The notes under the pieces: model-generated
Database searches by the model: none
What the model was told of the DNA's origin: nothing
What the model saw: only the letters and a program-made list of their open reading frames with translations
Translations under genes and position numbers: made by a program
Source: Microcoleus sp. CAWBG506
GTDB lineage: Bacteria > Cyanobacteriota > Cyanobacteriia > Cyanobacteriales > Microcoleaceae
Direction: 5' to 3'
Length of the DNA: 64,000 nucleotides
Assembly (NCBI GenBank): GCA_020883125.1
Contig: JAHREW010000001.1
Location: forward strand, 213,673-277,672
In this document: positions 1 to 64,000 of the stretch, piece by piece
Layout of the letters: each line of letters opens with the position of its first letter
How positions within the stretch are numbered: the first letter of the stretch is position 1

Positions 1-88
1 TTATTGGTTGTTTGTTACATAATAAAATCATTAGTGCCCAAAGACCCATACCCAATGCCCGATGCCCAATTCCCCATTCCCGAACCCA

Positions 89-523
89 ATGATTTACCAA
101 AATCCTACTCCTACCGTTGATATTATCATAGAATTGGTCGATCGCCCCCACCGCCCGATCGTCCTCATAGAACGTCGCAATCCTCCCTACGGCTGGGCGA
201 TTCCCGGCGGCTTCATGGATTGCGGGGAATCCGCAGAAACCGCAGCTAAGCGCGAAGCCTTAGAAGAAACCAGCTTAGAAGTAGAATTAATCGAGCAATT
301 CTACCTTTATTCTGACCCAAATCGCGACCCCCGCCAACACACTATTAGTATCGTATTCCTGGCTTCGGCAACAGGAATTCCCCAAGCCGCGGACGATGCT
401 AAAAATTTAGAAATATTTGAATCTTGGCAAATTCCCGCTGAACTTTGTTTCGATCACGATCGCATTTTGCGCGATTATTGGCGATACCGTCATTATGGAT
501 TGCGCCCCCAATTGAAAGCATAG
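89..523 (+). CDS. NUDIX hydrolase
   Basis: This is a small NUDIX pyrophosphohydrolase, likely acting on a nucleoside diphosphate derivative such as ADP-ribose or an oxidised nucleotide; the substrate cannot be read from sequence. The NUDIX box is clear: [20 protein letters not shown] followed by ETSLEVEL, with the REXXEE core intact and Ser where the consensus has the late Gly. An upstream ATG at 62 is in frame, but it lies in a low-complexity 'cccaatgccc' stretch of the kind that fills intergenic DNA here, so I prefer the ATG at 89 (144 residues). The next gene, gpsA, follows on the same strand about 100 bp later. Confidence 0.85.
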
Positions 524-620
524 TTGTAGAGGCGATGTCAAGAATCCCAGCCCCCTCGTTAGTAGGCTGCGTATTGCCGAATTTACTACCAATTCCCCAT
601 TCCCCATTACCAATTAACCA

Positions 621-1535
621 ATGACAATCTTGACAATATTAGGCGGAGGTGCTTGGGGCTCTGCACTAGCAAATCTAGCAAGTAAAAATGACCATCAAGT
701 TAACTTGTGGTCCCGTCGCAGTTCTTTTGAGCTAGAATCTGTTACAACAGCCACTGATATTGTGGTTTCAGCAGTTTCCATGAAAGGAGTTGGCCCCACA
801 GTCGATCGGCTTCTGTCCACAAATCTAAGCCCTAACACCATTATAGTTACTGTTACCAAAGGTTTAGACCCCGCCACTACTCGTACTCCTTCACAAATTT
901 GGCAAACTGCTTTTCCACGCCATCCCATAGTCGTGCTTTCTGGGCCCAATCTTTCTGAGGAAATTCGGCAGGAATTGCCTGCTGCAACGGTAGCTGCTAG
1001 TTGGGATTTAGCAGCCGCTAAGCAGGTGCAGCATATTTACAGTTCGGAAATTTTTCGGGTTTATATTAATCAAGATCCCTTGGGAACTGAATTAGGTGGT
1101 ACCCTGAAAAATGTATTTGCGATCGCCGCTGGTGTTTGCGACGGTTTACAATTAGGAACTAATGCAAAATCTGCTTTGCTAACTCGCGCTTTGCCGGAAA
1201 TGATTCGAGTTGGTGTTCGTTTGGGCGCTCACGCAGAAACTTTTTATGGCTTGTCAGGCTTGGGAGATTTACTCGCTACTTGTAATAGTTCGTTATCGCG
1301 CAATTACCGGGTTGGTTTTGGATTGGCTCAAGGTAAATCTTTAGAGCAAATTTTGCACGAATTACAAAGCACGGCTGAGGGAGTAAATACTACTAATGTT
1401 TTAATTGATTTAGCTAATCAACGTGCTATTGAAGTACCTGTTTCCCGTCAAGTTTACCGTTTGCTCAATGGTGAAATCACTCCCGAACAAGCAGTTTTAG
1501 CTCTGATGGAACGAGATTTAAAACCAGAAATATAG
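621..1535 (+). CDS. gpsA: NAD(P)H-dependent glycerol-3-phosphate dehydrogenase
   Basis: GpsA reduces dihydroxyacetone phosphate to sn-glycerol 3-phosphate for membrane lipid synthesis, in the cytoplasm. The N terminus has the Rossmann motif LGGGAWGSAL (about residues 7-16). Further on come VTKGLDP, VLSGPNLSEEI, the catalytic-lysine region ELGGTLKNVFAIAAG and the C-terminal signature LSGLGDLLATC, with the usual SRNYRVG segment. At 304 residues it is slightly short for the family, with the loss between the Rossmann strand and VVSAVSM, which I believe is common in cyanobacterial members. The ATG at 621 starts directly at the nucleotide-binding strand. Confidence 0.95.
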   Translation: MTILTILGGGAWGSALANLASKNDHQVNLWSRRSSFELESVTTATDIVVSAVSMKGVGPTVDRLLSTNLSPNTIIVTVTKGLDPATTRTPSQIWQTAFPRHPIVVLSGPNLSEEIRQELPAATVAASWDLAAAKQVQHIYSSEIFRVYINQDPLGTELGGTLKNVFAIAAGVCDGLQLGTNAKSALLTRALPEMIRVGVRLGAHAETFYGLSGLGDLLATCNSSLSRNYRVGFGLAQGKSLEQILHELQSTAEGVNTTNVLIDLANQRAIEVPVSRQVYRLLNGEITPEQAVLALMERDLKPEI

Positions 1536-1808
1536 CCTTTCTCAAGTTTCTGGAGGTGTTCCGGGGCATTGGGAATCGGGAATAGGGCATTGTCAACTAA
1601 CAAGTAACAACTCCCTATTACCAACTAACAACTAACAACTAATACCAATTTAATGTGAAGTTGCACATATCTCGATCCCCCTAAATCCCCCTTAAGAAGG
1701 GGGACTTTAATTGGAATCTTGTCCCCCCCTTGTTAAGGGGGGCTAGGGGGGATCGGATTCTATGCAGCCTCATAAAAAATTGGTATAACCATTCCCATGC
1801 CCAATTCC
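1536..1808. repeat. Intergenic repeats, including a nested G/C-run palindrome
   Basis: The gap holds heptamer-like 'aactaac' repeats (about 1595-1645) and a palindromic element at 1673-1754. The element starts gatccccctaaatccccctt and ends with its near complement, enclosing two smaller hairpins made of C-run/G-run arms. The same C-run, ttggtaa, G-run motif forms the array inside proS near 47.7 kb. No gene is visible. The element lies between convergent gpsA and rel and may also end transcripts from both sides. Confidence 0.7.
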
Positions 1809-4085
1809 CTATTCATTCACTTGACTGAGCCGCCGCAAATTCAAAATATCGCTCATATTTTTGATTTGCATACAAGTGCGCTCGAACTGTTCTTTATCTT
1901 GGATATCCATGCACAAATCAATTAAGGCCGGACAACCTGGATAGGTTTTTACTTGAGCACTGCGGACGTTGACTTTGTTGTCCTTCAAATGTGACAATAC
2001 ATCATTGAAAACTCCTACTCTGTCTAGGGCTTCAATTTGAATATTAACAGCATAAGTATTGGGGCTGCTCCCATTGCGATCGCTCGAATTCCAACTCACA
2101 GGAACTAACCGATCCCCAGGCACATTTTCAACGTTTACACAACCTTGTCGGTGAATAGAAATTCCGTGAGTCCGAGTCACAGCTCCAATAATTGCTTCCC
2201 CTGGAATCGGACAGCAGCAGCCTGACAAATGGTAAACTAATCCCTCAATACCTGCGATCGGCGATTTGCTCGGAGACGAACTTGGTACAGTTTTCGGCGG
2301 CATTATTAGAGGTATTTGCACAGGAAATTCCTGAATTGTTGCCACAGAAGGAAAGTCAACTTTCTGGCGGACTTTTACCAAATCTTGGATGCGATTTACT
2401 ACCAGATTTAATGTCAGTTCGCCGTAACCTAAACCAGCCAATAAATCTTCGACACTGTGGTAATTGCAGCGCAGCGCCACTGAGTGCATCGGTTCCGATT
2501 TTAGCAAAGATTCAAGACCACTTTTGCCTAATTCTTTTTCCAACAATTCCCGGCCACGAGCGATATTTTCATCTCGATGCGATCGCTTAAACCACTGTCT
2601 AATTCGATTTTTCGCTCCGTTTGTCTTGACAAAATTCAGCCAACCCAAACTCGGATTGCCATTTTTTTTAGTCAGAATTTCGACTATATCGCCATTCTTT
2701 AAAACAGTGTCCAGTGTCACCATCCGCCCGTTAGCCCGCGCCCCGGTACAATGATTGCCTACTTCGGTGTGAATGCGATAGGCAAAATCTACTGGTGTGG
2801 AACCTTTATTGAGAGCAATGACATCTCCGTTTGGAGTAAAAACATAGATATCTTCGTCAAATAAATTGTCTTTAATACTCTCTAAATATTCCCGATCGTC
2901 TTTGAGGTCGCTTTGCCATTCTAGCAGTTGGCGCAGCCAAGTAAATTTCTCGTCATCTCCGGTGACTTTCGTATTGCTAGAACCGCCTGTTTCTTTGTAT
3001 TTCCAGTGCGCGGCAATCCCGTATTCAGCAATGTGGTGCATTGCTACTGTACGAATCTGTACTTCGATGGGCCGGCCACTGGTTCCGATTACTCCTGTGT
3101 GCAAAGATTGATAGCGATTTGCCTTTGGTAAACCGATATAATCTTTAAAGCGGCCTGGTATGGGGCGGAAAGAATCATGGACGATCGCCAAAGCTCGATA
3201 ACACTCATCATTGGTTTCTACGATGATCCGCACCGCAGCAATATCATAAACTTGGTTAAACCCTTTTTGGCTGCGCTGCATCTTCCCGTAAATCCCGTAC
3301 AAATGTTTGGGACGACCGCTGACTTCATAGCATTTTATGCCTAATTTGTCAAGTCTTTCTAGTAAACTATTTGTAACTTCTGCGAGTTGAGTTTCGCGAT
3401 CGGCGCGTTTCACCACGACTAAATCCTGAATTTCGCGGTAAGCCTCCGGTTCCAGGTATTTAAAAGCCAAATCTTCCAACTCCCACTTAAAGCGACCGAT
3501 ACCCAAACGATTCGCCAGGGGAGCAAAAATTTCTCGTGTTTCCAAAGCAATACTACGCTGCTTTTCAGGTGGCAAATGTTCTAAAGTTCTCATGTTGTGC
3601 AGCCTGTCGGCCAACTTGACTACAATTACACGAATATCTTTAGCCATTGCCACAAACATTCGCCGAAAATTTTCAGCTTGGCGTTCAGTTTTACTCGAAA
3701 AATTAAACTTAGAAAGTTTTGTTACCCCTTCCACCAACTGTCGCACTTCATAGCCAAACTGTTGTTCCAAGTCTTCGGCCGTAACATCCGTATCTTCCAC
3801 AATGTCATGGAGGAAACCGGCTGCGATCATGGCACTGTTAGCGCCCATGTAGCGCAACATCCCGGCGACAGCTACGGGATGGCAAATGTAAGGTTCTCCT
3901 GACTTGCGGTATTGTCCTTCGTGCAAGTCTAGGGCAAATTCAAAGGCCTGACAAATTAAGTTGTTGCCAGTGGGACAATGGGAGCTAGAGTCTGCTTCTA
4001 GGGTCGATCGGGTATTCAGGCATTCTTGTAGCCAATCGGGAACGATAGCAGGATCGATAGCAGGAGTGAGAGTTTGAGGATTCAT
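1809..4085 (-). CDS. rel: Bifunctional (p)ppGpp synthase/hydrolase, RelA/SpoT family
   Basis: This makes and degrades the stringent-response alarmone (p)ppGpp. The 758-residue product has the full long-RSH order: an HD hydrolase domain with FLHDIVEDT near residue 90, a synthetase domain with GRFKDYIGLPKANRYQSLHT near 320, a TGS domain starting DIYVFTPNGDVIALNKG near 425, and a C-terminal ACT domain. The intact HD and synthetase motifs suggest both activities. An in-frame GTG lies three codons upstream at 4094, but AAGGTG about six bases before the ATG at 4085 favours the latter. It is divergent from the PatD-like gene across 358 bp. Confidence 0.95.
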   Translation of the reverse strand: MNPQTLTPAIDPAIVPDWLQECLNTRSTLEADSSSHCPTGNNLICQAFEFALDLHEGQYRKSGEPYICHPVAVAGMLRYMGANSAMIAAGFLHDIVEDTDVTAEDLEQQFGYEVRQLVEGVTKLSKFNFSSKTERQAENFRRMFVAMAKDIRVIVVKLADRLHNMRTLEHLPPEKQRSIALETREIFAPLANRLGIGRFKWELEDLAFKYLEPEAYREIQDLVVVKRADRETQLAEVTNSLLERLDKLGIKCYEVSGRPKHLYGIYGKMQRSQKGFNQVYDIAAVRIIVETNDECYRALAIVHDSFRPIPGRFKDYIGLPKANRYQSLHTGVIGTSGRPIEVQIRTVAMHHIAEYGIAAHWKYKETGGSSNTKVTGDDEKFTWLRQLLEWQSDLKDDREYLESIKDNLFDEDIYVFTPNGDVIALNKGSTPVDFAYRIHTEVGNHCTGARANGRMVTLDTVLKNGDIVEILTKKNGNPSLGWLNFVKTNGAKNRIRQWFKRSHRDENIARGRELLEKELGKSGLESLLKSEPMHSVALRCNYHSVEDLLAGLGYGELTLNLVVNRIQDLVKVRQKVDFPSVATIQEFPVQIPLIMPPKTVPSSSPSKSPIAGIEGLVYHLSGCCCPIPGEAIIGAVTRTHGISIHRQGCVNVENVPGDRLVPVSWNSSDRNGSSPNTYAVNIQIEALDRVGVFNDVLSHLKDNKVNVRSAQVKTYPGCPALIDLCMDIQDKEQFERTCMQIKNMSDILNLRRLSQVNE

Positions 4086-4282
4086 GGTACGCACCTTTAA
4101 AACTTAAAAATACAAATGGTTAAAAGTCTACGATCGGTTCAATTGCCAAAAATATGTGTTTAGCTATACTAAACTAATTAGATGTCAGAAGTTGCAATCG
4201 CCAAAAAGAGTCAATTTTTTGGGTCAACTATAGCGATTAAATTCCACATCGCCGCCCCTCCCAGGGAGGAAAATATAATGAC

Positions 4283-4312
4283 ACTATGGTAGCCCCTGCG
4301 GGATACCATAGT
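4283..4312. other. Strong hairpin in the rel / patD-like divergent gap
   Basis: The 358-bp gap between the divergent rel and PatD-like genes (4086-4443) contains no further gene. It holds a 9-bp perfect stem, actatggta (4283-4291) and taccatagt (4304-4312); a second short CCC/GGG stem inside the loop extends it. It lacks a T-run, so it is unlike an intrinsic terminator. It could be a 5' UTR structure of either gene or a dispersed repeat. Confidence 0.5.
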
Positions 4313-4443
4313 ATAGAATCAGAATATTTGGGCAGTGAGAGGTCAGACAAGGGCGATCGAGTGATGCCCTCGGTTCCCAAAAATCTCACTAACTTTAAGA
4401 AAAGATCTACTTTGATTATAAATAGAAATTCATTTACAAAATT

Positions 4444-4842
4444 ATGATCTTGTCCGAAAATCGCTATCAGGGGTATCACAAATTAAAGCAAGCACTCGAA
4501 CAGCTCCAAAAAACTGCTGCACAGGATAATCTCGATCGAGCTGCACTGATGGCGGAATACAAAAAAGTGCAACAATTTTTCGGAAACCAAATTATGACAA
4601 CCGACAACAGTGAGTTAGAACCCTCAGAAACACCAGCAGAACAGTCCTATCTGACGGAAATTCACAAGCAACTGCGAATGTTGGGTACAGATGTCACATT
4701 TTTGCAAGCATCCCGCCAGCCAGCGACAGCGACAGCCAGACAAACTGCGGCGATGGAGAGGATTAACACGCTAATTGGCTACTGCGGTGTGCTGCTGCCC
4801 AAAAATTATGTAGCTTTAGATACCGCCCAAAAGGCAGAATAA
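4444..4842 (+). CDS. PatD-like protein (heterocyst-frequency control family)
   Basis: The 132-residue, Ala/Gln/Leu-rich helical protein resembles the cyanobacterial PatD family. PatD limits heterocyst frequency in Anabaena and interacts with FtsZ. The family-like part is EIHKQLRMLGTDVTFLQASR (residues about 74-93), followed by a helix with TAAMERINTLIGYCGVLL. The N-terminal half is predicted helix with a Leu/Gln heptad feel. No signal peptide or membrane segment is seen. It precedes the zinc-ribbon gene by 47 bp on the same strand, possibly co-transcribed. The assignment rests on recalled family sequence, so the function in this organism is inferred; a general cell-division role is possible. 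Confidence 0.6.
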   Translation: MILSENRYQGYHKLKQALEQLQKTAAQDNLDRAALMAEYKKVQQFFGNQIMTTDNSELEPSETPAEQSYLTEIHKQLRMLGTDVTFLQASRQPATATARQTAAMERINTLIGYCGVLLPKNYVALDTAQKAE

Positions 4843-4889
4843 ACAACTGAGTTAACCAAGAATTGAGCAGGTAAGGAGAAATTAAAGCC

Positions 4890-5471
4890 GTGGAATGTCC
4901 AAAATGCAAACATCCCAACTTAGAGGGTGGCACATTAGCCGGTGCTATTTCGGTGCAATGGTGTCCCAACTGTTATGGTATCTGGATTCCAGGCCGAGAA
5001 TACGAAACTTGGCAAAAAAACCAGCGCCAGTGGTCCCTCAAATCCGACAAACGGGAGACAGCCACTGTCGGCATAGAATTTACACCATCTCCCTACGACA
5101 GCAAAGCAGCCCTGTGTCCCGAAGATGGTCACTATCTGTCGCGAACAAAAGTTCCTTTTAGCAGAATACCGTTTTACATAGAGCGGTGTACGCTCTGTGG
5201 CGGAATTTGGTGCGATAACGGCGAGTGGGACCTTCTCGAAAGTCTGGGATTCCACACCGAGATTGACCAAATGTTTTCTCCAACCTGGCAAGCTAAAGCC
5301 CGCTTGCAGGAACTGGCCGAAAGGGAGCGCCAAGTCCTGATCGAAAAGCTAGGTCCAGACATCGCCGGCTATGTGTTGGAACTTGCAGAAGTTTTAGCAG
5401 ACCATCCCCACGCAGATTGTGCGGCTACTTATATACTGCGGAAAGCTGAGTTGAAGCGAAAGGAAATTTAG
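4890..5471 (+). CDS. Double zf-TFIIB-type zinc-ribbon protein
   Basis: Product of 193 residues with two zinc-ribbon modules of the zf-TFIIB type. The first is CPKCKHPNLEG...WCPNCYGIWI at the N terminus (residues 3-32). The second has CPEDGHYLSRTK followed by CTLCGGIWCDNGEWDLLESL (about residues 72-120). The rest is a helical tail rich in charged residues. The start is GTG at 4890, chosen because AAGGAG lies at 4873-4878 and the first Cys pair follows at once. The biological role is unknown; zinc binding is the only safe prediction. Confidence 0.8.
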   Translation: MECPKCKHPNLEGGTLAGAISVQWCPNCYGIWIPGREYETWQKNQRQWSLKSDKRETATVGIEFTPSPYDSKAALCPEDGHYLSRTKVPFSRIPFYIERCTLCGGIWCDNGEWDLLESLGFHTEIDQMFSPTWQAKARLQELAERERQVLIEKLGPDIAGYVLELAEVLADHPHADCAATYILRKAELKRKEI

Positions 5472-5478
5472 TCCTTTG

Positions 5479-5665
5479 TTAGTTGACAGTTGACAGTTGA
5501 CTGTTAACTGTTGACTGTTGACTGTTGAGAGTAAAAAAAACAACAAACCACAAACCACAAATAACTAAGGACTAATAACCAATAACAAACAACAAATAAC
5601 AAATAACAAATAACCAATAACTAATAACTAATAACTAAGGACTAAGGACTAAGGACTAATAACTA
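5479..5665. repeat. Degenerate tandem heptamer repeats
   Basis: Two runs of short tandem units: gttgactgttaactgttgac-type heptamers at about 5479-5527, then aacaaat/aataact/aaggact units at about 5560-5660 reaching the start of the ABC ATPase gene. The same heptamer family is found at 34065-34160. No coding potential or terminator hairpin is visible. Confidence 0.8.
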
Positions 5666-7366
5666 ATGACTAATGAATATTCTTTGTTTTGCGTCGAAAA
5701 TCTACGAGTAGCTTATCCTCAGCGCCAGGGCCAATCCGGTTGGGCCGTTGACGGTGTTTCCCTGACACTGCAACCGGGGGAAAAGCTGGGATTAGTTGGG
5801 GAATCGGGATGCGGCAAGTCAACTTTGGGACGGGCGGCGATGCGTTTGCTGCCGGAGTCAACCCTGATTGAGGGGCAAGTTCTGTTTAGTGGAGAGTCAA
5901 TATTTGAAATGAATGCTTCGCGACTCAGAGGGTTTCGGGGCGAAGCTGTGGCACTGATTTTTCAAGACCCCATGACTCGCCTCGATCCTTTGATGACTGT
6001 CGGTCAACATTGTATTGAAACTTTGCAGGCTCATAGACCAAATTTGTCGAGAAAGGAAGCTAAAAAACGGGCGATTGAAGTTTTGGAATCTGTAAAAATT
6101 CCGGCTTCTCGTTGGTCGCAATTTCCTCATGAATTTAGTGGCGGAATGCGCCAAAGAGTGGCAATTGCTTTGGCTCTTTTGCTCGAACCTAAATTAATTG
6201 TGGCGGATGAACCAACTACCAGTTTGGATGTTACTGTCGCGGCCGAGATTTTGCAGGAATTAACGCGACTGTGTGCTGAACGGGGAACGGCTATTTTGTT
6301 GATTTCTCACGATTTGGCGATGGTGGCTGAGTATTGCGATCGCATTGCGGTGATGTATGGTGGCAAAGTGGTAGAAACCGGACCCGTGGAGCAAGTTTTT
6401 AAACAGCCACAACACGAATATACTCGATCGCTCTTAAAAGCAGCTTTGCACATTCAGAAGCAAGAAGACAACCCCCTACCCGGAGAAGATAACCCCCCCC
6501 AAGAAAGTCAACCCCTCCCTAACTCCATGGAAGGGGGAAACGAGGAAAGCAATTCTCCTCTGTTGAGGGTGACAAATTTGCAGCAGCACTACAGTTTAGA
6601 AAGCAATTTATTAGAACAGTTATTTTCTAGGAAACGTGATGTAATTAAAGCAGTAGATGGGGTTAATTTCCAGCTAAAACAGGGAGAAATCCTAGGGCTT
6701 GTAGGGGAGTCAGGCTGTGGCAAAAGTACATTGTCACGGACGATTTTGCAGCTAATTCCCTCCACTGGTGGCAAAGTGGAATTTCAGGGAATAAATTTGA
6801 CAGCCCTGACTAGGGATGCTGTCAGGAAACACCGCCGCCAAATGCAAATGGTATTTCAAGACCCCCACGCTTGTTTGAATCCGATGATGACTGTGGGAGA
6901 AAGTATTGCTGACCCTTTATTGATTCACAAACTAGCTAATACCCGCGAAGCTAAAAGACAAGTAATCCAAATGTTAGAGCGGGTGGGTTTGACTCCTGGG
7001 GAAGATTTTTTTAGTCGCTATCCAACGGAATTGTCAGGAGGACAACAGCAGCGGGTTTCCATCGCCCGCGCTTTGATTACTCGCCCACAATTGATTATTT
7101 GCGACGAACCGGTGAGTATGCTGGATGCGAGTGTTCAAACGCAGGTTTTAGAACTGATGTTGGAATTGAAGCAGGAATTTAATCTCACTTATTTGTTTAT
7201 TACCCATGATTTGTGGGTGGCGCGATTTTTTTGCGATCGCATTGCAGTGATGAATGCTGGCAAAATTGTGGAAATTGGCAAGACTAGGGATATTTTTACG
7301 AATCCACAGCACCCTTACACTCAGCAGTTGTTGCAAGCGGCTCCTTTATTGGCTCGAACCAATTGA
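5666..7366 (+). CDS. Fused double-ATPase ABC transporter protein, peptide/nickel (Dpp/Opp) type
   Basis: A 566-residue protein with two complete ABC ATPase domains equivalent to DppD and DppF joined. Each has Walker A GESGCGKST (about residues 45 and 349), signature motifs SGGMRQRVAIA (about 157) and SGGQQQRVSIA (about 457), Walker B followed by Glu (IVADEPTTSLD and IICDEPVSMLD), and an H-loop (LISHDL, FITHDL). The Dpp/Opp C-terminal motif (PQHEYTRSLL, PQHPYTQQLL) ends each half. It would energise import of oligopeptides or similar solutes; permease and binding-protein genes are not adjacent. The linker (about 272-300) is low-complexity and rich in Pro, Glu and Asn. Confidence 0.93.
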   Translation: MTNEYSLFCVENLRVAYPQRQGQSGWAVDGVSLTLQPGEKLGLVGESGCGKSTLGRAAMRLLPESTLIEGQVLFSGESIFEMNASRLRGFRGEAVALIFQDPMTRLDPLMTVGQHCIETLQAHRPNLSRKEAKKRAIEVLESVKIPASRWSQFPHEFSGGMRQRVAIALALLLEPKLIVADEPTTSLDVTVAAEILQELTRLCAERGTAILLISHDLAMVAEYCDRIAVMYGGKVVETGPVEQVFKQPQHEYTRSLLKAALHIQKQEDNPLPGEDNPPQESQPLPNSMEGGNEESNSPLLRVTNLQQHYSLESNLLEQLFSRKRDVIKAVDGVNFQLKQGEILGLVGESGCGKSTLSRTILQLIPSTGGKVEFQGINLTALTRDAVRKHRRQMQMVFQDPHACLNPMMTVGESIADPLLIHKLANTREAKRQVIQMLERVGLTPGEDFFSRYPTELSGGQQQRVSIARALITRPQLIICDEPVSMLDASVQTQVLELMLELKQEFNLTYLFITHDLWVARFFCDRIAVMNAGKIVEIGKTRDIFTNPQHPYTQQLLQAAPLLARTN

Positions 7367-7462
7367 TTTTGGATTTTGAATTGGGGATTTCGGGAATTTG
7401 GCTTTAAATTCGTTACAGTAAAGGCAGACATTTGAAATCATTCCACCGACACCAAGCACCAT

Positions 7463-8533
7463 ATGGCAGAATCTGACCTAGGCAGTTTTGCGGTGGCACC
7501 GGAAGCCTCATTCGCGATCGCAGAAGAAGATATCGAGATCGATCTGCCGATTTTAACTCGCTCGTCAGCATACAACAACTGGTCTGCCGACGATCCCGTC
7601 GGAGCTTTGTTCAAGGAAATGGCTCGCTATCCTCTGCTGAGTGCTGCCGAAGAGGTAGAATTAGCCCGTCGCGTCCAAGAATTGATAGCCATTGAGGAAC
7701 TAGAACAGAGTTTGAAGCAGGAATTGGGGAGAATTGCCACAAAAGCTGAACTCGCAGCGGCTTTGGGTTTGAGCGAAACTCAACTGCAAAATCTCCGGTA
7801 TCAGTGTCAATCAGCGAAACGAAAAATGATTAGCTCGAATTTGCGGTTGGTGGTTTCCATCGCCAAACGCTATCTCAACCGGGGCGTACCTTTTCTCGAT
7901 TTAATTCAAGAAGGGGCTTTGGGTTTAAATCGAGCAGCCGAAAAATTCGATCCAGAGAAAGGTTACAAGTTTTCTACCTATGCCTATTGGTGGATTCGCC
8001 AGGGAATTACTCGCACAATTGCCAATCAAGGGCGGACGATTCGATTACCTGTTCACATTGTCGAACAATTAAATAAGCTAAAAAGAGTTTATCGGGATGT
8101 GAGGCGCTCTCTCCAACGCAATCCCACGGAAGCTGAACTTGCTAAAGCTATGGAAGTTACTTCCGAACAACTTCGTTACCTCCAGCAAGTACGCCGACAA
8201 TCTTTGTCTCTCAATCACCGTATCGGCTCGGAAGAAAGTTCGGAACTGTTGGATGTGATAGAAGATAGTGTGACCCAATCTCCTGAAGCTCAAATGAATG
8301 AGATGATGATGCGCCAAGATATTTTGGAGGTGTTGGACAATATTTTGACAGAGCGGGAAAAAGAGATTGTGGCAATGCGTTATGGCTTAGTAACCGGGGA
8401 ACCTTATACTTTAGAAGAGGTGAGTAGTTTGTTCAATTTGTCCCGCGAACGAGTGCGTCAAATTCAAAATAAGGCGATGCGGAAACTGCGGCGACCTCAA
8501 GTGACAGAACGATTGAAGGGCTGGTTGAAATAA
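7463..8533 (+). CDS. Group 2 RNA polymerase sigma-70 factor (RpoD/Sig family)
   Basis: A 356-residue primary-like sigma factor without the long acidic N terminus of group 1. Region 1.2 begins DDPVGALFKEMARYPLL (about residue 44). Region 2 contains NLRLVVSIAKRYLNRGVPFL, DLIQEGALGLNRAAEKFDP and the -10 recognition helix YKFSTYAYWWIRQGITR. Region 4 ends with the HTH TLEEVSSLFNLSRERVRQIQ. These helices match the cyanobacterial SigB-SigE type, used for non-housekeeping programmes such as stress, nitrogen or carbon shifts. I cannot assign the letter. The ATG at 7463 is the first in-frame Met. Confidence 0.93.
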   Translation: MAESDLGSFAVAPEASFAIAEEDIEIDLPILTRSSAYNNWSADDPVGALFKEMARYPLLSAAEEVELARRVQELIAIEELEQSLKQELGRIATKAELAAALGLSETQLQNLRYQCQSAKRKMISSNLRLVVSIAKRYLNRGVPFLDLIQEGALGLNRAAEKFDPEKGYKFSTYAYWWIRQGITRTIANQGRTIRLPVHIVEQLNKLKRVYRDVRRSLQRNPTEAELAKAMEVTSEQLRYLQQVRRQSLSLNHRIGSEESSELLDVIEDSVTQSPEAQMNEMMMRQDILEVLDNILTEREKEIVAMRYGLVTGEPYTLEEVSSLFNLSRERVRQIQNKAMRKLRRPQVTERLKGWLK

Positions 8534-8561
8534 GTCTGGTCGGAGACGGCTTTTGGAGTGT

Positions 8562-8643
8562 CCCTACCTCAAAATAATCAGGTAGGGAAACGGCACTGCC
8601 TTGGACTAATTTCCGGTAATATTCATTCCGGTGCAACCGGAAT
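8562..8643. repeat. Two hairpins downstream of the sigma gene, one a dispersed repeat
   Basis: The first hairpin pairs ccctacct (8562-8569) with aggtaggg (8580-8587). The second pairs attccggt (8625-8632) with accggaat (8636-8643) around a gca loop, then reads ttgatat. The second is repeated almost exactly, with a longer stem, at 26451-26481. Neither has a T-run, so termination is possible but not certain. Confidence 0.6.
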
Positions 8644-8697
8644 TGATATGATATGATATGGTATTTTAATGTTTGATTGTCACTTACTACTGTGTTT

Positions 8698-9183
8698 ATG
8701 TCTTCTGAGGTGATTTTGCGTCCAGCTACGCGGACAGACGTGCCCGTGTTGTTTGATTTGATTAAAGCTTTGGCTGAGTACGAAAAGTTATCGGATGCTG
8801 TCACGGGGAGTGCGGTGGATTTGGAGAATCATCTGTTTGGCGATCGACCTTTTGCCGAAGCAATTTTAGCAGAGTCCGAAGGTCGAGTGGTGGGCTGGGC
8901 GCTGTTTTTTCACAACTATTCGACTTTTCTGACTCAGCCGGGAATTTACTTGGAAGATTTGTTTGTCCTCCCTGAGTTTCGAGGGCGGGGAATTGGCAAG
9001 TCTTTGATAGTATATTTAGCGCAGTTGACAGTCGATCGCGGCTGCGGGCGTTTGGAATGGAGTGTGTTGGATTGGAATGAATTGGCGATCGGATTTTACA
9101 AAGGAATCGGTGCTAATGTGATGCCCGACTGGCGGATTTGTCGGCTGGCGGGCGAATCTCTGGCGACTTTGGCTTCAAAGTAA
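8698..9183 (+). CDS. GNAT family N-acetyltransferase (SSAT-like)
   Basis: A single-domain GNAT acetyltransferase of 161 residues. It has the N-terminal ILRPATRTDVPVLFDLIKAL strand-helix. The acetyl-CoA pyrophosphate loop sits in YLEDLFVLPEFRGRGIGKSL, with R-x-x-G-x-G/A intact. The C-terminal LEWSVLDWNELAIGFYKGIG is typical of the spermidine/spermine or thialysine acetyltransferase branch. A diamine substrate is thus a guess from family resemblance. An in-frame TTG at 8677 would add seven residues; the ATG at 8698 leads directly into the domain and is preferred. Confidence 0.85.
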   Translation: MSSEVILRPATRTDVPVLFDLIKALAEYEKLSDAVTGSAVDLENHLFGDRPFAEAILAESEGRVVGWALFFHNYSTFLTQPGIYLEDLFVLPEFRGRGIGKSLIVYLAQLTVDRGCGRLEWSVLDWNELAIGFYKGIGANVMPDWRICRLAGESLATLASK

Positions 9184-9280
9184 TTCAGGCAAAGATAAAA
9201 GTGTGCACCCCACCCAAAATTTATCTATGGTGGCACAGGCATCTTGCCTGTGAAAAAAAAGTAAATTAGGAGAGTAAATT

Positions 9281-9487
9281 TTGATTATTTGGGTAAACGA
9301 ACAAATCGATCCATCAGGTATTCTCTATGCTTGCATTGCTTGTGTCAATGAGACTCAAGCTAAACAATGTCATGATTCTTTTGAACAGAATTTGACCCCA
9401 GAACAAAAACAACAGGGCTGGGTTGCTACATTGCGCACTGTCACCGCTTGGGAGGAAGTACCTGTTAATGCTTTGAAATTGAATTAA
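9281..9487 (+). CDS. Small conserved-looking hypothetical protein
   Basis: A 68-residue soluble protein starting at TTG (9281), with a good Shine-Dalgarno (taggaga, about ten bases upstream). It has two Cys residues (YACIACVNETQAKQC) and a C-terminal WVATLRTVTAWEEVP stretch. The fold looks like a small alpha/beta protein. I do not recognise the family. The ribosome-binding site and balanced composition favour a real gene over a chance frame. Confidence 0.55.
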   Translation: MIIWVNEQIDPSGILYACIACVNETQAKQCHDSFEQNLTPEQKQQGWVATLRTVTAWEEVPVNALKLN

Positions 9488-9780
9488 TCAGTGTAATTCA
9501 GTTAATCTCAACTCCTTCATAGACATAGAAATAATTCATCTCTCAATTCTCTTTCTCTGCGCTCTCTGCGTCCTCTGCGGTTAAAAATATCATAAACAAC
9601 CGTAAACGACAGAACATCTTGCTGTTCCAGGCGATCGCCCAGATGACCCAGCACATGAGCTGAAAAAAAGCAAGATAATTTGAAGACAAATTTGTCAAAT
9701 TATAAATAGGTCAAACCGAGAACAGGTTTTAGCCTTACTATTAATAAGTCAAGACATTTCAAATTGTCAACTTAATTATT
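9488..9780. repeat. Intergenic region with the ctctgcggttaaa dispersed repeat
   Basis: At 9551-9586 lies a copy of a T/C-rich repeat ending cctctgcggttaaa. Other copies are at 12541-12573, 12711-12739 and 29310-29340. The remainder is AT-rich and leads to the start of the AEC pseudogene; no other gene is seen. Confidence 0.7.
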
Positions 9781-10778
9781 ATGGTTGAAACCTTATTTCA
9801 CGCCTACACGCCTCTACTAATCTGGACAGGCTTAGGATTACTCTTATTTCAGTTCATGCCTGTTAATTTTTCTAAGCTGCTAAGCCACTTTCTTTTTTGG
9901 ATTGGGATACCGCTGCAAATTCTAGTTTTAGCCCGTCACAGCGAATTTTCTGGTGCGGTGGGATTCACGCCTGCGATCGCCATATTTGTGTTATCTATGA
10001 GTACGAGTTTAGCTTGGCTGACTTGGAAGTTATTGCAACAGCTAAGCGCCCACCACATCGCCCTGCCCTATTTTCTGGGCAAAAACTCTGTACTCAATGC
10101 ACTATTATTAAATTTTAGCTCCCTGAAGCGATCGAGCCAAGGCAGTTTTATCCTAGCGGCAATATTAGGAAATACAGGCTTGGTCGGATTAGCGATCGCC
10201 CCGCCATCATCAGCGCCAAAAATAACAACAGGGCGGTATTATATAGCGTAACTAACAACGTGTTCGGAACCTATGTATTCGGTGTATTTATTGCTAGCTA
10301 TTACGGTCATTACCAGGAAAAAAATAACTGGTTTACTCAGCTAAAAGATGTGCTAACATTCCCCGCATTGTGGGCATTTTAAATTGGTATTTTAACCAAA
10401 AATATCGCCTTACCGGAGACAGTAGAATCGGGATTGCAAGCAGGAGTTTGGTTTGTAATTGCCAGTGCTTTGCTATTAGTTGGTATTCGTCTGAGGTCTA
10501 TTAAAAAATGGCAAAGTTTTGAAATGGGCTTAATCCCATCCCTACTAAAAGTAATAATTGTCCCCATGTTCTCATAGGGATTGGGTGCTAGTTATTTCGG
10601 ATTGAGTGGCGCTCCCAGACTCGTGCTGGTGTTGATGTCGGGAACACCCACGGCGCTTTCTGTGTTGATTTTAGCAGAAGTCTAGGATCTCGATCGCGAT
10701 TTGTTAGCTTGCAGTATTGCCATAACTTCTGTGGGGTTGTTGTTGATGCTTCCGGTGTGGCTAGCTTGGTTTAGTTGA
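9781..10778 (+). pseudogene. Decayed AEC (auxin efflux carrier) family transporter
   Basis: The first 157 codons encode the N-terminal transmembrane half of an AEC family permease (FHAYTPLLIWTGLGLLLFQF, then AAILGNTGLVGLAI). The reading frame shifts by one between about 10190 and 10225. The second frame continues recognisably (AVLYSVTNNVFGTYVFGVFI) to a stop at 10776-10778. It is interrupted by in-frame stops TAA at 10380, TAG at 10575 and TAG at 10683. Homology on both sides of each lesion is good, so decay looks recent, but with four lesions no functional carrier can be made. Confidence 0.85.
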
Positions 10779-10880
10779 AGTTAGTTTTTTTCGTCGGGAA
10801 TCAGAAACAATGAATAGGCGATCGGGTAAAATTGATGAAAGATAAATTTCTACAAATCCGATCGCATCTGGGGTGCGTTT

Positions 10881-12413
10881 CTACTTCAACAGTGTGGAAA
10901 AATCAAGGGATTCTGTTGTTTGGAAAAAAGCTAAAAGCCGATCGACTATGCGATGGACACCACCTTTGACATTAGACTCAACATTCAAAGGCATCACCGG
11001 ATCGTGGAGGGATAAACGTAACAGAAACCAGCCAGATTCGTCAGGTGAGGTGCAGGAAATCCGCAATCCTTCATAGTTATTGGGAACGATTTTCCAGTCA
11101 GCTTGAGTTGATGCAAATTCTTGCAGTTGTTCAATAACGCGATCGCCCAGAGCCCTAAAATCGTCCACACTAATTTTAATCCGAAACTCCGCACTTTCTT
11201 CAGGCTCTTGCAAATTCGTAATTAAATCTGGCAATGACTTATTTGCCAGTTGTGATTTAGCCAATTCAATCAATAACTTACTAACCAAATAAGCACCATC
11301 ATCCAGAAAATAATTTTCCTTCAAAGCTCCATGGCCAGAAGTTTCAATAGCCAGCCAAGATTCCTGCCCGCTTTGATTGAGACGAATCGACTCATCAATC
11401 ACATTTTTGTAACCTCGTTTAAAGCGATGGTGAATTCCCTTTAAATCCTGTTCGATGAATTGCGTTAAGCCATCGGAAGTAATGGAATCGGTGACAATCG
11501 TAGAACCTGGATGTTCTTGTAACACAATCGCTGAAATCAAGGCAATTAAGCGATTGCGATTGAGTTCCTTGCCGGCTCCATCGACGGCCGCACTGCGATC
11601 GACATCCGTATCAAAAATAATCCCAAAATCAGCTTGATTGGCAATTACCGCTTGACAAATTGACTGCATTGCCTGTTTATCTTCGGGATTTGGCACATGA
11701 TTAGGAAAAGTGCCATCCGGTTCTAGAAACTGACTACCTGTGGTGTCCGCGCCCAAAGGTTTTAGAACTTTATCCACATAGAATCCGCCAGCACCATTCC
11801 CCGCATCCACAACAATTTTCAGTCCTGTCAGTGGCTGCTCGAAATTATCGGGATGATTGACTGATTCCCGAATCTTAGTCACAAATTGATTAGCATAAAC
11901 TGAAATGAAATCATGCTTTGCAATACTACCCAGAACGGCTGCTTTTTCAAACTGATTGGTTTCGGCAAATGCTAAGATATCTGTAATATCTTTTTTTTGT
12001 AAACCACCATTGGCGGTGAAAAACTTTAAGCCGTTGCGATTAAAAGGCAAATGGCTAGCCGTGAGCATAATTGCGCCTTCGCAATCAAAACCAGGAGTAA
12101 TGGTACTCATAAACATCGCCGGAGTTGATGCCATGTCAAAATCGTATACTTGGCTACCAACAGAGGTGATTCCGGCCATGACTGCTGACATTAAACTGGG
12201 CCCGGATAGGCGGCTGTCGCGCCCGATCGCAATTATTAACTTTTCCGCAGGTTTATGGACTTTTCCCACCAGCCAATTAGCAAATGCTTGACCCAAAATC
12301 GTGGCAATTTCCGGTGTGAGGTTAACTTTTTCATCGGCAACTCCTTCGAGAGCGATACCGCGAATATCTGACCCATTTTGAAGTTTTTTCCAGTTATAGT
12401 TTTGCATAATCAT
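10881..12413 (-). CDS. Phosphomannomutase/phosphoglucomutase family protein
   Basis: An alpha-D-phosphohexomutase of 510 residues that interconverts hexose 1- and 6-phosphates (glucose and/or mannose), feeding glycogen, nucleotide-sugar and polysaccharide synthesis. The N-terminal SDIRGIALEG strand is present. The phosphoserine loop is TASHLPFNRNGLKFF, with Ser as the phosphate carrier. The metal loop is DTDVDRSA. The sugar-recognition region WLAIETSGHGALKENYFLDD lies about two thirds along. A second in-frame ATG lies two codons downstream at 12407 and could be the true start. It is followed on the same strand, from upstream, by the hexose-6-phosphate mutarotase gene, a sensible metabolic neighbour. 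Confidence 0.9.
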   Translation of the reverse strand: MIMQNYNWKKLQNGSDIRGIALEGVADEKVNLTPEIATILGQAFANWLVGKVHKPAEKLIIAIGRDSRLSGPSLMSAVMAGITSVGSQVYDFDMASTPAMFMSTITPGFDCEGAIMLTASHLPFNRNGLKFFTANGGLQKKDITDILAFAETNQFEKAAVLGSIAKHDFISVYANQFVTKIRESVNHPDNFEQPLTGLKIVVDAGNGAGGFYVDKVLKPLGADTTGSQFLEPDGTFPNHVPNPEDKQAMQSICQAVIANQADFGIIFDTDVDRSAAVDGAGKELNRNRLIALISAIVLQEHPGSTIVTDSITSDGLTQFIEQDLKGIHHRFKRGYKNVIDESIRLNQSGQESWLAIETSGHGALKENYFLDDGAYLVSKLLIELAKSQLANKSLPDLITNLQEPEESAEFRIKISVDDFRALGDRVIEQLQEFASTQADWKIVPNNYEGLRISCTSPDESGWFLLRLSLHDPVMPLNVESNVKGGVHRIVDRLLAFFQTTESLDFSTLLK

Positions 12414-12528
12414 TGATGGTAATATCTACAATACCTCAGTTTACATCATGTTGAAATTAAATATTGTTACATTTGTTGCGATCGCCATTATGACAGCCGA
12501 AACAATCAGTCACCAATAATTATTCATC

Positions 12529-12860
12529 TCTCTCTTATCTTCCTCTGCGTTCTCTGCGCCCTCTGCGGTTAAATCTTAGACATTACGGTGACAGAGTTTT
12601 TCAATACAATAGTGAAAAATATAGCCCCATCACCGCTGAAATTAACCTCTCATTTCTTAATTACGCTCAACGCTGTAAATTGCAGCCAATCGAATCTCTC
12701 TTATCTTCCTCTGCGTTCTCTGCGCCCTCTGCGGTTAAATCTTAGACATTACGGTGACAGAGTTTTTCAATACAATAGTGAAAAATATAGCCCCATCACC
12801 GCTGAAATTAACCTCTCATTTCTTAATTACGCTCAACGCTGTAAATTGCAGCCAATCGAA
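12529..12860. repeat. 166-bp perfect-looking tandem duplication
   Basis: Bases 12529-12694 are repeated at 12695-12860 with an offset of exactly 166; I found no mismatch by eye. Each unit begins with tctctcttatcttcctctgc and ends gccaatcgaa. The second copy includes the last 38 bases of the mutarotase coding region (12823-12860), so 12657-12694 is a detached copy of that gene's 3' end. The rest of the 409-bp gap (12414-12528) holds a HIP1-like site and no gene. Confidence 0.92.
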
Positions 12861-13728
12861 ACTCACCATCAGCAGGAACTTCAACAATATCCGTCGCCGC
12901 ATTGGTCGTTTCCACGCAGATTAAACGCTGATAATCGCTATCATCAAGGTCGGCCATATTTGCAGAAATTTTTACCCAGGGATTCCACACAACGGCGGAT
13001 TTACTACCAGAGGATTTAATGCGAATACGACGATTAAGACTGCTATCATCAATGACTAATTCATTGGTAACATCAAGATAAATGCGATCGACTTCACCTG
13101 TTGCTACCACTCCACCCACTTGAGTTTTTTCGACACCACCATCGGCTTTATCAAGATACTGGGTATTTTCCAATCCCAAAACCTGCACACGGCTGATATC
13201 TCCTACTTGGAAATAGGTGTGGAAAGCTTGGGTGAGGGGAAAGGCTTTGTCGCCTAAATTGCGGGTAATTAATTCTACTGTGAGAGTGGTTCCGACGGTA
13301 ATTGCGATCGCCAATTCAAAGGCTTGGGGCCACATCGCCCTCGTTTCCTCAGTATCCTTAAGCCCCAAAATCACTTGAGTTGCGCCCTCTGGAGTGGTGC
13401 TGGTGGCTACCACATTCCAGAGGCGATTCCGCACAAACCCGTGGGCTGGACGCCCCAAACCTTCGGGATCTGGGCCAAACCAAGGCCAACAGATAGGTAC
13501 ACCGCCTTTGATCGCTTTCCCCTCCGCATAGTAGGCTTTGTCGCTGAGGAACATCAAATCTGTGGTTTCGGTGGCTGGTTGGAAGGAGAGCACTTGGCCA
13601 GAATACACAGAAATCAAGGCTTTGGCTTGGCCATTGTCGATGTGAATCATCGGAAAACCACCATTTCCGGTGGCAAAAGTGAGGTTGCCGGCAATGCCGT
13701 AGTCGGTGTTTAATTGGTCAATACTCAT
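12823..13728 (-). CDS. D-hexose-6-phosphate mutarotase (aldose 1-epimerase family)
   Basis: A YeaD-like galactose-mutarotase fold protein of 301 residues, predicted to interconvert alpha and beta anomers of glucose 6-phosphate or related sugar phosphates. Key segments are GGVPICWPWFG, PAHGFVRNRLW (first His), TQAFHTYFQVGD (second His) and the C-terminal CVETTN carrying the catalytic Glu. The start MSIDQLN is the first Met. The 3' end lies within the 166-bp tandem duplication. It probably shares a transcript with the downstream phosphohexomutase, although 409 bp of repeats separate them. Confidence 0.9.
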   Translation of the reverse strand: MSIDQLNTDYGIAGNLTFATGNGGFPMIHIDNGQAKALISVYSGQVLSFQPATETTDLMFLSDKAYYAEGKAIKGGVPICWPWFGPDPEGLGRPAHGFVRNRLWNVVATSTTPEGATQVILGLKDTEETRAMWPQAFELAIAITVGTTLTVELITRNLGDKAFPLTQAFHTYFQVGDISRVQVLGLENTQYLDKADGGVEKTQVGGVVATGEVDRIYLDVTNELVIDDSSLNRRIRIKSSGSKSAVVWNPWVKISANMADLDDSDYQRLICVETTNAATDIVEVPADGEFRLAAIYSVERN

Positions 13729-13819
13729 GCTGTTGGCTTAGTTAACTGCTTAATAATTATCTCAGGACTTTAGTATTATTGAACCGCGAAGACGCAAAGG
13801 ACACGAAGTAGCTTTGTAG

Positions 13820-13875
13820 GGTGCGTCGCCGCCAGATATTCAATGGAAATTGCTGATTGTAGAAAGCGACGCACC
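13820..13875. repeat. Short palindromic element, ggtgcgtcgc arms
   Basis: Inverted arms ggtgcgtcgc (13820-13829) and gcgacgcacc (13866-13875) flank a 36-bp centre. A relative with the arms ggtgcgttg/cgacgcacc lies at 24394-24449. The right arm abuts the stop of the M15-like fragment, which suggests insertion or recombination at this element truncated that gene. Confidence 0.75.
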
Positions 13876-13876
13876 T

Positions 13877-14188
13877 TTATCCTTTATATTGATTTTTATT
13901 TGCCGCACCTATTTGATTGACAGCACTAGCACGGAAAGCCGAACGGACGCTGATTCGACCGAGTGCATCTTGAATTGGCTCAAGCACTTTTTCGCACAGA
14001 TTTTTCCCGGCGGCAATTGCTAAATCTGGATCGTCCGGGATATTGGGAATGCTTTCAATTTGTGATATTTCCGAATACAGAAATTCACGCATAAAAAAGC
14101 TCTTTGAAAGTTGAATACGTCCTAATTCTTCCAGAGATTTTACTGTTTGCGGTTTTCTCATGCTTTTAACACAGTTTTTAGAGGACAA
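13877..14188 (-). pseudogene. N-terminal fragment of a peptidase M15-like cyanobacterial protein
   Basis: The 103-codon frame contains a conserved-looking segment: SKSFFMREFLYSEISQIESI, then PNIPDDPDLAIAAGKNLCEK and LGRISVRSAFRASAVNQIG. From memory this matches the N-terminal half of an approximately 200-residue cyanobacterial protein annotated as M15-like. The frame ends KNQYKG-stop exactly where the palindromic element begins, so the C-terminal half, which would carry metal ligands, is missing. It starts two bases after the NTF2-like gene upstream, implying a former operon. Family naming is from recall and is moderately uncertain; the truncation is clear if the family is right. Confidence 0.55.
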
Positions 14189-14189
14189 A

Positions 14190-14615
14190 TCATGGGCGTT
14201 CCCATTTAAACTTACGGTCTGATTCGGGAATTAGCACATCATTAATACTAGCTTCACGTCTTCGCATCAATCCATTTTCGGCAAATTCCCACTGTTCGTT
14301 ACCATAGGCGCGATACCAGTAGCCAGAATCATCATGCCACTCATATTCAAAGCGCACAGAAATTCGATTGTCAGTAAAACTCCATAGTTCTTTTTTCAAA
14401 CGATAGTCTAATTCTTTTGCCCATTTGCGTTTTAAGAAAGCCTTGATTTCTGCTCTTCCACTGAAAAATTCGGCGCGATTTCGCCACTGTGAATCTTCGG
14501 TGTAAGCCAAGGCTACTCGTTCTGGATCGCGACTATTCCAAGCATCTTCTGCGGCTTGAACTTTTGCTTTAGCTGTTTCTAAGGTAAAAGGTGGTAGAGG
14601 TGGTTTAGTTTCCAT
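14190..14615 (-). CDS. NTF2-like / DUF1348 family protein
   Basis: A 141-residue cone-fold (NTF2-like, DUF1348) protein. Diagnostic segments are [40 protein letters not shown] and a C-terminal [20 protein letters not shown]. These proteins form a small-molecule pocket but mostly lack an assigned activity. No signal peptide or membrane segment is seen. It lies between the GST gene and the M15-like fragment on the same strand. Confidence 0.85.
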
Positions 14616-14668
14616 TTTGATTGAGATACAGGATATAGTACAAGTTACTCAGATAGAATGCACTTGGG

Positions 14669-15337
14669 TTAAGGGAAAACAAGGCATTCATTACCCGATT
14701 CCCATTTCGGATATTTAGGCATAATCCGAGTGTAAATTTCGGAGTTTACAAACTCGGTTAACCAAGACTGTAAGTGTGGCAAAGACTGTTGATTAAACCA
14801 CTCTAGATCCGTATGAGCAAATTGACGAACAAAAGGGGCGATCGCCATATCAGCCAAAGCCACATGATTACCAAACAAATATCTCGTTTCCCTTAACCGT
14901 GCGTTGAGTGTTTCCAGATATAAATAACCTTCTGTTATATGAACAATTGCATCAGTATTTTCATAACGATTAGGGTATTTATAACGGTCTAAATGATATT
15001 TAAAACCCCGATCGCATTTATCGATTAATTCCAGCATTTGTTCAACAGAACCTTGCTCTGGCGTTAACCATTGTTCAGGATCGTGTTGCAGCAGAGTCCA
15101 AAACATGATATCAATACTCTCGTCGAATACCCGTCCATCGCGATCGACCAATACTGGCACCGTACCTTTCGGGGAAACAGCCAACAATTCCCGTGGTTTA
15201 TCGCGCAAGACAACCTCTCGCAACTCACACACCATCCCGCTCGCAACTAACGCCAAACGCGCCCGCATCGCATAGGGACAGCGGCGAAAAGAATACAAAA
15301 TTGTGTAGTTTGAAATACCTTCAGTTGGTGCTATCAT
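14669..15337 (-). CDS. Glutathione S-transferase family protein
   Basis: A 222-residue GST. The N-terminal thioredoxin-like domain has the active-site stretch SFRRCPYAMRARLAL (Cys in the position used by omega/beta-type GSTs) and KGTVPVLVDRDG with the cis-Pro, then DESIDIMFW contacting glutathione. The all-alpha C-terminal domain contains LFGNHVALADMAIAPFVRQF. It is likely a glutathione-dependent oxidoreductase or dehydroascorbate-type enzyme rather than a classical transferase; that is inferred from the Cys. Its start overlaps the 3' end of trhO by 17 bases, so the two are translationally linked. Confidence 0.88.
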   Translation of the reverse strand: MIAPTEGISNYTILYSFRRCPYAMRARLALVASGMVCELREVVLRDKPRELLAVSPKGTVPVLVDRDGRVFDESIDIMFWTLLQHDPEQWLTPEQGSVEQMLELIDKCDRGFKYHLDRYKYPNRYENTDAIVHITEGYLYLETLNARLRETRYLFGNHVALADMAIAPFVRQFAHTDLEWFNQQSLPHLQSWLTEFVNSEIYTRIMPKYPKWESGNECLVFP

Positions 15338-16268
15338 CTAGTTTTTCCTGACCATCATAACGCGCACCGATATGTTTTTGATTTCGACTATTCGCCAACT
15401 CAACCTGACGTTGCCGCTCTGATAAACTTTGTTTTTGTGATTCGGTTTTCGTACCATAACAATAAGGACAACTCACGCCCATTACAAATAATTCTGAAGT
15501 CCGATCTTCTGGACTAATCGGGTTGCCACAACCACGACAAAGTTCATAGTCACCGGGCTTTAATCCATGACCAACTGTCACACGTTCATCAAACACAAAA
15601 CATTCGCCTTCCCAACGACTTTCAGCTTCTGGTACTATTTCTAAATATTTCAAAATGCCACCTTCCAGATGATAGACTTCATCAAAACCTACCTTACGCA
15701 AAAATGCCGTAGATTTTTCACATCGAATCCCACCTGTACAAAACATCGCTACCTTGGGTTTATGGTGTAAAGCAGTTTCTTGTTCCACCCATTCAGGTAA
15801 TTCAGAAAAACTTTTTGTTTTGGGATTAATCGCACCTTTAAAAGTGCCGATCGATACTTCGTAGTCATTACGCACATCAACCACGACAACATCAGGATCG
15901 TCAAGCAGTTTGTTCCACTCTTCGGGCTTGACATATCGACCAGCCATCTGGTTAGGATTAATATCAGGTACACCCATCGTGACAATTTCCCGCTTCAAGC
16001 GTACCTTGAGGCGATAAAACGGTGGTTTGTGCGATCGCGATTCCTTGTGAACTAAATCAGCAAAACGGGCATCACTTCGCAGAAATGCCAGCACTGCATA
16101 GACATTTTCCGGTGCACCTGCGATCGTCCCATTAATGCCTTCTTCGGCAAGCAGAATAGTACCAACGACTTGATTTTCCTCGCAGCAGGCGAGCAGCGGT
16201 GCTTTGAATTCGGCAAAATCCGATAATTCAACGAACTTATATAATGCAGCGGTTAAGAAGTCAGCCAT
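15321..16268 (-). CDS. trhO: Rhodanese-related tRNA uridine(34) hydroxylase TrhO
   Basis: TrhO (UPF0176/YceA) hydroxylates uridine 34 of certain tRNAs in an oxygen-dependent way. The 315-residue product has the N-terminal UPF0176 domain (LLAEEGINGTIAG near residue 40). A central rhodanese domain follows, with VVVDVRNDYEVSIGTFKGA and the catalytic Cys loop MFCTGGIRCEKSTAFL. The C terminus contains a zinc-knuckle-like pair, CRGCGNPI and SCPYCYG. Both sets of motifs are intact. It is the first gene of an apparent trhO-GST-NTF2 run on the minus strand. Confidence 0.93.
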   Translation of the reverse strand: MADFLTAALYKFVELSDFAEFKAPLLACCEENQVVGTILLAEEGINGTIAGAPENVYAVLAFLRSDARFADLVHKESRSHKPPFYRLKVRLKREIVTMGVPDINPNQMAGRYVKPEEWNKLLDDPDVVVVDVRNDYEVSIGTFKGAINPKTKSFSELPEWVEQETALHHKPKVAMFCTGGIRCEKSTAFLRKVGFDEVYHLEGGILKYLEIVPEAESRWEGECFVFDERVTVGHGLKPGDYELCRGCGNPISPEDRTSELFVMGVSCPYCYGTKTESQKQSLSERQRQVELANSRNQKHIGARYDGQEKLDDSTN

Positions 16269-16361
16269 CTATCTTAGTATTTATTGGAACTAAAAAAACA
16301 AATCACTCCTAGCATCATATCATCCCCCGTCTGTGGTTAAGCGCTCTTTTTTAAACTAAAT

Positions 16362-18581
16362 TTAATTTAACAAATCATTTTGGCGGCTTCTAATATTTTG
16401 AGGGAGTACGATCGCAAATTCCGTACCTGCTCCTGGTGTAGACGTGCAAATCAGATCTCCTTGATGTTTATCTCGGACAATCTGATAAGCTATCGACAAT
16501 CCTAATCCTGTACCTTTTCCTACAGGTTTTGTGGTAAAAAAGGGATCGAATATCTTAGATATTAAATTTTCTTTTATACCCAACCCATTATCCCTAATTC
16601 TGACTATCGCCAATTTTTCGGGGGTCATTTCAGTAGAAATTACAATAGTTGGGTTACTATTGATATCATCCATTTTTGATTCTTGAACAGCGTCGATCGC
16701 ATTACTCAAAATATTCATAAAAACTTGGTTTAACAAACCAGGATAACACTCTATTTTGGATAAAATGCCATAATTTTTAATCACTTCAATTGCAGGTCTT
16801 TGCTCAGTCGCTCTCAAACGATGTTGTAAAATCATCAGAGTGCTTTCCAAACCAGAACCCAGGTCAACTTTTTTCAATTCTGATTCGTCTAGTCGAGAAA
16901 AATTTCGCAAATTAAGCACAATATCTGTGATGCGATTCGTTCCTTCTTGCATGGAATCCATAATTTTTTGTAAGTCCTCTTTCACGAAATCTAAATCGCA
17001 ATTAGCTAACAATTTTTGAAGTTCAGGCGTAGGACTAGGATAGTGTTTTTCGTAGAGATTAATTATTTCTAGCAGTTCTTGAATATATTCTTTAGTACAG
17101 GTGATGTTACCATGAATAAAGTTGACTGGATTGTTAATTTCATGGGCAATGCCCGCCACCATTTGCCCCAAACTCGACATTTTTTCAGTTTGAACTAATT
17201 GGGATTGAGTTGTTTGGAGGTTGTAAATAGCTTCCGAAAGTTCTTTGGTGCGTTGTTCTACTCTATTTTCTAATTGTTCATTAGTGGTTTTTAGAGTTAT
17301 GAAGTATTCCCGCAGCCGCTCTGCCATGCTGTTGAAAGAAGTGGCTAAGATTTCTATTTCTGCAATGCTCGATCCAGGCACGTTTTGGTCTAATTCTCCC
17401 GCGGCGAGCGCTTGGGACGCGGTGACAATCCGAAAGATAGATTGGATAATGCGGCGAGAGGTACAAATCCCCAAGGAAACTGCTACTAACAATGCTCCCG
17501 CACACAGCCCAATTGTAGTGCGAGTATTGGCGTTAATTTGTTCTGTAAAGTCAGATTCGGGAACGACAACGACTACTAGCCAGTCTCAACCAAATTTATC
17601 CTGCCAAGGTGCTGTACGGACAAATTGGCGACGACCTTTTTCGGTAAATTGTAAGTTATGATTTTCTGTTATTTCCCGAAAACTACCAAAGGTTTTCTTT
17701 AAATAAGTAGCGGTCGATTTAATTAAAATATCGCTACTATTTACAGCATTAATCCTCTCCGCTTTTTTGTTAGTTATTTTAAAAGGATGTTCCTGAGACG
17801 AACTCGCTACCAGCATACCGTCGCGCTCTACAATAAAAATTTTACCGGAAGAACTAACTGCTATTTTTTGCAGAAAATCGCTGATTTGAGAAAGGCGGAT
17901 GTCAACACCAAAAACACCTTGTAAACTGTTATTATTATAGATAGGATAGCCGGAACCAATAGATAAAATTTCGGGAAAAGCTTCCCAATTAGTAATTTTA
18001 CTCCAAATCGGTTTTCCCGAACGGATGGCTTGTTTATATACGAGCTCGTTCCGAGGTTCGTAATCGTATACATAATCTAAATGAGTGCGATTTCCTTGCC
18101 GATCAGTCTTGTAACTATGATTTTTACCTTTAGTATTAGCTGAAAGTTCATCAATAGATACTTTTCCAGGATCGAGGAAATATCCAGAGCCAGCATACTC
18201 ACCTTGTGCTGAGACATAGAAGATGTAACCAACATTAAATATCTGCATTTCTTTCCAGAAAAAGTGTCCTACTTTAGGAAGGTCTTGCAAATTTAATTGT
18301 CCTAATTTAATAGCATCAGCATTAATTTGGTTGATTTGTTTGGGTGCTGCTAGATAGGTGTCGAGGTGCTGATCGATGCGATCGCTGACTTCGCTACTGA
18401 GTCGATTTGCTAACTCGTTAATGGCTTTTTGTCCGTTGCGGAAGGATAAATATCCCGTTAAGCCTACGGCGGCGAAGATTTGTATGACAAAGGGAACGAT
18501 CAGGAGGGTTTGGAGGGATAATTTTCGGTTCGCTGGATTTGACAGAGGAACTTTCGTCCAAATTGTGGTCGGTTTTACCAT
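16362..18581 (-). pseudogene. Cache-HAMP sensor histidine kinase split by one in-frame TGA
   Basis: Two open stretches in the same frame encode one membrane histidine kinase. The first (start ATG 18581; an in-frame TTG lies at 18632) gives a signal-anchor and a periplasmic dCache domain. The second gives a membrane segment, HAMP, a coiled coil, the H-box region SSLGQMVAGIAHEINNPVNF and an HATPase domain (NQVFMNILSNAIDAV, IRDNGLGI, GKGTGLGLSIAY). They are separated only by TGA at 17586-17588, in the context DKFG-stop-DWLVVVVVPESDF, which reads smoothly through. Full length would be about 740 residues. Either a recent nonsense mutation or a base-call error is possible. The C-terminal half, starting near 17492, keeps a membrane segment and the catalytic core. 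Confidence 0.88.
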
Positions 18582-18886
18582 GGGCTGTATATCGGAAGTT
18601 TTGCGATCGCAGAAATAGAGGATTATCGCCAAGTAACATCATCGTCTACTTAGCCATGATATGCTATTTATCTCTCTCTACTATTGATTATCCCTAATTT
18701 TTATGACTTTTTGGGAAATTCTCGATTCTTGACTACTATAATACTATCATTGTCAGTCCGCAGCGACCAATAGCTGCGACATCAATCAACATCTCCCATA
18801 ATTCCTGTGGAACAGGCCTCAATCACCTGTTCTTGACTATCTTTGTGGGAGATATCAATATTCCTAACTTACTACAATTAACCGTT

Positions 18887-19657
18887 ATGTGCCAATTACT
18901 AGGAATGAACTGTAACGTTCCCACAGATATTTGCTTTTCTTTTGAAGGTTTCTCTGCCAGGGGTGGCAAAACCGACATTCATCAAGATGGTTGGGGAATC
19001 GCTTTCTTTGAGGGTTTAGGATGCCGCATTTTTATAGATTCTAAACCAGCCATTAGTTCTCCCGTGGCTGATTTAGTGCGTCGCTATCCCATTCATTCAA
19101 CTAACGTGATTGCTCACATCCGTAAAGCTACTCAAGGTGATATTGTTCTGGAAAATTGCCATCCTTTTGGGCGGGAACTTTGGGGGCGGTATTGGGTGTT
19201 TGCTCACAACGGAAATCTGGAAAACTTTAATCCTGAAAGCGCCGGATTTTACCAAGCTGTAGGCAAAACTGACAGCGAAAAAGCCTTTTGTTTGATATTA
19301 GAAAAACTGCGAGAAAGTTTTCCTCAAAATAAGCCAAATTTGACGGAAATTTACGAGGTACTCAACGAAATCACTAAAACTTTAGCAGAATACGGAATTT
19401 TTAACTATTTACTTTCGGATGGAGAACACTTGTTTGTGCATTGTTCTACTAATCTGCATTATATTGTACGACAAGCACCTTTTGCTAGCGCCCACTCGAT
19501 CGATGAGGATGTGACGGTGGATTTTCGGGAATTGACCAAGGAGGGCGATCGCGTGGCGGTAATTGCTACTTTACCACTTACGGATAATGAAGTTTGGACG
19601 AAGATTCAACCGGGAGAATTGCTGGTATTTCAGGATGGTTTGCCTGTCTATTTTTGA
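18887..19657 (+). CDS. Class II glutamine amidotransferase (GATase_4, YafJ/EgtC-like)
   Basis: An Ntn-hydrolase amidotransferase of 256 residues. The ATG at 18887 gives MCQLLGMN, placing the nucleophile Cys at position 2 as the family requires; the in-frame TTG at 18833 would bury it and is rejected. Other conserved parts are DGWGIAFFEG, VIAHIRKATQG, NCHPFGRELWGRYWVFAHNG and KTDSEKAFCLI. It would hydrolyse glutamine or a gamma-glutamyl substrate such as those in ergothioneine-type pathways; no partner gene is next to it. Confidence 0.9.
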   Translation: MCQLLGMNCNVPTDICFSFEGFSARGGKTDIHQDGWGIAFFEGLGCRIFIDSKPAISSPVADLVRRYPIHSTNVIAHIRKATQGDIVLENCHPFGRELWGRYWVFAHNGNLENFNPESAGFYQAVGKTDSEKAFCLILEKLRESFPQNKPNLTEIYEVLNEITKTLAEYGIFNYLLSDGEHLFVHCSTNLHYIVRQAPFASAHSIDEDVTVDFRELTKEGDRVAVIATLPLTDNEVWTKIQPGELLVFQDGLPVYF

Positions 19658-20037
19658 CCGCTGGAGTTAAGTTAAATGACCGCTACGAAGCAACTGCAAA
19701 ATCTGTGTATTGCCACATTCCCGGCTCGTGAAATACCAACATAATATCTTCCTTGGGAACCCCTGCTGCTACTTGGAGTTGTGCAGGGAGTCAGAAACCG
19801 GGTTTCTTCCTAAATTTTGGTGGGGAGGCTTAAATTATCGCAGAAACCCGGTTTCTTGGAGTAATATTTTCCGGCTTCGCGGACTAAAAAAAGGGTGTAA
19901 GCCTTGAGCTTTACACCCTGTTAGAGGTTTCTAGTTTTGCCGAAAATGCTATTCGTTATAAATGAAAACGTTAGAGCAAAATGGCTCCAGATAAATAGCC
20001 ATAACCAGAAGATTATTCATTGGTTCCTTTAAGCAAG
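19658..20037. repeat. Intergenic region with gaaaccgggtttctt repeats and a hairpin
   Basis: At 19792-19859 an agaaaccgggtttcttcc unit is followed by its near-inverse cagaaacccggtttcttgg; another copy lies at 23775-23795 just after the STAND gene. At 19892-19919 a 9-bp stem agggtgtaa/ttacaccct is preceded by an A-run (T-run on the minus strand). It could terminate the minus-strand M23-RTX gene that ends at 20038. No gene is visible. Confidence 0.65.
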
Positions 20038-21141
20038 TTAAACAAACTTAAAGTCGCTACGGGAAGGTGTGATGTTGAAGCTCAAATCTGGCACGTTTTT
20101 GACTACTGCTAGGGTGTCGCCGCCGGAGGTTTGCACCAGAGTGTCATTGCCTTCACGAGCCAGGCGATACTGATTACGATTGCCGCTCAACTGGATGTAG
20201 TCATCGCGGAAGTTGTAATCGACAATAGTCGCCTGACCGGTTCCTAGGTAGAACATTCCCTGGCGTGAGTTTCCTAACACAAAGGTATCCACCCCCGCTC
20301 CACCTTCGAGAGTATCGAAATCGGGGCTATTTCTGCTGGCATAGCCGTCGAGGTAGTCGTTGCCCGCACCACCATTTAGGTAATCGTTACCGGCTTCACC
20401 ATAGAGGGTGTCGTTGCCGGCGTTACCAATCAAGGTGTCGTTGGTGTTTTGCCCGTTGAGGATGTCGTTCCCTGACCCGCCCGTGAAAACTCGACCTCCT
20501 GGGGATGAGGGTGGAAGGGTAACACCGCCTCCGTTATTGCCCTGGTTTTTCCACTCCGAATAAGCTTGCAGGGGACTCATCGAATTGTTCAGTACAAAAT
20601 CACGGCTTTGAGATGGAATTCCACCAATATAGCTAGTAAATAAACCATTAGCACCACGATTGTGTACCTCTATGTGAAAATGGGAGTTACCGCCTTGGTT
20701 TTTGACTGTGCCGATTGAATCTCCAATCTTTACATCGCCTGTTAGCTTGGCACCTGTGAGATGACCGTATATCCATCGTTTTCCATCATTGCCCTCTACA
20801 GTAACAAATTGCCCTATTGCCCCGTAGTCAGTGACTTTTACAATTTTTCCAGGCACTACTACTGAAACGTTTTTACCAGAACCAACTTTATAATCAATTC
20901 CTGCATGAGACTTAGTAGTACCATTGTAAGAACCATCAGCACTTATGTCATAGGCATAGCCAGTATTCATGGCAGCGGCATTACCGAGAAGTGCTGTTGC
21001 AAGTTGTTGATTGACTTGCTTAACCTCGGATGTAGATTCCTTAATATTTGTGTAAGGGTTTCCAGTGGCGAGATTACTATCAAATTGGTAGCCATCACCA
21101 CTTTGTTTATCCCATTCTTGCTCAGTTGTTGGTAAAGGCAT
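20038..21141 (-). CDS. M23 metallopeptidase with C-terminal RTX calcium-binding repeats
   Basis: A 367-residue protein. The N-terminal half is an LytM/M23 peptidase domain with HAGIDYKVGSG, GHLTGAKLTGDVKIGDSIG and the zinc ligand pair in SHFHIEVHNRG. The C-terminal half has RTX-type nonapeptide repeats (GGSGNDILNGQ, GNAGNDTLYGEAGNDYLNGG, GGAGVDTFVLG). RTX repeats with no N-terminal signal peptide point to type I secretion through an uncleaved C-terminal signal. It probably cleaves peptide cross-bridges in peptidoglycan or another extracellular target. An in-frame TTG at 21210 lacks a ribosome site; GGAG lies before the ATG at 21141. It diverges from the STAND gene over 224 bp. Confidence 0.88.
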   Translation of the reverse strand: MPLPTTEQEWDKQSGDGYQFDSNLATGNPYTNIKESTSEVKQVNQQLATALLGNAAAMNTGYAYDISADGSYNGTTKSHAGIDYKVGSGKNVSVVVPGKIVKVTDYGAIGQFVTVEGNDGKRWIYGHLTGAKLTGDVKIGDSIGTVKNQGGNSHFHIEVHNRGANGLFTSYIGGIPSQSRDFVLNNSMSPLQAYSEWKNQGNNGGGVTLPPSSPGGRVFTGGSGNDILNGQNTNDTLIGNAGNDTLYGEAGNDYLNGGAGNDYLDGYASRNSPDFDTLEGGAGVDTFVLGNSRQGMFYLGTGQATIVDYNFRDDYIQLSGNRNQYRLAREGNDTLVQTSGGDTLAVVKNVPDLSFNITPSRSDFKFV

Positions 21142-21365
21142 TTTAGTTACTCCAGTTGTAATGTTTGGTTCTGTATTAGCGTGGGTGTTTTGATTTGAAG
21201 CAACCCACAACTAAACAGTAACAATGGCTTAAATGCTTTTCAGTCGCTTATGGTTGGGACTTTGGTAGGCGGGTTTGGTTGGTAAAAGACGGGTTTAGAC
21301 GGGTCGATCGCGAAAATAAAGCTCAAGCTGAAGGATAATAAAATAAAAGTGCCTTTACCAAAGCT

Positions 21366-23774
21366 ATGGATATCGAAGCGGCATTAGAACTGGCTAAACG
21401 ATTAATTGTGGCCCAAACCGGGAAACCCTTAGACGATTTGCCAACGAATATTCTTCGGGGAGCTTTGGAAGGTAAGTCACTCAGCGAAATTGCCGAGTCT
21501 TATTCCTGTAACGAGAGTTACGCCAAAGAAGTTAGCTCCAAGTTATGTAAAGTGCTATCGGCTGCATTGGGTGAGCCGATAGCGAAAAGAAATCTGATAT
21601 CGACGCTAGAACAACGCCTGCGCCTCGAAAAACAGAACTCTGAGGCTGGGCTTATACAAGTTGAACGATCGATCGCACTTCCCCCACCCCCAAACCTGAA
21701 TTTTGTGGGACGCGAAGAAGAAATCGCCCAGCTTAACATCCATATCAACCAAGGAGCAAAAGTCATCGTCATCAAAGCACCCGGCGGTGTGGGTAAAACG
21801 ACTTTAGCGCAGGAATATCTCAAGTCTCAGGGTTTTGACTTAGTGGTGGAAGTGCTGATGGCCAAGGAGAAAGAGAATATTACCAGAGTCGAAAGTGCGA
21901 TCGAGGAATTGCTGAAAAAAGACTTTCAGGAAGAACCTGGGCGGGAGTTTGGCATTACCCTTGCGAGACTGAAGCGCCAACTCCAGATACGCAGAGTTGG
22001 GGTGTTGATTGATAATTTGGAACCCGCGCTAGATGGACAAGGCAGATTTATTGAACCCCATCGCCTCTACGTTGAATTGTTACGAGTTTTGGCTGATGCG
22101 TCGGTACAATCCGTGACGCTGATTACCAGCCGTCAGCCTTTGGCTGAATGTGTGGGTGTCACTAACTATTCGTTACCTAGCCTCAATGAACAAGCATGGC
22201 AAGATTTTTTGAGCCTCCGTGATATTGAGATAGACGCAACAACTCTCAGGGAAATGCACAAGGCCTATGGCGGCAATGCCCTAGCTATGAATATCCTCTG
22301 CGCTCCCATACAGAGAGATGGAGGTATGGTAGCCTATTGGCAAGAATATCAAGTCGAAGCTGGGTTATTGGTAGAGTTAGCTGTAGAAAATCTGATCCAA
22401 GAGCAGTTTAATCGTCTTGCTCAAATTTACCCAGATTCCTATAAACTACTCTGTCGTTTGGGATGTTATCGCTATCAGGATGTGCCGACTGTCCCGACTG
22501 AGGGATTATTGTGTTTGTTGTGGGATGTACCAGAAAGACAGAAGCGGCGGGTAATTGAATCTTTGCGAAATCTGTCGTTAGTTGAGTGTCTGAATCGAGA
22601 ATATTGGCTGCATCCGGTGATTCGGGAAGAGGCTATTAGTCGGTTGAGGGCAAGTGAATATTGGGAAACAGCGAACCATAAAGCTGCTCAGTATTGGCAA
22701 AATTCCTTTAACCAAATCCTGACAATAAAAGATGCAAATATTGCTTTTGAAGCCTATTATCATTATGTAGTTATTAAAAAGTTTGATAGTAGTGTCGAAT
22801 TGATATTTTACGATTATAGCAAGGACAAAAGTTCATTATACGACTCTAAAGAAATGCTTGGAGGTGCATCTTGGAGGTTAGGTCTAATCAATCAAATAAT
22901 TTATGCTATTACTGGTATTTTGGAGGAAGTAAATAATTTTTACTATTTAAGTGAACTTTATCTTTATTTAGGATATTCATATAATTTAATAGGGTGTTTG
23001 CGAAAATCAATAGACTGCCATCAAAAGTCAGCAAAACTAGCTATTGAATATTTAAAAACCAGTTCATGCCTGGATCAAAATGATTTTTTTTACAGGCTAA
23101 AAAGATTGCAATTAGCATTTTCAATAAATACAAGTCTTTCTCAGATAGATTTAGGAGAAACTGACAAAGCCCTGCAAACTATTGAAGAATGTTTCTTGTC
23201 AAATTCTGAAGCTGAAGAATATTGTGTCAACACTGCATTAGCAGAAATATATTCAATTTTATCACTTCTAAAAGCTGGAGAAGGATTAAAAAAAGAAGCA
23301 TACAGTTTTGCTGAAAAAGCTGAATCAAAACTATCATTAGTGACAAATAACTCATGGACACAGGGATATGGATTATTTTTTCTGGGTTTGACCTATAAAA
23401 AACTAGGAAAAACAGAAAAGTCTTTTGAAATGTATAGGAAAGCAATATCTTACGCAGAAGAGACTCACTTTACTCAGGTTAAAGCAAAAGCTTTATATGG
23501 TCTAGCAGAACTTTATCGAGGACAGGAAGACTTTACAACAGCTCTTTCCCATCATTTAGAATCGATCGCACTTCTGGATCAAATCGGGGCTAAATGCGAC
23601 CTAGCCGAAGCTTACTATCAACTCGCCTTAACTTATCAAAAGATGGGTGTGATTGACCAAAGTCAGGAAAATTTCAATCAAGCGATTGAACTTTTCCGTC
23701 AAATGGAAGCACCCATGCAAGTTGAGAAAGTGCGGCGGGCTATTGGATTTGACGGCGATGCTGTGGGGAGTTAG
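21366..23774 (+). CDS. STAND-type NTPase with VMAP-like N-terminal HTH and TPR C terminus
   Basis: An 802-residue signalling ATPase. Residues 1-80 form a helical domain (LAKRLIVAQTGKPLDDLPTN, then LEGKSLSEIAESYSCNESYA) resembling the N-terminal HTH of vWA-MoxR-associated (VMAP) proteins. A STAND/NB-ARC-like module follows: FVGREEEIAQL, P-loop APGGVGKTTLAQEYL near residue 140, and Walker B VGVLIDNLEPAL near 212, with the LITSRQPL sensor after it. After a winged-helix-like region the C-terminal third is TPR repeats (QGYGLFFLGLTYKKLGKTEK, KALYGLAELYRGQED, AYYQLALTYQKMGV). Related proteins act as sensors in conflict systems. The effector domain is not obvious. The central part (about 22700-23500) is more AT-rich than the rest. 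Confidence 0.82.
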   Translation: MDIEAALELAKRLIVAQTGKPLDDLPTNILRGALEGKSLSEIAESYSCNESYAKEVSSKLCKVLSAALGEPIAKRNLISTLEQRLRLEKQNSEAGLIQVERSIALPPPPNLNFVGREEEIAQLNIHINQGAKVIVIKAPGGVGKTTLAQEYLKSQGFDLVVEVLMAKEKENITRVESAIEELLKKDFQEEPGREFGITLARLKRQLQIRRVGVLIDNLEPALDGQGRFIEPHRLYVELLRVLADASVQSVTLITSRQPLAECVGVTNYSLPSLNEQAWQDFLSLRDIEIDATTLREMHKAYGGNALAMNILCAPIQRDGGMVAYWQEYQVEAGLLVELAVENLIQEQFNRLAQIYPDSYKLLCRLGCYRYQDVPTVPTEGLLCLLWDVPERQKRRVIESLRNLSLVECLNREYWLHPVIREEAISRLRASEYWETANHKAAQYWQNSFNQILTIKDANIAFEAYYHYVVIKKFDSSVELIFYDYSKDKSSLYDSKEMLGGASWRLGLINQIIYAITGILEEVNNFYYLSELYLYLGYSYNLIGCLRKSIDCHQKSAKLAIEYLKTSSCLDQNDFFYRLKRLQLAFSINTSLSQIDLGETDKALQTIEECFLSNSEAEEYCVNTALAEIYSILSLLKAGEGLKKEAYSFAEKAESKLSLVTNNSWTQGYGLFFLGLTYKKLGKTEKSFEMYRKAISYAEETHFTQVKAKALYGLAELYRGQEDFTTALSHHLESIALLDQIGAKCDLAEAYYQLALTYQKMGVIDQSQENFNQAIELFRQMEAPMQVEKVRRAIGFDGDAVGS

Positions 23775-23890
23775 AAACCGGGTTTCTTCCTAAATCTTCG
23801 TTAGGATGCGGGAATTATGCACGAGTAGTAAAGTTTTTTACCCCACCCCAGCCCGGACCTTATTAAAGTCCGGGAGTAAGAACTTCACAA

Positions 23891-24361
23891 ATGATGCGAG
23901 GGTTGCTATATTGGCAGTTACGATTAAAAAGTTTATCCATGCTATTAAAGTTGAAATCCACAAAAGTAAATACAGAAAAGACTAAGCGACCAAATCCGTC
24001 GCGGGTGCGGGATCACTTGGCAAACGAGCGCACTTATTTAGCATGGATGCGGACAGCAATATCGCTAATGGGTTTTGGCGTAGTTATCGTGCGCCTTCGC
24101 GCCTTCCATCCCCCTCTGCTCCCAACTCCCGGTAATGGCTGGAAGTTGGGTTTGCTTTTTTCGGCAGTGGGTTTGCTGACTGTGCTATTCTCCACTAAAC
24201 ACTACTTTGGTGTTCGCCACGATATCGATTATGATACTTATGAACCTACCGATCGCTGGGTAATTCTGTTTAGCCTCGCGATCGCCATCCTAGGGGCGGG
24301 AGTAATTTATTATATATTCACAGTTCCTGCCAGTTCATTTGGTTTGATGACACCGGAATAA
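23891..24361 (+). CDS. DUF202 (YidH-like) membrane protein
   Basis: A small inner-membrane protein of the DUF202 family. The family signature is DHLANERTYLAWMRTAISLM, followed by FGVVIVRLRAF and three predicted membrane helices (MRTAISLMGFGVVIV, LGLLFSAVGLLTVLF, WVILFSLAIAILGAGVIYY). The start is uncertain: ATG 23891 gives an odd basic, hydrophobic N terminus, and ATG 23939 is an alternative. The function is unknown. A paralogue follows at 24484. Confidence 0.82.
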   Translation: MMRGLLYWQLRLKSLSMLLKLKSTKVNTEKTKRPNPSRVRDHLANERTYLAWMRTAISLMGFGVVIVRLRAFHPPLLPTPGNGWKLGLLFSAVGLLTVLFSTKHYFGVRHDIDYDTYEPTDRWVILFSLAIAILGAGVIYYIFTVPASSFGLMTPE

Positions 24362-24393
24362 TAGTGCGTTTTCATATAAAAGTTGATTTGTAG

Positions 24394-24449
24394 GGTGCGT
24401 TGTTGCAACGGGTTAAATTGAACTGCCAAATTTTCCAGGGCGACGCACC
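24394..24449. repeat. Short palindromic element related to 13820-13875
   Basis: Left arm ggtgcgttg (24394-24402) and right arm gcgacgcacc (24440-24449) with a 37-bp centre, lying between the two DUF202 genes. It has the same arm sequence, size and tagggtgcgt lead-in as the element that clips the M15-like gene. Confidence 0.65.
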
Positions 24450-24483
24450 TGATTTACCAAAAAAGGCTAGATAGTGGGCACTG

Positions 24484-24885
24484 ATGACAGTAGATGAGGA
24501 GAAACTAAAACAGCAAAATCTGTCGCGGGCGATCGATCTTTCTGCCAATGAACGCACTTTTTTAGCATGGATGCGGACCGCGATCGCACTTATGGGTTTT
24601 GGCGTCGTCATCGTGCGACTGCGCGTTGTCCAACTCCCCCTACAGCACCGTCACACGATGGGGTGGAAATTGGGCTTAATCTTCTCTCTAGTAGGTTTGG
24701 CGACAGTCTTAATCTCAACCAAGCACTACTTCACCGTTCGCCACCAAATTGACCACGATACCTACGAGCCCCCAGACGGCATGATCTTATTTTTCAGTTT
24801 TGCCCTCAGCTTATTGGGAATAGGAGTAATTTATGTGATTTTGGCCGCCGCCCAGGGTTCAATCACTGTTCCGATCCCCGATTAA
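24484..24885 (+). CDS. DUF202 (YidH-like) membrane protein, paralogue
   Basis: A 133-residue paralogue of the preceding gene. It shares NERTFLAWMRTAIALMGFGV and VIVRLR and the downstream STKHYFTVRHQIDHDTYEPP segment, which in the neighbour reads STKHYFGVRHDIDYDTYEP. Three membrane helices are predicted. ATG 24484 is the first Met. The pair arose by tandem duplication and is now separated by a palindromic element. The role is unknown; hetero-oligomer formation is only a guess. Confidence 0.85.
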   Translation: MTVDEEKLKQQNLSRAIDLSANERTFLAWMRTAIALMGFGVVIVRLRVVQLPLQHRHTMGWKLGLIFSLVGLATVLISTKHYFTVRHQIDHDTYEPPDGMILFFSFALSLLGIGVIYVILAAAQGSITVPIPD

Positions 24886-25039
24886 GCCCACAGCACACTT
24901 AACATATCACACCCATTGAGTATAAAAACTTAAAACTTACTCCAAGTCCTAAAACTACAGTAACTTTATCAAGTTACTAGACATACACCAGGGTGTGATG
25001 ATAAACTACGGTTAATCGATCGAGTTATGAGTTGTTAAC

Positions 25040-25654
25040 GTGAAAAATCCTCAACAAGTCACTGAAGAGTCTCAGTCTCGGACACAGCCAGCCCCAGACA
25101 AGTTAGCCGAAGCTCAGCCAGACGGCTTGAACCAAGGCTGGTTCAACTCACCTCTTGCACGATTCTCAATCAGCCTGTCACGGGCGGGTTCGATGCCCAC
25201 CCCACCAAAAAATTCACTCTTTCTAAAACAGCAATCTTCCCGCTTCGGGAGAATGATGCCAGATGTCAGCTTGAAAAAACTCAGAGGCGGATTACTTCTA
25301 CTAATGGGATATTTGCTATCACCGCTATGTTGGTGGAACGATTTATTTTTCAATCTGCCCATTGCTTATGGCTTTGGGTATATCTGTAGCTTGCTTTCCC
25401 CAGATTTACTATTTCCTTGTTCAATAGTCGGCTACTGGCTGTCCAATATTGTTGGAATTCTGTTGATCCAGCTAGGGAGTGTAGAGGTTTTTACAGACAA
25501 ACCCAAGGAAAAAAACCTCAAACAAGAGTTATTGACGGGCTTCATTTCATCAACCGCCTTCACTCTGGTCATTGTGGCATTGATTCATTTTAATGTTCTC
25601 GATACTCCCGACCTATTTTCCACCCAGCAGTCTATCGACCTTTTTGGGAGCTAA
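25040..25654 (+). CDS. Hypothetical membrane protein preceding a TauE exporter
   Basis: A 204-residue protein starting at GTG (25040). About 90 hydrophilic, Gln/Ser/Pro-rich residues are followed by membrane segments (LRGGLLLLMGYLLSPLCWW, FGYICSLLSPDLLFPCSIVG, GYWLSNIVGILLIQLGSV) and a last one near GFISSTAFTLVIVALIHF. I do not recognise the family. The stop is two bases before the TauE-like gene's ATG, which indicates co-transcription and possibly a joint role in anion export. Confidence 0.65.
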   Translation: MKNPQQVTEESQSRTQPAPDKLAEAQPDGLNQGWFNSPLARFSISLSRAGSMPTPPKNSLFLKQQSSRFGRMMPDVSLKKLRGGLLLLMGYLLSPLCWWNDLFFNLPIAYGFGYICSLLSPDLLFPCSIVGYWLSNIVGILLIQLGSVEVFTDKPKEKNLKQELLTGFISSTAFTLVIVALIHFNVLDTPDLFSTQQSIDLFGS

Positions 25655-25656
25655 CC

Positions 25657-26451
25657 ATGAACTACTTATTACTATCATTTTTAAGTTTTTTCGTGGGAAT
25701 TATCGTTGGTTTGACCGGAGTAGGAGGAGCTTCACTCATTACGCCGATGTTGATTTGTGTCTTTCAAGTTCCGGCATCGATTGCTGTGAGTTCAGATGTC
25801 GTAGCAGCCACATTTATGAAAGTTGTTGGTGGCTTCAAACACTGGCAACAACAAACCCTTGACTTGCCAGTAGTTAAATGGTTGGCTTTGGGAAGCGTAC
25901 CCGGTTCCCTGGGTGGTGTGTGGATATTACACTGCATCAAAGGGAGTGGCACTGAGAACTTAGATTACATCTTGTTGCACTGTCTGGGAATGGCGATCGC
26001 CCTAGTTGTGATGTTAGCAATCTCTCAATTATCGCTCAAAATCTTTCTCCCTAATTTGAAATTACCACAGCCGCCAGAATGGGACTTAAATACTAATTAT
26101 GGTCGTATTTTTACGGTGATTGCTGGAGCAATTTTAGGCTCCATAGTGGGAATCACTAGCGTCTCTTCTGGTTCGATGTTTGCATTATTATTGATTACTT
26201 TTTTCCGCCTAGATTCTTCAAAATTGGTGGGTACAGATATTTCTCAGGCGGCTATTTTGTTGATGTTTACTTCTCTAGGACACCTCAGCCTGGGAACAGT
26301 AGACTGGAGTTTAGTATTGCCGATTTGGTTTGGTTCGGTGCCCGGAGTTTTAGTAGGGGCTAAATTCTGCCAAATTATGCCTCAACGCCCGCTTAAGTTG
26401 GTGATTTATGGAATGTTGGCAATGGCGAGTTGGAAGTTGTATCAAGTGTGA
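25657..26451 (+). CDS. Sulfite exporter TauE/SafE family permease
   Basis: A 264-residue polytopic membrane protein of the TauE/SafE (DUF81) family. The two family repeats are visible as FFVGIIVGLTGVGGASLITP near the N terminus and ILGSIVGITSVSSGSMFALL in the middle, each followed by a conserved DVVAATF/GTDISQAAI-type helix. Members export sulfite, sulfoacetate or related organic anions. Its location near cysK and cysA fits sulfur metabolism, although those are on the opposite strand. It is probably co-transcribed with the hypothetical membrane gene ending two bases earlier. Confidence 0.88.
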   Translation: MNYLLLSFLSFFVGIIVGLTGVGGASLITPMLICVFQVPASIAVSSDVVAATFMKVVGGFKHWQQQTLDLPVVKWLALGSVPGSLGGVWILHCIKGSGTENLDYILLHCLGMAIALVVMLAISQLSLKIFLPNLKLPQPPEWDLNTNYGRIFTVIAGAILGSIVGITSVSSGSMFALLLITFFRLDSSKLVGTDISQAAILLMFTSLGHLSLGTVDWSLVLPIWFGSVPGVLVGAKFCQIMPQRPLKLVIYGMLAMASWKLYQV

Positions 26452-26481
26452 TATCAATTCCGGTGCAACCGGAATTGATAT
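26451..26481. terminator. Perfect 14-bp hairpin between convergent TauE and cysK genes
   Basis: Arms atatcaattccggt (26451-26464) and accggaattgatat (26468-26481) pair perfectly around a gca loop, starting at the last base of the TauE stop. It lies between convergent genes, so it can serve both as a terminator-like structure. No long T-run follows. A shorter copy is at 8625-8643, so it is also a dispersed repeat. Confidence 0.65.
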
Positions 26482-26499
26482 TACTTATTAACCTACAAA

Positions 26500-27480
26500 T
26501 TAATAATTGCTGACTAAGGATTCTAGTTCGGTGACTGTCGGTAATTCTAAATCTTTGAACAGCACTGTACTAAGGTAGCGTTCGCCAAAAGAAGGCTGTA
26601 CAAAAATTATCAATTTTCCAGCATTTTCGGGACGCTTGCCGATTTCAATGGCTGCAAATAAAGCTGCGCCTGCGGAGATTCCTGACAATAATCCTTCTTC
26701 TCTCGCTAGTCGGCGACTGTAGGCGATCGCATCTTCATCGCTAACAGTAATTATTTCATCAATTAACTCTGGTTTCAAGACTTCCGGGATGAATCCTGCA
26801 CCAATTCCTTGAATTTTGTGAGCACCAGATTTGCCTCCAGAAAGCACGGGGCTGTTTGTCGGTTCAACTGCGATCGCCCTAAAACTCGGCTTCCGCTGTT
26901 TAATTACCTCAGCAACTCCCGTAATCGTACCACCAGTGCCAACTCCCGCCACTAAAAAATCTATGTTACCGTCAGTATCGGCCCAAATTTCCTCCGCCGT
27001 CGTTTCCCGGTGAATTTTGGGATTGGCGGGGTTGCGAAACTGCTGCAACAAAAAAGCACCCGGAGTTTCTTCTGCAATTTCTTCGGCGCGGGCGATCGCG
27101 CTTAACATCCCTTCATGTCCCGGAGTTAATTCTAACTGAGCACCGTAAGCTTTTAACATCGATCGGCGCTCTAAACTCATCGTATCCGGCATTGTCAAAA
27201 TCAATTTGTAACCCTTAGCCGCCGCCACCATTGCCAAAGCAATTCCAGTATTACCCGAAGTCGGTTCCACTAAAATAGTTTTCCCCGGTGCAATTAATCC
27301 CGCCTCTTCTGCCGCCTGAATCATGCTCGCCCCGATGCGATCTTTCACCGAAGCAGCCGGATTCATCCCTTCCAATTTTACCGCAATTTGAGCAACTACT
27401 CCTTCGGCTTGGGGAATTTTATTGATCTGAACTAAAGGAGTTCTACCAATTATTTCTGTAACATCCTTAGCAATTTTCAT
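26500..27480 (-). CDS. cysK: Cysteine synthase A (O-acetylserine sulfhydrylase)
   Basis: A PLP enzyme that makes cysteine from O-acetylserine and sulfide. The 326-residue product has [11 protein letters not shown]-type N terminus ([14 protein letters not shown]). The PLP lysine is in [15 protein letters not shown], the substrate loop in [13 protein letters not shown], and the phosphate-binding loop in [14 protein letters not shown]. It also has the C-terminal SGISAGAAL. Length and motifs are typical. cysA lies upstream on the same strand, separated by a possible small ORF. Confidence 0.95.
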
Positions 27481-27619
27481 GGCTTAATTTATCTCCACTT
27501 AAATGTATAGAGGTAATATTTTTGATTTTGATGAAAAAATCCCTTGAGAAGTATATTGCATCGTCGCCAAAATTTCCTACTTAGGGGAATAATTTGACAT
27601 ATAGCAACCGCGAAAGCTG

Positions 27620-27754
27620 TTAAGGCGCTTTGGTCAATAAGTAACCTGTCGCTACCAGAGTTAAGACAATGCGAAAAGTTAAAACACTCAAAAACTGCCA
27701 AAATTTTTGAGGATTGATGTACTCCCGCCTTACCAGGTTTTGAGTAAGATACAA
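27620..27754 (-). CDS. Possible single-span membrane microprotein between cysA and cysK
   Basis: A 44-codon frame starting at TTG (27754), just downstream of the cysA stop. It encodes a short basic stretch (VRREYINPQK) and then one strongly hydrophobic helix (FWQFLSVLTFRIVLTLVATG). The positive-inside arrangement is what a real single-pass protein shows. There is no clear ribosome site and the start codon is weak, so it may be chance. The remaining bases to cysK show nothing else. Confidence 0.35.
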   Translation of the reverse strand: MYLTQNLVRREYINPQKFWQFLSVLTFRIVLTLVATGYLLTKAP

Positions 27755-27762
27755 CGCTGGAT

Positions 27763-28794
27763 TTAGATAGAATAAGCAGGAAAAGTCATCGCGTGTTTTG
27801 GTTTGACGTAAACCATTTGATTTCGCACTAGCTGTAGTTGCTCGAAGCGCTCGCGGCTGACGTAAGCTGTCACAATTTGACCCGATTCTAAAAGCAATTC
27901 GGTTTGAATTTCGCGTCCCAGATGAATGATGCGGCTGACTTTTGCTTCCGCAAAACCGGACTCCGGCTGAGTGTTAATTACCACATCATGGGGACGCAAA
28001 AATACTACTTGAGAATGAGCAGCTCCATGGTTAGAGAGTTCTTCAGCATTTCTGTTAAACAGCCCGATCGCATTCGGCAACACATTAACAGGCCCAATAA
28101 AACTCATCACAAAAGCCGTTGCCGGTTTGTCATAAATTTGAGCAGGAGTGCCAACTTGTTCGACTCTACCTTTGTTCATCACTACAATTTCATCGGCTAC
28201 TTCCATCGCTTCTTCTTGATCGTGAGTCACAAAAACTGTAGTGATATTCACTTCTTTGTGGAGTTGGTGCAGCCACGATCGCAATTCTTTGCGAACTTTA
28301 GCATCCAACGCTCCGAAAGGTTCATCTAATAGCAGCACTTTCGGCTGAACTGCTAGAGCTCTGGCTAAGGCCACCCGCTGTCGTTGGCCTCCCGAAAGCT
28401 GGGAAGGGTAGCGATCGCCCAAACCACCCAACTGCACTAACTCCAAAAGTTCCTCAACCCGTTTGGTAATTGTGTCTTTAGGAACTTTGCGAATTTCCAT
28501 CGCAAAAGCAATATTTTTTCTGATCGTCATGTGCTTAAACAAAGCGTAATGCTGAAACACAAAACCGATATTCCGTTCCTGCACCGACTGCTGAGTAGCA
28601 TCTTCACCAATCAAATAAATGTTACCGCTATCTGGGGGTTCAAGTCCCGCAATCATCCTCAGCAAAGTCGATTTCCCGGAACCCGAAGGGCCCAACAGCG
28701 CCACTAGAGAGCCGTTTTTAATTTCCAAACTCACGCTGTCAATGGCATGAAAGGAGCCAAAGTGCTTCGATACGTTCTGAATTGTAATGCTCAT
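27763..28794 (-). CDS. cysA: Sulfate/thiosulfate ABC transporter ATP-binding protein
   Basis: A 343-residue ATPase of the CysA type. It shows Walker [15 protein letters not shown] near residue 35, a Q-loop in [13 protein letters not shown], signature [15 protein letters not shown], Walker [13 protein letters not shown] and H-loop [12 protein letters not shown]. The C-terminal regulatory part has [13 protein letters not shown] and FLRPHDV, as in CysA. Permease genes cysT/cysW and the binding protein are not in the immediate neighbourhood, so this ATPase gene is separate or at the end of a rearranged cluster. Confidence 0.92.
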
Positions 28795-29413
28795 TACCTT
28801 TAACTCCTGTTTGTTGACCGATTTTATGTACTATACATTAAATACGGTAGTATGTCATGGTCGTAACTTGTTTTTAGGAATTGAAATTTTTATTAACTCC
28901 AGTTAGTATATCTAGTTACAGTAGTATATGGTAAGCTAAAGTCGAGGCAACTTTATTATCAGTCGATCGCGGACTAAATAGAGATGTTCTTCTGAAGCAA
29001 TTGATGATGACTACTTGCTAGAAGATTGGCTGCAAGTCAGGTCCCAAATCAATCCCGATGCAGTTCATCTGTGGCGAGGCAAATAAGCTGTTTTTGGTAG
29101 ATGATTGGATAGCACAAGAGCGATCGCCTAACTGTAGTATGCAGGCGATCGCATCACAAACCTATTCAGGGTTGGCTCTCTTGGATTTGTGGTGGTAACT
29201 GTATCGAAAAGTACAAAGATTTGGTGATGAAATCGCTGAAATCCTTACCCAGAGACACATAATATCAAATCCGGTAGCATCAGAATTATTAAGATCTCTA
29301 TTTTCTCTCTCTGTGTACTCTGTGTTCTCTGCGGTTAAATCATTCCAATGCAACCAAAAACGATATAAGCTATATCAATCATCGGATAGCCAGGAGATCC
29401 GCTTTGCGATCAG
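28795..29413. other. 619-bp intergenic region, no gene recognised
   Basis: The region upstream of cysA is AT-rich and should contain its promoter. Further on, a short closed frame around 28990-29090 reads DDDYLLEDWLQVRSQINPD, which looks like an eroded gene end, but I cannot name it. HIP1-like sites cluster at about 29120-29150, and 29310-29340 carries the ctctgcggttaaat repeat. Confidence 0.5.
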
Positions 29414-29992
29414 CTACATCTCTCGACGGAACGCTCTAATAGCTTCCCCAGTATCAATTTCCGCCATCAAAATGCAGCCTTTGAACAAATCGAGATTCAG
29501 GTTACTAAGTCCGGGTAGCTGACTGCGATCGATCTTTTCATAGCTACCGTCTTGGAGATGATATATTTTCAGCAATCCATCTTCCCAAAACCAAACCTCT
29601 GGAACACCCAAAGCTTTATAGCGCTCTAACTTACTGATTCCTCCACTGGTAAAGACAACTTCGATCGACAAATCTGGAATCTGTTTTACACTCCCAATGC
29701 AGTAGGATTCATCTGCTTGTACAGAGACAACTCCCGATCTTTCCTGCGTCATTGCGCCTGTGGGCTTGAAGAAAATTCCCTGTTCGACGAGAAAGGTAGT
29801 CAATAAGTAACCGATAACATGAGCAAAAGCTTCGTGGTCTTGGACAGGCATCAGAATCTCGATCGTCCCATCATAGTAAAATAGTCGCACTCCAGGGGAG
29901 CCTTCAAAGCCTTTTTGGATAAATTTAAACCGTTCCCACATTCCATGATGAACAATTCGCTGATCTGTGGTTTTGCTAAGTAGTGGAGGCAT
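29414..29992 (-). CDS. Uma2 family endonuclease-like protein (DUF820)
   Basis: A 192-residue member of the Uma2/DUF820 family, a PD-(D/E)XK-fold group greatly expanded in cyanobacteria. The core is PDLSIEVVFTSGGISKLERY followed by KALGVPEVWFWEDGLLKIYH. The Asp, Glu and Lys of the fold are recognisable (PDLSIEV, SKLERY). The N-terminal half has VRLFYYDGTIEILMPVQDHE, also family-typical. Function in vivo is unknown; nuclease activity is inferred from fold only. Confidence 0.88.
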   Translation of the reverse strand: MPPLLSKTTDQRIVHHGMWERFKFIQKGFEGSPGVRLFYYDGTIEILMPVQDHEAFAHVIGYLLTTFLVEQGIFFKPTGAMTQERSGVVSVQADESYCIGSVKQIPDLSIEVVFTSGGISKLERYKALGVPEVWFWEDGLLKIYHLQDGSYEKIDRSQLPGLSNLNLDLFKGCILMAEIDTGEAIRAFRREM

Positions 29993-30123
29993 CGCGCTCA
30001 GATCCAGTCTAGAATTTATCTTGATTGTAGCTCATATTTAACAATTCAACCGCAGATGAACGCAGATATAATTATATCTGCGTTCATCCGCGTTAATTTG
30101 CCTATATCTGCGGTTAAATACCC

Positions 30124-32094
30124 CTAGGAACCACCCCGCAACTTATCCAAAACAGTCCGATCTTCCAAAGTAGAAGTATCTCCAGTCACCTCCAAACCAG
30201 CAGCCAAAGAACGCAACAAACGTCGCATAATCTTCCCGCTACGAGTCTTCGGTAAAGCATCAGTAAATCGAATTTCTCCAGGACGGGCGATCGCCCCAAT
30301 TTCCTTCACAACGTGCTGCTTCAATTCCTTAGCCAATTCATCGCTAGGCTGCTGTGAATTTTCCAGCGTCACAAACGCCACAATTTCCTCACCCTTAATC
30401 TCATCCGGTTTACCCACAACCGCAGCCTCCGCCACCGCTGGATGAGACACCAAAGCCGATTCAACTTCCATCGTACCGAGTCGATGTCCTGCCACATTAA
30501 TCACGTCATCAACGCGGCCCATTACCCAGAAATAACCGTCTTTGTCTTTGTGCGCGCCGTCCCCTGCAAAGTACACGAATTCGCCATCTTTCGGGTGCAA
30601 ATATTCCCAATAAGTGCGGCGGAAGCGATCGGCATCGTTGTAAAGCGTCCGCATCATTCCCGGCCAAGGATGTTTCACAACTAAATAACCGCCGCTTTCG
30701 TTAGTTACTGGTTCGCCATCTTGGTTAACAACATCGGCAATAATTCCGGGGAAAGGAAGGGTTGCAGAACCAGGTTTTGTGGGGATTGCACCGGGCAAAG
30801 CGGTAATCATAATCCCGCCAGTTTCTGTTTGCCACCAAGTATCGACAATCGGACAATTCGAGTTACCAATTACGCGCTGATACCACATCCAAGCTTCAGG
30901 ATTAATCGGTTCCCCGACAGTTCCTAATAATCGCAAAGATGACAAATCTCTGGCATTTGGCAAGTGTTCGCCCATTTTCATAAAGGTGCGAATTGCGGTG
31001 GGTGCAGTGTAGAAAATAGTCACGCCATATTTTTCAATGACATCCCAAAAACAGCCGGGATTAGAAGGGCGAGGAGCACCTTCATACATTAAAGTTGTCG
31101 CACCGTTGGACAGCGGCCCGTAGACAATATAACTGTGTCCAGTAATCCAGCCGACATCAGCAGTACACCAGTAAACATCGGTATCTTGGAGGTCGAATAT
31201 CCACTTGGTTGTTATGTGGCTATAAAGGTTATAACCGCCCGTTGTGTGGACGACACCTTTCGGTTTTCCGGTACTTCCAGAAGTGTAAAGAATGAATAGC
31301 AAATCTTCGCTATCCATCGGTTCGGCTGGACAATTTGCTGATGCACCTTTTTGCAAATCGTGCCACCAATGGTCGCGGCCAGATTCCATGTGAATTTGCT
31401 GTTTAGTGCGCTGAACTACGAGAACATTGGTAACAGTTGGTGCAGCATCATTTGCTAATGCTTTGTCTACTTGTGCTTTGAGGCCGACGGCGGTATCTTT
31501 GCGGAAGCCACCATCGGCGGTGATGACGAGTTTTGCTTGGCCGTCGTTGAGCCGATCGCGCAAAGCTTCGGCGCTAAATCCGCCAAACACCACGCTGTGT
31601 ACTGCACCGATTCTGGCACAGGCTAACATGGCGATCGCAGCTTCGGGAATCATGGGCATATAAATGCCGACGCGATCGCCCTTTTGGACTCCCAATTGCT
31701 TGATGACGTTGGCCATTTGGCAGACTTCGCGGTGGAGTTGGGCGTAAGTCAGGGTGCGGGAGTCTCCGGGTTCGCCTTCCCAAATCAGGGCGGCTTTGTT
31801 TTTGCGCCAGGTGGTTAAATGTCTGTCTAGACAATTGTAAGAAATGTTAATTTTGCCATTGACAAACCATTTAGCAAAAGGTGGCTGCCAGTCGAGTACG
31901 GCATCCCACTTTTGGAACCAGTCTAATTCTTGTGTGGCGAGTTCGGCCCAAAATGCTTGGGGGTCAGCTTTGGCTTTATCGTAGAGGGCTTGGTACTCTT
32001 CTAGGCTTTTGATGTGAGCTTTTTCGGAGAATTCAGCAGGCGGCTGAAATAGGCGTTTTTCTTGCAGAATTGATTCGATGGTATCTTGTGACAT
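30124..32094 (-). CDS. acs: Acetyl-CoA synthetase
   Basis: Acs activates acetate to acetyl-CoA via acetyl-AMP. The 656-residue product is full length. Family motifs include [12 protein letters not shown], the P-loop [51 protein letters not shown] and the C-terminal [13 protein letters not shown] with the lysine that is acetylated in regulated homologues. The ATG at 32094 is the first Met. It is monocistronic as far as the sequence shows. Confidence 0.96.
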
Positions 32095-32249
32095 CGCTGT
32101 TAAGTTTAATTTTGGTTAGTCTTTGTAACTATTGTTTGCATAATTTGGGGCAAAAATATGTTTATTTTCCTTAAGACTTTGAATACTTGTGTAAATCTTG
32201 GGGCTTATTACCAGTTACCAATTACCAATTACCAAGCGCCAAATTTTCA

Positions 32250-32600
32250 TCAAAGAGATACTGGATTGGCATCAACCTTTCTCCTTGCATCTCTTTCTGC
32301 TTTAAATTTGCGGAGTTTTTCTGTTACTGGAGAAGGATTGCGACGTTGTTCTTCTCGCATTTTATCACCCCATTCTACCCATTCAGTTATGTAATGACCG
32401 ACTGCTTCTTTGTTGTGCAGGTAGTACAAAATTGTCGCCTACACTTGTTCGAGGGTGAGGGATGTATAAATGTTGGCGATTTCTTCGGGAGTTCGAGCGC
32501 GAAACAGGTATTCATAGAGAATGGTTTCGATGCCAATACGAGAACCTTGGAGTCGAATATCGTCAGGTCTTAGGAAGTTGAAGTAGTCTTCAAGTTGCAT
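32250..32600 (-). pseudogene. DUF433-type antitoxin-like gene with an in-frame TAG
   Basis: Reading from ATG 32600, the frame gives MQLEDYFNFLRPDDIRLQGS then RIGIETILYEYLFRARTPEE, a pattern of DUF433/VapB-like proteins. TAG at 32439-32441 interrupts at TSLTLEQV-stop-ATILYYLHNKEAV, where homologues as I recall them have Tyr. The same frame continues for 62 more codons (EWVEWGDKMREEQRRNPSP) to TGA at 32250. Apart from the single stop it looks intact. A tail of attaccaatt repeats lies downstream (about 32212-32235). Confidence 0.75.
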
Positions 32601-33009
32601 AGCTTGGTGGTTGGGTAAAGGTTGATATTATATTACCCAAATTGAAGATGATTTGAGATGTTTTTGGGAAATTTAATAAAAATAAATAAAAAGGGTTGAA
32701 CTCATCCGTTAGTGCCTTTATAATATAGTTGAATGGATATCTCCCAATAATAAAATATCGTGCCAGAATCTCCTCTGCTGCGGAGGGTGAAGCATTTGGA
32801 CATAAAACACTCTTGTTTTCAACATAAATTGTCGCCCAAATGCTTCACCCCTACTTAAGATTATTTATTTTTGATTGACAGAGAGCGATCGCTCTTATTA
32901 GCCCAAGTGTTGAAAGGGATTTGCGGCGTTGCAGAATGTGCAGTTGCAGTTGGCCTAAGATGATACAATTGGTTGCTTATAAGTTATCCTGTAGATAGGC
33001 GACAGTTTG
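32601..33009. repeat. Intergenic region with a 15-bp inverted repeat
   Basis: Arms gggtgaagcatttgg (32785-32799) and ccaaatgcttcaccc (32836-32850) are perfect inverses flanking a 36-bp centre. This looks like a dispersed MITE-like palindrome. No gene is seen; the rest is AT-rich. Confidence 0.7.
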
Positions 33010-33138
33010 ATGGATTATCAAGTTGAGTTTAAGCCGAAAGCAGTCAAAGATTTAGAATCTTTGCCAGCCGAGGTACAAAACCGAGTTTTGACCAAAATTG
33101 AGTTAATGCAAAATAACCTAGCCGGAGATGCAGAGTAA
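33010..33138 (+). pseudogene. Truncated RelE/ParE-type toxin remnant
   Basis: The 42-codon frame MDYQVEFKPKAVKDLESLPA followed by EVQNRVLTKIELMQNNLAGD is the N-terminal half of a RelE/ParE family toxin. It stops at TAA 33136 just where the family continues into its catalytic strand (usually VKKL...YRLRVG). Downstream sequence to 33254 shows no matching continuation. No antitoxin gene sits upstream. It is a fragment, not a functional mRNA interferase. Confidence 0.65.
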
Positions 33139-33254
33139 GCTCATCTAATTTGGTATAAATTGTACTTGACTTTAAGGGCAAGATATGAGTAAGTATCCAG
33201 TCAATAGGATTTCCCGCCCCGTGCTGGATAAATATAATGCGATCGCTCCTTATG

Positions 33255-34028
33255 CTAATCTAACAAGTCAGGTTCCCGACGCACTATCATATCGTAAAGC
33301 GGTTGAAAGCTAAACCATCCCATGCGGTGCGAGCCTACTTGCTGCTGAGTTAAATGCGCGTATTCTGGTTTGATTAAAATCGGTTTTCCCGCTGCTTCTG
33401 CCATTAATTGCGCTTGACAACAACGTTCCATGGCAATAAACCACCAAGCCGCTTCATCTACTGTTTCACCCACTGTTAACAGTCCGTGATTTTGGAGAAT
33501 AATCGCTTTTTTATCACCTAAACTTTTGGCAATGCGTTTAGCTTCTTCGATTTCCAAAACAACTCCGGTGTAATCGTCAAATAAAGCGTGGTCTTGGTAA
33601 AAAGAACAAGCATCTTGCGTTAGGGGGTCTAGCAGGCGACCCAAACTCGACCAACTTTTACCGTAGGGGGAATGGGCGTGGGCTGCGGCAATTACGTCGG
33701 GCCGCGCGCTATGGACTTGGGAATGAATGGCAAAAGCTGCTTCGTTTACGGGTTTATTTCCTTCTACAACTTCGCCTTTGTGATTGACTAAAATTAGGTC
33801 GCTGACTCGAATTAAACTGAAGTGCATTCCAAAGGAATTGACCCAAAAATGGTCTAGGTGTTCGGGATCGCGGACTGTAATATGTCCGGCAATGCCTTCA
33901 CTGAATCCGAAGCGGGCAAATAATCGGAATGCGGCGGCTAAACGCTGTTTGCGGTGGCGGCGTTCTTCTTCAATTGAATTGAATGTTGGCGGTTGAATTG
34001 TGACTTTGGGGATTTTTATTGCGACCAT
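33255..34028 (-). CDS. Class II aldolase/adducin family protein
   Basis: A 257-residue class II aldolase-fold protein. Metal-binding and phosphate-binding features include AGHITVRDPEHLDHFWVNSF, AAAHAHSPYGKSWSSL (two His ligands in HAHS) and ILQNHGLLTVGETVDEAAWW (third His). The substrate, an aldehyde-bearing sugar or sugar phosphate, cannot be assigned. An upstream ATG at 34061 lies in an attgggaattggg low-complexity stretch, so ATG 34028 is used. A VOC-family gene lies upstream on the same strand. Confidence 0.88.
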   Translation of the reverse strand: MVAIKIPKVTIQPPTFNSIEEERRHRKQRLAAAFRLFARFGFSEGIAGHITVRDPEHLDHFWVNSFGMHFSLIRVSDLILVNHKGEVVEGNKPVNEAAFAIHSQVHSARPDVIAAAHAHSPYGKSWSSLGRLLDPLTQDACSFYQDHALFDDYTGVVLEIEEAKRIAKSLGDKKAIILQNHGLLTVGETVDEAAWWFIAMERCCQAQLMAEAAGKPILIKPEYAHLTQQQVGSHRMGWFSFQPLYDMIVRREPDLLD

Positions 34029-34064
34029 ATATTTGGGAATTGGGAATTGGGCATGGGGCATTGT

Positions 34065-34160
34065 TGACTGTTGACTGTTGACTGTTGGCTGTTGACTGTT
34101 GGCTGTTGACTGTTAACTAATGACTGCTGACTAATGACTGCTGACTACTGACTACTGACT
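34065..34160. repeat. Tandem heptamer repeats (ttgactg)
   Basis: About twelve tandem heptamers of the ttgactg/ttggctg/ctgacta type fill the gap and enter the last codons of the VOC gene, whose final residues (EKVSSQ) are read from this repeat. The same family is at 5479-5527. Confidence 0.8.
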
Positions 34161-34819
34161 TTTTCGCTGAGGCGTAAACCTGCGATGTTTTTGCAGTCAA
34201 AGGTGGCGTTGTTGCCGGGGTGGCGTTCGATTAATTCGATGATTTGTCCGGCGGGGTTTTGCAGGAACCACTGAGTTAAGGATCTGGAATTTAGAGGCTG
34301 CGGGGATAGGGGTTTGAAGTTTTTAGTTTCCCATGTTATGGCAGCATTATGGACATTTTCTACTCGAATGGCGACGTGGTGAACTGCTTCTAATCCTCTT
34401 TGTTCCTGGAAGCGGTATGTTTGGTCGCCTACTGCGTGGGGTGCATCTAATACTACTAAGCCGCCTGCGGGCATTAATAAGGTCATTAAATGCAGCCACA
34501 AATCAGAGGGAACATTAATATTTGATTGACAAAAATTAATGGGAAATAAGTCTGGTCCTTCGACTGTTTTTGCGCCGAAGGGGCGGAAAGATTCGGCGTA
34601 TTTTTCTAAGGCTGTGCGACTGGGAAATGTGATGACAAAGTGGTCGATCCAAACAGGTTCTTCGTACAGGTTTGCCTCAAAACTCCACTTGGTTAAACAT
34701 TCGGCTTGAATGAATTCTGGGTGGATTTCTAGCAAGCCATTTTTTTCGATGAAAGGTGAGTCAAAATGGCATTCAAAGTTGCGATCGACTTCTGGGGTTT
34801 TCAGCTTTAAGTTTTTCAT
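34145..34819 (-). CDS. VOC superfamily (glyoxalase-like) protein
   Basis: A 224-residue protein of the vicinal-oxygen-chelate fold. The second half shows a VOC module: GLEAVHHVAIRVENVHNAAI with a potential His ligand and FLQNPAGQIIELIERHPG with the conserved Glu. The first half has WIDHFVITFPSRTALEKYAE, a diverged first module. Substrate is unknown. An in-frame TTG at 34846 exists, but ATG 34819 is the better start. The extreme C terminus runs into the heptamer repeat and may have been altered by it. Confidence 0.75.
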   Translation of the reverse strand: MKNLKLKTPEVDRNFECHFDSPFIEKNGLLEIHPEFIQAECLTKWSFEANLYEEPVWIDHFVITFPSRTALEKYAESFRPFGAKTVEGPDLFPINFCQSNINVPSDLWLHLMTLLMPAGGLVVLDAPHAVGDQTYRFQEQRGLEAVHHVAIRVENVHNAAITWETKNFKPLSPQPLNSRSLTQWFLQNPAGQIIELIERHPGNNATFDCKNIAGLRLSEKVSSQ

Positions 34820-34944
34820 GTGTTTGACCCGATGTTGACTAGGCAAAACTGCGAATTTTTTTTACAGGCTGAACAAGATGCACAATTTATGCGTTATATT
34901 TTAAAAATAACACAATTTTTAATATTTGCCAGTAATTCGCCTGT

Positions 34945-36207
34945 TCATGTGCCGATCGCACTTCCAGCCAGCCACGCCGTAGTCCACGCACTTTGGAAGT
35001 TGAAACCACCTGTTACGCCGTCGATATCCAAGATTTCCCCAGCAAAGTACAGTCCCCGACAGCGGCGACTTTCCATTGTCTTGAAATCGACTTCTTTTAA
35101 GTTAACGCCGCCACAGGTGACGAATTCTTCCTTAAATGCGCCTTTTCCTGCTATCTGATATTCGCCTTGGACGAGCTGTTGGAGGAGTTTGTCGATGGTT
35201 TTATTGGAGATATCAGCCCAGCGTTTTGGCTCGTCAATGCCGATCGCACTTGTCAAACGTTCCCACAGGCGACGCGGAATCGGAAACGGACAACTAGAGA
35301 CAACCAATCGGTGGGACAACTGGGACTTCACCCCTAGCAATTGCTGTCGCAAAACTTCTGGGTTGTACTGGGGAAGCCAATTGATGAATAAAGAGGCTCG
35401 ATAATGGCGATCGTGCAAAAATCTCGCACCCCAAGCCGAAAGTTTGAGTACAGCAGGCCCACTCACACCCCAGTGAGTAATTAATAAAGCTCCGCTTTGT
35501 TCTAATTTTGCTCCTGGCAATTTTACCTTAGCATTAGCAACAGAAACTCCAGCTAAATCTTGAATTCTGCTATCAGAAATGTTAAAAGTAAATAGAGAAG
35601 GAACAGGCGGTTCGATGGTGTGGCCTAAATCTTTTGCCCACTTGAAACCAGAGGGATTGCTACCAGTAGCCAAGAGCAGGCGATCGCACTTTAATTGCTC
35701 CCCCGACTTAAACACAATTTCAAACCTAGGGGCGGTGGATGGTGCGTGCGTGCCCTCCCCGATATCCGATGTTAATTGCTTGACTGAAACTACCGCATCA
35801 CCAGTACGAATTTGCACACCGGCATCCTCAGCGGCCCGGATCAAACAATTAACAATTGTCGCAGAATCGTCTGTCACTGGAAACATTCGCCCATCTGCTT
35901 CAGTTTTCAATGTAACAGAATGACTAGCAAACCATTCGACAGTATCCCGCGGTTGAAATCGAGTAAATGCACCGCGTAGAGCTTTCCCTCCTCTGGGGTA
36001 ATTCTGCACTAAAATAGCGGGGTCAAAACAAGCATGAGTTGCGTTGCAGCGCCCGCCACCAGAGATGCGAACTTTTGCCAGGACTTGCCTCCCAGCTTCT
36101 AATAAAGTGACGCGGGATTGCGGGTACATTTTAGCACAGGTAATTGCACTAAAAAAACCCGCAGCACCGCCACCGATGACTGTAATATTAAGGCTTCGAT
36201 TGGACAA
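34945..36207 (-). CDS. NAD(P)/FAD-dependent oxidoreductase, HI0933/BaiN family
   Basis: A 420-residue flavoprotein of the HI0933/YhiN family. FAD binding is by ITVIGGGAAGFFSAITCAKM at the N terminus. The family motif LAKVRISGGGRCNATHACF follows. The C terminus is CRGLYFAGEILDIDGVTGGF with NFQSAWTTAWLAGSAIG, again typical. Members include a bile-acid-like flavin reductase, but most are uncharacterised. A rubredoxin gene ends 13 bases upstream, suggesting electron transfer between the two products; that rubredoxin has a premature stop here. Confidence 0.9.
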   Translation of the reverse strand: MSNRSLNITVIGGGAAGFFSAITCAKMYPQSRVTLLEAGRQVLAKVRISGGGRCNATHACFDPAILVQNYPRGGKALRGAFTRFQPRDTVEWFASHSVTLKTEADGRMFPVTDDSATIVNCLIRAAEDAGVQIRTGDAVVSVKQLTSDIGEGTHAPSTAPRFEIVFKSGEQLKCDRLLLATGSNPSGFKWAKDLGHTIEPPVPSLFTFNISDSRIQDLAGVSVANAKVKLPGAKLEQSGALLITHWGVSGPAVLKLSAWGARFLHDRHYRASLFINWLPQYNPEVLRQQLLGVKSQLSHRLVVSSCPFPIPRRLWERLTSAIGIDEPKRWADISNKTIDKLLQQLVQGEYQIAGKGAFKEEFVTCGGVNLKEVDFKTMESRRCRGLYFAGEILDIDGVTGGFNFQSAWTTAWLAGSAIGT

Positions 36208-36219
36208 TTTTTTCCTCGC

Positions 36220-36378
36220 TTATTCTGGTTCAAAATCTGATTTTTGTGCGCCGCAAGTGGGGCAAGCCCAATCATCAGGGATATCCTCAAAGGCAGTACC
36301 GGGAGCTATTCCCGATTCCGGGTCGCCCACTTCTGGGTCATAGACGTAATTGCAAATCTTACAGACTTATTTTTTCAT
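36220..36378 (-). pseudogene. Rubredoxin gene with TAA as fourth codon
   Basis: From ATG 36378 the frame reads MKK-stop (TAA, 36367-36369), then [20 protein letters not shown] and [20 protein letters not shown] to a stop at 36220. Both CxxC iron-ligand pairs (CKIC, CPTC) and the whole rubredoxin domain of about 52 residues are intact. The expected residue at codon 4 is Tyr, so one base change creates TAA. No alternative start lies between the stop and the first Cys. It belongs in an operon with the flavoprotein 13 bases downstream. Mutation or base-call error are both possible. Confidence 0.85.
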
Positions 36379-36716
36379 TGAGCCACTAAGTTTGATATTG
36401 TAAATATCTAGATTGTACTTGACCAAGTAACATTAGTATAGCAATGCTAAATCATTTGCGTAATTATTGTAAGGGATCGCTTGCCCCGTGGTTGCCCCGA
36501 TAGATTAGGGGTAGGCACGCACCATCCACTACCCTACAAATTTTGCTAATCATTTAGGAGCGCTATTATTTTCAAATAACACCCTTGTTTAGGCAAATTT
36601 TCAACTATTACACATTCACTTTTTCCCAATCTACCATCTAAAATTGCAGAAGCCCCCCAGAACCGAAGTTCTAGAGGCTAAACTCTATCTTTTATTAATT
36701 TACCACTTTCACGAAA
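36379..36716. other. 338-bp intergenic region, no gene
   Basis: It contains a GC-richer stretch around 36480-36535 (gcttgccccgtggttgcccc) of repeat character and AT-rich DNA on both sides. It is expected to hold the promoter of the rubredoxin-flavoprotein operon. Nothing coding is seen. Confidence 0.5.
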
Positions 36717-37484
36717 CTAGACTTTGACTACAGGCTTAGTCCAAACGCCTTGTTCGTCTTCTTCGTACTGCTGATGAATAGTTTCCCATGCGGTGTGTTC
36801 CGCTTGTATAGAGTCTTTGCTTTCATCAAAAGCGGCGTTGTAGGATTCCATAAATGTTTTTTGAGCTGCTTCCGACAGGTGCGATCGCACTTCAGGAGAC
36901 AAATCTGCCGGACTATTACAACGACCTGTGCAAGCTCGTGGCAGTGTCATTTCGCTAATAGCTATTTCTTCGCCCCCCGCACTTTCTAATAATAGTTGAA
37001 ATTCGCCACTTCTGTCGGCAGGAACTTCTGCCATTACCAGAAATTCTCCTGCTTCAACGCGGGTTTGATAAATAGTTGCTTTGTCTTCGGGCATTCCCAA
37101 AGCGACTAAAGCGGAGACTAAACCAGCACCCGCAGAACCGGCGATCGCCCCACTAGCTGCACCCAACAATACAGCACCCAAGGGGCCCGCCGATACTACA
37201 GCACCCACAAAGGGAATAAACAACACGCCAACACCTGTTAGCAAACCCAAAAAAGAACCGAATAAGGAACCAAAAATCGCCCCACTGCGCAAACCACCTA
37301 AAATTAAATCTTTTTTAGTCAGAAAGCCAGCAATTTTAGTTTTGGACTGAAAATTTTTCCCCATTACTGAAATGTGGTCGCGGGACACTCCGCGATCGAG
37401 CAGGCGTCTAATCACACCGTCTAGTTGGTCTTCTGCTTTAAATACGGCTGACACTGTACGTTCTGCTAAATATGCTTCTGTCAT
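36717..37484 (-). CDS. Glycine-zipper stress protein with C-terminal ChaB domain
   Basis: A 255-residue two-part protein. The N terminus ([20 protein letters not shown], then [13 protein letters not shown]) resembles general-stress YflT/low-temperature-induced proteins. A long Gly/Ala-rich hydrophobic zipper (residues about 60-125, e.g. [20 protein letters not shown]) suggests membrane association. The last 60 residues match Cha[21 protein letters not shown] followed by [20 protein letters not shown]-like spacing. Cyanobacterial versions are stress-linked; the biochemical role is unknown. Confidence 0.8.
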
Positions 37485-37702
37485 TTTTTAAACCTTCTGT
37501 TTTGGTTGATTAGTTACGATTTTTAGTATATAATTACATCCGAGGCTAATCGCATCGACCTTGAGATAGAATTCTCTGGGTAGCAGTTATCTGGGTACTC
37601 TATCAAAGGAGTGAAAATTGAATCAAGTTTATTATACCTATCCAATAATTCCGTGTCGGGAAATGTCTATTGTATGGTAACTCAAGTTTTATAGGTTAAT
37701 TA

Positions 37703-38377
37703 ATGCAGCTAGCACCTTTATTTCCAGTTGTTCACCCGATTCTCAAAACAGCTTTTCCCGGATGCTTGTGGACGGGAGATGTCAACAGTCGCAAAATTGC
37801 CCTAACTTTTGATGACGGACCGCACCGACAGCACACGCCTCAACTGTTAAAAGTTTTAGACAAATATAACATTACAGCTAGTTTTTTCTGGCTGGGTTTT
37901 TGCGTGGACAGACACCCAGAAGTGGCTAAACAAGTTTGCGATCGCGGACACTGGATCGGCCTCCACGGCTACCAACACGTAGCCTTTCCCAAACTACAAC
38001 CACAGGAATTAAAGCAAAGTTTAGAAGATACGCAAAAAGCTATTTCCAAAGCTTGCAATTTAGACCCAAAATTAATCCGCGATGTGCGGCCTCCCAATGG
38101 CTTTTTTACCCCTCAAACACTCCAGTTATTAAAACAGTGGGAATATCGCCCTGTGATGTGGAGTGTTGTCCCGGAAGATTGGGTGCGGCCGGGGGTTGCG
38201 ACAGTTGTCAACCGCGTCATGGAGCAAACTGGAAACGGTTCAATTATTGTACTGCATGACGGTTATTGCGGTGGCGAAGATGTGGCGGCGGCGGCGGCAA
38301 AAATTATTCCCTTGCTTTTGGAAAGAGGTTATAATTTTGTTAGCATAGAGCAACTTTGGCAACAGGTAAAAAATTAA
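37703..38377 (+). CDS. Polysaccharide deacetylase family protein
   Basis: A NodB-homology deacetylase of 224 residues, acting on N- or O-acetyl groups of a polysaccharide. Motif 1 is IALTFDDGPHRQHTPQLLK (catalytic base and metal Asp). Motif 2 is GHWIGLHGYQHVAFPKL; the family usually reads H(S/T)xxH and here it is HGYQH, with both His ligands kept. Motif 3 is RDVRPPNGFFTPQTL. The later VLHDGYCGGED carries the last conserved His. No signal peptide is visible. The next gene follows by 19 bases, so co-transcription is likely. Confidence 0.88.
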   Translation: MQLAPLFPVVHPILKTAFPGCLWTGDVNSRKIALTFDDGPHRQHTPQLLKVLDKYNITASFFWLGFCVDRHPEVAKQVCDRGHWIGLHGYQHVAFPKLQPQELKQSLEDTQKAISKACNLDPKLIRDVRPPNGFFTPQTLQLLKQWEYRPVMWSVVPEDWVRPGVATVVNRVMEQTGNGSIIVLHDGYCGGEDVAAAAAKIIPLLLERGYNFVSIEQLWQQVKN

Positions 38378-38396
38378 CTCATTTCAGCATTAATTC

Positions 38397-39386
38397 ATGA
38401 AAAAAGCACTGTTTATTGCATCTATTGGTTTTTTGAGTGCCGTCAGGGCGATCGATCTGATGCCGGCGGCCGTTATTGCACAGCCTCCAATTGTAGCACA
38501 GCAGCAGCCAGCTACGGACAACTCCATGCCCATTCGCACCTCCCAACCACCTCAAATCCAAATCATAAACCTGGGAGCAGAACCGCGACAGCAAATGCGT
38601 TTAAAACCCGCTCTGAATGTCAAGCAAACAACCTTGATGACTATAAAAATGGGCATGAAAATATCTCCTAGCGGTCAGTCTACCCAGGAAATAAAAGTTC
38701 CCACATCGGTGGTGACTCTGGAAACAGAAGCTACTAAGATTGATGCAAATGGCGATATTCACTATCAGTTTTCTTACACTAAGGCAGATGTCACTAGCGA
38801 TAGTACAAATGCTCCCCCTTCTGCCCTGGAAAGTATGCGTTCCGCTATCAAAAAACTGGTAGGATTGAAAGGCTCTTTCATCATGGACAGTCGCGGTTTC
38901 ACTAAAGGAGGTGAGTTTATTGTGCCCGCAGGATCTGATAATAACTTCAAGCAAATAATTAGACAAATGTCTCAATCTATAGATCAACTTTCAGTCCAAA
39001 TGCCGGCAGAAGCAGTCGGCAAAGGAGCTAAATGGAGATTGGATTTTCCGCTGAATTCTAACGGAATTAATATCAACAATATTGCCACCTATGAATTGAT
39101 GAGTTTTCAAGACGGAGTTGCAGTTTTGAATATAGGCTTAGAACAGCAAGCAAAACCCCAAAGTGTCAACTCGCCCCAACTTCCGGCCGGCTCTAATATA
39201 AATCTCCAATCTTTGGCTTCTCAAGGTAGGGGAGAATCCACAATCCGGTTGGATAAATTAATGCCTGTTCGCTCTGCTGTTTCTATGAATTCAAATAGCG
39301 AAATGAGTGTTAAAACGGCTGGTAGTCCTCAAGAATCGACCATAAAAACTCAATTAGCGATGGAGATTACTTTAGATTCTCAATAA
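38397..39386 (+). CDS. Secreted/periplasmic conserved hypothetical protein
   Basis: A 329-residue protein with an N-terminal signal-like segment (KKALFIASIGFLSAVRA), then a Gln/Pro-rich stretch and a beta-rich body containing TTLMTIKMGMKISPSGQ, VVTLETEATKIDANGDIHYQ and KGSFIMDSRGFTKGGEF. The layout, with threonine/glycine-rich beta strands, suggests a periplasmic or cell-surface protein of the DUF6263-like kind, but I am not sure of the family. It follows the deacetylase by 19 bases. Confidence 0.65.
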   Translation: MKKALFIASIGFLSAVRAIDLMPAAVIAQPPIVAQQQPATDNSMPIRTSQPPQIQIINLGAEPRQQMRLKPALNVKQTTLMTIKMGMKISPSGQSTQEIKVPTSVVTLETEATKIDANGDIHYQFSYTKADVTSDSTNAPPSALESMRSAIKKLVGLKGSFIMDSRGFTKGGEFIVPAGSDNNFKQIIRQMSQSIDQLSVQMPAEAVGKGAKWRLDFPLNSNGININNIATYELMSFQDGVAVLNIGLEQQAKPQSVNSPQLPAGSNINLQSLASQGRGESTIRLDKLMPVRSAVSMNSNSEMSVKTAGSPQESTIKTQLAMEITLDSQ

Positions 39387-39471
39387 GTGCTAAATCAGGG
39401 TAGAATACCTAATACTATGTAAACCTTGCGTAAGTTTCGATCGCAAATGTGGTGACAAAGGAGGATGCTGT

Positions 39472-40953
39472 ATGGTTCGATCGCACAAAAGTCAAGCATT
39501 CATTGCTTTCCTGGTAGCTTTGGGGATAATCCTCGGAAATTTGCTGCTTCCGAGCACAAATCTAGGTCCGGCATTTGCTCAAGCTAAATTCAAGGATGTG
39601 AAAGACCATTGGGCTCAAGCTTGTATCGAAGATTTAGCCGATAAAAAAATCATTACCGGCTACTACGAAGACGGCACTTTTAGACCAAATCGGCCCGTCA
39701 GTCGCGCTGAATTTGCGGCGATGCTTCGCAAGGCTTTTCCTGATGCAAAAACAGTCCGTAATCCCATTACTTTTGTAGATATCCCTACGACTTATTGGGG
39801 TTTTCAAGCTATTCGAGAAGTTTATCAAACAGGCTTTATGTCCGGTTACAGTGGCAGTATTTTTAACCCGACTTTGAATATTTCCCGCTGGCAAGTTTTA
39901 GTGGCTTTAACCAGCGGATTGAAATATACACCCACGGGACCTGCAACTGAAATTTTGGATGCCACTTTTGAGGATGTGCGGGAAATTCCTGAACTGGCAA
40001 GAAATGCGATCGCCGCCGCCGCGGAAAAACAACTGGTGGTCAATTATCCCGCTGTCAAACAACTAGAACCAACTCGCAACGCGACTCGCGCCGAAGTAGC
40101 AACTTTCCTGTGTCAAGCAATTGCGAAACCGGGACAAACAGCCTTAGTTCCCTCCCAGTATGTCGCCCAAGTTCCGCCGAATATGGGCCCGCCGAGAACC
40201 ACAGAAATCTCGGAATTTGATAAAGTTAGGGCGGAATTTTCCTTTGTGAAAGAAGCGGAAAACGCTAAAAATATGCGAATTAAAATTATCCGCGATGGTC
40301 AAACTTTATTAGAAGAACCTGTGCTAATTCCGACCCGTTCTCTAGTAGACAACCCAGACAAAAAAACCAGCGAAGAAGTTTCAGAAGGGCGGTTTTTATC
40401 GCTGCGAGTCAGGGATTTTGATGGGGACAAGGAACCGGAAGTGTTGGCAGAGTTGGTTTCCACCAAGAGCGGCTCTAACTGCTGCAATTATTCGTTTATT
40501 TATCGCTACGACTCAGCCACCAAAAAATACACTCATATCAAGCATTTCTGGGGCAATGTGAGCTACGAGATTGTCGATTTTGGCAAAAATGATATCCCAG
40601 AGTTCAAAAGTCTAGATGGGCGATTTGCCGAGGCTTTTACAAGTTATGCTGATTCGCGGCTACCACTGCAAATTTGGCAATACCGTCAAGGTAAAATGCT
40701 TGATGTGACTAAGCAGTATCCGGTGGAAGTCTATACCAACTCCTGTGAACTTTGGTTGGAATCTAACAAGCGTTTAAGTGAAAATAAGGAGGCGAAAGGT
40801 ATTTTGGCCGCTTATATGGCGAACCAGTATTTACTAGGACAGCAGGTGGAAAGTTGGCTGTTATTGGAGAGGGTGTATCAAGGGCGCGATCGCACTGAGT
40901 TTTTTGGCAAGTTGCGCGATTTTTTGGTAAATACTGGTTACGCGACTAAGTAG
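39472..40953 (+). CDS. SLH-domain cell-surface protein
   Basis: A 493-residue exported protein. A signal-like N terminus (FIAFLVALGIILGNLLLPS) precedes three SLH repeats. The first is FKDVKDHWAQACIEDLADKK with GTFRPNRPVSRAEFAAMLRK, the second is built around ITFVDIPTTYWGFQAIREVY, and the third around FEDVREIPELARNAIAAAAE. SLH domains bind pyruvylated or similar secondary wall polymers, here anchoring the protein to peptidoglycan. The C-terminal 280 residues include RVRDFDGDKEPEVLAELVST, a VCBS/EF-like calcium pattern, of unknown role. Confidence 0.87.
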   Translation: MVRSHKSQAFIAFLVALGIILGNLLLPSTNLGPAFAQAKFKDVKDHWAQACIEDLADKKIITGYYEDGTFRPNRPVSRAEFAAMLRKAFPDAKTVRNPITFVDIPTTYWGFQAIREVYQTGFMSGYSGSIFNPTLNISRWQVLVALTSGLKYTPTGPATEILDATFEDVREIPELARNAIAAAAEKQLVVNYPAVKQLEPTRNATRAEVATFLCQAIAKPGQTALVPSQYVAQVPPNMGPPRTTEISEFDKVRAEFSFVKEAENAKNMRIKIIRDGQTLLEEPVLIPTRSLVDNPDKKTSEEVSEGRFLSLRVRDFDGDKEPEVLAELVSTKSGSNCCNYSFIYRYDSATKKYTHIKHFWGNVSYEIVDFGKNDIPEFKSLDGRFAEAFTSYADSRLPLQIWQYRQGKMLDVTKQYPVEVYTNSCELWLESNKRLSENKEAKGILAAYMANQYLLGQQVESWLLLERVYQGRDRTEFFGKLRDFLVNTGYATK

Positions 40954-41230
40954 ATTGTGAGGTTTTTAACCGCAGATTAACGCGGATATTAGGGACGGGT
41001 TTTACGAAAAATATCTAATTCCCACTTTCAATCAACTCGCCCCCACACAACTAATTCAAAGAATTTACATGATGATTTACCGCTTGGTGGGGGCGGGTTT
41101 GTTTTAATCTTTAGTTATAGCCATGTATTGTTGGTGAAACCCGCCCCTACAGAATTTAGATATTCATCTAATTTCTGATTAGACCCTAAGCTAAAATAAA
41201 TATAAAGTATTCAGGTTAAAATCACTTAAA

Positions 41231-41905
41231 ATGATATATCCACCTGCACCTTGGAAGCTGCAAGGGTACGCGATCGCAACTTTACAATTAATAGATGTTG
41301 CGCGAGTCCGCCCCCTGGTTCCTTCCGAGTTGGAAATCATCTCTGTCTTCCCCGGAAAAACCCTGGGCGGGATTTATATCTCCTCCTACGGATTAGGCTC
41401 GGTAATGGAATATAACGAGTTAATTGTGGTTAGTGCGATCGCCAATTATGCCGGCAAATGGGGTGCTTGGACTTCCCACATTTACGTGGACAATCCTAAC
41501 TCTGTAGCAGGTGGGCGCGAGATTTGGGGACTACCTAAAGAAATAGCTGAATTTAGTTGGGAAGGCAGCGATTCGATCAAAGCATCATCGCTGGGCTACC
41601 GCGTCACTGTGGGTCAAGGAAACTGTCAACTGTGCAGTCTCAGTTACAGTCAACAAACTTGGGCGCTACCGCTGTCTTTGAGCGGAAATGTTTTTAGTGC
41701 TAACATCAGTAATTTGCTATTTTTTAAAGGAGAATTTCAATCTCGTACTAGCTTGATTCGAGGCGAATTAGAAATACCTCAATATAGTCCTTTGGTCAGT
41801 TTGAATTTAGATCGGCCTTGGCTAACTATTGCCTGCGAAGATCTGCGTTTAATCGCAAATGCGCCGGAAATTGTCGGCAACAGAGCCGTTGATTTCAGCT
41901 ATTAA
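41231..41905 (+). CDS. Acetoacetate decarboxylase family protein
   Basis: A 224-residue protein of the acetoacetate-decarboxylase-like fold. Typical segments are APWKLQGYAIATLQLIDVAR, GGIYISSYGLGSVMEYNELI and VAGGREIWGLPKEIAEFSWE, the last carrying the Lys that corresponds to the Schiff-base region. Most cyanobacterial members are not true acetoacetate decarboxylases, so the reaction is not assigned. ATG 41231 is the first Met; the 277 bp upstream hold inverted cgcccccac/gtgggggcg repeats at about 41039-41100. Confidence 0.8.
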   Translation: MIYPPAPWKLQGYAIATLQLIDVARVRPLVPSELEIISVFPGKTLGGIYISSYGLGSVMEYNELIVVSAIANYAGKWGAWTSHIYVDNPNSVAGGREIWGLPKEIAEFSWEGSDSIKASSLGYRVTVGQGNCQLCSLSYSQQTWALPLSLSGNVFSANISNLLFFKGEFQSRTSLIRGELEIPQYSPLVSLNLDRPWLTIACEDLRLIANAPEIVGNRAVDFSY

Positions 41906-41913
41906 GCAATTAA

Positions 41914-42077
41914 TCGGGGTAGCGAGGAGGACACGGCAGTGCCGTTTCCCTACCCCGATTAATTGTAGGGACACGGCAGTGCCGTTTCCCTACCCCGATT
42001 AATTGTAGGGACACGGCACTGCCGTGTCCTGACTACCCCGATTAATTGTAGGGACACGGCACTGCCGTGTCCTGACT
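41914..42077. repeat. 40-43 bp tandem repeats containing gacacggcactgccgtgtc palindromes
   Basis: At least four units of the type taccccgattaattgtaggg plus acacggcagtgccgt follow each other with a period of 40-43 bp. In the last two units the core becomes a perfect palindrome (gacacggcactgccgtgtc). The sequence is typical of dispersed cyanobacterial repeats; related cores occur near 8590 and 60390. Confidence 0.85.
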
Positions 42078-42126
42078 GTGGGTAACATTAATTCCCATAC
42101 TACCGGATTTTAGATCGGTCAAAAAA

Positions 42127-42151
42127 ATAGGCTAGCTTTTGACCAGCCTAT
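42127..42151. terminator. Hairpin between convergent ADC-like and repeat-protein genes
   Basis: Stem ataggct (42127-42133) and agcctat (42145-42151) with a loop of 11, preceded by an A-run (a T-run for the minus strand). It lies 36 bases after the end of the minus-strand 1022-codon gene, as expected for its intrinsic terminator. Confidence 0.7.
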
Positions 42152-42186
42152 CATCAGGAGAATTGTAGATCAAACTTTTTTAAATT

Positions 42187-45100
42187 TTAGCTAAGCAAAC
42201 CTGAAATGCCGCCCACTGCGATCGCACCTGCGAGGGCCGAAACAGCTACAGAAGTCAGAGCCGTACCGAACAGCCACCAAGCCGCAGTTGCAGCAGCTTC
42301 TCGCGCTTCTTCTGCTTGGTGTTTGGCCTTGTGCTTGATTTCTTTGATGCGTTTTTTCGCGGACTCTTGCAGGCGTTCAGAGCGCGACAGAACGGTGTCC
42401 CGCGCTCCTTCAATTTGGTCGATAATTTTGTTAGCATTAGCTTCGGAAATATCGGGACGAGAGCTAATTACAGCAACTAAAGTTTCCCGATCGAAATGAC
42501 CCAAACGTTCCTTAATCGCCTCAAATCCTGCCTGTGGGTCGTCAAACACTTTGCGGAAATCGCGCTTGATTCCTTCATAATTGAGTTCCGGGCGATCGAG
42601 AGAATTGAGATAATCCCGAATTTTCGCGAAAATACCGTCGAGTGCTGACTGAAACTTGTCCTGAACCATTTGAACTTGTTCGACAAATTGGTTGCGAACA
42701 GTTTCAATTTGGTCGGCAATTTTGTTAGCTTCTTCTTCCGAAATATCCTCCCGCTGTGACAGCAAGGCTACCAGAGTCGAGCGATCGAACTGCTTCACGC
42801 GATCGCCCAAATTCTGCATCCCCATTCCGGGTTCGCTAAACAACAATTGTAAATCCCGTTTAATACTTTCAGGATTGAGTTCTTCCTTGTTCGTATTCCG
42901 CAAGTAATTTTCCAGGCTTCCTTGGAAATCCCGCACAGTTGCTTGAGCGCGAGAAGCCAAACGGCGCGGCGATTTGATGATGCTGCGAATTGAATCTTGC
43001 ACGCGATCGATCGTCCGATTTATCTGTTCTTCGCTCAAATCTTCCCGTTGTGAAAGCAACTTCACTAAAGTTTCGCGATCGACCTGAGAAAGTCTTTCCC
43101 GCAGTGCCAAAGCACCCTCTTTCGGATGCTCAAACAGTTTGGTCAAATCCCGGTTGATACCTTCTGGATCGAGTTCTTCCAAGTTGGTATTCCGCAGGTA
43201 ATCGCCAATCTTAGTAGTAACTTCTTCGTACTGCTCCTTAGCTTTATCTGCAACTATTTGCGGCGCGTGGACAATGTGATCGCGCACGGATTCGATCCGG
43301 TCGATCGCCTGATTTACCTGTTCTTCGCTGAGGTCTTGGCGCTGTGACAGCAACTGCACCAGGGTATCGCGATCGAATTGAGATAAGCGTTCGCCCAGCG
43401 CTTTCAAACCTGCTTCCCGGTCTTCAAACAAAGTTTGGAAATCGCGCTCGATACCTTCAGGATTGAGTTCTTCCTTGTTAGTATTGCGGAGATATTCTTC
43501 TACCTTTTGGCGCACTTCTTGCGCTTTCGATTTCGCTTGCTCTTGCAATTCTTGAGCTTTAGAAATCACTCGATCGCGCGAACTTTCCAGACGCCCGATC
43601 AATTGGTCGGCTTCTTCGGGGCTGAAATCTTCCCGCTGGCCTAGCAACTGCACCAAAGTATCGCGATCAAAGTGTGACAGGCGATCGCGCAAAGCCTCAA
43701 AACCAGCATCCCGGTCTTCCAACAGCGCTTGAAAATCCTTTTCGATGCCTTCAGGATTCAATTCTTCTTTGCCGGTCGATCGCAAATAATCTTCAATCCG
43801 ACTCCGCAAATCTTGAGACTGTTCTTGACCCGCAGCAGTTTGCAGAGTTTCCAAAACTTCCATGCGGATACTTTCAAGCTGTGCTGTAATTTCCGCAGCC
43901 TGTTCTCGATCGAACCCCTCGCGACGGTTGAGCACCCCTACAAAATACTCTGGATTCAACATCTCTAACTGGCGCAAAACAGCCCTAGGAGAAGCGTCAG
44001 GATCGTAGATCACATCCCTAAATTCCTGTTTGATTGTCTCTCTGTTTAAATGCCAAGGCTGAGCGTTCACCAAATAATTTTCGACATCAGCCTTAACAGT
44101 ATTGAAAGACAAAGCAGGCACTTTCTCGGCTACCTTAGAACCCAGAGATTTAGCTTGTTCGGTTCCTTTTGCGGTCAATTCCTTTAACTTACCGGAAATT
44201 TTTTCCACATCTAAATCCGACAAATCCGTCCGCGACAGCACAGTTCCGACTAAAGCTTCGACACCCAACTGCATCGCTCGGTTCATGACACCACCGCTGC
44301 GCTCAGATTTGTCTCCTTTCGTAGTTTCAATAATTTGAGACAACTTGGCATTTAGTTCATCAGACTTCAGCAAATCTGGTGCCGCAAACTTCAGAAAATC
44401 AACCAACTCTAACTTCGGGTCTTTTTGTTGTTGCTGCTGACCGAATGCTTGCTTCCAAACGCCTTCTAGTTGGTCGGCGACTTGATTTACTTCATCTTTT
44501 GAAAAGTCAGTGCGGCTGCTAACTAAATCCACAAAAGTCTGGCGGTTAACATTCTTCAGAACATCACTTCCCGCCAAAGACTTGATATCGGCATCGCCCA
44601 GCAACTTTTCAAATTGACTGCGAATATCTTTGACATCCAGCTTCGGTAACTGCAAAGAACCGACATAATCTTGTACCGTTTCGCGAATGCTATCCGGGTC
44701 TATAGCGGAACTCAATTCGCGGCGGACAGCGGCCACAGATGCTTCTACAGTATTGACCATTTGGTCGCTTGCCATCTTCCCGCTCATGGCTGCACCAGCA
44801 GTACCCATCACGCCTTGAACGCCGGAAAAAGCAGTTTTTATCAAGGAACCAATCAAGGAACCGACAGCGCTAGAACCCAGCCATACCATGGTTAAAAAGT
44901 ACGCCGCCCAGATGACAACACCAATAATTGCCGCTCCATCTACGCTGGCGATCGAAGTTAGTTTGACGGCGAGAAAACAAGCCAAAAATAAGGCTATGTT
45001 GACTGTCACTAAAATCCAACCGCCTACTAGACTTTCTGTTTTACGAACTTTCGTGCCTAAACTTTCTGACTCGTCATCGTCATCTGGTAAAGCCTCATCC

Positions 45101-45255
45101 CAATTAGATATTTTGGCTGCGATCGAGAAATTAGTTAACAAAAATTGGAAGCCGAAAGCCATAATCACTCCGGCGATTAAGGCTACAAAGAACTGTGGGC
45201 TTAAAAACATTAGCTCTCCGATATCCGGGTGGTCGAATGGTGCGTTCTCTAACAT
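42187..45255 (-). CDS. Large membrane protein with about eight ~98-residue internal repeats
   Basis: A 1022-residue protein I cannot name. Three N-terminal membrane helices lie at residues about 17-37, 76-98 and 108-135; one more is at the C terminus (WWLFGTALTSVAVSALAGAI). Between them are about eight repeats, best preserved in the last five, spaced about 98 residues apart (near 495, 592, 692, 792 and 888). Each reads like ELNPEGIERDFQTLFEDREA, then FDRDTLVQLLSQRQDLSEEQ and an I-x-x-I/Q-E-x-x-R-D helix. Highly charged helical linkers (AQELQEQAKSKAQEVRQKVE) join them. The plan suggests a long helical scaffold facing one side of a membrane and tethered at both ends. Three earlier, weaker repeats start near residues 215, 290 and 398. 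Confidence 0.75.
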   Translation of the reverse strand: MLENAPFDHPDIGELMFLSPQFFVALIAGVIMAFGFQFLLTNFSIAAKISNWDEALPDDDDESESLGTKVRKTESLVGGWILVTVNIALFLACFLAVKLTSIASVDGAAIIGVVIWAAYFLTMVWLGSSAVGSLIGSLIKTAFSGVQGVMGTAGAAMSGKMASDQMVNTVEASVAAVRRELSSAIDPDSIRETVQDYVGSLQLPKLDVKDIRSQFEKLLGDADIKSLAGSDVLKNVNRQTFVDLVSSRTDFSKDEVNQVADQLEGVWKQAFGQQQQQKDPKLELVDFLKFAAPDLLKSDELNAKLSQIIETTKGDKSERSGGVMNRAMQLGVEALVGTVLSRTDLSDLDVEKISGKLKELTAKGTEQAKSLGSKVAEKVPALSFNTVKADVENYLVNAQPWHLNRETIKQEFRDVIYDPDASPRAVLRQLEMLNPEYFVGVLNRREGFDREQAAEITAQLESIRMEVLETLQTAAGQEQSQDLRSRIEDYLRSTGKEELNPEGIEKDFQALLEDRDAGFEALRDRLSHFDRDTLVQLLGQREDFSPEEADQLIGRLESSRDRVISKAQELQEQAKSKAQEVRQKVEEYLRNTNKEELNPEGIERDFQTLFEDREAGLKALGERLSQFDRDTLVQLLSQRQDLSEEQVNQAIDRIESVRDHIVHAPQIVADKAKEQYEEVTTKIGDYLRNTNLEELDPEGINRDLTKLFEHPKEGALALRERLSQVDRETLVKLLSQREDLSEEQINRTIDRVQDSIRSIIKSPRRLASRAQATVRDFQGSLENYLRNTNKEELNPESIKRDLQLLFSEPGMGMQNLGDRVKQFDRSTLVALLSQREDISEEEANKIADQIETVRNQFVEQVQMVQDKFQSALDGIFAKIRDYLNSLDRPELNYEGIKRDFRKVFDDPQAGFEAIKERLGHFDRETLVAVISSRPDISEANANKIIDQIEGARDTVLSRSERLQESAKKRIKEIKHKAKHQAEEAREAAATAAWWLFGTALTSVAVSALAGAIAVGGISGLLS

Positions 45256-45632
45256 AATTTACCTCCTTAATTTATCATACCTATTAGGCAGAGGGAAACA
45301 TTTACCTAAGTCTGTGCAAGGGAATTTTGCTATCTTGAAATGGTTTTTTGCCTGTTTCAAAAGTTGTGAATTCAGAGTTACTAACTCCTGGGCGGAAGTA
45401 TCCTATTTGAGCAAACATATCAGTACAGATAATTCCAGACTCAGCAATCAAAACTCATATTCTTATTTAGCATTCTAGTTCTATCTCTATACTTATCATC
45501 GCGGTTGAGGCTTCTAAATCAATCCCTCTAAAGTCTGAAATAAGTTTTTAAATAAGTATCCAAATCTGGATTCAACGCAGAGTTTGCTTGCATTCTACAA
45601 ATGCGACAGAGAGGGCGATCGCCACCAATTAT
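45256..45632. other. Intergenic region, no gene
   Basis: Upstream DNA of the large membrane-protein gene; AGGAGG-like ribosome site (complement of aatttacctcctta) lies just before its ATG at 45255. The rest is AT-rich with no coding frame of note. Confidence 0.5.
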
Positions 45633-46308
45633 TTATAGTAGTAAAGCTTGCTTCTGCACGTTTCCTAAAATTCTCAGCCACAGCGTTTCTGGAGTGCGGG
45701 GGAGTTGCTGAATGGCAATAATTGCTGCTTTCAGAGACGGGCCCAGAAAATAAACTCCACTTACCCAATTTTCCGGTTCGGGAATTCCTCGAAATCCAGC
45801 TAGCATCGTGTCGGAAACAGTCGGCGACATTATCCAAAGTTGGGGCAAGTCTACCTCTGCAATCCGGGTATTTTCTCTCACTGCGGCGCGTTCAAATTCG
45901 GCCTGAACATCGAAGAGTTTGCCCAGACAACTGCGAATTTCTCCGATCTGGACTGGGCTGCGGAAGGGTTGAAATACAGCGGGTTTTGCTGCGATTTGAC
46001 CCAAAATGCCGAGGGCTGTTGGTTCGACTTCCGGTTCTGCTTTTGGGGAAAATAAAACGTCAACCTGCCTTATATCAGTTCCGGTTGTATCGTCAGGTGA
46101 TTTAACCGCGAAGGCGCGTTCGGCGAAGCCGTTCCCGTAGGGTAGGACGCGAAGCAAGAGAAGAGAGAGTTTAATACAGGACGATGAAGAGAGGATTTTA
46201 TATTACTTCTCCAGCGACATCTCGGCTGGTTTCTACATTACCGAGAGGAGTTAATAGTTCTTTTATATACTGTTTGGCAAATTGGTCGTGAATGAATAGG
46301 ATAAGCAA
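45633..46308 (-). pseudogene. Conserved cyanobacterial hypothetical gene split by a small inserted element
   Basis: From a TTG near 46308, a frame reads IHDQFAKQYIKELLTPLGNV then ETSRDVAGEVI and stops inside inserted DNA. After 46073, another frame continues RQVDVLFSPKAEPEVEPTAL, LPQLWIMSPTVSDTMLAGFR and TPETLWLRILGNVQKQALLL. Removing 46071-46200 (130 bp) joins GEVI to RQVDVLF in frame, restoring one protein. From recall, this matches a cyanobacterial family with QLPRTPETLWLRILG near the C terminus. The C terminus also ends early at 45633, so there may be a second lesion. Function unknown. Confidence 0.72.
46074..46200. mobile_element. 127-bp MITE-like insertion with TAT target duplication
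   Basis: The inserted DNA starts after tat (46071-46073) and is followed by tat (46201-46203), a 3-bp putative target duplication. Its ends share imperfect inverted segments around atcgtc. The middle contains the repeat gcgttcggcgaagccgttcc and tagggtaggacgcgaag, a sequence style common among cyanobacterial dispersed repeats. It has no coding capacity, so it would need a transposase in trans. Confidence 0.65.
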
Positions 46309-46522
46309 GTAAATTGAAAGGAATTCCGCTTAGTTTGTAACACAATCGACCAGCAGCTTGAAGAATATCCCAAATTTCACTCAAACTAGGTTCATTAACA
46401 AACTCTCCTATTTCATCTGTTAAGGCAACCCACTGCGATCGCACGGTAGAATTGTGACAATTATCAAATGCTGACATACCTTTTTGGTAATTTTGCAACA
46501 TTTTATTCATATATTCAATCAA
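46238..46522 (-). CDS. Small hypothetical protein, possibly truncated
   Basis: A 94-codon frame whose first 75 residues look genuine: MIEYMNKMLQNYQKGMSAFD, CHNSTVRSQWVALTDEIGEF and SLSEIWDILQAAGRLCYKLS. From LAYP onward it reads through the start of the disrupted neighbour in another frame, so the natural C terminus seems lost. It may be a conserved cyanobacterial helical protein cut short. I do not recognise a function. Confidence 0.45.
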   Translation of the reverse strand: MIEYMNKMLQNYQKGMSAFDNCHNSTVRSQWVALTDEIGEFVNEPSLSEIWDILQAAGRLCYKLSGIPFNLLAYPIHSRPICQTVYKRTINSSR

Positions 46523-46595
46523 ATTCGGCTTACGTCTGATAATATCAGAAGTTAATGTGAGATTAAAATCATTCAGTCATTAAAGGAAATCACCG

Positions 46596-48614
46596 ATGCG
46601 ACTCTCTCAAATGCTTTTTGTCACCCTGCGGCAAGACCCAGCAGAAGCAGAAATTCCCAGCCACAAACTATTACTCCGTGCGGGATACATCCGCCGCATC
46701 GGTAGCGGCATTTACGCTTATCTGCCTTTGATGTGGCGTGTACTCAAAAAAGTCTCCCAAATTGTGCGGGAAGAAATGGACGCTACTGGCGCTCAAGAAT
46801 GCCTCTTACCACAACTCCAACCGGCCGATTTGTGGCGGGAATCGGGGCGCTGGGATACCTATACTCAAGCTGAAGGTATCATGTTTGCTCTCACAGACCG
46901 TCGCGATACAGAATTGGGATTGGGTCCAACTCACGAAGAAGTAATTACTACAGTTGCTAAGGATATGATTCGTTCTTATCGGCAATTGCCTACACATCTG
47001 TATCAAATTCAAACTAAATTTCGTGATGAAATTCGCCCGCGTTTTGGCTTGATGCGCGGTCGTGAATTTATTATGAAGGATGGCTATTCTTTCCACACTA
47101 GCGAAGAAAGCCTGAAAAAAACTTATCAGGATATGGCTCAAGCTTACAGCAATATGCTAAGGCGATCGGGCTTGCAATTCCGAGCAGTAGATGCTGATTC
47201 CGGAGCCATTGGCGGCTCTGGTTCCCAAGAATTTATGGTGTTGGCGGAAGCTGGGGAAGATGAAGTTCTCTACACCGAAGATGGTCAGTATGCTGCTAAT
47301 TTAGAAAAGGCTGTTTCCATACCTGCTGATGCCGAAATCTCGCCTTTTACAACTTTTGAAAAGCGGGAAACACCGGGAACAGAAACTATTGAAAAACTCT
47401 GTAAGTTTCTCAAGTGTTCTTCTACTCAAGTTGTCAAAAATGTACTTTATGAGGCAGTTTATGACAGCGGTACGACTGTATTGGTACTGGTCAGCCTTCG
47501 TGGCGACCAAGATGTTAATCAGGTAAAATTGCTGAATGAATTAACCAAATTAGCTGGAAATTATCAAGCAAAAACAATCCTATTTTTGACTGTTCCAGAT
47601 GCGGAAGCTCAGCAAAAATGGGCTGCTAAATCTTTGCCTCTGGGTTATATGGCTCCCGATGTTGCTGATGATTACATTGCCTCGAACCCCCCCCAACCCC
47701 CCCTTGGTAAGGGGGGGCAACAAGAGTCAAATTCCCCCCTTGGTAAGGGGGGCCAACAAGAGTCAAATTCCCCCCTTGGTAAGGGGGGCCAACAAGAGTC
47801 AAATTCCCCCCTTGGTAAGGAGGGCCAACAAGACTCAAATTCCCCCCTTGGTAAGGGGGGCCAACAAGAGTCAAATTCCCCCCTTGGTAAGGGGGGGCAG
47901 GGGGGGGTATCTCCCAAGTTTTTGCGTTTAGTCGATCGCACCGCAGTTGACTTGACAAACTTTGTCACTGGCTCGAACGAATCAGGATACCACGTTGTGG
48001 GAGCAAATTGGGGCAAAGAATTTGACTTACCAAGTTTAGCAGTAGATGTCAGGAAGGCCAAAAAAGGCGATCGGGCTGTTCACAATCCTGAACAAACATT
48101 GCAAACCGCCAGAGGTATCGAAGTCGGCCACATCTTTCAATTAGGGACAAAATACTCCCTAGCAATGGGCGCTACCTACACCAACGAACAAGGCGAAGAA
48201 ATGCCCTTAGTTATGGGTTGTTACGGCGTCGGTGTGTCCCGCTTAGCTCAATCTGCTGTAGAACAATCCTACGACAAAGACGGGATAATTTGGCCAGTGG
48301 CGATCGCCCCCTATCACGTTATCATCAGCATCCCCAATATTTCCGACACTCAACAAATGGAAGTCGCCGAAAAACTCTACGCAGAACTCAATCAATCTGG
48401 CATTGAAACTCTGTTAGATGACCGCGATGAACGTGCAGGAGTTAAATTCAAAGATGCGGATTTAATCGGCATTCCATATCGGATTGTTCCCGGTCGTTCC
48501 CTGAAATCTGGTAAAGTTGAAGTGGTTGAAAGAGCGACTCACAAATCCCAAGAAATTCTCATTGAAGAAGTAAATTCTACCTTGAAACAATGGATTCAGG
48601 AAGCTATCCAATGA
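46596..48614 (+). CDS. proS: Prolyl-tRNA synthetase with an in-frame repeat insertion
   Basis: ProRS charges tRNA-Pro. The 672-residue bacterial-type enzyme has class II motifs ([50 protein letters not shown]), an INS editing domain and the C-terminal anticodon domain ([10 protein letters not shown]...[20 protein letters not shown]). Residues about 364-438, at the end of the INS domain, are foreign: they encode NPPQPP and then six PLGKGG units separated by QQESNS. On both sides the protein is normal ([11 protein letters not shown], then [15 protein letters not shown]). As the only proS visible and an essential gene, it must tolerate the insert if the assembly is right. Confidence 0.92.
47687..47907. 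repeat. 36-bp tandem palindromic repeat array inside proS
   Basis: Six copies of the hairpin ccccccttggtaagggggg are separated by caacaagagtcaaatt spacers, giving a 36-bp unit (exactly 12 codons). One copy reads ggaggg and gac instead of gggggg and gag. Because the unit is a multiple of three, copy-number change keeps the frame. The same kind of C-run/G-run palindrome sits between gpsA and rel (1673-1754). Confidence 0.95.
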
Positions 48615-48632
48615 AAAAATTTCCGGGAATTT

Positions 48633-48880
48633 AAGGTTAGTAGTAAGGACTTCATTCCTTTACTGTGAAAAATTAAAGCAATAAAGTCCTCACTACCAAC
48701 GATATTTTCATCAGAGCTAAGGTTCGTAGTCAAGACTTCAGTCCGTTCGTGTTAGGATGGACAGGACTATAGTCTTCACTACCAACGATATTTTCATCGG
48801 GGCTAAGGTTCGTAGCAAGGACTTCAGTTCTTTCCTGTTAGCATGGACAGGACTATAGTCCTCACTACAAAGGTTTTTTT
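48633..48880. repeat. Three 86-bp tandem repeats downstream of proS
   Basis: Units start at ggtt 48635, 48721 and 48807, an exact 86-bp period. Each contains a nearly self-complementary part, such as aaggacttcagtcctt-like and gactatagtcctcactac, and the first two end with accaacgatattttcatc. They fill most of the 317-bp gap. A related perfect inverted repeat is at 53976-54028. Confidence 0.88.
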
Positions 48881-48931
48881 GATCTTATTAGGATTAAAAA
48901 AATATCAACCTACTCAAAATTAAATCTCGAT

Positions 48932-51896
48932 ATGAACCTGAACTTAAATCAGTTTCTGCGATTCCCTCAATCTGGAGTTGGACGATACTTAGTTCAAGTA
49001 GCTTTAGTTGCTGTTACTTACGCCGTGGGGGCTAGACTCGCATACTCTATTCAAGGTGTCAGTCCCTTTGCAGCCTCCGTATGGCCACCCGCAGGAATTG
49101 CACAAGCTGGACTCTTATTATTTGGGATAAGAGTCTGGCCAGCCATCATTTTAGGTGTATATTTGCTGAATTTAGTTAATCCTGAAGAAAAAATATTTCT
49201 GGTTTGGATCGGAGGAAACATAGGAGCTATTTTGCAAGCAGTTGTTGCCGTAACTTTGTTGCAACGATTCGGTTTTCGTCGTTCTTTAGATCGTCTCAAA
49301 GATGTCGTCAATCTAGTCTTATTTGGAGGCATTATTGCTACTCAAATTAGTTGCGGGCCCTCTGTCTCTATATTTAGCAAGTAAAATAGATGGAGAACAA
49401 TTTTGGGACGTTCGTTGGAATTGGTGGCTGGGAGACACAATGGGTGTTTTAATTTTAACTCCGCTGATACTACTATCTCCTTTATCAACAGCAGCAGTTG
49501 ATTCCCTGAAAAAACAATTAAAAATGAATCCCAAATATATAATTAGTCAGGGGATATGGTTAATTGTATTGAGCGGAGTTACTTGGTTAGTATTTGTCTC
49601 AAAAAGTGACGCTTTTATTTCGAGATATCCTATTGAATACTTGCCCTTTCCTTTAGTGATTTGGGGTGCTATCCAATTCCGTCAACGCGGTACTGTCTTG
49701 GCATCATTTATAGTATCTAGTATTTCTATTTGGGGCAGTTCCCAAGGCGGAGGTTCTTTTATTACTAAAGCCACAAATATCAGTCAGGCTATTTTATTTT
49801 TGCAAGCTTTTATGGCTGTAGTTACGATTACTTCCCTGTTATTGGCAGCGACAGTAGCGGAACGAACCTCAGCCGAAAATTCTCTGCGAGAGAGCGAAAT
49901 AAAATATCGAGAATTGGTGGAAAATGCCAACAGCATTATTTTGAAATTGGACTGTGATGGGAAAATTACTTTTTTCAACGAGTTTGCTGAAAAATTCTTT
50001 GGCTATCAAGTAGAAGAAATTCTGGGCCAAAATGCACTAGGCATAATTATGCCTCACATAGATATGCAAGGCAATAATTTAGAATTAATTTATCAAGAAC
50101 TTTTGGAAAATCTCGATCGCTTTACCAGCTACGAAAATGAAAATATCCGGCGGAACGGCGAACGAGTGTGGGTAGCTTGGGCAAACAAACCCCTATTTGA
50201 TGAGGGCGGAAAACTGGTGGGAATCCTCTGCATCGGCACAGATATTAGCAAAATAAGGCGAGCTGAAATAGCACTGCATAAGCTGAATGAAGAGTTAGAA
50301 ATGAGAGTTAAAGAACGGACAAATGCTCTAGAGCAAAGCGAAATACAGATCCAGAAACAAAAATCTGCATTAATACAATTAGCTAAAAATAAAGCATTGA
50401 ATCATGGCGAATTTAAAACAGCACTACGAGAGATTACAGAAACTGCTAGCAATACTTTAGAAGTGGCTCGTTCGAGCATATGGCTCTAGGATGAAAATCG
50501 CTCAAAAATTCAATGTTTGGATATATTCGCTCAAACAACAAATTTCCATTCAGAGGGTTTAGAATTAGCGGAAGTATACTATCCAACCTATTTTCAAGCA
50601 CTGGCAGAAGAACGTGCAATTGCTGCTGTTGATGCGCGTCATGATTTTAGAACTAGAGAGTTTACCGACTCTTACTTGATTCCTTTCGGCATCACTTCTA
50701 TGCTAGATACGCCGATTCAAATAGATGGAAAAATCGCCGGAGTTATCTGTTTGGAACACGTAGGAAACACGCGCTATTGGACTATTGAAGAACAAAGTTT
50801 TGCCGTTTCTCTAGCAGATTCCGTGACTTTTGCCGTGGAAGCGCGACAACGCCAGCGAGCAGAAGAATCCCTGCGACAAGCGGAAGAAAAATACCGCAGC
50901 ATCTTTGAAAATGCGATCGTCGGCATTTTTCAAACTACCCCAGATGGTGAATATCTCAGCGCTAATCCTGCTTTGCTTCGGATTTATGGTAACAGTTCCC
51001 ACGCGGAATTGGTTGGTACATTAACTAATGTTACCCAACAACTTTATGTTGACCACCATCGCCACGCAGAATTTGTCCGTTTAATACAAGAAAAAGGCAA
51101 AGTATCAGATTTTGAATCGCAGATTTACCGCCGAGATGGCAGCATTATTTGGATTTCTGAAAATACTTATACTGTTTGCGATCGCTATGGAAATTTACTC
51201 TATTACGAAGGGACTGTTCAAGATATCACAACTCGCAAACAAGCTGAAGCAGCTCTACGTTTAGAACAAGAAAAATCCGATCGCCTGTTGCTAAATATTC
51301 TGCCCCAGCCGATCGCCGAAAGGCTCAAACAAGACCAAAGTATCATTGCCGAGACATATACTGATGTTACTGTTTTATTTGCAGATATAGTCGGTTTTAC
51401 CCAAATTAGCTCCCAAATTTCTCCCACGGAATTAGTTTCCTTGCTGAATGAGATTTTTTCCACTTTCGATCAGCTAGCAGAAAAGCATGGTTTAGAAAAA
51501 ATTAAGACCATTGGTGACGCTTATATGGTATTGGGAGGACTGCCAATGCCCCGTAGCGATCGTGCGGAGGCGATCGCCCAAATGGCCCTCGATATGCAGC
51601 AAGCAATTGCCCAATTCAGCCATAGCCACAGCCAAACTTTCAGCATCAGAATTGGCATCAACAGTGGCCCCGTTGTCGTCGGAGTCATTGGTATCAAAAA
51701 ATTCATTTATGATTTGTGGGGAGACACTGTTAATACCGCTTCCCGGATGGAATCCCATGGGTTAGCAGGACGCATTCAGGTGACACCTGCAACTTATGAT
51801 ATATTGCAAGAAAAGTATTTATTAGAAAGTCGAGGGACAATTGAAGTGAAAGGCAAAGGTAAGATTAACACTTATTTTATCAATGGCATCAAATGA
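48932..51896 (+). pseudogene. MASE1-PAS-GAF-PAS adenylate cyclase gene with a frameshift and a TAG
   Basis: Three open stretches make one sensor cyclase. The first (48932-49384) is the N-terminal half of a MASE1 membrane domain. The frame then shifts near 49351-49356 (ATQISC, then GPLSLYLASKIDG in the next frame). The second stretch carries the rest of MASE1, a PAS domain and the start of a GAF domain up to TAG 50487 (ARSSIWL-stop-DENRSKIQCLD, same frame after). The third holds the GAF remainder, a second PAS and a class III cyclase domain (VTVLFADIVGFTQISSQISP, KIKTIGDAYMVLGGLPMP). All catalytic residues of the cyclase are kept. The tail, starting at ATG/TTG near 50517, could still be translated only if reinitiation occurs. 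Confidence 0.88.
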
Positions 51897-51921
51897 ATTA
51901 ATTTAAATAATCAAACTAAGT

Positions 51922-53973
51922 ATGAACCAAAACAATAGTCAGTTTCGTCTATTTGTTCTATCTAGAAATTGGCAATATTTAGGAAAAGTAGCTGCAATTG
52001 CGCTCGTTTATATTTTAGGAGCAAAACTGGCAGTTTCCATTCCCGGCATCAATAAATTAGCTACCTGCGTGTGGCCCCCCGCAGGAATTGCCCAAGCTGC
52101 ACTTTTATTGTTTGGGTGGCGCTTTTGGCCAGGAGTAGCATTAGGGGTTTTATTTTTTGAAAAAATCGACATGGATGTCTCCTTAATCTTGGCATTAGTC
52201 TCTGCTTGTTGTGCTTGTTTGCAATCTTTGTGCGCCTTTGTTTTACTGAATAAATTAAAATTTCGCCCGTCACTGGAGCGACTGATAGATGTTGTCAATT
52301 TAATTTTTTGTGGTGCCGTAGTTGCTACTCAAATCAACTGCACTCTGGGCACACTGCGCTTATGTTTAACTGGTCTAGTTGACTGGAACCAATATTGGGA
52401 AATTAGGTGGAATTGGTATCTGGGAGATACGTTAGGAGTTTTGATTTTTGCTCCCCTGTTGTTGATTTTATACCAAAAACCAGCAACAGCCGATCGCCAA
52501 ATTAGCACCATCAATCGCATCTGGGCAGGAATAGGCTTGATGTCATTAATCGCAGTCAGTTGGGTAGTATATACTTCCAAAGCAACCCCTACTTTTTCAG
52601 GGTATCCCCTGGAATACTTGCCATTTCCCTTAGTAATTTGGGCAACCATTCAATTCGGTCAACGTGGTGCTGTCCTATCATCTTTCCTAGTATCCAGCAT
52701 CGCCATTTTGGGGGGGTCTCAGGGTGCTGGCCCTTTCATTGCTAAAGCACAAAGTATCAATCAAGCCATCTTATTTTTGCAGGCTTTTATGAGCGTAATT
52801 GTTATTACCTCTCTGCTGTTATCAGCAACTGTAGCTGAACGTGCTTCAGCGGAGAAGGCACTGCGGCAAAGCGAAATTAAGTATCGGGAATTAGTGGAAA
52901 ATGCTAATAGCATTATTTTAAAATTAGACCGGGTAGGAAATATTACCTTTTTCAACGAATTTGCACAGAAGTTTTTTGGTTATGAGGAACAAGAAATACT
53001 AGGTAAAAATGCAATAGGAACAATTATTCCCCATACAGATACCATAGGAAACGACTTGACAGTAAAGTTGAGAGATATTTTACAAAATCCCGAAAAGTAC
53101 ACGCGCAATGAAAATGAAAGTATCCGGCGCAGTGGCGATCGCGTTTGGGTATCCTGGGCAAATAAACCCCTGTTTGACGAGGGAGGAAAATTCGCAGGAA
53201 TGCTGGCAATTGGTACGGATATCACAGACCGCAGACGGGCAGAAATGGAGCTTTACAAGCTGAATGAAGAGTTAGAATTTAGAGTGCAAGAACGGACTAA
53301 TGCGCTAAATGATACTTTAAGTGCACTGCGAGTGCAGCAGGAACAATCAGAACGGTTGTTGTTGAATATTTTGCCACAACAAATAGCCGATCGTTTAAAG
53401 CAAGGAGACAGTACCATCGCCGATACTTTTTCTGATGTTACTGTTTTATTTGCCGACATCGTAGGTTTTACTCAACTCAGTGCGACTGTTTCTCCAACAG
53501 AATTAGTTGCCTTGTTAAATGAAATTTTTTCAACATTTGACTACCTAGCTGAAAGACACGGTTTGGAAAAAATTAAGACCATTGGTGATGCTTACATGGT
53601 AGTAGGAGGACTGCCAATTCCTTGCTTAGATCATGCAGAAAAAATCGCCCAAATGGCCATTGATATGCAACAGGCAATTACCGAATTTAGTAAGCTGCAT
53701 AATCAAATCTTTAGCATCAGAATCGGCATCAATACAGGTCCGGTGGTGGCGGGAGTAATTGGGATTAAAAAATTTATCTATGATTTGTGGGGAGACACTG
53801 TTAATACCGCTTCCCGCATGGAATCCCACGGCTTGCCGGGGTGCATTCAGGTGACATCCACAACCTATCATAAATTGCAGGAAAAGTATATATTTGAAAT
53901 TCGTCCTGCAATCGAAGTTAAAGGCAAAGGTGTGATGGATACTTATTTATTAAAAAGTAGAAATCAGTATTAA
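51922..53973 (+). CDS. MASE1-PAS class III adenylate cyclase
   Basis: An intact 683-residue membrane sensor cyclase, paralogous to the broken gene just before it. MASE1 (VYILGAKLAVSIPGINKLAT, then WPPAGIAQAALLLFGWRFWP) occupies about residues 1-300. A PAS domain (YRELVENANSIILKLDRVGN) follows at about 310-440, then a short coiled coil and the cyclase domain from about 500. Metal-binding Asp residues are in LFADIVGFT and KTIGDAYMV. Substrate Lys (EKIKTIGDA) and Asp (IYDLWGDTVNTASRM) indicate ATP rather than GTP. It is expected to make cAMP in response to a signal sensed by MASE1/PAS. Unlike the first copy, it lacks the GAF and second PAS. Confidence 0.92.
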   Translation: MNQNNSQFRLFVLSRNWQYLGKVAAIALVYILGAKLAVSIPGINKLATCVWPPAGIAQAALLLFGWRFWPGVALGVLFFEKIDMDVSLILALVSACCACLQSLCAFVLLNKLKFRPSLERLIDVVNLIFCGAVVATQINCTLGTLRLCLTGLVDWNQYWEIRWNWYLGDTLGVLIFAPLLLILYQKPATADRQISTINRIWAGIGLMSLIAVSWVVYTSKATPTFSGYPLEYLPFPLVIWATIQFGQRGAVLSSFLVSSIAILGGSQGAGPFIAKAQSINQAILFLQAFMSVIVITSLLLSATVAERASAEKALRQSEIKYRELVENANSIILKLDRVGNITFFNEFAQKFFGYEEQEILGKNAIGTIIPHTDTIGNDLTVKLRDILQNPEKYTRNENESIRRSGDRVWVSWANKPLFDEGGKFAGMLAIGTDITDRRRAEMELYKLNEELEFRVQERTNALNDTLSALRVQQEQSERLLLNILPQQIADRLKQGDSTIADTFSDVTVLFADIVGFTQLSATVSPTELVALLNEIFSTFDYLAERHGLEKIKTIGDAYMVVGGLPIPCLDHAEKIAQMAIDMQQAITEFSKLHNQIFSIRIGINTGPVVAGVIGIKKFIYDLWGDTVNTASRMESHGLPGCIQVTSTTYHKLQEKYIFEIRPAIEVKGKGVMDTYLLKSRNQY

Positions 53974-53975
53974 AC

Positions 53976-54028
53976 ACTAAAGTCCTTACTACCAACCTAA
54001 ACAAGAGGTTTGTAGTAAGGACTTTAGT
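53976..54028. terminator. 17-bp perfect inverted repeat between cyclase and rpmB
   Basis: Arms actaaagtccttactac (53976-53992) and gtagtaaggactttagt (54012-54028) pair perfectly with a 19-base loop. It lies between the convergent cyclase and rpmB genes. It is also a relative of the 86-bp repeats after proS, so its role as terminator is inferred from position only. Confidence 0.6.
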
Positions 54029-54050
54029 CCTTTCTTGGTCCTGAAATTTC

Positions 54051-54287
54051 TTACATTTTGTAGAGGTTAATTCCAGCTTCCTTCGCCATAATTTCCAAAC
54101 CCTTGTGTTGCAAGGTTTTAATCGCCTTTGTGGAAAGGTGCAGTTTCACCCAGCGTTTCTCCTGTGGCCACCAAATCCGCTTCCACTGTAAATTTGCTTC
54201 TTGCAACTTGTGAGTGCGGTGGTGTGAGTGAGAAACTGCAAAACCATTATTCGCTTTCTTCCCCGTTAGCTGACATTTCCGTGACAT
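54051..54287 (-). CDS. rpmB: 50S ribosomal protein L28
   Basis: Bacterial L28, 78 residues, a structural protein of the large subunit. The sequence [20 protein letters not shown] and [20 protein letters not shown] is characteristic, with the C-terminal [20 protein letters not shown]. The single N-terminal Cys is kept. It is monocistronic here; upstream is a long non-coding gap. Confidence 0.95.
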
Positions 54288-54925
54288 ATTGCCCTCCAGA
54301 TTACTATTTTTTGCGTGCAGCCTTTCACTCTAGCAGATTTTGGAAATTTACGCATCCTGTGCGATCGCCACAACCTACTCTTTGAAAACAAGTTTTACTA
54401 CCTTAGCCACCAGTGGCGATCGCACAAGTTTTACTGATGGGCCGCTAGTTTTTTCTGCGTCAAAGTGCAAATTCTCGCGGCGTGTGGCCGAACCGACTCA
54501 CCGATTCCCAGTCCCAGTGACTGAAAATAAAACCGTGAAAGTTCAACTCGATCGGGATTCATCAAAGAATTCATCAGTCCTCCGAGAGATTTTGTGGCAA
54601 AGGGCGATCGGGTTGGGAGTCGTTGTGCACTGGTGATGCAGGCGATCGCCTGCATCACCAGTGCAGCAGGTTGCGTTACAAGTAGTCTATTTGTAGTATG
54701 TCGCTGGGGATTCTGCGTAGCAATTCTTAATGCCAGCAACATATTCCCTGGGTCAAGAGATTGGTACACTGGAGGACGTGGAAATTACAGCAGGTTGGCC
54801 TCCCTTGATTCCACCCCGACTACCAGACCGTAGTTCAGTGGAAAAAAACAGAGGCTCCCGCGGGCGATCGCAATACCTGAAAACTGAAACCAGCCAGTAG
54901 TTATAAGCAGAAATCCAATAAAAAT
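54288..54925. other. 638-bp intergenic region with HIP1-centred palindromes
   Basis: A perfect 40-bp palindrome lies at 54626-54665: tgcactggtgatgcaggcga and its complement, centred on gcgatcgc. A weaker inverted pair tgtgcgatcgcca/tggcgatcgcaca lies at about 54358-54428. A frame of 56 codons from ATG 54729 (PATYSLGQEIGTLEDVEITA) is possible but has no clear ribosome site, and I do not call it. This gap also contains the acsF promoter. Confidence 0.75.
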
Positions 54926-56002
54926 ATGGTAGATTCCCTCAAAAAACCAACTTTTGAAGAAATGCGGCCGGGAGTGAAAACCCCAGCCAAAGAAACTATT
55001 CTCACACCGAGATTTTACACAACAGATTTTGACGAGATGGCAAAAATGGACATCTCGATCAACGAAGCCGAACTAGAAGCAATCATGCAAGAGTTCCGCG
55101 TTGACTACAACAAAAATCACTTCGTGCGGGATGAAGAGTTCGCTCAATCTTGGGATCACATTGACGGCGAAAAGCGCCAGTTATTCATTGAATTTCTGGA
55201 ACGTTCATGCACGGCCGAGTTTTCTGGGTTCTTGCTATACAAAGAATTGGCACGCAAGCTCAAGGACAAAAATCCTGTCCTAGCCGAGGGTTTCTCCCTC
55301 ATGTCACGGGATGAAGCGCGGCACGCCGGATTCCTCAACAAAGCTTTGTCGGATTTTAATTTGTCCCTGGATTTGGGCTTTTTGACTAAGAGCCGCAGCT
55401 ACACTTTCTTTAAGCCAAAGTTCATTTTCTACGCTACTTACTTGTCTGAAAAGATTGGTTATTGGCGCTACATCACCATTTACCAACACTTAAAGGCTCA
55501 CCCTGAAGACCAAATTTATCCGATTTTCCGATTCTTTGAAAATTGGTGTCAGGACGAAAACCGCCACGGAGATTTCTTCGATGCGGTGATGAGAGCTCAG
55601 CCTCAGATGTTGAACGATTGGAAGGCAAAACTTTGGTGCCGCTTCTTCTTGCTGTCGGTATTCGCCACCATGTATCTCAATGATATCCAGAGAGCGGGTT
55701 TTTATCGATCGCTCGGACTAGATGCTCGCGAATACGACATTGAAGTGATCAAAAAGACCAACGAAACGGCCGGTCGAGTATTCCCAGTCATGCTAGACGT
55801 GAACAATCCAGAATTTTATGACCGTCTGGATGTTTGTCTCAAGAACAATCAGCAGTTAACCGCAATTGTGGCTTCTGAAACTCCGAAAGTTTTGCAATTG
55901 TTCCAAAAATTGCCTCTGTATTTGTCCAACGGTTGGCAATTAGTGAAGCTTTACTTCATGAAGACAATTGAATCGCCTTCTGTTGATGGTGCAGTGCGTT
56001 AA
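54926..56002 (+). CDS. acsF: Mg-protoporphyrin IX monomethyl ester oxidative cyclase (aerobic)
   Basis: AcsF forms the fifth ring of chlorophyll with O2, in thylakoid-associated complexes. The 358-residue product carries the di-iron ligands: the Glu of [17 protein letters not shown] in [12 protein letters not shown], and ENRH in [16 protein letters not shown]. The N-terminal [20 protein letters not shown] and the [20 protein letters not shown] segment match cyanobacterial and plant enzymes. It is followed by a strong terminator at 56030-56062, so it is probably monocistronic. Confidence 0.97.
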
Positions 56003-56029
56003 GTTTGGATTTTCACTCTTCTTTTATGG

Positions 56030-56062
56030 CGGTTCTGCGGCAAGCAGAGCCGTTTTTTTTTT
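56030..56062 (+). terminator. Intrinsic terminator after acsF
   Basis: Stem cggttctgc (56030-56038) and gcagagccg (56044-56052) with a ggcaa loop and one G-U pair, followed by ten T's (56053-56062). It separates acsF from the restriction-modification genes. Confidence 0.9.
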
Positions 56063-56155
56063 GTATAATGTTAGTATTAAGAAGTTATGACTTAAGTGCG
56101 ATGGAATTTCAAATGCAATTGAGCGAAGTTTACGAAGGAGTTAATTTTGAGATGA

Positions 56156-57048
56156 ATGATGACTAATATGAGATCGGGAAGACGCAACTCTTTTGCAGAT
56201 TATAAACCGGATGGACACAACTGGATAACTTTGATGACCGGAGAATACTATCCAGATATATTACAAGAGGCTTGCCAACTTTACGAACCAGTTTTAGTAA
56301 TGTTTGGACAATTACTCAAGACTTCAGAATCATCAGTGCGTCTATTTATACAGATTTCAGAGGTTCCTAGCACATGGATGCGAGTTCAACTTCTCAGGGT
56401 GTTTCGCAAGTATGTTAGCCCTGAGATTCCCGTTGAAATGCTCAGAAGAAAAAAAAGACAACGGATATTTGCAATCAGTTTGGATCTCGTTTTAGGTATG
56501 TTCAAGAAGTTCAAGCTGCATACATGACTCGTCCAATTCCCGACGAGGCAATGTCAGCTTTGTTGTGGGAATACAAAAGTCGTGGTAACAAAGGATACGA
56601 CCTAACTGAAAGGTTTTTTTCCTTATTCCGCTTACATTTTCCATACTTGGCAATCCGAGGACCAGAGCGAGCCGGAAAAGATATTATGATGGGAAATGTG
56701 TTCGCAAACTATCCAAACCCGAAACGCCCAGTTGATTTTGCGGTATACGATATTAACGAAAATGAATTGCTGGCAATAGGATTAGCACGATATGATTCAG
56801 ATAGAGGTGGTGCACAAGAAGACGATCGAACAGGTGGCTATCGTAGCTGTGCCGATGAAATCCTCAGTTACACACAAGATCGCAACTTAAAAACTAAGGT
56901 AATTTTTTTAAATGATGGGCCTGGTCTTTTGCTCGGTTCAATGTGGGATGATTACGCCAATATTGAAAATAGTTGGTCAGATAGAATTATTGTATTGACA
57001 CTTCGTATGGTTCCCGATCGGATTACAGTGGAATGGCTGCGTTCTTGA
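56156..57048 (+). pseudogene. Probable type II restriction endonuclease, frameshifted in an A8 tract
   Basis: The first frame (56156-56527) encodes FADYKPDGHNWITLMTGEYY, SSVRLFIQISEVPSTWMRVQ and YVSPEIPVEMLRRKK. At the A8 run (56449-56456) the sense continues in the +1-shifted frame as TTDICNQFGSRFRYVQEVQA, then AYMTRPIPDEAMSALLWEYK and RGPERAGKDIMMGNVFANYP. One A fewer would fuse both into about 297 residues. The C-terminal part has an acidic motif region (KRPVDFAVYD, LARYDSDRGGAQEDDRTGGY) suited to a PD-(D/E)XK-like site. As the frame ends 14 bases before the DNA methyltransferase gene, a restriction endonuclease is the natural guess. A downstream ATG at 56524 could start the C-terminal part alone. 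Assignment is by context and recall, not by a decisive motif. Confidence 0.65.
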
Positions 57049-57062
57049 AAATAGGAGTGAGA

Positions 57063-58442
57063 ATGGCTACTGGTATTTCAAAACAACAATCAAAAGGTCA
57101 AACTACATCTAATATTAATGAAAGTTCCTTAAAAAATAGTTTAGATGTGTGTTTTTTATATCCAGGTAAACAGCCTGCTAGTGAAGTTTTAGGTACTAAT
57201 AAAGCTAAATGTGTAAAATTGTGGGCTAACAACCAACAGCAAAGTGCGCTGGATGAGAACCGTATTTACTATGGTGATAATTTGCCAATCTTAGCAAATT
57301 TAATCCAAGATAATTATGTTAAAGGTAAAGTAAAATTAATTTATATAGATCCGCCTTTTGCAACTAAAAGTATATTTAAATCTCGTTCTCAGACTGATGC
57401 TTATTCTGATTTATTGGCAGGCAACAACTATATTGAATTTGTTCGTAAAAGGTTGATACTGTTGAGAGAGTTATTAGCTGATGACGGCTCAATATATGTC
57501 CATCTTGATGAGAATATGGCATTTTATATCAAGGTGATTATGGATGAAATTTTTGGTCAACGCAATTTTAGAAATTGGATTACTCGCAAAAAATGCAACC
57601 CTAAAAATTATACAAAAAAGACTTACGGAAATGTTTCAGATTTTATATTATTTTATAGTAAATCAGATACCTATGTCTGGAATCGTCCTGTTGAAGAATG
57701 GACAGATAAGCGGGCAAATAAAGAATATGAATACATTGAAAAAGAAACTGGACGGCGATACAAAAAGGTTCCGATTCATGCGCCAGGAGTGCGAAATGGC
57801 GAAACAGGAAAGTCTTGGAGAGGGATGAATCCGCCACCGGGAAAACATTGGCAGTTTCTACCTCAAACACTAGATGAGATGGATGCTAGAGGCGAAATAT
57901 ATTGGTCTGCGACTGGAAATCCCCGTCGCAAGATATATTTGGATAGTAGTAGTGGGATTCCCGTACAAGATATTTGGCTTGAGTTTCGCGATGCTCACAA
58001 TCAGAATATTAAAATTACAGGTTATCCAACTGAAAAAAACCGCGATCTACTTAGTAGAATTATTCAAGCTTCATCAAATCCTGATGATTTAGTGCTTGAT
58101 TGCTTTGTCGGTTCGGGTACGACTTTGAGTGTTGCTTCGGAGTTTGGGAGGAGATGGATAGGAATTGATAATAGTTCGGAGGCGATCGCCACTACTTTGC
58201 ACCGTTTTGCTAAGGGTTGTGAACGCATGGGTGCTTTTGTCAGCCAGCCAACATCCCTACACCAGAATACATCAAATGACGAGTCTCGACAATTATCGCT
58301 TTTTAACTTAGATGAATGTCGGTTTAAGGCTGAGTCTATACCTGAAAAAAGCGAGATAGTTAATAACTTTGCTCTTTATGCAACTGATTCCTTTGCTGGG
58401 GAACTAGAAGATATTGTGAAGCAATGGATAGAATGGCAGTAG
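57063..58442 (+). CDS. Site-specific DNA methyltransferase (amino-MTase, beta class)
   Basis: A 459-residue N6-adenine or N4-cytosine methyltransferase. The catalytic motif IV (LIYIDPPFATKSIF) comes before the SAM-binding motif I (LVLDCFVGSGTTLSVASEFG), the beta-class order. GRRWIGIDNSSEAI follows. ATG 57063 has GGAG nine bases upstream and is preferred to ATG 57033, which would overlap the nuclease gene. The middle (RKKCNPKNYTKKTYGNVSDF onward) is the target-recognition region. AT-rich codon use differs from neighbours and suggests horizontal gain of the R-M pair. It should methylate the site cut by the preceding endonuclease. Confidence 0.88.
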   Translation: MATGISKQQSKGQTTSNINESSLKNSLDVCFLYPGKQPASEVLGTNKAKCVKLWANNQQQSALDENRIYYGDNLPILANLIQDNYVKGKVKLIYIDPPFATKSIFKSRSQTDAYSDLLAGNNYIEFVRKRLILLRELLADDGSIYVHLDENMAFYIKVIMDEIFGQRNFRNWITRKKCNPKNYTKKTYGNVSDFILFYSKSDTYVWNRPVEEWTDKRANKEYEYIEKETGRRYKKVPIHAPGVRNGETGKSWRGMNPPPGKHWQFLPQTLDEMDARGEIYWSATGNPRRKIYLDSSSGIPVQDIWLEFRDAHNQNIKITGYPTEKNRDLLSRIIQASSNPDDLVLDCFVGSGTTLSVASEFGRRWIGIDNSSEAIATTLHRFAKGCERMGAFVSQPTSLHQNTSNDESRQLSLFNLDECRFKAESIPEKSEIVNNFALYATDSFAGELEDIVKQWIEWQ

Positions 58443-58507
58443 CAGCGTAGAAAAGAATTCACACTATAGTGCCACATCCCACAAATTAGATCGACTTATC
58501 ATAAAAT

Positions 58508-60326
58508 TTATCGCCATTCACCCTGAAGCGTAAAAGCGGCCCAATAATAAGGAGAATGCCACTTTTCCTGCTTCCATAGTTCCAATTGCGCCGCCCTTAA
58601 AGCTGCCGCTGGTGTTAACCCTTTTTGCAGCATTCCCTGATAGAAACTCGACATTAACGTAGCCGTACCTTCATCGTCCACACTCCACAAACTTACCACC
58701 ACTCGCTGAGCCCCAGCATACATAAATCCCCGCGTCAATCCCACCATGCCCTCGCCTTGAATGTTCTGCCCCAATCCGGTTTGACACGCACTTAACACTA
58801 CTAATTCTGCTGATAATTTGAGATTAAAAATATCAGTAAGTCGCAGAAACCCATTTAAGGGATTTCCCTTTTCATCTACTAGCGACAAGATGACTCCTGA
58901 GAGTTCCGGATGAGCGCTATTCGCTAAACCGTGAGTGGCAAAATGAATGATTTTATATTGGCTTAAATTTGAGCTATTTGCTGTGGCGCGACTGGCTGAA
59001 AAATCCAAAGATTCGGTGCGAGAATTGGCGGGGACTAATGCTTGAATAATTTGAGCTTCTTGGCGAGTAAATTTTAAACGGTTAAAATGTCTGCCATTAT
59101 CGCCTCTGGAGCGACTTAAACCGGGATTTGCTGATTCTACCGCTTGCTCAGTGGTGGCTGAAGAAGGGTTTTTAATTCGTTCGTCGTTACCGCTAAAAAC
59201 AGGATCTGCGAGAATTGCTCAAGTCCGAGTAGGAGCTTGTCTGTCACTGTAGTTTTGTCTTAAGATTCCCAAGGTGGAAGCGTTCGGCAACAGCACGATT
59301 TCATGGTCTACTATTAAAGGCGGATTCCCATTTTCACCGGATTTTCCGGGGAGCGAAAGGGCGGCAAAGGGAAGATAATTCAAAACACCATCGCCAACTA
59401 TCAGCAGGCGTTTTTGAGCGAGTTGGGCAGCGACGGGCTGTAAAATGATTTTACTGAGGGCGTTGTTAGCTTCAGCGACTCGATCGGGGATGTTTCGGAT
59501 GCGCGGATTAGTCACAGCATCGCGGAAATTGCGGGCGGCTGTTTCGATGTCGGCAGTTGTGGGTAATTCATAACTGGTGATGCTGGTTTTACTCACAGCC
59601 CAGAGATAGCTGCGCTCTTTCCCTAAAGAATACTGAAGTAAAATTGTATTCTCATCGAGGATTTGTTGTTGAATCTGTCGAAGAGTTAGGGGTTGCGGTT
59701 GGGTGAGGGCGGCGTACCGGGGGCTGGTGGTGCGGATTTGGGTTTGAATGTCCTGATATTGTGCGATTAAAGTTTGTCGCTGCTGTTCTAATTCTGCCGA
59801 TGTTGTTGAGGGTGGTAGCTTCCCCACGGCGATCGCCCACCGCCCGAAACAGGGGAAGGGACTGGGTATAATACTCTAGCGCTTTCTGGTTCTCTCCCAA
59901 TGTTGAGTAGACATTGCCAATGCGGTTGAGGGTCATCGCTTCCCCAAGACGATCGCCCACTGCCCGACTCAGGGAAACCGACTCGGTGTAATAATCTAGA
60001 GCTTTCTGGTTTTCTCCCAAATCTGAGTAGACTCTGTCCAGAGCAAAGAGGCTAGTTGCTTGCCGTTCATTGTTCCCCACTTCTCGATACAGCTTCAATG
60101 CTTCTTCAAGTTTAGCGATCGCACCTTTTAAAGATTCCGCCGTCCCCTGCTGGTAAAGTTCACGCGCTTCTGTAAAGGCTCTTTCAGCAGCCGCCGCAGC
60201 GTTTCCCCCGGACTGCTGCGATACCCCTTGACTACTTTGCATCGCACTGGGTGCCGCCACCGCCGGAACTCCTAGCAAGATACTCGCACCTACAGCTATC
60301 CCCCAAACCCAAAGCCTGAGATTCAT
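58508..60326 (-). pseudogene. TPR-CHAT protein gene with internal deletion, frameshift and TGA
   Basis: The 5' part encodes a signal peptide (LRLWVWGIAVGASILLGVPA) and TPRs (GENQKALDYYTESVSLSRAV, GENQKALEYYTQSLPLFRAV). Near 59825 the TPR frame (TTLNNIG) is joined out of frame to the CHAT linker (SAELEQQRQTLIAQYQDIQT), with the expected later TPRs missing. The CHAT domain follows in one frame except for TGA at 59219-59221 (PTRT-stop-AILADPVFS). The catalytic His (IIHFATHGLA) and Cys (VVLSACQTGLGQ) of the caspase-like domain are intact. CHAT-TPR proteins are predicted proteases in peptidase and conflict systems. Here no complete product can be made. Confidence 0.87.
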
Positions 60327-60332
60327 AAACAC

Positions 60333-60995
60333 CCGCCTTAAACAAGACCTTGTTAACCGGCATCATAGTCGATTTGGTAAGGACACCGCACCGTGCCGTG
60401 TTTCTGCACTTCATAAACCTCGGATACGCTCTAACAGGTAAAATCAACCGAATTGGATGATGAAATTCTCCTTGCGAGTGCAATTAGGATATAACCATCG
60501 ACAAAACGCCAACGGAGGACACGGCAATCCCAATTGGTGTCAACTTAACGTACAACCAATAGTCCGGCAGGGGTTTAAACCCCTGCCGATGGAGCGAAAG
60601 TCCTCTCAAAGAGGACTAATGAGTTCTTCATTCCTCTTGGAGAGGACTTTCACTATTAGACAGGGAATTGATTCCCTGGCGGACTGCCGGGTGAGTGGGA
60701 GGACTAATGAGTTCTTCATTCCTCTTGGAGAGGACTTTCACTATTAGACAGGGAATTGATTCCCTGGCGGACTGCCGGGTGAGTGGGAGGACTAATAAGT
60801 TCTTCAGTCCTCTTTGAGGGGACTTTTGCTATTAGACTAGACAGGGAATTGATTCCCTGGCGGACTGCCGGGTGAGTGGGAGGACTGACCGACTAAAAAC
60901 TTAAGTTGACACCAATGAAGACGACACTGCGGTGTCCCGATCGTTTGGCTTTACTCACTCTCAAATCTACTATCTAATATTTTTTGGTGCAGTCC
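60333..60995. repeat. Intergenic region with 88-bp tandem repeats
   Basis: Units start at 60612, 60700 and 60788 (periods 88, 88) with the last of 93 bp to 60880. Each contains tgagttcttcattcctcttg-like, agaggactttcactattaga and the palindrome cagggaattgattccctg. Just before them a separate palindrome ggcaggggtttaaacccctgcc-like lies at about 60564-60588. No gene is seen; the last 100 bases should hold the promoter of the PMT gene. Confidence 0.88.
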
Positions 60996-62510
60996 ATGAA
61001 AGCGAACAAAAAACTATTCAACCAATCGAATTTTGTTTTTACCCTGGGAATGCTCGCTGTGTTCCTCATGTCCTTAACTCTCCGTTTTTGGGAACTAGAG
61101 CGATTTAACACTTTCGTATTTGACGAAGTTTACTACGCGAAATTTGCCAACGATTATCTCACCAAAACTCCTTTTTTCAACGCTCACCCGCCTCTGAGCC
61201 AGTACATAATTGCCGTTGGCATCTGGCTCGGCACTCACCTCCCCTTCGGCAAAACAGCCGTCAACAGTCTGGCTGGCTCCCTGCTTTCCCCTTGGGATTA
61301 CCGCTGGCTGAATGCCCTCACAGGTTCCTTTATTCCGCTAGTTGTGGGAGCCCTAGCTTATCAGCTAGTTCGCCGCCGCACCTTTGCTTTTCTGGCTGCT
61401 TTATTTATCGCCTGTGACGGTTTGTTTTTAGTTGAATCTCGCTATGCACTGAATAACATTTATCTAGTTTTATTGGGAATATTAGGTCAAATATTTATTT
61501 TAAAATCAGTGGAAACAGAAGGCAAAAACCGCTGGGTTTTGCTAGGGCTATCTGGCGCTAGTTTCGGTGCTGCTGCTGCTATTAAATGGAACGGATTATG
61601 GTTTCTTTTTGGAACTTATTTAATTTTAATCTGCGCTTGGGTAGTGGATCTTACTCAACAAAATCAAGAAGAACCAGAACTCGAAAACCAGGAATTATCA
61701 AAAATGCTTTCGGCGGTAAGTCCAGTCCAAAAATTGACTAAACTCAATGTTTTAGAAGTAGGGCTAAGTTTAGCTATTATTCCTATTGTAGTTTACAGCA
61801 TCTCTTGGATTCCTCACCTACACTTTAATCCAACTCCCGATTTCTGGCAGATGCAAACAGAGATTTTGACTTATCACCAGCGGATTAAGAGCGGCCCAGA
61901 CGTGCATCCTTACTGTTCCGCGTGGTACGGTTGGCCTCTGATGCTGCGCCCGATAGTTTACTTCTACAAAACTGCTACGAATAATTCACAACCAGACCCT
62001 GTTTTGCCACCTCTGCCAACTGGTGCGACTAAGGTAATCTTTGACGTTCACGCCATGGGGAATCCGATGCTTTGGTGGCTGTCAACTTTAGCTTTAATAT
62101 TAATAGCAGTAATTTTGGTTAACCGCTTTTGGGTTTGGCGACAAACCCGCAATGAGGATTCTGTTACTCTCCTGGAACAGCAGCAGCTATTTGTGTTTCC
62201 GCCCACTACTGAAATGTGGTTAATGTTATACTTAATAGTTAACTGGGCTGCTAATTTGCTGCCTTGGGTAAAGGTGACTCGCTGCGTATTTTTGTATCAT
62301 TATATGGGATGTTCTGTGTTTGCAACGCTGGCACTTGCTTGGTGGACTGACAGGTGGATTAATAGTCATCAAAATCGTCTCCGAGGGATGGCGGTGACAA
62401 TTATTTTTATGGTTTTGGGTGGTTTTGCTTTCTGGATGCCTATTTATTTGGGACTCCCTTTGTCGGAACTTGAATGGAAAATTAGGATGTGGCTTCCCTC
62501 TTGGATTTAA
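60996..62510 (+). CDS. Phospholipid-carrier-dependent glycosyltransferase, PMT family
   Basis: A 504-residue polytopic membrane enzyme of the protein O-mannosyltransferase (GT39) group. The catalytic loop is FNTFVFDEVYYAKFANDYLT with Asp-Glu, followed by FFNAHPPLSQYIIAVGIWLG. Multiple hydrophobic helices continue, with WNGLWFLFGTYLILICAWVV and a C-terminal PMT_4TMC-like part (TRCVFLYHYMGCSVFATLAL). It transfers sugar from a polyprenyl-phosphate donor to protein or lipid on the outer face of the membrane. ATG 60996 is chosen; the in-frame TTG 60984 lacks a ribosome site. Confidence 0.9.
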   Translation: MKANKKLFNQSNFVFTLGMLAVFLMSLTLRFWELERFNTFVFDEVYYAKFANDYLTKTPFFNAHPPLSQYIIAVGIWLGTHLPFGKTAVNSLAGSLLSPWDYRWLNALTGSFIPLVVGALAYQLVRRRTFAFLAALFIACDGLFLVESRYALNNIYLVLLGILGQIFILKSVETEGKNRWVLLGLSGASFGAAAAIKWNGLWFLFGTYLILICAWVVDLTQQNQEEPELENQELSKMLSAVSPVQKLTKLNVLEVGLSLAIIPIVVYSISWIPHLHFNPTPDFWQMQTEILTYHQRIKSGPDVHPYCSAWYGWPLMLRPIVYFYKTATNNSQPDPVLPPLPTGATKVIFDVHAMGNPMLWWLSTLALILIAVILVNRFWVWRQTRNEDSVTLLEQQQLFVFPPTTEMWLMLYLIVNWAANLLPWVKVTRCVFLYHYMGCSVFATLALAWWTDRWINSHQNRLRGMAVTIIFMVLGGFAFWMPIYLGLPLSELEWKIRMWLPSWI

Positions 62511-62547
62511 GTTATACCAGAAGGAAGAAAATTAGAGGAGTGACAAA

Positions 62548-63006
62548 TTGCCCAAAAGAACAGCGGATATAGAAGGGATGGCGCGGACACCTCATCTTGT
62601 TGAACTAAACAAAGAAATCCGTGAATTGATTATAGACTACGCCATAGGAGCGGCAATTTTGGGACTGAATCCCCTCCCAGGAACTTTGACTTTTACATTG
62701 CTGGCTGCTAGTGTGTTGCTGTTAAAGATGATGCGGGATATTGGGGGTAAATGGGGCTATCCGAAGGGTCAAGATGCTTTGGCGATCGGTGGCAATTTTT
62801 TTGGTGGTGTGGGTTCTTTTTGGATTGCGTTTATGGCTTGGATCTCAATGTATGTTGCGGGTTTGTTTGTGCCGTTTGTTGGGGGTTTTGCGGTGGCATC
62901 ATCGCTGTTTGCCCTAACTTGGAGATTGGGACAAGCAACGCATCTTTATTATGCCAGTGGTTGTCAAAAGAGTCAATTGTCTAATATCAAATCTAAAATT
63001 ATTTGA
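62548..63006 (+). CDS. Hypothetical membrane protein
   Basis: A 152-residue protein starting at TTG 62548 with GAGGAG eight bases upstream. Predicted membrane helices are GTLTFTLLAASVLLL and SFWIAFMAWISMYVAGLFVP, with another hydrophobic stretch at FVGGFAVASSLFALTW. The N terminus is charged (IEGMARTPHLVELNKEIREL). I do not recognise the family. It sits 37 bases after the PMT gene and three bases before the lipase, so it is probably in their operon. Confidence 0.65.
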   Translation: MPKRTADIEGMARTPHLVELNKEIRELIIDYAIGAAILGLNPLPGTLTFTLLAASVLLLKMMRDIGGKWGYPKGQDALAIGGNFFGGVGSFWIAFMAWISMYVAGLFVPFVGGFAVASSLFALTWRLGQATHLYYASGCQKSQLSNIKSKII

Positions 63007-63009
63007 GTT

Positions 63010-64000
63010 ATGGTAAAGTATATTAATTTAAAACTTACCCGCCGAAAATTGTTACTTGGAGGATTAGCGGCCGCGTCGGCTGCGACGGCAATACCTGAAT
63101 ATTTGCGCCGTCTAGCAGAAAGCGATCGCCAGAAACAAGTTTTAGCCTTACTCAACGACAGAGATGCCGATAAATTTTTCCAACAAACCTTAGAAGCTGA
63201 TGCTAAAAAAATTAATGAAGCGCGACAAATTCAGGCATCTGTTAAGTTATCTCCCCCACCTATTCCCTACAATCGTGAGATTTCTAAACTGCTGATTCAG
63301 TGCAGCAAATTAGCCACGCAACAGTACCTCAAAGGCAAGATAGATCCTAGCTATAATGGCGATATCAAATCGCTGCCAGCTTACACGGCTCAATTCAAAG
63401 ACTATACTCAAGTTTCTGCGCTCAAAGGAGTAGAAGCGAGTATTTCAGAACAAGTAGAGGTAGATATTCCTCAGTCACCAACATCCCCAAATAGCGATAC
63501 AGATCCCATCGGGGACAATGTTGATAATGCTCAGAAGGCAATTAAAAATACTGCTAAAGAAGTAGTTAAGATAAAAAAGAAAATTCCGGTTTATTTTGGT
63601 TTTGTTCTGAGTTCAAAAAAACACAATATTATTGTGTTTCGTGGTACTCAAAGAACCATTGAATGGATACTTAATATCAATGCCGTTTATGCTACAAACG
63701 ATCGCAAAGTTGCCAGTCCGTTGTATGGTGCTATTCACCCTGGTTTTTCTACAATCTACAGTAATATTTCTGTTCAAACCCTTGAGGCTGCCAAAAAGCT
63801 AAATCCGTCGGTTCCTTGCTACATATCGGGACACAGTTTGGGTGCTGCGATCGCGACTCTAGCTGCGATCGACATTGCGGTGAATATTCCTCGATTGCAA
63901 AAGCAAGTCCAGTTGTACACTTATGCTAGCCCCAGGGTAGGCGATCGAGTTTTTGCCAGAGAGCACAATCGAGTTGTACCCAACAGCTATCGAGTGGTGA
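63010..64000 (+). CDS. Lipase family (class 3) protein, Tat-like signal, cut by the window end
   Basis: The frame is open to the last base; 330 codons are visible. The N terminus LTRRKLLLGGLAAASAATAI has a twin-arginine-like RR and hydrophobic core, suggesting Tat export. Around residue 275 is the nucleophile elbow PCYISGHSLGAAIATLAAID with the catalytic Ser, preceded by IIVFRGTQRTIEWI (oxyanion region) and followed by YTYASPRVGDRVFAREH. It matches class 3 alpha/beta-hydrolase lipases. The catalytic Asp and His are beyond or near the end. Extracytoplasmic lipid or ester hydrolysis is expected. Confidence 0.88.
   Translation, partial: MVKYINLKLTRRKLLLGGLAAASAATAIPEYLRRLAESDRQKQVLALLNDRDADKFFQQTLEADAKKINEARQIQASVKLSPPPIPYNREISKLLIQCSKLATQQYLKGKIDPSYNGDIKSLPAYTAQFKDYTQVSALKGVEASISEQVEVDIPQSPTSPNSDTDPIGDNVDNAQKAIKNTAKEVVKIKKKIPVYFGFVLSSKKHNIIVFRGTQRTIEWILNINAVYATNDRKVASPLYGAIHPGFSTIYSNISVQTLEAAKKLNPSVPCYISGHSLGAAIATLAAIDIAVNIPRLQKQVQLYTYASPRVGDRVFAREHNRVVPNSYRVV

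Follow-up and report, generated by a model that had tools for sequence, protein, structure and literature searches.

The window, i.e. the whole stretch of 64,000 nucleotides that was analysed, belongs to a genome of 6.03 Mb (81 contigs, 95.7% complete), of the Microcoleus/Tychonema type as judged by the similarity of its proS, and carries a prolyl-tRNA synthetase (ProRS) gene with a hairpin array inside its reading frame. The features concerned are the following.

46596..48614, + strand: proS, prolyl-tRNA synthetase with editing (INS/YbaK-type) domain, 672 aa
47687..47907, + strand: in-frame array of six C-run/G-run hairpin units with a period of 36 bp (repeat searches, translation)
47687..47716, + strand: left end of the array, tail CCCCCCCCAA and first hairpin (inverted-repeat arms)
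47878..47907, + strand: right end of the array, last hairpin and tail CAGGGGGGGG, inverted relative to the left end (inverted-repeat arms)
1673..1754, no strand assigned: related non-coding hairpin doublet in a larger ATACCAATTT palindrome (repeat search, flank reading)

The proS product is a ProRS of the bacterial type with catalytic, editing and anticodon domains; in a profile search its ORF scored 767 bits against the proline--tRNA ligase equivalog TIGR00409, for which the cut-off is 307. A second, normal proS, considered in an earlier note on this DNA, was looked for in the genome at its 95.7% completeness, and no other full-length copy was found.

The array extends from the start of a C-run at 47687 to the end of a G-run at 47907, and the position, the six units and the period of 36 bp given in the earlier note were all recovered. 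Tandem Repeats Finder delimited it to 47698-47896 (period 36, 96% matches, score 377), and the copies found by the repeat search are spaced at exactly 36 bp. The unit is composed of a C-run tail followed by a C7-TTNNNAA-G7 hairpin, and the G-run of the fourth of the six hairpins is interrupted (AAGGAGGG). The ORF (46596-48614) reads through the whole array, as had been claimed, in 12-residue units with small variations and a peptide closing in QGG, the insert beginning with the polyproline NPPQPP. In this way 71 aa are added to a loop of the editing domain, and the ProRS of relatives without an insert at this site are about 600-601 aa long. The observation of an in-frame array is thus confirmed, and the interpretation first given to it is partly supported. 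The outer arms (47686-47716 and 47878-47908) form an inverted repeat of 84% complementarity, and no target-site duplication was seen at the borders of the array. The non-coding doublet at 1673-1754, which had been taken for a repeat of the same kind, is indeed related to the array but differs from it in context, loops (AAG and GTT), spacing (38 bp) and the larger ATACCAATTT...AAATTGGTAT palindrome in which it lies. Immediately 3' of proS lies another tandem repeat, with a unit of 86 bp in 2.8 copies (window 48632-48868).

The earlier note had left the fold of the insert to be modelled; AlphaFold models it as disordered, with a pLDDT of about 25-30 and without secondary structure, and gives mostly 70-90 for the editing domain flanking it. 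The model of the whole ProRS is poor (mean pLDDT 55), and a Foldseek search with it placed ProRS structures on top, yet with a TM of only 0.2; therefore the local confidence alone was used. At the RNA level the array region has a predicted fold of -140.5 kcal/mol against a mean of -107.6 for shuffled sequences (z -6.2), in which distant units are paired together instead of forming six separate hairpins; one unit hairpin alone amounts to about -14 to -17 kcal/mol. The window contains no Rfam match at the gathering score.

Hairpins in other genes of the genome

The same genome has 123 exact copies of the hairpin core CCCCCCTTNNNAAGGGGGG and none of its reversed control, so that these copies are not due to chance; all 29 genomes of the genus carry it (23-259 per genome), again with no copy of the reversed control. 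Near-matches to the core number at least 110 forward and at least 87 reverse in the own genome, the two sets overlapping because the core is nearly palindromic. A first sample comprised 57 sites with 104 hairpins (slightly looser pattern) among the matches listed in a search centred on the GGT loop, and since it favours this loop, sites of the exact core were added in contig order, covering about the first 50 of the 123 cores (contigs C1-C13). A site was called coding if the hairpin lay in frame in an ORF no shorter than 240 aa, with 40 aa or more to each side of it. By this rule 39 of the 63 sites examined are coding and are distributed over 34 ORFs; the share was 37/57 in the first sample and 18/31, in 15 ORFs, in the contig-order sample.

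Each of the 34 matches a family of Pfam or NCBIfam; one more ORF, L241, was scanned as well, had no family match and is not counted among them. The products named by NCBIfam include ProS, ThiL, PurL, RsmE, HisC and MenD, and among those named by Pfam are leucyl-tRNA synthetase, NAD-dependent DNA ligase, DNA polymerase III gamma/tau (dnaX), CobN/Mg-chelatase, shikimate dehydrogenase (aroE), Mur ligase, asparaginase, apolipoprotein N-acyltransferase, pseudouridine synthase, S9 peptidases and several NB-ARC, CHAT, WD40 and kinase proteins. The hairpin therefore recurs in many conserved genes, and proS, which the earlier note had considered an unusual host, is instead one of at least 34 ORFs of a single cyanobacterial genome that are run through by one in-frame hairpin family, often as expandable tandem arrays. 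According to a hand count, family matches flank the hairpin on either side or span it in 27 of the 34, including two (L234, L247) that qualify only through a match below the Pfam cut-off, and are confined to one side in the remaining seven (L005, L209, L222, L224, L227, L244, L285). The second coding site of L232 has a weak match that may be due to chance, and the stretch of L237 contains no site with the pattern used.

Coding sites mostly have the loops GGT/ACC and GCT/AGC, and non-coding sites have others. The peptides encoded fall into three main types (PLxKGG, PPLxRG and PPYQGG); the use of three types indicates that no single peptide is required.

The spacing between hairpins follows the reading frame in genes only. 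In the own genome (63 sites) it is a multiple of three in 35/37 coding against 4/17 non-coding cases (Fisher p = 2e-7), a comparison in which the ORF-based coding call leans partly to open arrays; the presence of conserved domains in the same ORFs makes accidental ORFs unlikely. The first 57 sites alone gave 34/36 against 2/11 (p = 2e-6), and a count per array, made by hand, 16/18 against 0/8 (p = 3e-5). Off-frame spacings were found within two genes of this genome (L209, L232), both of which remain open because most frames of the hairpin are without a stop. The same tendency was seen outside the own genome: 10/11 coding against 0/1 non-coding at the named loci around proS, and 39/42 against 2/10 at other fetched loci. 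The 80 named loci, which were not selected for repeats, contain 11 sites, five coding, all in proS, and six non-coding, and at the other fetched loci, which were partly selected for repeats, 29 of 40 sites are coding. The abundance in genes is accordingly demonstrated for the own genome and some members of the genus, not for cyanobacteria at large.

Two other enzymes vary in length in one loop, between fixed anchors, and bear in-frame repeats of this kind there. In leucyl-tRNA synthetase (L248-L274) the stretch before the anticodon domain, containing PPYQGG/PPCQGG-type units, measures 42 to 84 aa in the 26 of 27 genus loci that were read, and in PurL (L177, L173) the distance between the same anchors is 94 aa in the own genome and 193 aa in G002, a Mur ligase of which also carries a hairpin array. 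Arrays were seen by eye in a SNF2-type helicase and a TPR protein of G018; the helicase ORF (L174, G018:C9:61500-68000) also has, by eye, a long intein-like insertion in its ATPase region.

Alleles of the ProRS loop

The set of genus genomes searched for proS comprised 29, of which 26 could be read across the site, or 27 counting G015, where the gene is split; G005, which is fragmentary, and G010, without a proS-grade match, are in neither count. Arrays are present in 7 of the 27 readable genomes and an 8-residue loop in the other 20. The array-free loop, e.g. AGSKEVNS, is thus the state of 20 of the 26 genomes read across, among relatives for which absence of the array or another copy number had been predicted. 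The number of hairpins per allele is six in G000, five in G001, seven in G018 and in G019, three in G012 and two in G007, so that the gain and loss of 12-codon units that had been supposed to leave proS open is matched by same-site alleles of differing length. G009 (7% contamination) has two proS genes, both array-free. The alleles of three named records (L039, L062, L070) are identical to those of G012, G001 and G019, respectively, and these are probably the same genomes.

The seventh array belongs to G015, apparently the same as L053: its contigs break exactly at the site and the array is visible on the second one, which demonstrates that such arrays can break assemblies. The contig of this Tychonema assembly (L053; L142, G015) stops exactly at the proS array site. 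The arrays are of relevance to assembly, as this break illustrates, and to annotation, where the insert might be mistaken for a domain.

The linkers of the arrays vary between genomes and are mostly common to the units of one allele, as expected if expansion occurred per lineage. The hairpin loops occur in either orientation, TTGGTAA (PLGKGG) and TTACCAA (PLTKGG). All seven filled Microcoleus alleles have the right border GTATCTCCNAAG in common, and the empty alleles, in those printed, have GTAAATTCTAAG or nearly so at that border; because of this common border, independent insertion alone cannot account for the genus pattern. On a proS tree computed without the insert and with six filled rows (G015 left out), presence of the array takes four changes to explain, of which well-supported branches enforce three, compared with a mean of 5.6 in a shuffle test in which 30 of 500 shuffles were as low as four. 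Taken from border and tree, the filled alleles of the genus would have had one origin, followed by losses or by the exchange of short segments across lineages.

The same loop was read in other cyanobacteria. Of 80 named loci around proS among the matches listed, 77 were read across the site; the others are L053, L059, in which the ProRS protein is longer, and L078. A further 33 stretches with proS were taken at family or order level and 31 of them read; as these were picked by group or for a long open frame, no rate was derived from them. Inserts with C/G-run hairpins at this loop were found in Planktothrix rubescens (L040, to which L160 is identical at this place), in Coleofasciculus together with two genomes of family f14 from the same order (L041, L179, L181) and, as a single hairpin, in a genome of f32 (L189), all with borders and frames unlike those of the Microcoleus array. 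The insert of Westiellopsis and Pelatocladus (L042, L043) is C/G-rich and degenerate. The loop has apparently been filled independently in at least three further cyanobacterial lineages, an independence suggested by the differing borders. At five further loci (L044-L048) this loop holds a non-repeat insert of about 70-80 aa; the hosts are several Nostocales, one uncultured cyanobacterium and Picosynechococcus, and the inserts of L045-L047 look, by eye, clearly related to one another. The finding of inserts in many lineages at one loop marks it as a tolerant spot of ProRS.

A natural series of ProRS alleles with 0, 2, 3, 5, 6 and 7 hairpins is thus available in close relatives. Together with the in-frame hairpin family, it makes the cost of such inserts to an essential enzyme, and the arrival and movement of intragenic repeats, directly testable.

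Origin of the array

The hairpin resembles REP/REPIN elements in being a short palindrome of high copy number with an unpaired tail (at many sites, not all), in its intragenic copies and in its inverted doublets (e.g. ACC/GGT at L244 and AGT/ACT at L235), the remaining sites being single or of the same orientation. The GTAG/CGTC tag was not seen at the hairpin foot in the flanks of 57 sites read by eye; the foot is CAA or CTA followed by the G-run, which would set the hairpin apart from REP/REPIN (GTAG, CGTC). PMC3733652 names GTAG families from cyanobacteria, GTAG-12, -15 and -16. Among 66 tails, 7 continue into TAG at their outer end (3/45 coding, 4/21 non-coding). Several intergenic copies lie inside larger ATACCAATTT palindromes and are MITE-like, and no such palindrome was seen around intragenic copies in the flanks read.

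The search for an autonomous element covered Y1_Tnp, with 12 matches in the own genome, and no mobilising enzyme for the hairpin was found in it. One of the Y1_Tnp genes is RAYT-like (L123, G000:C26:4840-5652) and has three hairpins about 200-370 bp upstream (L123:1099, 1174, 1244). Since matches to it at E<=1e-20 occur in only 5 of the 29 genus genomes, against hairpins in 29 of 29, it is not claimed as the mobiliser. A second copy of this gene, on contig C14, is interrupted by stops.

In-frame palindromic repeats are known from Rickettsia and several other REP-rich bacteria, according to PMC3733652, which also mentions REPs lying wholly within genes, including those of tRNA synthetases and DNA ligase, and intragenic REP clusters encoding 43-82 aa in Thauera and R. 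conorii. The Rickettsia palindromic elements (RPE), of about 150 bp (PMC10969869), are described in PMC3733652 and PMC10969869 as occurring in frame in many unrelated, likely functional protein genes. The hairpin is comparable to them as a palindromic repeat in frame in many unrelated conserved genes, a likeness of kind, not of descent, and drawn from description; it differs in belonging to another phylum and in consisting of hairpins of ~35 bp that grow as tandem arrays.

The reading preferred here, to which a probability of roughly 0.8 is given, is that the array is a REP/REPIN-like palindrome that came to lie in a tolerant loop, was selected in frame, expanded and contracted in tandem, and is RPE-like in its action. 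It would have arrived in the editing domain of ProRS, at a short loop, as a mobile doublet with inverted ends, the original doublet perhaps resembling the two-hairpin allele still present in G007. Slippage or recombination would then have driven its expansion, tandem growth and contraction probably proceeding separately in each lineage, and array-bearing segments may have been exchanged between lineages. Purifying selection would retain only in-frame, stop-free copies in tolerant loops, the tolerated peptide presumably being disordered and rich in Pro, Gly, Lys and Gln; given such selection, ProRS is presumed to be working and the insert to be close to neutral.

Another explanation might be that the array is retained because ProRS is tuned by its peptide or by the hairpins of its mRNA, either through the dynamics of the editing domain or by way of a structured stretch, rich in proline, at which translation is slowed and charged tRNA-Pro sensed. 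An RNA fold very stable for its composition, the polyproline at the start of the insert and the filling of the ProRS loop in several lineages are in line with such a function; nevertheless, 20 of 26 relatives manage without the array, copy number, linker and loop sequence vary among close relatives, and a similar peptide is found in enzymes unconnected with proline, all of which makes it unlikely. Hairpins and homopolymer runs promote replication slippage, and these, together with the perfect tandem period and the lack of a target-site duplication at the borders, might also suggest a G/C-rich micro-repeat born within proS by slippage, with no mobile element involved. Slippage, however, accounts for expansion and not for arrival, the ends of the array are inverted relative to each other, and the same core with similar tails recurs in a large number of unrelated genes and, as doublets, between genes, so that a purely local birth is very unlikely. 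That the array is a collapsed or chimeric repeat of the contig can hardly be credited: the G015 assembly is broken exactly at the array site, but separately deposited records (L039, L062, L070) have arrays of differing lengths at the same site, always in frame.

Beyond the mobile-palindrome reading of the proS array, it may be speculated, with considerable doubt, that the filamentous cyanobacteria considered here harbour a genome-wide population of translated hairpins, in which dozens of core enzymes would have acquired length-variable disordered loops from one family. Short recombination would carry array-bearing segments from species to species, and housekeeping proteins would find in the loops a permanent and rapidly adjustable supply of linkers and mRNA structure.

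Two things appear to be new: that a cyanobacterial hairpin lies in frame, and can expand in tandem, in so many housekeeping genes, and that one ProRS loop has been filled repeatedly. No description of the hairpin was found in the open-licence literature by titles and starts of abstracts, a scope outside which Elhai et al. 2008 falls; very small mobile repeated elements in cyanobacteria are reportedly treated there, and the hairpin is like them in being very small, mobile-looking and cyanobacterial. A search of the open-licence literature for the peptides PLGKGG, PLTKGG, PPLVRGG and NPPLLRGG gave no relevant paper, the sole match being human ZMYND8. The window also contains another palindrome, GGACACGGCACTGCCGTGTCC, as a 40-bp tandem array of 3.5 copies (41929-42072), and heptanucleotide tandem repeats of the CAACTAA, AATAACT and TGTTGAC types (1594-1642, 5481-5674 and 34062-34160), which resemble the short tandem repeats of filamentous cyanobacteria.
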